Below are positions 1 through 26,601 of a DNA stretch of 26,601 nt, piece after piece. The position numbers and the translations under genes were made by a program. Within the stretch, counting starts at the first letter, position 1, and the number at the start of each line of letters is the position of its first letter. The DNA is from a virus. Location: IMG/VR virus record IMGVR_UViG_3300005613_000353, positions 1 to 26,601 of that record; one strand, given 5' to 3'. The notes beneath the pieces were generated by a model, which ran no database searches, was not told the origin of the DNA, and was given only the letters and a program-made list of their open reading frames with translations.

Positions 1-445
1 TTTTGATGATACCGGGTATTTCTTCCGGTTTTAAAATTTCTCCTGAGAATGGCTGTCGATATACTTCATTTACCTCATCATACAAACCAGCAGCATAATT
101 CTTTGCATCCTGATCAATCTGCCTCCGCTGTGCAAAGGTGAGGCCTCCGGGGGCTGTGCCCGCTTTTTTTCGAGTGGTAGCGGCCTCCTCGATGAATTTC
201 CGCAAACTCATCTCCCGTTCTCCAAGCATGCCCTGTCTCAACTTCTCCAGTTCCGATTGCTTTTTAAATGCATAGTCACTAGTGAGCTTGGCAAGCTCAA
301 TATCCCGCTGATGGGCCTTTGCCTCAGTCGCTTCCTTTTCAGCCTTTTCACGGGCTGCTTTTTCAATACCTTTTTTGCGCCATTTGGCATAATCCTCATC
401 GCTAAAGCCCATCAGGCCCCTGCTTTGTAGTTCTGATCGCCTCAT
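1..445 (-). CDS. Hypothetical phage protein, helical, 3' end outside window
   Basis: The reading frame is open from an ATG at 445 to the window edge, about 148 codons, so the C-terminus is missing. The start is set by a strong AAGGAGG ribosome site 8-14 bases upstream, and it lies 16 bases after the stop of the preceding gene. The N-terminus is MRRSELQSRGLMGFSDEDYAKWRKKG. A Lys/Glu/Ala-rich region follows at about residues 25-85, predicted helical and possibly coiled coil, and then a TFAQRRQIDQDAKNYAAGLYDE segment. I do not recognise a family. Its place at the end of the tail/fibre gene run, next to another long helical protein, suggests a virion or injection-associated role, but that is inference only. 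Confidence 0.8.
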   Translation of the reverse strand, partial: MRRSELQSRGLMGFSDEDYAKWRKKGIEKAAREKAEKEATEAKAHQRDIELAKLTSDYAFKKQSELEKLRQGMLGEREMSLRKFIEEAATTRKKAGTAPGGLTFAQRRQIDQDAKNYAAGLYDEVNEVYRQPFSGEILKPEEIPGIIK

Positions 446-461
446 GATATGCCCTCCTTAA

Positions 462-1829
462 TTAGGATACAGGATGTTGATAACTATGTGTTTCACCTAA
501 ATTTGCGTTGTTTCCAATACCGGTACTATGCCCGATATGTTCTGACGATTGTCTGCCCACGGAGTAGCCCAGATGGGTACTGGCATTCACGCTGTTCATG
601 GCACTGGCCGCGAGCTGGGCCGCAACATTGGCATTGCCTTCAGCTGCCCTTTCCTGGAGTGCTAACGACCCCAGATAGGAATTCAGCACCATCTCCGCCT
701 CTTTCAAGCTCAAATTCGTCTGGTTGGTGGCCTGGGTAATTTTTCCTTCATACTGCTTGATCTGGGCCTCCAGCACGGCAACGGCCACCTTTGCATCTGC
801 TTCATATCCTGCGACCTTAAAGCCGTATACCTTTGCCACGCTCTCTACAATTCCCAGCTCCTGGGCCAGATCCGCCTTGAACTTTTCAACCTCCGCTCGA
901 AACACCTCAACCTTTTGCCGGTTATTATTAATCTGAATATTGGCCTTGATCTCTTCAACCATGGCCTCGGTGCGTGTCGCCTCCATATAGGCCACGTATG
1001 CGGCAACCTTTGCATTGTAGGTATTGATGATGACATCAGCGGCGGCACGGGCTTTTTCAAAGGCACGCTGGGCGATCTGGTTGGCAAACTGCTTTTCGAT
1101 CCCTTCCAGATTGACCGAGGTGGTCAGGACATGCTGGGTATTGTTTTGGGCAAGACGGGCCTGCTCGATCATGATCTCATAGTTGATCTGTTCATCTGCC
1201 CGGGTCTGCTCTTGAAGCGCCTCTTGCAGGCGTCCGGCCAGTGCCCCGGGCGGCATAGTAAAGCCTCGGGCGGCAAAGAATTCCAGGGCCTCGTTATAGG
1301 TGCGTTCGTTCACGATCTCCAGGCGTGCCCGTGCCCGTTCCCAAATGGCGTCTTCCACATCAGCCCCCAGGCCGGTGCCGCCGTTCTCTACATAGTTCTT
1401 GAGTGCGGTCTTCACGGCATCGATCAAATCCGAGCTATAGGCAGGCTCGTCAAAAGAAAAATCCGTTTCCACGTCCCCGAAATCCGATGACGGCACGGTA
1501 ATAGTCGGGGCGGTAACCTCGGCAATATCCGGCAGGCTGGGCGCATTCACCTCGCTTGCCGCAATCGTTGGGGCCTCGGGCCGCTTGGATTCGATTTCCG
1601 TGGTCAGGGCATCTTCCACAAAGGAATAATCGATATCTGTTTCAGGCATTTGTGCATTCGCAAATAGGGCGGATAATACGCCAAGATAGGCCTGTGCCTG
1701 TTGATAGGCATCACCTGAATAATTCTGGGCCTGTTCAAATTTCTCTTTTGCCAGATCAAGGGCGGTCATTGACGGATATACTTTTGTGGGGTATATCGGG
1801 CTTAATGTCGGTATTGTTACAATTGACAT
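462..1829 (-). CDS. Long helical virion-like protein
   Basis: This 455-residue protein starts at MSIVTIPTLSP, where AAGGAGG sits just upstream. The frame stays open 22 codons further, but that extension only translates an intergenic repeat element. Residues 20-80 are helical. Residues 85-125 form a Pro/acidic linker rich in APTI/APSLPD motifs. Residues 130-400 are almost wholly alpha-helical, Ala/Glu-rich and likely coiled coil, with an ARGFTMPPGALAGR motif at 187-200. The C-terminal 50 residues are Ser/Asn/Gly/His-rich and probably disordered. I recall ARGFxxPPG-type helical proteins in environmental phage tail gene blocks but cannot name a function. An internal virion or tail-associated protein is the best inference. 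Confidence 0.85.
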   Translation of the reverse strand: MSIVTIPTLSPIYPTKVYPSMTALDLAKEKFEQAQNYSGDAYQQAQAYLGVLSALFANAQMPETDIDYSFVEDALTTEIESKRPEAPTIAASEVNAPSLPDIAEVTAPTITVPSSDFGDVETDFSFDEPAYSSDLIDAVKTALKNYVENGGTGLGADVEDAIWERARARLEIVNERTYNEALEFFAARGFTMPPGALAGRLQEALQEQTRADEQINYEIMIEQARLAQNNTQHVLTTSVNLEGIEKQFANQIAQRAFEKARAAADVIINTYNAKVAAYVAYMEATRTEAMVEEIKANIQINNNRQKVEVFRAEVEKFKADLAQELGIVESVAKVYGFKVAGYEADAKVAVAVLEAQIKQYEGKITQATNQTNLSLKEAEMVLNSYLGSLALQERAAEGNANVAAQLAASAMNSVNASTHLGYSVGRQSSEHIGHSTGIGNNANLGETHSYQHPVS

Positions 1830-1858
1830 GATATCCTCCTTATTCTTTATTTGCCGCA

Positions 1859-1960
1859 GCCTGCCCTGGCGCGACTTCCTTGTCATATGTTGCAAGTTCT
1901 ATGATATATATTAATGCAGGCTATATAGCCTAACCATTGCATGCCAGGTCTGGGCCAGGG
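1859..1960 (-). repeat. Dispersed ~100-bp element, copy B
   Basis: Read on the minus strand this begins CCCTGGCCCAGACCTGGCAT and ends GCCAGGGCAGGC. It matches the plus-strand segment 21180-21280 nearly without gaps: the first 50 positions differ at about seven sites and the last 20 at a few, while the middle is diverged. The ends are inverted (CCCTGGC against GCCAGGG). It lies inside a CGCAGAT-word hairpin, whose final TGCGGC is at 1853-1858 and whose other part is at 1961-2016. It contains a perfect 14-bp palindrome, AGGCTATATAGCCT, at 1918-1931. Confidence 0.7.
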
Positions 1961-2016
1961 ATCTTCGCAGATAACCGCAGATTAATATTCTTAATATATA
2001 AATTAAAATCCGTGGC
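1961..2016. repeat. CGCAGAT-word intergenic repeat
   Basis: On the plus strand it holds TTCGCAGATAACCGCAGAT, an AT-rich loop and ATCCGTGGC. The two arms belong to the same word family as the hairpins at 10637-10711 and 11230-11309. Together with the inserted element beside it, this fills the space before the helical virion-protein gene. Confidence 0.65.
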
Positions 2017-2126
2017 AAAATTTTTCTTTTCCTCTAAATAACCCTTTGACTGGCTTGATCAATATCTCCGATCTCTTGTCTCCTTATTTCATCTAACTCC
2101 GCCCGGAGTCGTTCGTTTCGCTCATG

Positions 2127-2336
2127 TCAATTCTCTTTTTTTTGAGGCCCCCATGCCGTAGTGCGTGCCATGGCCGCACGTTCCGATTGCGCAACCCGTC
2201 TCACCGGCGATTGATCATTATGGTCTTTTAGATATTCGGTGATATCTTTGGCAGTGAACCCTTTTTCCAGTATCCTTCGTGCCTCTTTTAGAATTTTCAC
2301 TGAAAAGGCCTGTAAATAGCATTGATCCTTTTTCAT
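2127..2336 (-). CDS. Small hypothetical protein, possibly cut short by an in-frame TGA
   Basis: The 69-residue protein starts at MKKDQCYLQAF. Its ATG overlaps the TGA stop of the upstream gene (ATGA), so translation is probably coupled. Residues 12-45 look helical, with a helix-turn-helix-sized segment (KILKEARRILEKGFTAKDITEYLK). The C-terminus is basic and polar. After the TGA at 2127-2129 the same frame stays open for 30 codons (HERNERLRAELDEIRRQEIG and so on) to a TAG at 2034-2036, with plausible charged helical composition and no new start codon. The gene may therefore be a truncated or read-through form of a ~100-residue protein. Function unknown. Confidence 0.65.
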   Translation of the reverse strand: MKKDQCYLQAFSVKILKEARRILEKGFTAKDITEYLKDHNDQSPVRRVAQSERAAMARTTAWGPQKKEN

Positions 2337-3658
2337 ACACATTCCCAGTGATAGATCTTGACATAGTTATGCCAGCACCGTGTATGACAATCAGTAGTAA
2401 GACAGCCATAATTTGCATGTGCCTCTGGATTCGATCCTGCCGGCTTTCCCGTGTACTCACCGGTGCATGAATTCTTGCAGCACAAACACCGGTAATCCGG
2501 ATCATCATAATCCCAAAAATATTTCCACTCTCCATCTATCACCTCTCCTGTGCCTGATTGATCATCACATCCGTATTGCGTTTCCGTATCACCCGTCCAG
2601 TGCAGCTCAAAGGCGCCTTTGTCCATCCATTGACTATTTGCTGTACATCGAATCGTTCCTGAAACCGTATTTCCACACCTGTCAGTGACAGTTATATTAC
2701 CCGTGCCGCAGGCGGTATCATCTGTATAAATGGTAACGGATCGGGTATCAGTTTCCAGTTCAGTGATCGTGTACGCATCATTCAGCCAGAATCCTGTGCC
2801 GGAAATACTCCACGTAAAATTACGGGATCCGCCTGTTGCGTACACAACGGCATCGTCCTCTTGGTCAATGGTTTCTTCACTGTTCTCAGCATCCCATTCG
2901 AATGGATCGGGGTCCCAGTTCAATACAAACCGTTCCTCGTTTCCACAAATATCCGTGACAATAAGCTCGCCGTCAAAACACGGAAAGCCCACGTGCACAA
3001 TGATATCGCCCCTGTAAATATAGATACCGTCATAGCGTTCACATATATCCTTATTAACTACCCCGCCGCCCAGAAGGGTATACAGCATTCCGGTGATACC
3101 TTCCAGTCCGCCCAGCCATCCATGATAGGTACCGCCATTGCACAGGGGAGCTTGCACATGTGCTTCGCACTCTCGTAATAATTCTTCACTGTCCTCACTT
3201 TCCTTGAGCCAAAACTCATTGTCTGTTACCTCGCAGGTATAGGGCGGTACGCCGCCCCGTATCTGAAAAGTGTAATCCGTGTCATCTCCAAGGCTGGTAA
3301 GCCCTGATATCTCAATAGGCTGAAAAGGAAGCACGGCACCTTCGCACAGATTCACAGACGGGCTTGCGCCCTGCTTTATCACGCTGACAGCGGTGATATA
3401 GACCACCTTGTAGGCAACCTTTTCTTCTTCCTCTTCGCCTGCCTTTCTCACCGGAACATAAACGATAGCGGTTTCAAGACCAAAACACCTGGTGAGCTCA
3501 ATAATCGTACCATTATCGAATTTGACGACCCTGGTGCCCTGCTTAAGATCCTGAAACCTCATGGAGTTGCGTAAAATCTCCAGCTGGCTCTGGGCGAATC
3601 CACGCAGCTCCCGTGCCCTGTCTTCATCTCCCTCGTACACATATTTGGGAGGGATCAA
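2333..3658 (-). CDS. Ig-like, Cys-rich fibre or adhesin-like protein (TTG start)
   Basis: The likely start is TTG at 3658: it overlaps the upstream gene's TGA as TTGA and has a perfect AGGAGG four bases upstream. The only ATG is 45 bases further back, inside the upstream gene and without a ribosome site. The product is 441 residues. The N-terminal 100 residues (PPKYVYEGDEDRARELRGFA) are a mixed-fold head. The rest looks like beta-sandwich repeats: RGGVPPYTCEVTDNEFWL and GGSRNFTWSISGTGFWL blocks, each followed by a CG..xTVTDxCG strand pair. The last ~70 residues hold many cysteines (RCLCC, CHTRCW). The architecture resembles Ig-like adhesin domains of phage surface proteins. Receptor binding is inferred. 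Confidence 0.8.
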   Translation of the reverse strand: MIPPKYVYEGDEDRARELRGFAQSQLEILRNSMRFQDLKQGTRVVKFDNGTIIELTRCFGLETAIVYVPVRKAGEEEEEKVAYKVVYITAVSVIKQGASPSVNLCEGAVLPFQPIEISGLTSLGDDTDYTFQIRGGVPPYTCEVTDNEFWLKESEDSEELLRECEAHVQAPLCNGGTYHGWLGGLEGITGMLYTLLGGGVVNKDICERYDGIYIYRGDIIVHVGFPCFDGELIVTDICGNEERFVLNWDPDPFEWDAENSEETIDQEDDAVVYATGGSRNFTWSISGTGFWLNDAYTITELETDTRSVTIYTDDTACGTGNITVTDRCGNTVSGTIRCTANSQWMDKGAFELHWTGDTETQYGCDDQSGTGEVIDGEWKYFWDYDDPDYRCLCCKNSCTGEYTGKPAGSNPEAHANYGCLTTDCHTRCWHNYVKIYHWECV

Positions 3659-4152
3659 GATTCCTCCTCTACCGCTTCCGGCGCATAGTTTTTGATGCAC
3701 CATGCATTGATGAGCACCGGCACATTTTCTTCTATCATTATTCCCTCATCTACGGGGATTGATGCTATATACAGCATTTCATACAGAAAAGGCTCATCCT
3801 CATTATCCTGGGCCTGCCGCTTCATGATACAAACAAAGCGTGCAGTGCCGTTTCTCTCACCACGTATGCTCCCTATAGCGCCAATAGGCAGTATCATGCC
3901 ATCAGTGGCCACTGCAGGCAAAAATAAAATAGGGTGCTCGTCGCCGTGGAGTTCTTCGCTGTATATTTCACGCCGTGCAAGGGCATCGCTCCAGACGTCC
4001 TCACAGGTGGCAGGGATGTCTCCATTTACGGTAATCCATATCTTGGGTGACCATCTGTCAGTCGACATAAAACTGTCCGCCGAATCCGTAATGGTCTCAG
4101 ACAGCCACTCAAGCCCTTTCATCAACAGGGTATTACTTGCATGTCCGGTCAT
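3655..4152 (-). CDS. Hypothetical tail-region protein, relative of the neighbouring 144-aa protein
   Basis: This 165-residue protein starts with MTGHASNTLLMKGLEWLSET. Its ATG lies three bases after the TAG of the upstream gene, with GAGG inside that gene's end as ribosome site. The N-terminal LLMKGLEWLSETI segment resembles MLKAGLSWLKEKA of the next gene upstream (4156-4590), and both proteins carry beta-rich middle parts of similar layout. They look like tandem diverged paralogues. The region SIRGERNGTARFVCIMKR suggests beta structure. A small fibre-base or chaperone-like tail component is possible, but no family is recognised. Confidence 0.75.
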   Translation of the reverse strand: MTGHASNTLLMKGLEWLSETITDSADSFMSTDRWSPKIWITVNGDIPATCEDVWSDALARREIYSEELHGDEHPILFLPAVATDGMILPIGAIGSIRGERNGTARFVCIMKRQAQDNEDEPFLYEMLYIASIPVDEGIMIEENVPVLINAWCIKNYAPEAVEEES

Positions 4153-4155
4153 GTG

Positions 4156-4590
4156 CTACGCCTCATATTCGTCTGGCAGCTCGCAGGTTTCTGTGGGAAG
4201 CGGACACAGAATGCAGACATCCTGCAAAATAATACGGTAATCTTTTTGCACCGCTACCGCACGTTCCGTTTGTGTGCTGTATAACAGCTCAGGTTCCGTG
4301 GATTTAAAGATACACAGGGATTCGACCATGCCGCCGATATGGGCAATCAGCTCAAGGAGATCGATATAGAGGGCACAATCGCCTGCGCTCAAGGGATTAC
4401 TCAACACTGCATGGGGGTCCACATACACCGGGCCGCGAAACGTATCGGACGTAACCGTTCGGCTCGCCAGAATCGTGCTCATGGCCTCTTCATAGGTGAC
4501 AGGCACGCCGGTATTGAGCGTGAGCGTACCTGCCTTCTCTTTCAGCCACGAGAGTCCCGCCTTGAGCATATCTCCGTTTGCAAAGGCCAT
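4156..4590 (-). CDS. Hypothetical tail-region protein
   Basis: The protein has 144 residues, beginning MAFANGDMLKAGLSWLKEKA. The ribosome site AAGGGG lies about six bases before the ATG. It has a short N-terminal helix, then alternating hydrophobic segments typical of a small alpha/beta or beta fold, and an acidic end (CELPDEYEA). It sits 12 bases after the 178-aa gene and is followed almost directly by its apparent paralogue. Many phage tail operons carry small proteins with this type of start; I cannot assign a function. Confidence 0.75.
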   Translation of the reverse strand: MAFANGDMLKAGLSWLKEKAGTLTLNTGVPVTYEEAMSTILASRTVTSDTFRGPVYVDPHAVLSNPLSAGDCALYIDLLELIAHIGGMVESLCIFKSTEPELLYSTQTERAVAVQKDYRIILQDVCILCPLPTETCELPDEYEA

Positions 4591-4602
4591 GTCAGCCCCT
4601 TA

Positions 4603-5139
4603 TCACGGTTTCTTTTCCTCGATAATAACAATCGCATCAATCTGATCGATACTGAAATCGCATCCGTCTACGTTTGCGATGCTCATCGTCCAGTACCGAC
4701 CTTTCTTTTTTCTGCTGATTTTGAGCCTGTCGCCGTGCTGCTTTTGGCTTTCAAACTCAGGGGTCAGGATGTAAGTCTTTTCCTCCCCGTCATCGGCCTT
4801 TAACGTAATTTCTAAAGAGCCCGGCACCTCATGCCCGACATACAGCTCCCGGATTCGTTTCTGGTTGATACTTCCAAAATCGCTGGTTAAAAAGGTGATC
4901 AGGGAATCAATGTGGATATTATTATACGTATCACCGGTAAGCTCGTGGATTCCTTTATCCGTGGCCCCTACGTAGGTATCCCCAATTTTACAAAAGCTGT
5001 TAAAGTTATAATTCGTATACTGGGTCACGGCAAACCGGGTCAATTCCATTACCAGGGTGAGATTTTCTTCCCTGCATGCTACGGTCCCTTCGGCCTCACA
5101 CGTCAGGGCCGGAAGAATAAGATACGCCTCATTTGCCAT
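4603..5139 (-). CDS. Phage structural protein with one LPALTC repeat and a 'YTNYNFNSF' domain
   Basis: A 178-residue protein. Residues 7-18 (LILPALTCEAEG) are a copy of the repeat unit that makes up the C-terminal half of the upstream 326-aa protein. From residue 33 a separate domain begins (FAVTQYTNYNFNSFCKIGDTYVGA, then TGDTYNNIHIDSLITFLTSDFG), which I recognise as a recurring domain of unannotated phage structural proteins. It ends with a basic stretch (SRKKKGRYW) and a DQIDAIVIIEEKKP tail. AAAGGA lies about nine bases upstream of the ATG. It is probably part of a tail or fibre complex together with the 326-aa protein. Confidence 0.8.
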   Translation of the reverse strand: MANEAYLILPALTCEAEGTVACREENLTLVMELTRFAVTQYTNYNFNSFCKIGDTYVGATDKGIHELTGDTYNNIHIDSLITFLTSDFGSINQKRIRELYVGHEVPGSLEITLKADDGEEKTYILTPEFESQKQHGDRLKISRKKKGRYWTMSIANVDGCDFSIDQIDAIVIIEEKKP

Positions 5140-5190
5140 AAAATTTGTCCTTTTTATTGATTATCCGCTCTGGGTTCTGGGGTAACGACG

Positions 5191-5233
5191 TTTTAACCTT
5201 TGAACCTTTGAACGGTGAAACTTTGAACCAATA
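5191..5233. repeat. TTGAACC/GGTGAA word repeat between two tail genes
   Basis: It holds CCTTTGAACCTTTGAACGGTGAAACTTTGAACC in direct, roughly 8-base steps. The same words recur at 7089-7157, 14517-14531, 14717-14749 and 18930-18960. It occupies most of the gap between the stop of the 326-aa gene and the start of the 178-aa gene; nothing else is visible in that gap. Confidence 0.6.
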
Positions 5234-5236
5234 TCA

Positions 5237-6217
5237 CTACCTCTCATGCTCCAGCACATAGTCATAATACCGGCAGATATCATTCGACCCCGTTGCATAT
5301 ATTGCAAGCAGGGGCAGGGTAAGATCGGCTTCGCCTGTGGGATGTAATGCCCCTTCCGCCTCAATCTCCAAGAGCGGCAGGGTAAGACCCCCTATGCCGG
5401 TATTGCCCCGGAACCCGTGAGCTGCAATCCTCAATAGCGGCAGCGTAAGAGCTGCGGTGCCGATGCTGCCGCATTTGCCCTCTGCCGCACAGGTAAGGGC
5501 AGGTAATACAATATCCGCCCCGCCCACATTGCCGGGCGTTCCTTCGGCCTCACACGTCAGGGCCGGAAGTTCCATGGATGCAATGCCGCCACCCCTGCCT
5601 TCGCAAGTAAAGGCCGGAAGTTCCATCTCTGCATTGCCGATGTTCTCCTGGCTGCCCTCGGCCTCGCACGTCAGGGCCGGAAGTTCCATGGATGCAATGC
5701 CGCCGCCCCTGCCTTCGCAGGTAAGGGCGGGCAGGGTCATTTCGCCGTAATAATTTCCGGCACCGGAACAGGTAAGGGCGGGGATTTCTATCTCCGCATA
5801 TCCGGGATTGAACTCAGCCTCTGATGCATTAATATTCAGCAAATAAGGCTGGTAACTACAATACACACGAAAATATCGTGCCGACTGGCCGTTAAACGTT
5901 ACAGTTATCTGATCATCGCATGATCCTTCGGTATCAGTAAACTCAGAATTCGAAACTTCAAACCAATCACTATTATTGCTTGAATATCTGCATACCGGCC
6001 CTGCCGCTATATATGACGCTGCACTGCCGCCTGATATATCAATCACTAATGTACCGATGAATTGCGTACTGCCTAGATCAATGCCAATCATATATTCACT
6101 GCCGGTGACACCATCACCAGTATCACAATCGCCATCGGTCATCTCCGCACATTCAACGAGGGTAAGCGGTGTTTTATCAGTGCTTTCCGCCGGGCTATCT
6201 CTCAAACCAACAGACAT
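5237..6217 (-). CDS. Fibre-like protein: discoidin-like domain plus tandem LPALTC repeats
   Basis: 326 residues. Residues 25-135 resemble an F5/8-type (discoidin) carbohydrate-binding fold: IGIDLGSTQFIGTLVIDI near the start and ARYFRVYCSYQPYLLNINA near the end, the usual edge strands of that fold. Residues 140-320 are about nine repeats of 17-24 residues with the core (A/T)xLxLPALTCEAEG, turning into LTLPLLxIxAxG units at the C-terminal end. The DNA of two repeat pairs (5541-5620 and 5655-5728) is nearly identical, indicating recent duplication. A repeated beta-strand/Gly-turn shaft with a glycan-binding head suggests a tail fibre or host-binding protein. GAGGAA lies nine bases before the ATG. 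Confidence 0.8.
   Translation of the reverse strand: MSVGLRDSPAESTDKTPLTLVECAEMTDGDCDTGDGVTGSEYMIGIDLGSTQFIGTLVIDISGGSAASYIAAGPVCRYSSNNSDWFEVSNSEFTDTEGSCDDQITVTFNGQSARYFRVYCSYQPYLLNINASEAEFNPGYAEIEIPALTCSGAGNYYGEMTLPALTCEGRGGGIASMELPALTCEAEGSQENIGNAEMELPAFTCEGRGGGIASMELPALTCEAEGTPGNVGGADIVLPALTCAAEGKCGSIGTAALTLPLLRIAAHGFRGNTGIGGLTLPLLEIEAEGALHPTGEADLTLPLLAIYATGSNDICRYYDYVLEHER
5541..5728 (-). repeat. Near-identical direct DNA repeats in the fibre gene
   Basis: A unit of about 70-80 bases, beginning around CCTTCGGCCTCACACGTCAG on the plus strand, recurs about 114 bases further on with only a few changes. Both copies encode the paired units LPALTCEGRGGG / ASMELPALTCEAEG. The rest of the repeat array is more diverged. 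This is coding repeat expansion, not a CRISPR array. Confidence 0.75.
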
Positions 6218-6243
6218 CGTGCATCATTCCTCTTATATCCCTA

Positions 6244-6348
6244 CTAATCGCTGCTCACTCGTGCTTTATTCATTTGAATCCTCCAAAATAAAAGATTCAA
6301 TGCATGAGACGTAAGGGTTTTTGTCTTATTCCTTATGCCCTTTGCCAT
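6244..6348 (-). CDS. Possible 34-aa basic miniprotein (or a 9-codon leader from 6273)
   Basis: An open frame MAKGIRNKTKTLTSHALNLL... runs 34 codons in the 135-base gap after the 237-aa gene. It begins four bases past that gene's stop, with only a poor ribosome site. A second in-frame ATG at 6273 has a very good TTGGAGG seven bases upstream and would make MNKARVSSD. Either a small basic protein or a short leader peptide is possible. The codon evidence is too short to decide. Confidence 0.35.
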   Translation of the reverse strand: MAKGIRNKTKTLTSHALNLLFWRIQMNKARVSSD

Positions 6349-6352
6349 GTGT

Positions 6353-7066
6353 TTATGCGCTCAAGGGTATTGTGATCTCAAACTCATCGATGGTCGTGGT
6401 GGCATCCTGCACAATCGAGGTGCTTGCCAGGTTCAGCTGTGCCCCGGATGTGCCCACCGATCCGTCGATACACAGTGCATCGGCCCCGGTATCAAAATTA
6501 TTGGCATAGAGCCGAAACCATCCTGCGGTGCCATCCTCAATACCGGTGTCGGACCACGTGTCCGCATCCTTCTTGCCCAACACGCCGGCAACCGGTGCAT
6601 CAAACTCCAATCCGTTGGTTGATGTTCCTTTGGTGAAGGCGCCTCCGTCTTTGGTGATCTCCAGAAGCTTGGTGCCGGTAGGCGCCACATCCGCGCTGGT
6701 CGGCTGGCTGCCCGTATAGATACACAGCACGCCATAGGTGAAGAGATCCTTAAGGCACTGGCCATAGGCAGTTAACGTAACGGACTCGCCTGCCGCATCA
6801 TTGACCAGGGCGTTCTCCGTGACGACAACCATCTCGCTCCCGTCACTCTCAACGGACGTAACTACCGCTATCTGGTTATTGCCTGCATCGCCGGTAAATC
6901 CGCTAATCTCCAGAATCATGCCCGGGCGGAACCCTGCATCCAAAAGCCCGTTTGCACTGTCAGTGATTTTATTGCCTGCGGCCTCCGCCGCAATAGTGGT
7001 TGCGGTATAGGTCACCTGCTCACCGGCCAGCATATTTGACGCTAACGTACTCAATCGTAATGCCAT
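6353..7066 (-). CDS. Phage structural (decoration or tail) protein
   Basis: A 237-residue protein starting MALRLSTLASNMLAG, with AAGGAGG seven bases upstream. The middle CLKDLFTYGVLCIYTGSQPT, then PTGTKLLEITKDGGAFT, DAPVAGVLGKKDADTWS and GTAGWFRLYANNFDTGA, form a pattern I recognise from many uncharacterised phage structural proteins. Gly/Ala/Thr-rich, beta-dominated composition fits a virion surface role. The N-terminal 80 residues (TTIAAEAAGNKITDSANGL, GFRPGMILEISGFTG) look like a small beta barrel. Exact position in the particle is unknown. Confidence 0.8.
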   Translation of the reverse strand: MALRLSTLASNMLAGEQVTYTATTIAAEAAGNKITDSANGLLDAGFRPGMILEISGFTGDAGNNQIAVVTSVESDGSEMVVVTENALVNDAAGESVTLTAYGQCLKDLFTYGVLCIYTGSQPTSADVAPTGTKLLEITKDGGAFTKGTSTNGLEFDAPVAGVLGKKDADTWSDTGIEDGTAGWFRLYANNFDTGADALCIDGSVGTSGAQLNLASTSIVQDATTTIDEFEITIPLSA

Positions 7067-7088
7067 TGTTCTGTCCTCCTTTATTTAG

Positions 7089-7157
7089 GGTTCACGGTTC
7101 AGATGTTCACGGTTCAGAGGTTACAAGAAACAACCTTTGAACGGTGAACGGTGAACC
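7089..7157. repeat. GTTCACGGTTCA-word imperfect hairpin
   Basis: The left arm is GGTTCACGGTTCAGATGTTCACGG and the right arm, starting near 7131, is CCTTTGAACGGTGAACGGTGAACC. The arms are imperfectly complementary around a short ACAAGAAACA loop. It fills the gap between the 302-aa tail gene and the ribosome site of the 237-aa gene. Confidence 0.75.
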
Positions 7158-7172
7158 TTTTCAACCTCTTAT

Positions 7173-8081
7173 TTACGGTTGTAAACTACACACATACTTT
7201 CCGTTTCTGTTCAGTCCGGCCCCGTACCGGGCAGACGGAAAAGTTACTTTCCTGCTCGTAATGTTGGTAAATGAGCCGTTCGGCCCGCCGAGACAGATCC
7301 CTTTTTCGCTGCAAAACATTAAGGCAAGGCCATTGATGGAGCCGTCACCGATGCGGTTTCCGTGCACCATAACATCCGTCCTTTCAATTGCCGGATAATC
7401 GGCGCATACAATCTCGGTGAATTCCTTTGGCTGGGCGCCGTTTTCAAAATAGATTTTTTTCTCAGTGCTGATAAAAAGACCGCTTCTCACGGCCCTGAGC
7501 ATGGTGATCCTGTCGGAAAAACTAATATAATTGCGAGCCAGATCATACCACCCATAGGACCAGGGCTCGGAATACCAGACAACCTCATTCTGTGCGATAA
7601 ACATACGGCCGTTATAGATATCCAGCAAATGGCCGATGGGCGGGTCACTGAATGTCTTCATAGTCGTGGGGCCTACATATGATGATCCTGTCCATCCATA
7701 GCTGATCCGGTCCCGCACGATTCCTTTTTCATACCCGTTCATGTAATAGGTATCGCCCATAGCGGTGACATAATCCATGCGTGCGCCCTGGATCACGTTG
7801 CGGATGGCGGACCAGGAAAAATCCGATTCCAGTACGCACAGGGCATCTCCACTTACAAACAGTCCGTAATCTCCGCATGAAAAGAGGCTATGCGTATCAT
7901 CCTTGGCAAGGCTCCGTTTATGGCCCTTTGCCCGGCTGATACGGCCTGTTTCATCAATATCGATATTCACCCCTTTGGCCAGATCCTGAATGCCTGTTTT
8001 CCAGTCAAACCGCAGACGTACCGGATCGATCTTGTTATTGATGCCGGTGGAGCCTCTATATATCGTGATCTTTTTTCCCAC
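7173..8081 (-). CDS. Tail protein, beta-propeller-like (GTG start)
   Basis: 302 residues. The start is GTG at 8081, with GAGG six bases upstream, overlapping the end of the lipoprotein-like gene by 26 bases. The N-terminus GINNKIDPVRLRF, followed by AKGVNIDIDETGRISRAKGH, is a signature I recognise in tail proteins of environmental podoviruses, and the remainder has repeated GD/YY-W strands (DYGLFVSGDALCVLE, NGRMFIAQNEVVWYSEP, GLFISTEKKIYFENG) like propeller blades. A tail nozzle or tubular role is therefore plausible by analogy. It sits two genes from the adaptor-like protein at 8371-9267. Confidence 0.75.
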   Translation of the reverse strand: MGKKITIYRGSTGINNKIDPVRLRFDWKTGIQDLAKGVNIDIDETGRISRAKGHKRSLAKDDTHSLFSCGDYGLFVSGDALCVLESDFSWSAIRNVIQGARMDYVTAMGDTYYMNGYEKGIVRDRISYGWTGSSYVGPTTMKTFSDPPIGHLLDIYNGRMFIAQNEVVWYSEPWSYGWYDLARNYISFSDRITMLRAVRSGLFISTEKKIYFENGAQPKEFTEIVCADYPAIERTDVMVHGNRIGDGSINGLALMFCSEKGICLGGPNGSFTNITSRKVTFPSARYGAGLNRNGKYVCSLQP

Positions 8082-8364
8082 TGATATCCTCGGTAGTGTG
8101 ATTGTTATCTTTCTTTTCCGGCTGCCGCTGGTGCTGCTTTTTTTTCTCCTGCCTCAGCTGCTTCCATTCCTGCTCGGTCATCCAATTACCCTCTTTATTA
8201 TCCTTATTAAAAAATCCCTTATAGATTCTGATCGGGATAAAACCGAACATGGGATGACGAATATAGGTATACATATCCTCACTCGGGCAATCGTTAACCG
8301 GACACGTAACACAGGAGACACAGAGAGAGAGACTTGCCGCTATGATCATAATGTATCGTTTCAT
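8056..8364 (-). CDS. Small exported or lipoprotein-like protein
   Basis: 102 residues. MKRYIMIIAASLSLCVSC is a typical signal-peptide start: two positive charges, a hydrophobic core, then cysteines at 15, 18 and 21. The lipobox is imperfect, so lipid attachment is uncertain. The C-terminal half (about residues 60-102) is very Lys/Gln/Asp-rich and probably disordered (KKKQHQRQPEKKDNNH). AAGGGA precedes the ATG. In a tail gene block it could be a periplasm-facing lysis or entry protein, but it lacks the short Pro-rich form of Rz1 spanins. Function unknown. Confidence 0.7.
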   Translation of the reverse strand: MKRYIMIIAASLSLCVSCVTCPVNDCPSEDMYTYIRHPMFGFIPIRIYKGFFNKDNKEGNWMTEQEWKQLRQEKKKQHQRQPEKKDNNHTTEDISGKKDHDI

Positions 8365-8370
8365 GGTCCC

Positions 8371-9267
8371 TTACTTCCTTTCCGGATACCGGCCGCCCTG
8401 TAAGCGTCTGCGGGCCGTCTCGATATTGGTGTTTCTGATCTCATTGACAAATTGATCATGCAGGTGTTTATCCCGCTTGGGATCAAAATCATAATCCGCC
8501 TTGAACAAGTATGCCGCCTCATAGCAGATGTTCCGGCAGCTCATGGGCGGAAACCGCCAGAATCCGTAATCGGAATACACGGGCTTTGGCATACAGATAT
8601 AGGGAAGGGTCAGGGTATGATCCGCGGTCTTTGACGGGGCATCCAGATATACCTGGTAATTCCCTGCAGAGATGATCACGTAGGCGTCATTTTCAGTAAA
8701 TTGATTATTGGTGCCGTTAAACAGGGCGCAGATGATGTTATGATCATCAGTGACCTTGAGCACAATGCCGTCCGAGTCGTCCGTGGTATTATGCACGATA
8801 TCCCGCACGCTTACGGTGGACTCAAACGAGGCCTCCGAATCCTCAAGCACGCACTCGCCTGCGCTTGCCGCATGGGTGGCCGTGGCCGTGCCCGTAATAG
8901 GATCATCCTGCTTCTGCTTATCAATAATGGCGAACCGGCTGGGATACTCCTTGCTGTCCGTGAGGTTCGAGCGGTAGATCTTTTCATAGCTGGTCAAGAC
9001 TGGCCAAAAAGTATTGGTGCCGTCGGAATACTTCCCGTAGAGCCGTCGTTTACTTCCCTTGACAAAGAGTTCGATAAAATCAGGTGGCAGATTGTAGAGC
9101 TGGGTATCCTCAACCGTGGTAATTACCGTTGATGACGTGATCTTCCTGGTTTGCCGCACAAACTCCGTGACTGCGGCATCCAGGCAGTCATAGAAAAATT
9201 TCTTATCATCGTCATCAATGCCGCCCAGGGCTTCTTCGCCGTATTTGAGGAGTGTTTTTCCGTCCAT
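8371..9267 (-). CDS. Head-tail adaptor-like protein
   Basis: 298 residues. The N-terminus MDGKTLLKYGEEALGGIDDDD, with FFYDCLDAAVTEFVRQTRKI and a YNLPPDFIELF motif, followed by a beta-rich insert (100-210) and a helical end (FDPKRDKHLHDQFVNEIRNTNIETARRR), fits the general layout of podovirus head-tail adaptors. It sits between capsid genes and tail genes, as adaptors do. The AAAGGA ribosome site lies directly against the GTGGC end of a CACGAAGG-word hairpin. The family assignment rests on layout and position, not on a diagnostic motif. Confidence 0.6.
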   Translation of the reverse strand: MDGKTLLKYGEEALGGIDDDDKKFFYDCLDAAVTEFVRQTRKITSSTVITTVEDTQLYNLPPDFIELFVKGSKRRLYGKYSDGTNTFWPVLTSYEKIYRSNLTDSKEYPSRFAIIDKQKQDDPITGTATATHAASAGECVLEDSEASFESTVSVRDIVHNTTDDSDGIVLKVTDDHNIICALFNGTNNQFTENDAYVIISAGNYQVYLDAPSKTADHTLTLPYICMPKPVYSDYGFWRFPPMSCRNICYEAAYLFKADYDFDPKRDKHLHDQFVNEIRNTNIETARRRLQGGRYPERK

Positions 9268-9282
9268 GATGAGATTCCTTTA

Positions 9283-9349
9283 GCCACTAAGTCACGAAGG
9301 CACGAAGGATACTTAAATTAAAAACTTTGTGTCTTTGTGCCTTTGTGGC
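9283..9349. repeat. CACGAAGG / CTTTGTG-word hairpin
   Basis: The left arm is GCCACTAAGTCACGAAGGCA and the right arm ACTTTGTGTCTTTGTGCCTTTGTGGC, around an AT-rich centre. The element starts 16 bases from the adaptor start codon and ends nine bases from the previous stop, exactly filling the junction. Confidence 0.85.
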
Positions 9350-9357
9350 ACATCCAA

Positions 9358-9651
9358 TTAAACTTTTTTCTTTGTGGCCTGGATCGCATCATCCAGGCTC
9401 ACCTTCTTTTCAGGGCCGAATACCTCACAGGAATCGATATCCAGAGAAAATCGCTTGCCCGGATCCCATTTGTCTTTATTCTCGCTTAATGACGTCAGCT
9501 CACCCTTGACAATGACCGTCACCTTTTTATTGATCATGAGTTTTTCAAACCCCTTGGGCTGTGCCTTGCCCTTTTTTCTGAAATAAAAACTTACCGTGGT
9601 TTTTTCCTCATCAATCGCCATTGTTATCGCCTCCTTACTAGTTGATGCCAT
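9358..9651 (-). CDS. Small basic head-region protein with two possible starts
   Basis: 97 residues from MASTSKEAIT (ATG at 9651, AAAGGAG six bases upstream) or 87 residues from MAIDEEKTTV (ATG at 9621, AAGGAGG eight bases upstream). Both starts have good ribosome sites; I give the longer. The core is beta-rich and basic (VSFYFRKKGKAQPKGFEKLM, VTVIVKGELTSLSENKD). It ends KKVSLDDAIQATKKKV; VSLDDAI also occurs near the C-terminus of the scaffold protein. The frame continues upstream only through a repeat. Function unknown; an association with capsid assembly is speculative. Confidence 0.75.
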   Translation of the reverse strand: MASTSKEAITMAIDEEKTTVSFYFRKKGKAQPKGFEKLMINKKVTVIVKGELTSLSENKDKWDPGKRFSLDIDSCEVFGPEKKVSLDDAIQATKKKV

Positions 9652-9665
9652 TGCATACTCCTTTA

Positions 9666-9729
9666 GCCACAAATATTTTTTTACCCGCCGTAGGCGGTTT
9701 AATTCGTGTGATTCGTGAACATTAGTGGC
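9666..9729. repeat. ATTCGTG-word hairpin with a CCGCC/GGCGG core
   Basis: Ends GCCAC and GTGGC, with the right arm AATTCGTGTGATTCGTGAAC. The centre carries a compact stem CCGCC-gta-GGCGG at 9685-9697. It directly abuts the AAAGGAG ribosome site of the 97-aa gene. Confidence 0.75.
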
Positions 9730-9733
9730 CAAC

Positions 9734-9774
9734 TACACTTTTTTCTTTGTGTCTTTGTGTCTTTGTGTGAACAT
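9734..9774. repeat. Half copy of the CTTTGTG-word repeat
   Basis: TTTTTTCTTTGTGTCTTTGT and two further CTTTGTG words appear in tandem, with no opposite arm. It lies beside the hairpin at 9666-9729, so this junction holds parts of two word families. Confidence 0.65.
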
Positions 9775-9778
9775 AGTT

Positions 9779-9943
9779 CTAGATCCATGGCAGTTCATCC
9801 GCCGCGTCTTCACGCTCTGTGAACACCTGCCTGCCGCAGTGGGGGCACCGGTTTACATCCTCATACATGTGATCGTCCTCAAGATAGAGGGCTCCACAGT
9901 GCGGACAGATGCGTATCGATTGATCGACAATCGGCCCTGACAT
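9779..9943 (-). CDS. Small zinc-ribbon protein
   Basis: 54 residues, starting MSGPIVDQSIRICPHCGALY at an ATG with AGAGG four bases upstream. A GTG six codons earlier keeps the frame open but lies in a repeat with no ribosome site. Two CPHCG knuckles, about 19 residues apart, form a classical zinc-binding pair. The end is acidic (TEREDAADELPWI). Such small zinc ribbons are common in phage structural operons and are usually uncharacterised. A second, shorter zinc-ribbon gene lies at 23830-23985 before terminase. Confidence 0.8.
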   Translation of the reverse strand: MSGPIVDQSIRICPHCGALYLEDDHMYEDVNRCPHCGRQVFTEREDAADELPWI

Positions 9944-9956
9944 AAAACCTCTTTCC

Positions 9957-10019
9957 GCCACTAATTTTCACGAATTTACACCAATAAATTTTTTTGTGAA
10001 CATTCGTGTTATTCGTGGC
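9957..10019. repeat. TTCACGAAT / ATTCGTG-word hairpin
   Basis: The left arm GCCACTAATTTTCACGAATT and right arm GTGAACATTCGTGTTATTCGTGGC surround an A/T centre. It runs from nine bases below the previous gene's stop to 14 bases above the zinc-ribbon start. Confidence 0.85.
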
Positions 10020-10027
10020 AAATTTCT

Positions 10028-10618
10028 TTAAAACGTCTCTCGCTCAGCGCCGGATTCGGAAGTATCGGGTTCGGCCTGTTTCTCATCTTCTTCCGGCTCG
10101 GTATCATCCGGATCGAACTCCTCCTCTGTCACATCGATCTGCTTATACCGGTGATTTCCGATCTCGATAAGACCGGCATGTCCCCACCAATCAGGCCGTG
10201 AATCAAACCATTCAAACCAGGTGCTTGGCTCAGACCAGGCGTTCTTTCTGCGATCCGTGAGAAGCCGGCGTGTATATTGCACGGTATCCAAGTTACTGTC
10301 GTCTCCCTCGCTCTTGGGTAATTCCCGTTTAAGCCGTTCCTCTATGATGGCCTCTTGCTCTTTATAGTATTCATCCGCCATTTTCTTTCCGGTCCGGTTC
10401 CACCAGGCGAGGGCCGCCTTTTTTTGTATCGGGTCTCCGATAATATTAAATTCCTTGATATCCCGAACAGGAGAACCGTCTTTATACCCATAGACACCGC
10501 TCATATGCAGATAAATCTGGGCTCCGCTGGATTCCTGCCATGATCGGATGATATGTACCTCCTTCATAAAGGTCTTCCCTTCCTCATCCATGGCCTTGAC
10601 AAATAGTTTCTGTGCCAT
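10028..10618 (-). CDS. Hypothetical protein with acidic tail
   Basis: 196 residues. AAGGAGA lies seven bases before the ATG. The N-terminus MAQKLFVKAMDEEGKTFMKE is beta-like. Residues 35-60 hold HMSGVYGYKDGSPVRDIKEF. The middle is helical and charged (YYKEQEAIIEERLKRELPK), followed by a Trp-rich segment (TWFEWFDSRPDWWGH). The last 40 residues are strongly acidic (EEEFDPDDTEPEEDEKQ), likely disordered. It is flanked on both sides by word-repeat hairpins. I do not recognise a family; its position suggests a head-completion or minor capsid role. Confidence 0.75.
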   Translation of the reverse strand: MAQKLFVKAMDEEGKTFMKEVHIIRSWQESSGAQIYLHMSGVYGYKDGSPVRDIKEFNIIGDPIQKKAALAWWNRTGKKMADEYYKEQEAIIEERLKRELPKSEGDDSNLDTVQYTRRLLTDRRKNAWSEPSTWFEWFDSRPDWWGHAGLIEIGNHRYKQIDVTEEEFDPDDTEPEEDEKQAEPDTSESGAERETF

Positions 10619-10636
10619 TACATCTCCTTTTTTATA

Positions 10637-10711
10637 GGACGCAGATCTTCGCAGATGTACGCAGATAACTTTTATTTTTTTAATCCATAAAATCGGCGTT
10701 AATCTGCGTCC
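10637..10711. repeat. CGCAGAT-word hairpin
   Basis: GGACGCAGATCTTCGCAGAT plus another CGCAGAT on the left, and GGCGTTAATCTGCGTCC on the right, around a T-rich centre. It fills the junction between the stop of the 158-aa gene and the ribosome site of the 196-aa gene. Confidence 0.85.
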
Positions 10712-10728
10712 AAAGTTAAGGTTTTACC

Positions 10729-11205
10729 TTACTCGCCTAATAGCAGCATGCGTACCGCTGTTGCCGCCGGTGCAATGGTATTGGGCAGCTCGATGAGCGG
10801 GCCCATATCCACCGTGGTATCAACGGCCACATTGGCAATCACCGCATCGCCTTCAGCCGAATCCGAATCCTCGATCTTGGTGCCGGTGTAACCGTCCATG
10901 CTGGCCGCTGCCGTGGACCCGGTGACAATGCCCTGGGTAAAGATCTTGAGCGTGTGGTTTCCTCTGTCAAACTTATACACAAAACCATCATCGGGATCTC
11001 CTTCAACGGCGCCGAAATCGATCTGCCGTTGATACCCAAAGGTGCCGATCGCCGGAAGCGGAACACCGCCTGTGGGATAGGTCTTTACCCCATCACCAAA
11101 GGCAATATCCGCAATTGAAATATTTTTTTGCACTGCTCCATGCCCGATATCTCTATCTCTGCCGGATATGGTGACAGTGACGTCAGTGCTTTCTAAAGCC
11201 GCCAT
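10729..11205 (-). CDS. Capsid decoration-like structural protein
   Basis: 158 residues, starting MAALESTDVTVTISGRDRDI with AAGGAG about seven bases upstream. Composition is Gly/Ala/Thr/Asp-rich with short beta segments (YPTGGVPLPAIGTFGYQRQI, HTLKIFTQGIVTGS) and few basic residues. This is typical of small phage head proteins. It is the second gene after the major capsid gene, a usual place for decoration or head-stabilising proteins. The I(D/A)FGAVEGDPDDGFVYKFDR segment looks like a recurring phage structural motif, but I cannot name the family. Confidence 0.75.
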   Translation of the reverse strand: MAALESTDVTVTISGRDRDIGHGAVQKNISIADIAFGDGVKTYPTGGVPLPAIGTFGYQRQIDFGAVEGDPDDGFVYKFDRGNHTLKIFTQGIVTGSTAAASMDGYTGTKIEDSDSAEGDAVIANVAVDTTVDMGPLIELPNTIAPAATAVRMLLLGE

Positions 11206-11229
11206 GACTCTTCTCCTTTTTATTAAGAA

Positions 11230-11309
11230 GCCGCAGATTTTCGCAGATATCCGCAGATAAATGTTTTTAAAGAAAAAACAATCCGTGTAGATCCGTGTAG
11301 ATCTGCGGC
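11230..11309. repeat. CGCAGAT / ATCCGTGTAG-word hairpin
   Basis: The left arm is GCCGCAGATTTTCGCAGATA and more; the right arm is AATCCGTGTAGATCCGTGTA then GATCTGCGGC. The outer ends are perfectly complementary (GCCGCAGAT against ATCTGCGGC). It sits between the stop of the 152-aa gene and the start of the 158-aa gene. Confidence 0.85.
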
Positions 11310-11317
11310 TAAAACAT

Positions 11318-11776
11318 TTATGTCGTTGCGACCATGTTGGTCATATTGGTCTTTGTCTCAGGGAGATATTCCACCAATAGAACCGGTCTGCAATGGCCTG
11401 CAGCTCCGCCTACCGGCTGTGTGGCCAGCTCAACGACAACCTCTTCGCCGGGATTTAATTCAGTACCCACGGCCACCTCGTCATACAGCATCTTGCCTGC
11501 GGCCGTTGTGCCCAGATTAAATTCGGCGATATCGCCGTCTCCTCTATTGGTATCACTGCCTGCAGTGGGACGTTTATCGAATTTGACCACACCGGGCGTG
11601 GTTGCCCCGGCGTTTGTCTCGGTAATCACCAGACCGGCCAGTTTCACCATGCAGGAATAGGGCACAATAAATGAACCCATATCCGCAGCGCCCTGGTCCA
11701 TATCAAATCCCAGCGCATCGTCATAATCCACCGCACTGTGATACGGTAATGCGATTGGTTGATCATTTCGTAACAT
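11318..11776 (-). CDS. Capsid decoration-like protein next to the major capsid protein
   Basis: 152 residues, starting MLRNDQPIALPYHSAVDYDD, with TTGGAGG eight bases upstream. Beta-rich: GSFIVPYSCMVKLAGLVITE, then GVVKFDKRPTAGSDTNRGDG, then LNPGEEVVVELATQPVGG, and a strand near the end (CRPVLLVEYLPET). The layout suggests a jelly-roll or trimeric head-decoration fold. It directly follows the major capsid gene, separated only by a word hairpin. It fits a head decoration protein better than a tail protein, but this is inferred from position and composition. Confidence 0.75.
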   Translation of the reverse strand: MLRNDQPIALPYHSAVDYDDALGFDMDQGAADMGSFIVPYSCMVKLAGLVITETNAGATTPGVVKFDKRPTAGSDTNRGDGDIAEFNLGTTAAGKMLYDEVAVGTELNPGEEVVVELATQPVGGAAGHCRPVLLVEYLPETKTNMTNMVATT

Positions 11777-11798
11777 TGTTCATTCCTCCAAGTTGTGA

Positions 11799-11877
11799 GC
11801 CACTAATTTTCACGAATTTACACCAATAATTATTTTTTATTTTAAAACCATTCGTGTTATTCGTGTTCATTCGTGGC
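11799..11877. repeat. TTCACGAAT / ATTCGTG-word hairpin
   Basis: GCCACTAATTTTCACGAATT on the left and ATTCGTGTTATTCGTGTTCA then TTCGTGGC on the right, with a T/A-rich loop. It starts 23 bases above the 152-aa start codon and ends eight bases from the capsid gene stop. Confidence 0.85.
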
Positions 11878-11884
11878 TAAAAGT

Positions 11885-12850
11885 TTATGCACTTGTTATC
11901 CGTACAATCCGTGCCTCACGATCCGTGGCTGTCGGGAACTTTACCCCAAATGCCACGGTTCCATACCAGGCAACGGCGCCTTTTCTTCCGAAATCGCCCT
12001 GATAATTTGTCTGTGCCCGAAGATGGGGATACTCGATCTCGATCCGTGCAACGGCATCCTTGCCGAATATCACACCCTCGCCCAGACAATTACCGCTACC
12101 CACGGAATTGCTCAGGGCGCTTTCATTGGTCACCTCTACCATGCGCACGCTTTCAATCTGGCCGATCTCACCGCGATAGATGTGATCGCCCTTGCGCAAA
12201 TACAAGTTCCATGCCTCGATCATCTTGTCATCCCGTAAGCCCCGAAGGCCTTTGGTAGACATCAGGCCGATATAGTGCTCTCCTTCATAAAACGGCACAT
12301 GCAGATCCTTGATCATATAATCTCTGATCGTAGAGATATGATGCTTTGTCAAATTCACAAGTGCCGTTGTTGAGGCGGTGCCGTCCGTATCCCAGGTCCC
12401 GCCGGTCAAACTGGTGGGAATAAAGATCACCTTGGCGTCCGTCCCGTTAAACTCCGCTGCCGCGGCATTATCCATGGCCTCTTCCATCTGATCGATCAGC
12501 TGAATCTGCGCCCCTTCCTTGGGATCGAACTTACTGAGCTGTCTGGCGAAATCAGTAAACTCCACGCCTCGGCCCCATTCATAGATGGTGATTGATTGCT
12601 TTCCCATAGTCAATTGATCGATAGGAATGCGGGTGCTCTCATCCAGCTTTGCCGAGGTGGGCTGGGTTAAGGGTTTATAGTAAATGAGCGTAACGCTCTC
12701 ACCCATGCCCTTGCCAAAGCCTGTCTCCTTTTGGGTAAAGATCACGAATTTAAACTTTCGTGCCGCCACCTTCAGGAGTTGGCCTGATAAGGCATGATTC
12801 TTATAGACGCCTGTCTGGGCGTCATGTTCCCAGGTAAATGCTGCTCCCAT
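11885..12850 (-). CDS. Major capsid protein, N4 gp56-like
   Basis: 321 residues. The segments GVEFTDFARQLSKFD, IDQMEEAMDNAAAAEFNGTD, HYIGLMSTKGLRGLRDD and the GDHIYRGEIGQIESVRMVEVTNE block, then FGKDAVARIEIEYPHLRA and KGAVAWYGTVAFGVKFP, follow the pattern of the N4 gp56 family of HK97-fold major capsid proteins. It forms the icosahedral shell. The length is near the short end of that family. Its start (MGAAFTWEHDAQTG) has AAGGAG upstream and lies 15 bases after the scaffold stop, so scaffold and capsid are expressed together. Two decoration-like genes follow. Confidence 0.9.
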   Translation of the reverse strand: MGAAFTWEHDAQTGVYKNHALSGQLLKVAARKFKFVIFTQKETGFGKGMGESVTLIYYKPLTQPTSAKLDESTRIPIDQLTMGKQSITIYEWGRGVEFTDFARQLSKFDPKEGAQIQLIDQMEEAMDNAAAAEFNGTDAKVIFIPTSLTGGTWDTDGTASTTALVNLTKHHISTIRDYMIKDLHVPFYEGEHYIGLMSTKGLRGLRDDKMIEAWNLYLRKGDHIYRGEIGQIESVRMVEVTNESALSNSVGSGNCLGEGVIFGKDAVARIEIEYPHLRAQTNYQGDFGRKGAVAWYGTVAFGVKFPTATDREARIVRITSA

Positions 12851-12865
12851 TTTTTTGTCTCCTTC

Positions 12866-13936
12866 TTATAATCGACGCTCATTCGCCGCGCTTTCAATAG
12901 CATCATCCAGGGAGACCGGTTTCAGTTTATCTTCCTTCTTTTCAACCTCAATATCCGTTGCAGACCGGCCCAGGGGCATCTCTTTTTTCTGATGCTCCTT
13001 GCTGGCCTTTTCGGCGTCTTCTTTCTGCTGGTCTTGATAGCGCTTTTCATGGCGTGCGAGATAGTTCTTGGTTTTTTGGACCGCCCATTCAATCTGTTCT
13101 TTAAAAGGAATGTGCGTTCCGTCTTCATTCTCTATGGGCGCTTGGCTGCAAAAAGCCATGAATAACGGATCATCGGGATCGATCTCATTATCCTTGGCAG
13201 TTGTTTTCACCAGCTTCAGCGCATCTTTTTCGGGATCTTCCTCTTTCTCTTCCTTTTTTGCCGGCTCCGGTACCGGAAGATCCGTACTGTGTTCACGTTC
13301 AAATTTTCTGATATCCCTGTCCTTTTTCGCCCATATTATGGCTACCTTGTCTTGATACTCCTTATCATCAGGATCCAGCGCATCAATCTCCGTAAGGGAT
13401 TCCTTGTGCCGTTCAACCGCATACTCCTCGACCTTTTGATCGATCTCGGCCAGCTTTTCCTCTCTGGCCTGAGCGGTCTTCAACGTATCCAGCTCACTTT
13501 GGAGCTTTTTCATCTCCTGTTCCAGCCGGGTCTTTTCTCCTTGCACATGGGTGTAACCTTTTTCCGCCTCCTCATGGCTTGTAAACCGGAAGTCTTTTTT
13601 CTTCTTCTCTTCCTCCGCAGCCTTCTCCTGTTCCGGTGTAAGCTGCTCTTCTTTGGGCTTTTCTTCCTCTTTTTTGGCGGGAGGTTCCTCATCCTTCTTT
13701 TTTTCCTTGGGTGGGGAAGTGATCTCCTCATCCGGTTTTTTCTTCTCAGGGTGTTCAGTGTCCTCATCCGTTTTTGCAGGGCCGGAAGCCTTTTTTGTAT
13801 CATCTGTATCGGTGGATATATCTTCAGAGGCGGTTTTTAATTCCTCATCGAATTTTTCCATTCCTTCTTTCATAACGGTATCCAGATCTAATACCTCTTC
13901 TTCCGACGTAGTCTGCTTTTCTTTTTCTTTTGCCAT
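12866..13936 (-). CDS. Capsid scaffolding protein
   Basis: 356 residues and extremely Lys/Glu-rich. Residues 1-115 are low complexity (KKASGPAKTDEDTE, KKEEEKPKEEQL). Residues 115-215 are predicted coiled coil (GEKTRLEQEMKKLQSELDTL). Residues 230-300 are more ordered (DPDDPLFMAFCSQAPIENED). The C-terminus is basic and helical, ending PVSLDDAIESAANERRL. The position immediately before the major capsid gene, the composition and the length are those of phage scaffolding proteins, whose C-terminal helices bind the capsid protein during prohead assembly. AAGGAG precedes the ATG. A strong terminator hairpin lies just upstream. Confidence 0.88.
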   Translation of the reverse strand: MAKEKEKQTTSEEEVLDLDTVMKEGMEKFDEELKTASEDISTDTDDTKKASGPAKTDEDTEHPEKKKPDEEITSPPKEKKKDEEPPAKKEEEKPKEEQLTPEQEKAAEEEKKKKDFRFTSHEEAEKGYTHVQGEKTRLEQEMKKLQSELDTLKTAQAREEKLAEIDQKVEEYAVERHKESLTEIDALDPDDKEYQDKVAIIWAKKDRDIRKFEREHSTDLPVPEPAKKEEKEEDPEKDALKLVKTTAKDNEIDPDDPLFMAFCSQAPIENEDGTHIPFKEQIEWAVQKTKNYLARHEKRYQDQQKEDAEKASKEHQKKEMPLGRSATDIEVEKKEDKLKPVSLDDAIESAANERRL

Positions 13937-13993
13937 TGCTTATCTCCTTTTTTAGCGTGATCCTGCATGTGCAGGGGCTGAAAGGCTTTCATG

Positions 13994-14060
13994 CGACCAA
14001 TAAAAAAGGGTTCTTCACCTGAGGCTCTGGCGCGCCGGTGAGAACCCTTTTTCTTGGTCG
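13994..14060. terminator. Strong bidirectional hairpin terminator before scaffold and capsid genes
   Basis: CGACCAATAAAAAAGGGTTC and the matching GAACCCTTTTTCTTGGTCG are nearly perfect arms (about 25 pairs, extended by TTCACC/GGTGAG) around a loop that carries GGCGCGCC. Read in gene direction, GGTGAAGAACCC is followed by TTTTTTA, a classical intrinsic terminator. It separates the portal-side genes from the scaffold-capsid genes; no clear promoter is visible in the 57 bases after it. Confidence 0.85.
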
Positions 14061-14097
14061 TACTTTAACTATGTAAAATCGTTCTATTTATTCATTC

Positions 14098-14178
14098 TTA
14101 TGCATCCTCTATATACCCGTTAATCGCACGATAGAGAAAGAACGCTGCAACAGGGAGTAATAATAAATAGACCGTCAT
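14098..14178 (-). CDS. 26-aa single-pass membrane miniprotein
   Basis: MTVYLLLLPVAAFFLYRAIN then GYIEDA: one hydrophobic segment (residues 3-16) with a positive charge after it and an acidic end. The ATG has AGGAAAG about eight bases upstream, and the gene lies 15 bases after the stop of the 104-aa gene. It is the last gene before the strong terminator. Too short for family assignment. Its membrane character in a head operon is unusual; a holin-like or membrane-targeting role is only a guess. Confidence 0.6.
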   Translation of the reverse strand: MTVYLLLLPVAAFFLYRAINGYIEDA

Positions 14179-14193
14179 TTTTTTTCTTTCCTT

Positions 14194-14508
14194 TTATTCC
14201 ATATGCAAATCATACAATTCATTCACTGCCTTCTTTGCCATGTTTTCCTTATGCCGCATCTCATTGAGTATCTTTTTGTATGCCGAGGCCTCCGGATCAT
14301 TATTGATCAGCTGACTAACCCGTGCCTCCATCTTTTTTACCACCAGATCAACGAGCTTTTTTCCTTCAGGAGAGAGAGCAACATTTAAAAATTCCGCCTT
14401 TTGCCGTAGACTCTTTTCTTTCTTTGCCTTGTTGATTAACTCCTGCTCGTTATCGACCATCTCTTTCGGTCGTAAATTATTAATGTCTATCTCAGCGCCT
14501 GGTTCCAT
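14194..14508 (-). CDS. Small helical protein next to portal
   Basis: 104 residues. Starts MEPGAEIDINNLRPKEMVDN with GGAGTG about six bases upstream. From residue 20 on it is almost wholly helical and Lys/Glu-rich (ELINKAKKEKSLRQKAEFLN, KLVDLVVKKMEARVSQLINN), probably a coiled coil. Small helical proteins between portal and scaffold are common and usually unassigned; some act as assembly or head-completion factors. The word sequence GTTCACGGTTCA lies just before its ribosome site. Confidence 0.75.
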   Translation of the reverse strand: MEPGAEIDINNLRPKEMVDNEQELINKAKKEKSLRQKAEFLNVALSPEGKKLVDLVVKKMEARVSQLINNDPEASAYKKILNEMRHKENMAKKAVNELYDLHME

Positions 14509-14527
14509 GTTTCACTCCGTTCACGGT

Positions 14528-14689
14528 TCAACGTTTTCGGCCTTTGCCTCTGCCGCCGCCTTTACCTCTACCTGGCCCACCATCCGGGCACGGCTCGGTA
14601 TTGCGATTGCCTCGCCTACCGCCACGCATACCTTGGCCTTTGCCTCTGCCATCCTGTGGCCTTTCCTCACCTCTCGGATTCTTGCTCAT
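14528..14689 (-). CDS. Gly/Arg-rich small basic protein
   Basis: 53 residues: MSKNPRGEERPQDGRGKGQG, then RGGRRGNRN, TEPCPDGGPG and a final GRGKGGGRGKGRKR. Two ATGs lie in tandem (14692 and 14689); the second is better spaced (six bases) from AGGAGG. About 40 percent Gly and 25 percent Arg/Lys, hence disordered and likely nucleic-acid binding. Small Gly/Arg-rich proteins of this kind recur in environmental phage structural operons without known function. Its stop codon lies within the TTGAACCGTGAAC repeat that follows. The plus-strand reading of the same DNA is a shadow. Confidence 0.8.
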   Translation of the reverse strand: MSKNPRGEERPQDGRGKGQGMRGGRRGNRNTEPCPDGGPGRGKGGGRGKGRKR

Positions 14690-14716
14690 CATCTTCCTCC
14701 TATCTTTAATTTTTTA

Positions 14717-14749
14717 ACCTTGAACCTTAAACCGTGAACCTTGAACCTC
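14717..14749. repeat. TTGAACC / CCGTGAACC word repeat
   Basis: AACCTTGAACCTTAAACCGTGAACCTTGAACC in direct steps of about 8 bases. Its opposite-sense words (GTTCACGGTTCAACG) occur at 14519-14533 on the other side of the Gly/Arg-rich gene, so the two halves could pair around that gene. Confidence 0.65.
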
Positions 14750-14816
14750 TTCTTATTTGCCCACCTGACCATCCCGCCATACCCTGAAAACATTCCCTAA
14801 ATCCACAAATCACAAA

Positions 14817-16757
14817 TCAATCCGCTTCTCCAGCCGTTGCTGGTTCTTCCAGCTCAAGGATTCCGCCGGCCATCTTCGTTACGTCCTTATCCTCAATGGT
14901 CTTGATCTTCTCTATCAATTCCGTGACGCCCATGGCCTCTTGCAAACGCTGTAATTTTTTGGCCGCGTCCATCTGCTCGGCCTGCATCAATTGCTCCTGC
15001 AGATCGATCATTGCAGCCTCGTCGTCATCCACAATCACGTTTTCATCGCTCAGGTTCGTGCGGATCTCAATGGCCTTGAGCGCCTTGTATGGTTTAATAT
15101 ACTTTCCAAACCTCGGGCTGTCCGCCAAAGGGATGATCACCTGCTTGATATTGGTCAATGTCTCGTTATCTTTGAGCAGGGCCTGTATACCCGATACATG
15201 GAAACTACCGTCCAGCGTGGGAATGCCTGAAACACCACGGGGATCATCTTTATTCGGTTTCACCCCGAATTCCGTTAATTCTTCTTCGGTAAAACATTCC
15301 AGATAATCGTTATACCCTGCATTAGCCTCGATAATATCGGCGGCTGCGGTAATCGTATCAACCGAGCCTTCTTCGATGTTCTCACCCATCAGGCCGAATA
15401 CGGCAAGGGCCTGATCCAGATTCATTGCGGCCTCGCGGTAGGTGATATCCTTGCGGTACCCGGGCAGTCCCTGCACAGCGTCGCTCACGAAACTTCCCCG
15501 CTGATAATTCTGATCGTAATACTGCATATTTGCCAGCACCTCATTGGTTCTGCCCCGCCGCTGCACAATGCGGATCGCCTGCTGGCCGCTTGTCGTATCA
15601 TTTACCAGGTTATCTTTCCCCGGCCACTGTTCCACATCGGTGGGATCCACCAGGGCATCGACATTGATCTCCGTATTGGGATTGACCAGCCATTGCATAT
15701 AATCCTGGTGCAGGCACATCATATTGTTCATGGCCTCCCAGATCGTCATGATCCCCTCGAGCAGACCCCGGCCTCCGTATTTGAGGATATCGGGCAGGGG
15801 CGAAAACGAAATCCCCGGCCACCTCATGATTTTATAGTCGGGCGTTTTTGGCTTTTGAATAATCCGGCCGCCCGCCATAGTGCATGTTCCGTTGGGAAGC
15901 AGCACTTCACCTTTTTTATTGAGGATAATGCCCCAGAACTCCGTAGTGAGAATCATCTTCCGGAATTTACTCCGCTGCCATATCATTTCCTTGCGTGCGG
16001 CAATGGCCTCTTTGCTCAAAAGGGGATTATCCGGATCACCGGTCTCCATCTCCTGCACCCGTTTCACATCAAAGTAGCGGCCGTTTTTTTCGCCGCGCTT
16101 GAGTACAAAGTAATCCAGCCACTCATCGTGAAGCCAGTATATGCCCGACTGCGGATCACGGGACATGGCGTCGGGGTCCCGGTGTATCTTCCATGGCTCA
16201 ATCAGGGCAAATTCCAGACCCCTGCCCGGAATCCACCGCGGAATGATTTCCATGCTGATACCCGTGGCCAGGCCCATGGTGGTTGCATCGGCAAACTTGG
16301 TGATAAATTTTCCATGCTGCGCATTCAGCTGATGATCCATAAACCTTCGCCAGAACTCGGCGGCATTCTTGTTCTTTGCATTCTTAATGCTCAAAAAATT
16401 GGGAGAAAAGGCCTTTTTTACCGCCGCATGTCCGTACTGCACCGTCTGAAAAGGCTTGGGTATAATAGTGCGGGCCTGCCACTCCTCTTTATCCTTGTAC
16501 GAGACCGGTTCATTTTCCTTGTATACATTCCAGCAATCATACTGTACCTTGCGAATCTGCTTATATCCTTTCACCGATTGGTTCCGGCAATCCGTGATAT
16601 AGTCCACAAAATGCTTTTCATCCTCTCCCAGATAAGCCTTTGCCGCATCCTCACGCTCCTTGCGCTCCTTATCGTCCATGGAATAGACATCCTGCGTATC
16701 CATGGCACGCTTGCGGTTCTTCAGCTCATCGGTGACGTCTGGTAAATGTACCGGCAT
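14817..16757 (-). CDS. Portal (head-tail connector) protein
   Basis: 646 residues, a usual length for podovirus-type portals. The start MPVHLPDVTDELKNRKRAMD has GAGGGG upstream that overlaps the previous stop region. Recognisable features are an acidic N-terminus, a KPFQTVQYGHAAVKKAFS block near 100-120, WRRFMDHQLNAQHGKFITKF, GLEFALIEPWKIHRDPDA, a YGGRGLLEGIMTIWEAMNNM helix near 340, the SFVSDAVQGLPGYRKDITYR block, and a long C-terminal helix (DDEAAMIDLQEQLMQAEQMD). The dodecameric portal forms the DNA entry channel and docks terminase. Here it is separated from terminase by about 5 kb of cargo genes. Confidence 0.88.
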   Translation of the reverse strand: MPVHLPDVTDELKNRKRAMDTQDVYSMDDKERKEREDAAKAYLGEDEKHFVDYITDCRNQSVKGYKQIRKVQYDCWNVYKENEPVSYKDKEEWQARTIIPKPFQTVQYGHAAVKKAFSPNFLSIKNAKNKNAAEFWRRFMDHQLNAQHGKFITKFADATTMGLATGISMEIIPRWIPGRGLEFALIEPWKIHRDPDAMSRDPQSGIYWLHDEWLDYFVLKRGEKNGRYFDVKRVQEMETGDPDNPLLSKEAIAARKEMIWQRSKFRKMILTTEFWGIILNKKGEVLLPNGTCTMAGGRIIQKPKTPDYKIMRWPGISFSPLPDILKYGGRGLLEGIMTIWEAMNNMMCLHQDYMQWLVNPNTEINVDALVDPTDVEQWPGKDNLVNDTTSGQQAIRIVQRRGRTNEVLANMQYYDQNYQRGSFVSDAVQGLPGYRKDITYREAAMNLDQALAVFGLMGENIEEGSVDTITAAADIIEANAGYNDYLECFTEEELTEFGVKPNKDDPRGVSGIPTLDGSFHVSGIQALLKDNETLTNIKQVIIPLADSPRFGKYIKPYKALKAIEIRTNLSDENVIVDDDEAAMIDLQEQLMQAEQMDAAKKLQRLQEAMGVTELIEKIKTIEDKDVTKMAGGILELEEPATAGEAD

Positions 16758-16760
16758 GAT

Positions 16761-16946
16761 TTACCCCTCTGATGTTTTTTTATGTCTCACTTTTGGAACT
16801 ACCATTATTTTTGGCATAAGTTGGCTGCCGAAAATGGTAATATCAGGAACAATGTCACAATCGTATGATTCCGCTATCTGCATAATAGCCTGCAAACATT
16901 TTTGCGCCCGTTTCTTGTCATCACCCTCAACTAATTGTATAGCCAT
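16761..16946 (-). CDS. Small hypothetical protein before portal
   Basis: 61 residues: MAIQLVEGDDKKRAQKCLQA, then IMQIAESYDCDIVPDITIFG and a basic tail (VVPKVRHKKTSEG). AAGGAGA lies six bases before the ATG. The alternation of an amphipathic helix (residues 9-25) and a beta-strand pair (31-50) suggests a compact alpha/beta protein. The stop lies three bases before the portal ATG, so the two are probably co-translated. Family not recognised. Confidence 0.75.
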   Translation of the reverse strand: MAIQLVEGDDKKRAQKCLQAIMQIAESYDCDIVPDITIFGSQLMPKIMVVPKVRHKKTSEG

Positions 16947-17002
16947 ATATATTCTCCTTCTTCACTACATTTCTGCAATCGTCACTATTCAATAGTAAAT
17001 AT

Positions 17003-17764
17003 TCAATTAATATCCCACCACATAGGATGCACCAATAGATGCAATATCCCTCGTAGACACTCATTAAACGCGGCAACAAACCGCTGCGCATCGACCTCAG
17101 GCGAGTCGTTCTGGTCGACTGAAAAATCCGTATCCGGTTCAGTCTTCAATACCCCGCGCCATATCCCGCCTGAATCGGAAAGATAGGCGTCCCGTTTCAA
17201 AAAATAGGCCTCATAGGTAAGCCCGAAATGCGCCAGGGGAAATACGGCATACCCCAGATCCGGGTTCTTTCGCTCCCGGGGACATTCCTTCCACATTTCA
17301 TAATTCACATAATTATGGGTGTAACACAGCGGATCACCATGCGATGATGTTCCCTTTACCGTAATGCCGCAGGTTGATCTCAAAAAATCAAGTGGTTTGT
17401 TAATAATCTCCGTCATTGTCTCGTTTTTTTCGCTTTGCATCCATGCGGTAATGGTATTATTATGCAGCCCCACCTCATGGCCCAGATCGGCAAGCTTGCC
17501 GCACTGTGCTGCAAAACGCTCTGAATAATCAAAATATCCGGCGGTATGCAGCAGAAAATACGTGGCCTGAATGCCGGCCTTTCTCTCTTCATAGGCGAAC
17601 TGTAACGCATGCTCCATGTCATGATCCACATCATGCCGCAATAAGATGGTATTCGTAAGAATCTTTGGGCTCACCGCAATATCGCCCATCCGCTCAATTC
17701 TTCCGTTAATGGACCGGATAAACTCAATATAATCAATCCCATCTTTTTTTCGGGTAATTTTCAT
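17003..17764 (-). CDS. NodB-like polysaccharide deacetylase
   Basis: 253 residues. Residues 41-70 (LLRHDVDHDMEHALQFAYEE, then GIQATYFLL) carry the Asp-rich first motif of carbohydrate-esterase-4 enzymes. GHEVGLHNN at 95-103 supplies the two metal-binding histidines (H96, H101). SSHGDPLCY near 141 and LLVHPMWW at 243-250 correspond to later conserved motifs. YLSDSGGIWRG is typical of the deacetylase-like proteins found in O-antigen clusters (WbmS-like), which remove N- or O-acetyl groups from sugars. It is the last gene of the cargo set. Substrate unknown. The stop is followed by TTGAATA-type words. Confidence 0.8.
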   Translation of the reverse strand: MKITRKKDGIDYIEFIRSINGRIERMGDIAVSPKILTNTILLRHDVDHDMEHALQFAYEERKAGIQATYFLLHTAGYFDYSERFAAQCGKLADLGHEVGLHNNTITAWMQSEKNETMTEIINKPLDFLRSTCGITVKGTSSHGDPLCYTHNYVNYEMWKECPRERKNPDLGYAVFPLAHFGLTYEAYFLKRDAYLSDSGGIWRGVLKTEPDTDFSVDQNDSPEVDAQRFVAAFNECLRGILHLLVHPMWWDIN

Positions 17765-17765
17765 G

Positions 17766-17819
17766 TTCTAGGTTCCAGGTTCAAGGTTTTAAATTTCAAG
17801 TTTCAAATTTCGAGTTTCA
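17766..17819. repeat. GTTTCAA / TTCAAGG word repeat
   Basis: GGTTCCAGGTTCAAGGTTTT, then AAATTTCAAGTTTCAAATTT and CGAGTTTCAA. It fills the gap between deacetylase and methyltransferase genes and overlaps the methyltransferase stop codon. Confidence 0.7.
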
Positions 17820-18371
17820 ATTTACCTGCTCATATCTCCACGCCAGTAAATTACTCCCCCGCATGTCTTTAAACCCCAAACACGATACGGCGAATCCACG
17901 CACAAGGAAGTCATCCGGGTAGAGTGCGGTCTTGTTGATATCGCTGGGCCGGTGCGAGTTGATCTCATCGGCATCATATTTGTATTCTCCCCAGGGACAC
18001 AGCACAACCAACACCTCTTTGGTCATCTTGTAAAGATACTCAAGCGTTTCAAAGGCTATTGTTCTATTCTCTAAAATCTCCGGGCCGTGCGACCAGAGGA
18101 TGCAGTCATACCGCTGCTCGATACAGTGTGCAGCATTTACTACATCGTCCTGTATGATGCGGCGTATCCACTTATAGGGCCACAATGCCTTACACCGGTC
18201 AGGCTCAATCTCCAGCACATCGATCTCGCAGCCTTTTGAAATGGCCTTTAACTGCTTTTTAAAGTGAAACCGCTCCGGGCCTGCCCCGATATAGAGCAGG
18301 GAATCATACTCCCAGATCAGAGGAATATTCCGCTCAAGTTGTTGAAGCCGGTTCTGTTCCAACTGAATCAT
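17817..18371 (-). CDS. SAM-dependent methyltransferase-like protein
   Basis: 184 residues from MIQLEQNRLQQLERNIPLIW. ATGs also exist at 18383 and 18374, but the GGAG ribosome site is best spaced (six bases) for 18371. DSLLYIGAGPERFHF is a Rossmann glycine motif (motif I), and IDVLEIEPDRCKALW supplies the acidic ribose-binding motif. IIQDDVVNAAHCIEQRYDCI and LWSHGPEIL match motifs III and IV, and a hydrophobic strand (EVLVVLCPWG) follows. The fold is clear; the substrate is not. It overlaps the nitroreductase gene by 38 bases, so translation is coupled. A sugar O-methyltransferase would fit the context. Confidence 0.7.
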   Translation of the reverse strand: MIQLEQNRLQQLERNIPLIWEYDSLLYIGAGPERFHFKKQLKAISKGCEIDVLEIEPDRCKALWPYKWIRRIIQDDVVNAAHCIEQRYDCILWSHGPEILENRTIAFETLEYLYKMTKEVLVVLCPWGEYKYDADEINSHRPSDINKTALYPDDFLVRGFAVSCLGFKDMRGSNLLAWRYEQVN

Positions 18372-18816
18372 CATGTTCTCCATACCCGACCAGCAAGATT
18401 ATTGTGGGCCGGTGCTCGGTCTCTAAAATCAGTTGCATCTTTTGATAATCAAAATGCCCGATCCAGCATGTAGCCAACCCCAGAGATACGGCCATCAGAT
18501 CCATGCACATTGCCGCCGCAGCGCAGTCAAACACATACTTTGGATGCCCGGATCTCAGCATAGCACCGGTATCTCTACCCAGTAGCACAAATACCGCGCC
18601 TGCATCGGCCACATATTCTTGATTGTAGCAGGCATCCCTCATCCTTAGCTTTTGAGCGGGATCAAATACAATACGCGTATCACGCCGGGGCCCACCGCTG
18701 GCATAGGGTGCACTGGCTCCGGCCCATTGAATTGCATCAAATGTATCAAACGGTATTCGCCGGTCATTAAATTGCCGGCAGCTTTTTCGATTTTTTAAAA
18801 TCTCTTCTAACTCCAT
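18334..18816 (-). CDS. Nitroreductase-family flavoprotein
   Basis: 160 residues from MELEEILKNRKSCRQFNDRR. A longer frame from 18849 has no ribosome site and translates repeat DNA, while AAAGGC precedes the chosen ATG. The NRKSCRQF motif is the FMN-phosphate-binding arginine segment of the family. WAGASAPYASGGPRRDTRIV matches the usual second segment. CAAAAMCMDLMAVSLGLATC and WIGHFD give the helical core, and TIILLVGYGEHD the C-terminal strand. These proteins bind FMN and usually dimerise, using NAD(P)H to reduce small substrates. In a glycan cassette it might act on a sugar-linked or nucleotide-linked group; the substrate is unknown. Confidence 0.82.
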   Translation of the reverse strand: MELEEILKNRKSCRQFNDRRIPFDTFDAIQWAGASAPYASGGPRRDTRIVFDPAQKLRMRDACYNQEYVADAGAVFVLLGRDTGAMLRSGHPKYVFDCAAAAMCMDLMAVSLGLATCWIGHFDYQKMQLILETEHRPTIILLVGYGEHDDSVGTEPASTT

Positions 18817-18929
18817 ACTTATTGCCTTTTTTTTAGCCACAATTTTCACGAATATTCACTAACAAGGTGTTAACCAGTTCTGTGTATCATGCTCATTGTG
18901 GTGTTACTCAGAAAGCCTCCTTTTTCAAC

Positions 18930-18960
18930 CGTGAACCGTGAACCGTGAACCTCTTCAACC
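18930..18960. repeat. CCGTGAA word repeat (single arm)
   Basis: CAACCGTGAACCGTGAACCGTGAACC in three direct steps, just after the pyruvyl-transferase-like stop in gene direction. Together with a half TTCACGAAT copy at 18834-18864 (TTAGCCACAATTTTCACGAA), it occupies the 138-base gap before the nitroreductase. The middle of that gap (18865-18928) shows nothing I can name. Confidence 0.6.
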
Positions 18961-19791
18961 TCTCATCATTTCAATAACGAATTCACATGAAACCATTGCC
19001 GATTTCTTGAGCTCGTCAATGGGCATTCCCTCAAAATACATAAGATCGTCATACTTGGTGCGATCGTTTACGTAAAAGTGACATGGCTTGCCGTGCATAA
19101 CCGCCCCGACTGCCGAATGATACCGGGCCGTGTGGATCTCATCAAGCTCGGCGATCACCCCGAATATCGATGCCGGCGGTCCTGAAAAGACAGGAATGCC
19201 AGAATGCTCATCCAAAAGCGGCTCCGCCTCCGGTTTCCATATCAGCTGTACAGACGGTTCCTCCCTGCACGCAACAAGCATGTCGCCCCAGGGCTTGCCC
19301 TTATGTGTGGTATAGCCCCGCTTATATTTGGGGAACTTTTTTTTGACCGGCTCGATCAGAAACGAGAGGTCCGCTCCTACCAGCGGCGTTGTGCCGGTGA
19401 TTTCCTTTATCGCCTGGGCCGCACGAGGCCCGCGTGCTACCAGCGGCACATCCTTAATGAGCTCCGGATCGGGATTGTGGAAACTCTGCGCCATATAGAT
19501 GTAGGGAATATCCAGCTTTCGGCATGTTTTGATATACAGAAGCCTGGCCGGATCAAAGCCTGCGCACAGGCCGCCGATATCCAGCACGCAATCGGCCCAA
19601 TTAAACGCCGCTTCGCAGCCGTCCGGGTCGATATAGGCAGGAATGATTCTGCTCTCTGAATCATTCTCAGGACGAACCAGGGCTGCGAATTTCGCTGCCG
19701 GGTCCATTTCTTTTAATCCGATCATGGCGCCCTGCATCATGGCAATACCTGCCATATCCGTCATGGTGTTTCGTGTTATTAAATAGTTCAT
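18955..19791 (-). CDS. Polysaccharide pyruvyl transferase-like protein
   Basis: 278 residues. The N-terminus MNYLITRNTMTDMAGIAMMQ matches the substrate-binding start of CsaB/WcaK-type proteins. CVLDIGGLCAGFD and CRKLDIPYIYMAQSF are the N-terminal Rossmann strands. VARGPRAAQAIKEITG, then PLVGADLSFL, correspond to the family's arginine and Asp motifs, and RYHSAVGAVMHGKPCH is the C-terminal histidine-containing motif (usually R(L/Y)HxxxxA). The family transfers pyruvate from PEP to sugars, or has related glycan roles. The gene is somewhat short and the ATG overlaps the glycosyltransferase stop (ATGA), so they are coupled. Confidence 0.75.
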   Translation of the reverse strand: MNYLITRNTMTDMAGIAMMQGAMIGLKEMDPAAKFAALVRPENDSESRIIPAYIDPDGCEAAFNWADCVLDIGGLCAGFDPARLLYIKTCRKLDIPYIYMAQSFHNPDPELIKDVPLVARGPRAAQAIKEITGTTPLVGADLSFLIEPVKKKFPKYKRGYTTHKGKPWGDMLVACREEPSVQLIWKPEAEPLLDEHSGIPVFSGPPASIFGVIAELDEIHTARYHSAVGAVMHGKPCHFYVNDRTKYDDLMYFEGMPIDELKKSAMVSCEFVIEMMRG

Positions 19792-20852
19792 GCGGCCCTC
19801 TTTTTTCGTCCATTGATTACCGTGCCATATAATTTTTCAATCTTATCCACCTGGCTCGTCATGGTGAACTCATGCCGCTTTTCCTGCACGATCTTCCGGT
19901 AATACTCGTGCTGATCATAGATGCCTGGGATATCGTCCAGGCTGTTCACGGCAACGCCCAACTCATGTTCCATAATAAAATCCGCCGCCTCATCCGCCTG
20001 ATACACAATGCAGGGAATGCCCGCGGCAATATACTCAAACATCTTGTTCGCCATGGCCGCGTGCCATTGGGGTGACGGCACAGGAGACCCCACAAACCCC
20101 CAGTCATACCGCGTCAATTCCTTCATCATATCCATGTAGGGCAGGGTAGGCATACAGATTGCGCCTGCCGCCGAATACTCCTTGATGTATTCCATGGTGG
20201 CGCCGTACACATGAAAGCTGAGATTGTGCTGCGCCAAAAAACCGGAAACCTTTCGATAATCCCGGTAATTGCCGTTAATGCTCGTGCCACCCTGATACAC
20301 AATGCCCGGAATTCTGGGCAGGGGCGGTAAATTCATTGCGTGCTCATTGCACATGGAATAGATAACTTCCGTGGGCTTTTGACTAATTGAGGCATACTGC
20401 TTTCCTTTATACGGCTTCACAAATGCCGGGCATTTTTTGCAATACTCCTGATACCCGCAACTGGGAAAGATCACCGCGTCACATGCCCCGATAGACTTCC
20501 TTTCATCTACTGTAGCCTTGCCGTGGCGCACGGCATTCAGATCATGGGCATCGAACACTATCGGAATATCAGGCCTCACTTCCTTTGCCACAAATCCCAG
20601 CCATGACGGTTCATTATGCACGTGTATTAAATCAATATCGCGAAAGAGCGAGAGCTTTGCCTTGAATTTCTGCGGCAGGGCCTGATGTGCGAATGCATTG
20701 CCGTAAAAAGAAGTGATCGGCAATATCTGAAGCAAATCCCAATTCGCCATGGTCTGCTGGATGAAAATGACATTGTGTCCCTTATTCATTAAGGCGACTC
20801 CTTCCTTGACCACCCTGGCACAGCATGCATAACTACAAAATGCAATATTCAT
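19788..20852 (-). CDS. GT-B glycosyltransferase (GT4-like)
   Basis: 354 residues. MNIAFCSYACCARVVKEGVA followed by LMNKGHNVIFI is a GT-B N-terminal Rossmann start. DIDLIHVHNEPSWLGF (73-88) and PIVFDAHDLNAVRHG (97-111) are typical GT4 acceptor-side motifs. The C-terminal donor domain starts near GIVYQGGT (183-190). ANKMFEYIAAGIPCIVYQ (268-285) corresponds to the EX7E-type nucleotide-sugar region. GAGAGG precedes the ATG. The product would transfer a sugar to a glycan or protein acceptor. Acceptor unknown; virion protein or host surface glycan are both possible. Its ends overlap both neighbours by four bases. Confidence 0.85.
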   Translation of the reverse strand: MNIAFCSYACCARVVKEGVALMNKGHNVIFIQQTMANWDLLQILPITSFYGNAFAHQALPQKFKAKLSLFRDIDLIHVHNEPSWLGFVAKEVRPDIPIVFDAHDLNAVRHGKATVDERKSIGACDAVIFPSCGYQEYCKKCPAFVKPYKGKQYASISQKPTEVIYSMCNEHAMNLPPLPRIPGIVYQGGTSINGNYRDYRKVSGFLAQHNLSFHVYGATMEYIKEYSAAGAICMPTLPYMDMMKELTRYDWGFVGSPVPSPQWHAAMANKMFEYIAAGIPCIVYQADEAADFIMEHELGVAVNSLDDIPGIYDQHEYYRKIVQEKRHEFTMTSQVDKIEKLYGTVINGRKKRAA

Positions 20853-21136
20853 GAATGTCCTCTCCTTTCTGGTTTGAAACTTGAAACTCGAAACTTGAAA
20901 CTCGGAATTAAATTCACTGTATTGCTTGTCAGCACTTTAATCTTACCTATTAGCCAAAATTTAAAATAGAACCACACTTCTTTAAAAATGATAGGTTTTA
21001 ATTGCTTCATCCTCATATCTCTCAATATAGTCCGGATACGGCGGTCTTTATTTCTCTTTGCAAAGGGCTGGCCTTTACGTACAATATCTTCCATATCGGC
21101 AATTGCTGCATTGAAATCATTATGAGTAATATACAT
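20849..21136 (-). CDS. Small cargo-region protein whose C-terminus reads through a word repeat
   Basis: 95 residues. GGGAGG lies five bases before the ATG. Residues 1-50 (MYITHNDFNAAIADMEDIVR, KRNKDRRIRTILRDM) are helical and basic. Residues 50-70 (PIIFKEVWFYFKFWLIGKIK) are hydrophobic/aromatic and could contact a membrane. The last ~22 residues (PSFKFRVSSFKPERRGHS) are the translation of the TTTCAAGTTTC repeat at 20872-20906. The frame then ends as ATGA on the glycosyltransferase start. The original gene may have ended earlier before repeat insertion. Family not recognised. Confidence 0.65.
   Translation of the reverse strand: MYITHNDFNAAIADMEDIVRKGQPFAKRNKDRRIRTILRDMRMKQLKPIIFKEVWFYFKFWLIGKIKVLTSNTVNLIPSFKFRVSSFKPERRGHS
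20872..20906. repeat. TTTCAAGTTTC word repeat inside a gene end
   Basis: TTTGAAACTTGAAACTCGAA and ACTTGAAACTC in direct steps of about 7-8 bases. Same family as 17766-17819. It codes the C-terminus of the 95-aa protein. Confidence 0.7.
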
Positions 21137-21151
21137 TTAAACCTCCCATCG

Positions 21152-21286
21152 ATTCTTATTCGTGCTATTCGTGAACATTCCCTGGCCTAGACCTGGCATG
21201 CAAGAGTTCGGCTACATATCCTGCATCAATTTCTATATCAGGGTATTCTATATATGCCGAAGTAGTCACGCCAGGGCATGCGTGGC
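21152..21286. repeat. ATTCGTG-word repeat interrupted by a ~100-bp element
   Basis: TTATTCGTGCTATTCGTGAA at 21156-21175 and CGTGGC at 21281-21286 are the right arm of a family hairpin. In intact copies the two pieces are continuous (ATTCGTGAACATTCGTGGC). Here they are separated by the element at 21180-21280. Confidence 0.65.
21180..21280 (+). repeat. Dispersed ~100-bp element, copy A
   Basis: It begins CCCTGGCCTAGACCTGGCAT and ends GCCAGGGCATG. It is the inverted-orientation partner of 1859-1960. Internal inverted pieces TTCGGCTACATAT and ATATATGCCGAA could form a stem. No coding potential is visible. It sits in the 206-base gap between the 84-aa and 95-aa genes. Confidence 0.7.
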
Positions 21287-21289
21287 AAA

Positions 21290-21341
21290 TTTTCAATCTT
21301 CAATTTTCAATCGTAAATCTTCAATAGTCAATTTTCAATTG
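21290..21341. repeat. TTTTCAATCTTCAA word repeat
   Basis: TTTCAATCTTCAATTTTCAA followed by TCGTAAATCTTCAATAGTCA and ATTTTCAATTG. Direct steps of about 7-8 bases, close to the stop codon of the 84-aa gene. Confidence 0.7.
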
Positions 21342-21342
21342 T

Positions 21343-21597
21343 CTACATTCCCGCGCCCGGTGCATTTGGAAATATCGTATCAAAATTCTGCCGGTACGGC
21401 CGGCTCACTCCTCCAGGCCGCCAGTCCCCGTGATTCGCTTGACATTTCGCAGTGCATTGGTGCGGATCCGGTTCACCGTTCCAGCCGTCTTGCGGGTACG
21501 TAATCGCTCCGCAGTCCTTGCACTTGAATACCTCTTCGCCGCTGTCATAGGGGCCGCCTTCACGCATCTCCCAAAATCGATCAAACTTACCGGGCAT
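21343..21597 (-). CDS. Small cysteine-containing protein after terminase
   Basis: 84 residues, MPGKFDRFWEMREGGPYDSG. FKCKDCG (about 24-30) is followed by HQCTAKCQANHGDW near 46-60: two CxxC/CxxxC pairs with a histidine, likely a zinc site. The C-terminus (RPYRQNFDTIFPNAPGAGM) is Pro/Gly-rich. The start overlaps the end of the 57-aa gene by 11 bases, with only a weak GAAAG ribosome site, so re-initiation is likely. Function unknown; it stays close to the packaging genes. Confidence 0.7.
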   Translation of the reverse strand: MPGKFDRFWEMREGGPYDSGEEVFKCKDCGAITYPQDGWNGEPDPHQCTAKCQANHGDWRPGGVSRPYRQNFDTIFPNAPGAGM

Positions 21598-21760
21598 GGA
21601 GCACTTTCTTTTTTCGTAGCTTCTTGGTGGCCTTCATGGTCACACCCTTGCACTGATCCCCGAATTCTTCTACCCATTGTTTGCCGTATTTCGGATCATT
21701 GCGAAAGATGCCCCGCTGCATGGCACATTTTTGCGCCTTTGTTCCTTTCGGTTTCGGCAT
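21587..21760 (-). CDS. 57-aa basic protein directly after terminase
   Basis: MPKPKGTKAQKCAMQRGIFR, then NDPKYGKQWVEEFGDQCKGV and a basic end (KATKKLRKKKVLHAR). The ATG lies six bases after the terminase stop, and GGGTGA at the terminase end acts as ribosome site. About 30 percent Lys/Arg suggests nucleic-acid contact. It overlaps the next gene by 11 bases. No family recognised; codon composition and tight packing support a real gene. Confidence 0.7.
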   Translation of the reverse strand: MPKPKGTKAQKCAMQRGIFRNDPKYGKQWVEEFGDQCKGVTMKATKKLRKKKVLHAR

Positions 21761-21766
21761 CGTATA

Positions 21767-23215
21767 TCACCCATGCATCACGTTTAATTGTTCGCTTACG
21801 CGACTATAATTTCCGCCCCGGTAACTTCTGGCCCGTTTCTGCCGCTGTTGAATCGACTGCTGTCTCACCTTTGTTTTTTTCGGCCTGCCGGTCAGCACGG
21901 CTACTCCATTGGCAAAGGCATCTCCTGAATGACTGTGAATATTCTTCACCGGTTTATCACCTATTACCACGCCGTTATTATCCGTCTTATAATGCCATCC
22001 GCCCTTGAGCGAACGGTGAAGTATGGTGCCCGATCTGGATAACATCACCGCAGGCTGGCCGTCATTTAAATACCGCTTGAAGATGCGGTTTAACGGCTCT
22101 TTCATCGTATGCCAATGGGCCGGGCCGGGCTCAAACGTGGCCCCGAATCGGTCTTCAATAATTTTTGCCGTGGTAGAGCGGATGCTGCTCTGGTCAGGTG
22201 TACGCATGGTGCGGTCTCCCATCACCCGCCAGGATGTGATTTTGCCCTTGTATTTCGGGGTATTCAATAGAGGATCAATCTGCTCCTCGATCAGTTCCTT
22301 GGTGCCGATACCGTCACCCAGCAATACATCATGGATTACCAGCTGCCCGATATCATTGAATTGTGCAATAATGCATGAAGGATGCTGCCATGAATCCCAG
22401 AATTGCATGGCCTCTCCTTTGCTCACCGGCAAAACAGTTTTACTGAAATGATTTCTCGGGCTATACCCGGGAGTTACCTTTTTGCCGATCTGCACCGTGG
22501 CGATCTGGCCTTCGATGTAGCGCTGCCACTTGGCCGGATCATCCTTGAACGCCGCCATGTTTGCTGCTCTGGTCAAGGCGCTCAGATGGGTATTTTCATT
22601 CTTGTCGATCCACAGCGTCTCCTTCCATATCGTCTGATATTCGCCTGTCACCTCATCCTGGATCGTCAAATACTCATCAGGCTCCTCTGCCAGATGGCTC
22701 GTCCAATGGTCCTCATCTGCCGGATTCTGCGTAATCTGCACCCGCATCGTGGTTCCCCGCTGCCGTGAGGCCCGGGCCAGGGCCATGTTGAACACATCAC
22801 GCGGCAGGCCGGCGTTAGCCCGTTCGTAGATAGGGGCAGGCTCTTCCAGCCAGATAATGGCATATTGCGGACCTTGCAGCTTGGAGATACTTGCCTCATC
22901 ATCGATGCCAAACAGATCGACCTCAACACGGGGCGTACTCTTAATAATGATTTTCTTGCCTGCATCCGAGGACTGCATCCATGAGCCGAGATAGTCCCGT
23001 ATATCAGGTAGGGTGGATGTCTTAATATTTTGAAAGGTATCCCGGACCAGGGCGGCCCGGATATTTTTACCGCACCGCTGCGCATGGGCAATCAGCCCGA
23101 CCACGCCACAGAAGGTTTTGCCGCTGCCCATACTTCCGAGCAAATGCACGATATGGGCCGTGCTGGTCACAAATTTATATTGCGTGGGGCTAAGATCAAA
23201 TGCGAGATTATTCAT
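21767..23215 (-). CDS. Terminase large subunit
   Basis: 482 residues. Walker A GSMGSGKT at 27-34, Walker B AIIWLEE at 119-125, and a coupling motif ITQNP at 161-165 define the ATPase that drives DNA packaging. The C-terminal RNase-H-like nuclease is shown by FWDSWQHPSC (D274), VMGDRT (D334) and HSHSGDAFANGV (D432), the three acidic positions expected. The C-terminus is Arg/Lys/Gln-rich (KKTKVRQQSIQQRQKRARSY). The ATG overlaps the small-subunit gene by eight bases. The protein docks on the portal and cuts the concatemer. Length is normal for the family. Confidence 0.92.
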   Translation of the reverse strand: MNNLAFDLSPTQYKFVTSTAHIVHLLGSMGSGKTFCGVVGLIAHAQRCGKNIRAALVRDTFQNIKTSTLPDIRDYLGSWMQSSDAGKKIIIKSTPRVEVDLFGIDDEASISKLQGPQYAIIWLEEPAPIYERANAGLPRDVFNMALARASRQRGTTMRVQITQNPADEDHWTSHLAEEPDEYLTIQDEVTGEYQTIWKETLWIDKNENTHLSALTRAANMAAFKDDPAKWQRYIEGQIATVQIGKKVTPGYSPRNHFSKTVLPVSKGEAMQFWDSWQHPSCIIAQFNDIGQLVIHDVLLGDGIGTKELIEEQIDPLLNTPKYKGKITSWRVMGDRTMRTPDQSSIRSTTAKIIEDRFGATFEPGPAHWHTMKEPLNRIFKRYLNDGQPAVMLSRSGTILHRSLKGGWHYKTDNNGVVIGDKPVKNIHSHSGDAFANGVAVLTGRPKKTKVRQQSIQQRQKRARSYRGGNYSRVSEQLNVMHG

Positions 23216-23849
23216 CCTGTTTCCCCGTTATATGAAGCACCCGGTTCGAAGACTCCTGCTCTTCGTCTGATGACGGTTCCTCGTGGGGTGCCGGGCCGAT
23301 AAAGATATTCCCGCCTGCTTGCCCTTCCAATAAACCGGCATACTTCAACTTGGTGTCGATAATGCTGCGTGCCTCACGCATGGCGGAAAGCCGCTCCTTT
23401 TGACTGTCCAGATCTTCCAGAATCCAGTTCAGGCACCGTTTGTAAAAAACGTTCAATATGTCGTTTAATGTATCAGGAGTTGCCGAAAGCAAATGGTCTT
23501 TTACTACTGCATACGATTCCTTGATTTTCTCCCATGCCGCAATCCGCTCCGATTTGGTATCAGGTCCCTCTCTGGACCAGGCGAGGCACTGTTTCTCCAT
23601 CTCTTCCAGGGCCTTCATGTCGTCAGGGACAACCTTGCTGACATGATCGTGGACGATATCCCGCACTTCATCCTTGTGCGAATCTCGTTCACGGGTAATC
23701 CAGCGGGAAATAGTGGGCTGGGATATCTTAAATCCCTCTTCGGTAAGAATCCGGGCGATCTCCACACTGTTTTTTCCTTCCTGTGTCATCAGGTGAAGAA
23801 TTCTCGGTCCCAGATTATGCTTGGTAATCTTATCTGTCTTTTGGCCCAT
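23208..23849 (-). CDS. Terminase small subunit with N-terminal helix-turn-helix
   Basis: 213 residues from MGQKTDKITKHNLGPRILHL. AAAGGA is about eight bases upstream of this ATG; a longer frame exists but overlaps the zinc-ribbon gene. Residues 10-50 (GKNSVEIARILTEEGF, then SQPTISRWITRER) are a helix-turn-helix for DNA recognition. The central region is helical (DDMKALEEMEKQCLAWSREG, DTLNDILNVFYKRCLNWILE), suited to oligomerisation. The end is acidic. Adjacent to the large subunit with a short overlap, as terminase pairs usually are. It would recognise pac/cos DNA and activate the large subunit. Confidence 0.82.
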   Translation of the reverse strand: MGQKTDKITKHNLGPRILHLMTQEGKNSVEIARILTEEGFKISQPTISRWITRERDSHKDEVRDIVHDHVSKVVPDDMKALEEMEKQCLAWSREGPDTKSERIAAWEKIKESYAVVKDHLLSATPDTLNDILNVFYKRCLNWILEDLDSQKERLSAMREARSIIDTKLKYAGLLEGQAGGNIFIGPAPHEEPSSDEEQESSNRVLHITGKQDE

Positions 23850-23985
23850 AATCATAATCCTTTGAAAAGAGTATATGGGCAAACCCGCAGTGCGGGCAAT
23901 GCAGTTGCGGCTCAAACGTTTCAACCGTATTCATGATCCGGTTGCACACCGGACATATCACAAATTGCACAATGTCCCTATACAT
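23830..23985 (-). CDS. 51-aa zinc-ribbon protein before terminase
   Basis: MYRDIVQFVICPVCNRIMNT, then FEPQLHCPHCGFAHILFSKD and a short tail. CPVC (11-14) and CPHC (30-33) form a two-knuckle zinc ribbon. There is no clear ribosome site before the ATG. The gene is first after the promoter region at about 24000-24120 and may be translated near the transcript end. It overlaps the terminase small subunit start by 20 bases. Probably a small regulatory or nucleic-acid-binding protein; function unknown. Confidence 0.7.
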   Translation of the reverse strand: MYRDIVQFVICPVCNRIMNTVETFEPQLHCPHCGFAHILFSKDYDYGPKDR

Positions 23986-24022
23986 TATTCAAGATAAAAA
24001 ATCAATATGAATATTTTTATGA

Positions 24023-24031
24023 ATTATAACA
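24023..24031 (-). promoter_or_regulatory. Extended -10 promoter for the packaging operon
   Basis: On the minus strand TGTTATAAT is a perfect extended -10 element; transcription would begin near 24016, about 30 bases before the zinc-ribbon ATG. A second TATAAT lies at 24083-24088. Neither has a good -35 hexamer at normal distance. The whole interval 23986-24123 is AT-rich and otherwise empty. Confidence 0.55.
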
Positions 24032-24123
24032 CAGGTTTTTAAAAGGAAGGCGTGCGCAGGAAGGATTTTTGCTCTCGTACATATTATACTACAAAAAACA
24101 AAAATAAAAACTTTCAAGATATG

Positions 24124-24303
24124 TCATTTTTTTCTTGACAAGGGTTTTTGAGGGTGTGTTTGCTGGGTATTCACAGTATTCTTCTTCTCTATTCGCTCCA
24201 GTGCATCAAACAACGTATCGCCGAGAGCGGCCCTGAGATACCGCTCCTGTTCCCGTGCATACCAGCCGGGTTGTTGTGTTGTTTTATGAGAGTAATGGTA
24301 CAT
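24124..24303 (-). CDS. 59-aa hypothetical protein
   Basis: MYHYSHKTTQQPGWYAREQE, then RYLRAALGDTLFDALERIEK and a polar, basic tail (TQQTHPQKPLSRKK). The middle is an amphipathic helix. It starts 10 bases after the 74-aa stop, without a good ribosome site, so it may depend on coupling. It is the last gene of the control unit; a promoter region follows. No family recognised. Confidence 0.55.
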   Translation of the reverse strand: MYHYSHKTTQQPGWYAREQERYLRAALGDTLFDALERIEKKNTVNTQQTHPQKPLSRKK

Positions 24304-24313
24304 GATTGCAAGT

Positions 24314-24538
24314 CTATTTTAAATTTCTATTAATAGCAGGATCAAGTTTCTCTTTTAATAGCAATATAGCGGCGAGAATCCCTTTTGCATGTTCTTTTTT
24401 TTCTTTCCTGATAAACATTTCTCTTTTCAATCTTAAACTACTAATCGCCGTTTCTATTGCTCCTACCCACACATCATAGCTGCTTAATGTATTTTGTTCG
24501 TCATACGCTAACGTTTCATACCAATCATCAAATGTCAT
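24314..24538 (-). CDS. 74-aa hypothetical protein coupled to the antirepressor
   Basis: MTFDDWYETLAYDEQNTLSS, then two helices (WVGAIETAISSLRLKREMFI and AKGILAAILLLKEKLDP). Its ATG overlaps the antirepressor stop (ATGA). The balance of acidic N-terminus and basic middle suggests a small helical adaptor. No recognised family. Coupling to the antirepressor suggests it works in the same switch. Confidence 0.7.
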   Translation of the reverse strand: MTFDDWYETLAYDEQNTLSSYDVWVGAIETAISSLRLKREMFIRKEKKEHAKGILAAILLLKEKLDPAINRNLK

Positions 24539-25392
24539 TTTTTTATATCTCCATAGCTATACCCATCCAGCATATCCTGCCGCAGCCGGATACCATCCAG
24601 ATGATACTTGCTGTTCTTCTTTACAATCGTGGTGATCCCATCAAGCACCTGCTCTAATTCATGATAAAACATATTGCGTGTCATAGCCAGCATGAATTGT
24701 TTACTGCACCATCCCCGGTAAATTTTATACAGTAAAATAAAAGGCGTCATGCCGCCCGGCTCAATCACGCAAAACGTTCTTACAAAATTACGTATTGCCT
24801 GATAGTCGCTATCCATATCCTCGCACATCTGCTGTACATACTCTTCCGTGGCAGAACGCTCATTCTCATGGCCAATCATGCCTAATGTCTGCTGCGCCTT
24901 CATCTCTTTCATGCGCTGGCCCATATCATCCAAACTTTGAGCAAATCCTCTCTGGATATTCTTGATTTGCCCGAGCATCTCATTCATGTGCTCCATAATC
25001 AGTATCCACTTTTCCTCAAGGGTATCCTGCCGCTCCATAATGCGGCGATGATCGTCTTTGGACATAAACACCGCATTGCTCTCCTTCAGCCGCCGTTCGC
25101 ATTCGATGAAATACCGCCGGGCCTCTTTTTCCTTTTCATTGCGTTCTACCATCGCCAATTCCTTGGCCATAGAGATACTTATATGATAATCGATCTTATG
25201 GTCGCTTGCCGAAATGGGCAAGCGAATAAAATCTTGTCCTTCATGAAAGTCATATTGCCGTATTCTATCTTTTATCCAATTAGCAAAAAACTTCCCAACC
25301 TTCAAAAATTCATGCAATTCTCGCGCATTCACCGTCTGCCGCATCTCATTATCTATTGTATCAAAGCTGATAGCCAATAAATTCTGTTCCAT
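24535..25392 (-). CDS. AntA/AntB-type antirepressor with an unusual C-terminal domain
   Basis: 285 residues. Residues 21-55 (VNARELHEFLKVGKFFANWI, then RQYDFHEGQDFI) and 68-105 (DYHISISMAKELAMVERNEK then ARRYFIECERRLKE) are the AntA/AntB antirepressor domain known from phage P1 and related phages. Residues 115-165 are coiled coil. Residues 204-270 (FVRTFCVIEPGG, FILLYKIYRGWCSKQFML, YHLDGIRLR) resemble the winged-helix domain at the C-terminus of D5/P4-type primases. AGGAGG precedes the ATG. Antirepressors bind and disable phage repressors; the C-terminal part may bind DNA or the partner. The gene lies downstream of the structured leader. Confidence 0.78.
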   Translation of the reverse strand: MEQNLLAISFDTIDNEMRQTVNARELHEFLKVGKFFANWIKDRIRQYDFHEGQDFIRLPISASDHKIDYHISISMAKELAMVERNEKEKEARRYFIECERRLKESNAVFMSKDDHRRIMERQDTLEEKWILIMEHMNEMLGQIKNIQRGFAQSLDDMGQRMKEMKAQQTLGMIGHENERSATEEYVQQMCEDMDSDYQAIRNFVRTFCVIEPGGMTPFILLYKIYRGWCSKQFMLAMTRNMFYHELEQVLDGITTIVKKNSKYHLDGIRLRQDMLDGYSYGDIKK

Positions 25393-25411
25393 GATATTTA
25401 CCTCCTTTTTT

Positions 25412-25435
25412 CTGCTCGCCAGAAATGGTGAGCAG
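25412..25435. other. Small hairpin before the antirepressor ribosome site
   Basis: CTGCTCGCCA, GAAA, TGGTGAGCAG: a 10-pair stem with a GAAA loop on the plus-strand sense. On the minus strand one pair becomes a C-A mismatch. It lies 12 bases upstream of the antirepressor AGGAGG. There is no T-run in the gene direction, so it is not a normal terminator. Confidence 0.5.
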
Positions 25436-25440
25436 GTAGA

Positions 25441-25806
25441 TTATTGCTTCTTCCCGCCTTTAATACTCACTACATTCCTCGGCGCCTCTGCCGGTTCAAA
25501 CCGGGCATTGATCAAGGCGCTGTCGACCGATGTATCCATTTCAGTATACAGGGCTTCTCCTACCACCCTGCCGCAGTGCTTTGACGTGTAATCGTCCCAT
25601 CCTGAGGCCTGCATCTTCACATTTTCCGTCAACCGCTGCCCGATCAATCCGAGCCTGCACAATTGCGGATTCTCTGCTACCTGGCCCATACTCCAGATCA
25701 TATCAAAGAACGACCAGATAGATTCAAGCCCTAACCCGATAATATCAATCAAATACACCATTTCTCTCCTCTGCCCCGGTATGTCCTTCATCTCTTTTTC
25801 TGCCAT
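25441..25806 (-). CDS. 121-aa protein controlled by a structured leader
   Basis: MAEKEMKDIPGQRREMVYLI starts at an ATG with AGGAGG six bases upstream; the frame extends 11 codons further but that part lies in the leader. Residues 19-42 (IDIIGLGLESIWSFFDMIWS) are hydrophobic, amphipathic rather than clearly membrane-spanning. The middle is QNPQLCRLGLIGQRLTENVK-like helical, the end is basic (NVVSIKGGKKQ). No family recognised. Being first after the leader and directly before the antirepressor, it is probably part of the lysis-lysogeny or host-response switch. Confidence 0.75.
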   Translation of the reverse strand: MAEKEMKDIPGQRREMVYLIDIIGLGLESIWSFFDMIWSMGQVAENPQLCRLGLIGQRLTENVKMQASGWDDYTSKHCGRVVGEALYTEMDTSVDSALINARFEPAEAPRNVVSIKGGKKQ

Positions 25807-25994
25807 GATAATCCTCCTGTATTTTAGTGATATGGGCATAAAAATAGCCCGACTGTCACTAACGCTACAGGAGCGTCCAGGCCGTCACCGAATCCTGGTC
25901 AGTCAGGCTATATTCTTCGCCCAAAAACAAAATCACCCCTTTCGCGACCATTACTGGACCCGCGGGCTGGAGCAAACCCCTGTATTTTAGTGAT
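25807..25994 (-). promoter_or_regulatory. Structured 5' leader RNA, riboswitch-like
   Basis: On the minus strand a three-way junction can form. P1 pairs 25900-25909 with 25846-25855 (10 pairs, one G-U). P2 pairs 25894-25898 with 25877-25881 and is capped by CG-GUGA-CG, a GNRA tetraloop. P3 pairs 25872-25876 with 25862-25866. A competing hairpin pairs 25847-25871 with 25816-25837 (CCTGTA/TACAGG, TTAGTGA/TCACTAA, GGGC/GCCC) and covers half of the AGGAGG at 25813-25818. The two folds cannot coexist. Further upstream another stem (25943-25964, CGCG/CGCG with CCA-GTAA-TGG) has a GNRA loop. I match no known riboswitch class. Confidence 0.55.
25817..25832 (-). repeat. TATCACTAAAATACAG direct repeat, copy next to ribosome site
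   Basis: An exact 16-base copy of 25980-25995. Its inverted relative TCACTAACGCTACAGG is at 25856-25871. This copy is the 3' arm of the competing hairpin. Confidence 0.8.
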
Positions 25995-25995
25995 A
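25980..25995 (-). repeat. TATCACTAAAATACAG direct repeat, copy at transcript start
   Basis: This copy overlaps the predicted transcription start, six bases after the -10 element, as an operator would. It is identical to 25817-25832. Confidence 0.8.
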
Positions 25996-26000
25996 GCTTA

Positions 26001-26030
26001 CCCATACCAAAATCGTTTCTCATTTGTCAA
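26001..26030 (-). promoter_or_regulatory. Sigma-70-type promoter of the leader
   Basis: On the minus strand TTGACA (26025-26030) is followed after 18 bases by TATGGG (26001-26006), preceded by TGG, giving an extended -10. The -35 is a consensus match. Transcription would start near 25994, about 190 bases before the 121-aa start codon. Confidence 0.65.
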
Positions 26031-26039
26031 GTCCTTTTT

Positions 26040-26459
26040 TCATTGAATCCCCAATCTCTTTTTACCCAATCTATGCAGATCATCAATGGTAGCTTTCGCA
26101 ACATCGGTATCCGGATCATAACCTTCTTTTTTCAAATATTGTATCCCCTCATAAAAGATCCGCCAGTCATCACCCTCATAATCTTTCAACAAATTCTGAT
26201 AATATACAGGAACACTGCTCATCACTTCTTCTTTGGTCATAGGCGTAATTTGACTAACATCCGCAACCCGAGGTTCAGCGACAATCGTCTTTTCATTCCG
26301 GTGTAAAAGCCATACCCTGCCTGTCGCACGATCCAGTTCATAAGCATATCCTGCCTTTCCCGTCAGCGAATATCTCGTGCATTTGCAATACATATTCATA
26401 GCAAACAGCCCCATCACACACACCAACACGATCCCGATTGTCTTAAATGTATCTTCCAT
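26040..26459 (-). CDS. Membrane-anchored hypothetical protein
   Basis: 139 residues from MEDTFKTIGIVLVCVMGLFA. An ATG two codons earlier (26465) is too close to AGGAG, while this one is eight bases away. Residues 7-24 are one transmembrane helix; the rest is soluble: KAGYAYELDRATGRVWLLHR (a short beta hairpin as in small membrane-anchored phage proteins), then an acidic helical domain (WRIFYEGIQYLKKEGYDPDT, KATIDDLHRLGKKRLGIQ). It lies between the Gp37/Gp68-like gene and the leader promoter. Function unknown. Confidence 0.7.
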   Translation of the reverse strand: MEDTFKTIGIVLVCVMGLFAMNMYCKCTRYSLTGKAGYAYELDRATGRVWLLHRNEKTIVAEPRVADVSQITPMTKEEVMSSVPVYYQNLLKDYEGDDWRIFYEGIQYLKKEGYDPDTDVAKATIDDLHRLGKKRLGIQ

Positions 26460-26488
26460 ATCCATATCTCCTTTTTAAAATTACTCTT

Positions 26489-26601
26489 TCAGACCCTGTT
26501 TGGATACTCATTCCAAATACGGCCGTCCAATTCAGGCAATGAAACTCTCTTTTTATCTTCAAAAAGATGCTTCAGGAAGAACGGAACTCCTGCATTCACG
26601 C
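26489..26601 (-). CDS. Phage Gp37/Gp68 (DUF5131)-like protein, C-terminal fragment
   Basis: The frame enters from the window edge and ends at TGA 26489-26491. The visible 37 residues (VNAGVPFFLKHLFEDKKRV, then ELDGRIWNEYPNRV) match the C-terminus I recall for the Gp37/Gp68 (DUF5131) family: GVPFFFKQ followed by ELDGRxWxExP. Most of the protein, including its N-terminal Cys motif, lies outside the window. Its biochemical role is not settled. The downstream gene follows after about 30 bases. Confidence 0.65.
   Translation of the reverse strand, partial: VNAGVPFFLKHLFEDKKRVSLPELDGRIWNEYPNRV

Follow-up and report, generated by a model that had tools for sequence, protein, structure and literature searches.

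Why should one phage leader be able to form two mutually exclusive folds from the same bases, one of which covers a ribosome-binding site? The question arises on the minus strand at 25806-25995 of a 26.6-kb viral fragment (the window), which comprises the 26,601 nt of IMG/VR virus record IMGVR_UViG_3300005613_000353 and whose relatives are metagenome contigs. A sequence-only reading had described this leader as a riboswitch-like element of no known class.

The reading preferred here, with a probability of roughly 0.87, is that the leader encodes a C4-type antisense RNA, a class defined by a separate small RNA of ~77 nt that represses in trans. Such RNAs are a known kind of lysogeny switch, and the family in question is absent from Rfam. 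The assignment draws on structure, covariation, a duplicated target, exact and co-changing complementarity, and operon context, all of which are legible in the DNA itself.

Fold of the leader

With an energy model, the minus strand of 25806-25995 folds at -62.8 kcal/mol (z = -2.24), and 3 of 200 shuffled sequences fold equally well. Helices P1, P2, and P3 of the three-way junction described earlier are all present in the minimum-energy fold. The RNA core is placed at 25844-25911 (minus strand) by this fold, by covariance model matches, and by compensatory changes. Helix P1 comprises 12 pairs (25911-25900 with 25855-25844) rather than the 10 first counted, helix P2 consists of 5 bp, a 2-nt bulge, and 3 bp closed by the GUGA loop already noted, and helix P3 has 5 bp. 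The strand assignment also stands, because the wobble U25905-G25850 in helix P1 would become A-C on the opposite strand.

The alternative long hairpin, likewise proposed before, is real, and both folds are stable. In the 237-nt leader the junction fold reaches -72.4 kcal/mol versus -71.9 kcal/mol for the hairpin, which was computed by requiring pairs between 25862-25856 and 25830-25824 and between 25873-25866 and 25821-25814, at a cost of 0.5 kcal/mol. In the hairpin, the P3 loop and J3/1 are paired with 25830-25814, and the AGGAG of the ribosome site is covered.

Antisense patches and duplicated target

Two patches within the junction are complementary to sequences on either side of it. Patch a' (UUAGUGA, 25856-25862, minus strand) occupies J3/1 and is antisense to TCACTAA, as supported by complementarity and a shuffle test. 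Patch b' (CUCCUGUA, 25866-25873, minus strand) comprises the P3 loop with its flanks and is antisense to a Shine-Dalgarno sequence, with co-change as additional support. Together, they form the exact antisense (7 + 8 nt) of UCACUAA-AA-UACAGGAG, where UACAGGAG is the target of the second patch in both copies. This composite target occurs twice, directly 3' of a TTGACA promoter-like site and across the Shine-Dalgarno sequence of a 121-aa gene. The upstream copy, a1b1 (25977-25993, minus strand), consists of TCACTAA at 25993-25987 and TACAGGGG at 25984-25977, and is complementary to J3/1 and the P3 loop. The downstream copy, a2b2 (25814-25830, minus strand), consists of TCACTAA at 25830-25824 and TACAGGAG at 25821-25814; it overlaps the AGGAGG of the 121-aa gene, and b2 itself includes the AGGAG. 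This overlap supports the predicted control of the ribosome site, as the sequence-only reading had put forward. The two folds use common bases because the RNA, in the manner of C4 RNAs, includes sequences antisense to its own target.

The two copies form a direct repeat with 17 identical nt (25995-25979 and 25832-25816) on either side of the junction. A mobile insertion between these repeats was considered and rejected, the repeats being the a1b1 and a2b2 targets.

The promoter-like site at 26001-26030 (minus strand) was read from the sequence as TTGACA (26030-26025), 18 nt, and a weak -10 element, TATGGG (26006-26001). A consensus scan for promoters and terminators gave neither a promoter nor a minus-strand terminator at the leader. 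At the other end of the RNA, a U-tract (25840-25844, minus strand) adjoins helix P1, so P1 could serve as the stem of an intrinsic terminator.

Homologous RNAs and covariation

A direct DNA search found no relative. The exact P3-J3/1 DNA pattern gave three matches in viral contigs, all in unrelated repeat-like sequence, and a P2 pattern search gave none. As no relative was found at the DNA level, phages with the window's terminase were collected. Five homologous RNAs (L240, L246, L262, L315, and L318) were identified in phages with a related terminase, all keeping the order of TTGAC promoter-like site, a1b1, junction, U-tract, and target. In 6/6 members, the RNA is preceded at a distance of 98-122 nt by TTGACA or TTGACG, and 4-9 U directly follow helix P1, the five relatives having 7-9 U at this place.

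L240, whose terminase is 57% identical to that of the window, carries the same RNA type directly before an AntA gene. In a two-sequence MAFFT alignment with the window, 43 of 44 pair cells are kept and seven pairs are changed on both sides. A covariance model of these two sequences (R1) recovers L246 (E = 3.3e-6) and L262/L264 (E = 0.016); it gave no further matches in 0.67 Mb, and none in 0.53 Mb of AntA loci, including the many that bear C4 or sRNA-Xcc1. A four-sequence model adds L315 (2.2e-17) and L318 (1.6e-12). None of the five relatives has a match in Rfam.

The alignment of all six members has 96.8% of cells paired and 11 pairs with double changes, a result equaled by 0/500 shuffles; it was fitted to the structure, which favors pairing, whereas the MAFFT alignment of window and L240 was not so fitted. 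Controls with slid alignments fall to 28-43% paired. Covariation in related phages, approached through a covariance model, thus bears out the structure first drawn by eye.

Antisense patches and targets change together. When matches are summed over the six members, only the true assignment (1/720) reaches the observed score, and each RNA's own downstream and upstream sites match better than those of the other members. L246 is the weak case, with a downstream match of 5 nt. In L318, for example, a' UUGAUUU faces AAATCAA and b' CUCCAUAGG faces CCTATGGAG, with an AntA-like gene directly downstream. Across the relatives, the helices and a GNRA-like P2 loop are held in common, and the variable parts are exactly the target-pairing P3 loop and J3/1.

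Several smaller features accompany the RNA. A 52-aa open frame (25865-26023, minus strand) overlaps the core. By eye, a short frame starting from or near AAGGGG before the RNA often has its stop in the P3 loop (window, L240, L262, L315, and phage P1 c4); such a frame could be a leader peptide or chance. Within the interval from a1b1 to the RNA (25916-25975, minus strand), inspection by eye finds a stem-like element, CCCGCG ... CGCGAAAGGGG, common to the window and L318, and phage P1 likewise has a hairpin between a1b1 and c4.

Downstream genes

The predicted direct target is the 121-aa gene (25441-25806, minus strand), which stands in the place of P1 icd and for which protein searches found no relatives. 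The second gene downstream of the RNA is the antirepressor (24535-25392, minus strand), in which a domain search found an AntA domain (PF08346, E 2.5e-24) and, in the C-terminal part, a weak match to Pox_D5. The leader does therefore precede an antirepressor, as had been proposed. A search of genomes for the window's AntA subfamily found no relatives, and the closest AntA relative, L012 (40%), is without a comparable leader.

Downstream genes vary within the family. The L262 RNA is followed by a Bro-N gene with a C-terminal part similar to that of the window AntA protein, and the gene after the L246 RNA also appears Bro-N-like by eye. The L315 core (1501-1582, minus strand) precedes a 77-aa ORF, after which comes an HNH-like frame; the stretch examined contains no antirepressor, so a small effector gene, comparable to P1 icd, may be the direct target. 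In this group of phages, AntA and Bro-N antirepressors have a C-terminal part in common, with a weak Pox_D5/primase-like match; it is seen in the window gene, in L240 (2531-3679), and in L262 (828-1649).

Tests against chance

The descriptor applied here requires a three-way junction in which the P3 loop and J3/1 are complementary to a ribosome site farther downstream and also to a copy of that target upstream. In its full form it is passed by 0/10,000 dinucleotide shuffles of the leader, and a summed a and b match of at least 15 nt arises in 1/10,000 (13 nt in 21/10,000). Over ~80 AntA loci, several of them near-duplicates, the strict descriptor yields 45 matches on the gene strand versus 3 on the opposite strand apart from the window. 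In 266 kb of shuffled DNA it has 0 matches. On the gene strand of another AntA set, some of whose loci are also in the first, it gives 24 matches versus 0.

Competing explanations

The rival that survives best is a switch or attenuator acting only in cis, in which the junction with its U-tract terminates transcription or leaves the Shine-Dalgarno sequence free, and the hairpin of a'b' with a2b2 closes it. Because the two folds of the window are nearly isoenergetic, such action is possible, and the position of the U-tract directly after helix P1 in every member is in keeping with it. However, a1b1 is kept in all six members and would be needless for a simple attenuator. The layout also equals that of phage P1, whose C4 is known to act in trans (PMC5320573, PMC12197685), and the cis hairpin is worse than the junction by 6.5-8.7 kcal/mol in phage P1 and by 2.8 kcal/mol in L240. 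An exclusively cis-acting device is hence improbable.

A ligand-binding riboswitch, as first suspected, would make the junction an aptamer and let a metabolite shift the balance with the Shine-Dalgarno-covering hairpin. Two exclusive folds over a ribosome site invite this idea, and antisense copies of the RNA's own target explain the shared bases instead. Whereas a ligand core should be conserved, the unpaired P3 loop and J3/1 differ among members in step with the target, and the relatives have only helix positions and the P2 loop in common, without a large invariant unpaired core. No Rfam riboswitch matches either, and we consider this explanation very improbable. Equally hard to credit is an unused chance fold or remnant, lying between direct repeats (e.g., the flanks of an inserted element) or within a short coding frame, since the 17-bp repeats on both sides and the 52-aa frame that speak for it are outweighed by the compensatory changes, the shuffle test, and the element order kept in six phages.

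Proposed mechanism

The promoter position and the antirepressor are in line with C4 logic, as are the extra target copy a1b1 and the antisense/target pairs that change in concert. From this arrangement we infer transcription, RNA release, trans pairing, and an effect on AntA. Transcription from a promoter at approximately 26030-26001 would run through a1b1, the junction, a2b2 with the 121-aa gene's ribosome site, and finally the AntA antirepressor. Release of the junction RNA would follow, probably via termination at the U-tract after helix P1, a step proposed from sequence alone. Once free, this RNA would bind a2b2 in trans via the P3 loop (b') and J3/1 (a'), hiding the Shine-Dalgarno sequence. 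The 121-aa gene would be shut, and the antirepressor too, by polarity or coupling. With the antirepressor off, lysogeny would be favored and the phage would gain its own immunity specificity.

A single stem might even operate the whole switch. Helix P1 as a terminator would free the antisense RNA; if a'b' instead paired with a1b1 while the transcript was being made, the junction would open and transcription would read through into the antirepressor. This extension is tentative, and we lean against it. If true, the decision between repressor RNA and antirepressor mRNA would fall within one folding transcript, unlike in the RNase P-cut P1 C4. On the preferred reading, the window and its relatives represent a C4-type antisense family new to Rfam, in uncultured phages, with a terminator-like end replacing the known processing signal.

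Further candidate C4-type loci

The descriptor defined above detects C4-type RNAs independently of sequence similarity. Matches to sRNA-Xcc1 (46) and C4 (14), found by covariance model alone, were tested for downstream a'/b' matches. A total match of at least 12 nt is present in 57/60 of them versus 13% of mismatched pairs; by this test sRNA-Xcc1 (RF02221) is therefore a C4-type RNA, with an upstream copy and co-change of loop and target. It has been treated as a virulence-linked sRNA (PMC2996969, PMC12189769, PMC12444791), and the literature on it, incompletely covered here, yielded no statement tying it to C4. In Xanthomonas integron cassettes it is reported to lie upstream of symE (PMC12444791), which would be its likely direct target if sRNA-Xcc1 is C4-type. 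An RNA studied as virulence-associated is thereby tied to antirepressor-type control and gains predicted nearby targets.

Matches to sRNA-Xcc1 are located at L006 1014-1100, L008 1884-1967, and in L171-L230. One phage record (L016, 2365-4450) holds four tandem units of sRNA-Xcc1-type RNA and target, each with its own loop/target specificity. Rfam isrK lies directly upstream of C4, at the place expected for a1b1, in L041 (1411-1490), L051 (2255-2337), L133 (3789-3865), and L135 (2744-2819); isrK may in part be a C4 leader. Other junctions with a'/b' matches occur before AntA genes or other starts (L056 2386-2455, L101 780-862, L050 1011-1093, and L076 2379-2461). They have no Rfam match at gathering and are possible additional C4-type families.

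Comparison with known systems

Searched against all of Rfam at gathering and at E <= 10, the window gives chance matches only (SNORA71, U6, and eiav_FSE). At E <= 10 it is matched by none of the models for C4 (RF01695, gathering cut-off 45 bits), sRNA-Xcc1 (RF02221), and c4-2 (RF02944); phage P1 scores 68.8 bits with C4 in the same test. The earlier view that the leader belongs to no known class hence holds for the sequence family and fails for the mechanism, which would be that of C4.

In phage P1, C4 has three stem-loops, is cut by RNase P from a longer transcript, carries a b' that partly covers a ribosome site, and acts in trans (PMC5320573, PMC12197685). The P1 annotation runs a1, b1, c4, a2, b2, icd, ant. 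Like C4 of P1 and P7 (RF01695; target copy c4-a1b1, RF03163), the window RNA has a three-way junction with a' in J3/1 and b' in the P3 loop, target copies upstream (a1b1) and across the ribosome site (a2b2), and a small gene and an antirepressor downstream in identical order. Unlike P1 C4, which ends in CCACC, it has a U-tract flush with the P1 helix, which suggests a different route for its 3' end. A longer helix P1 could begin at GGGC, and the RNase P-made 5' end of C4 expects a GGW start (PMC5320573). Further differences are that a2 and b2 of the window are nearly contiguous and that its antirepressor has an AntA domain, with which P1 Ant1 aligns poorly (16% identity).

By the test above, sRNA-Xcc1 resembles the window RNA in having a junction whose a'/b' can pair with a ribosome site downstream and with its copy upstream, and it too often precedes AntA genes; the two differ in backbone. 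The c4-2 family is named after c4 in Rfam, and its covariance model has no match in the window at E <= 10. The sar RNA of phage P22 is transcribed from the strand opposite its own target, whereas the window RNA is encoded upstream of its target on the same strand and would pair through two short patches. Like sar, a small antisense RNA that blocks antirepressor translation (PMC12197685), the window RNA is predicted to be a small antisense RNA that acts against antirepressor expression.
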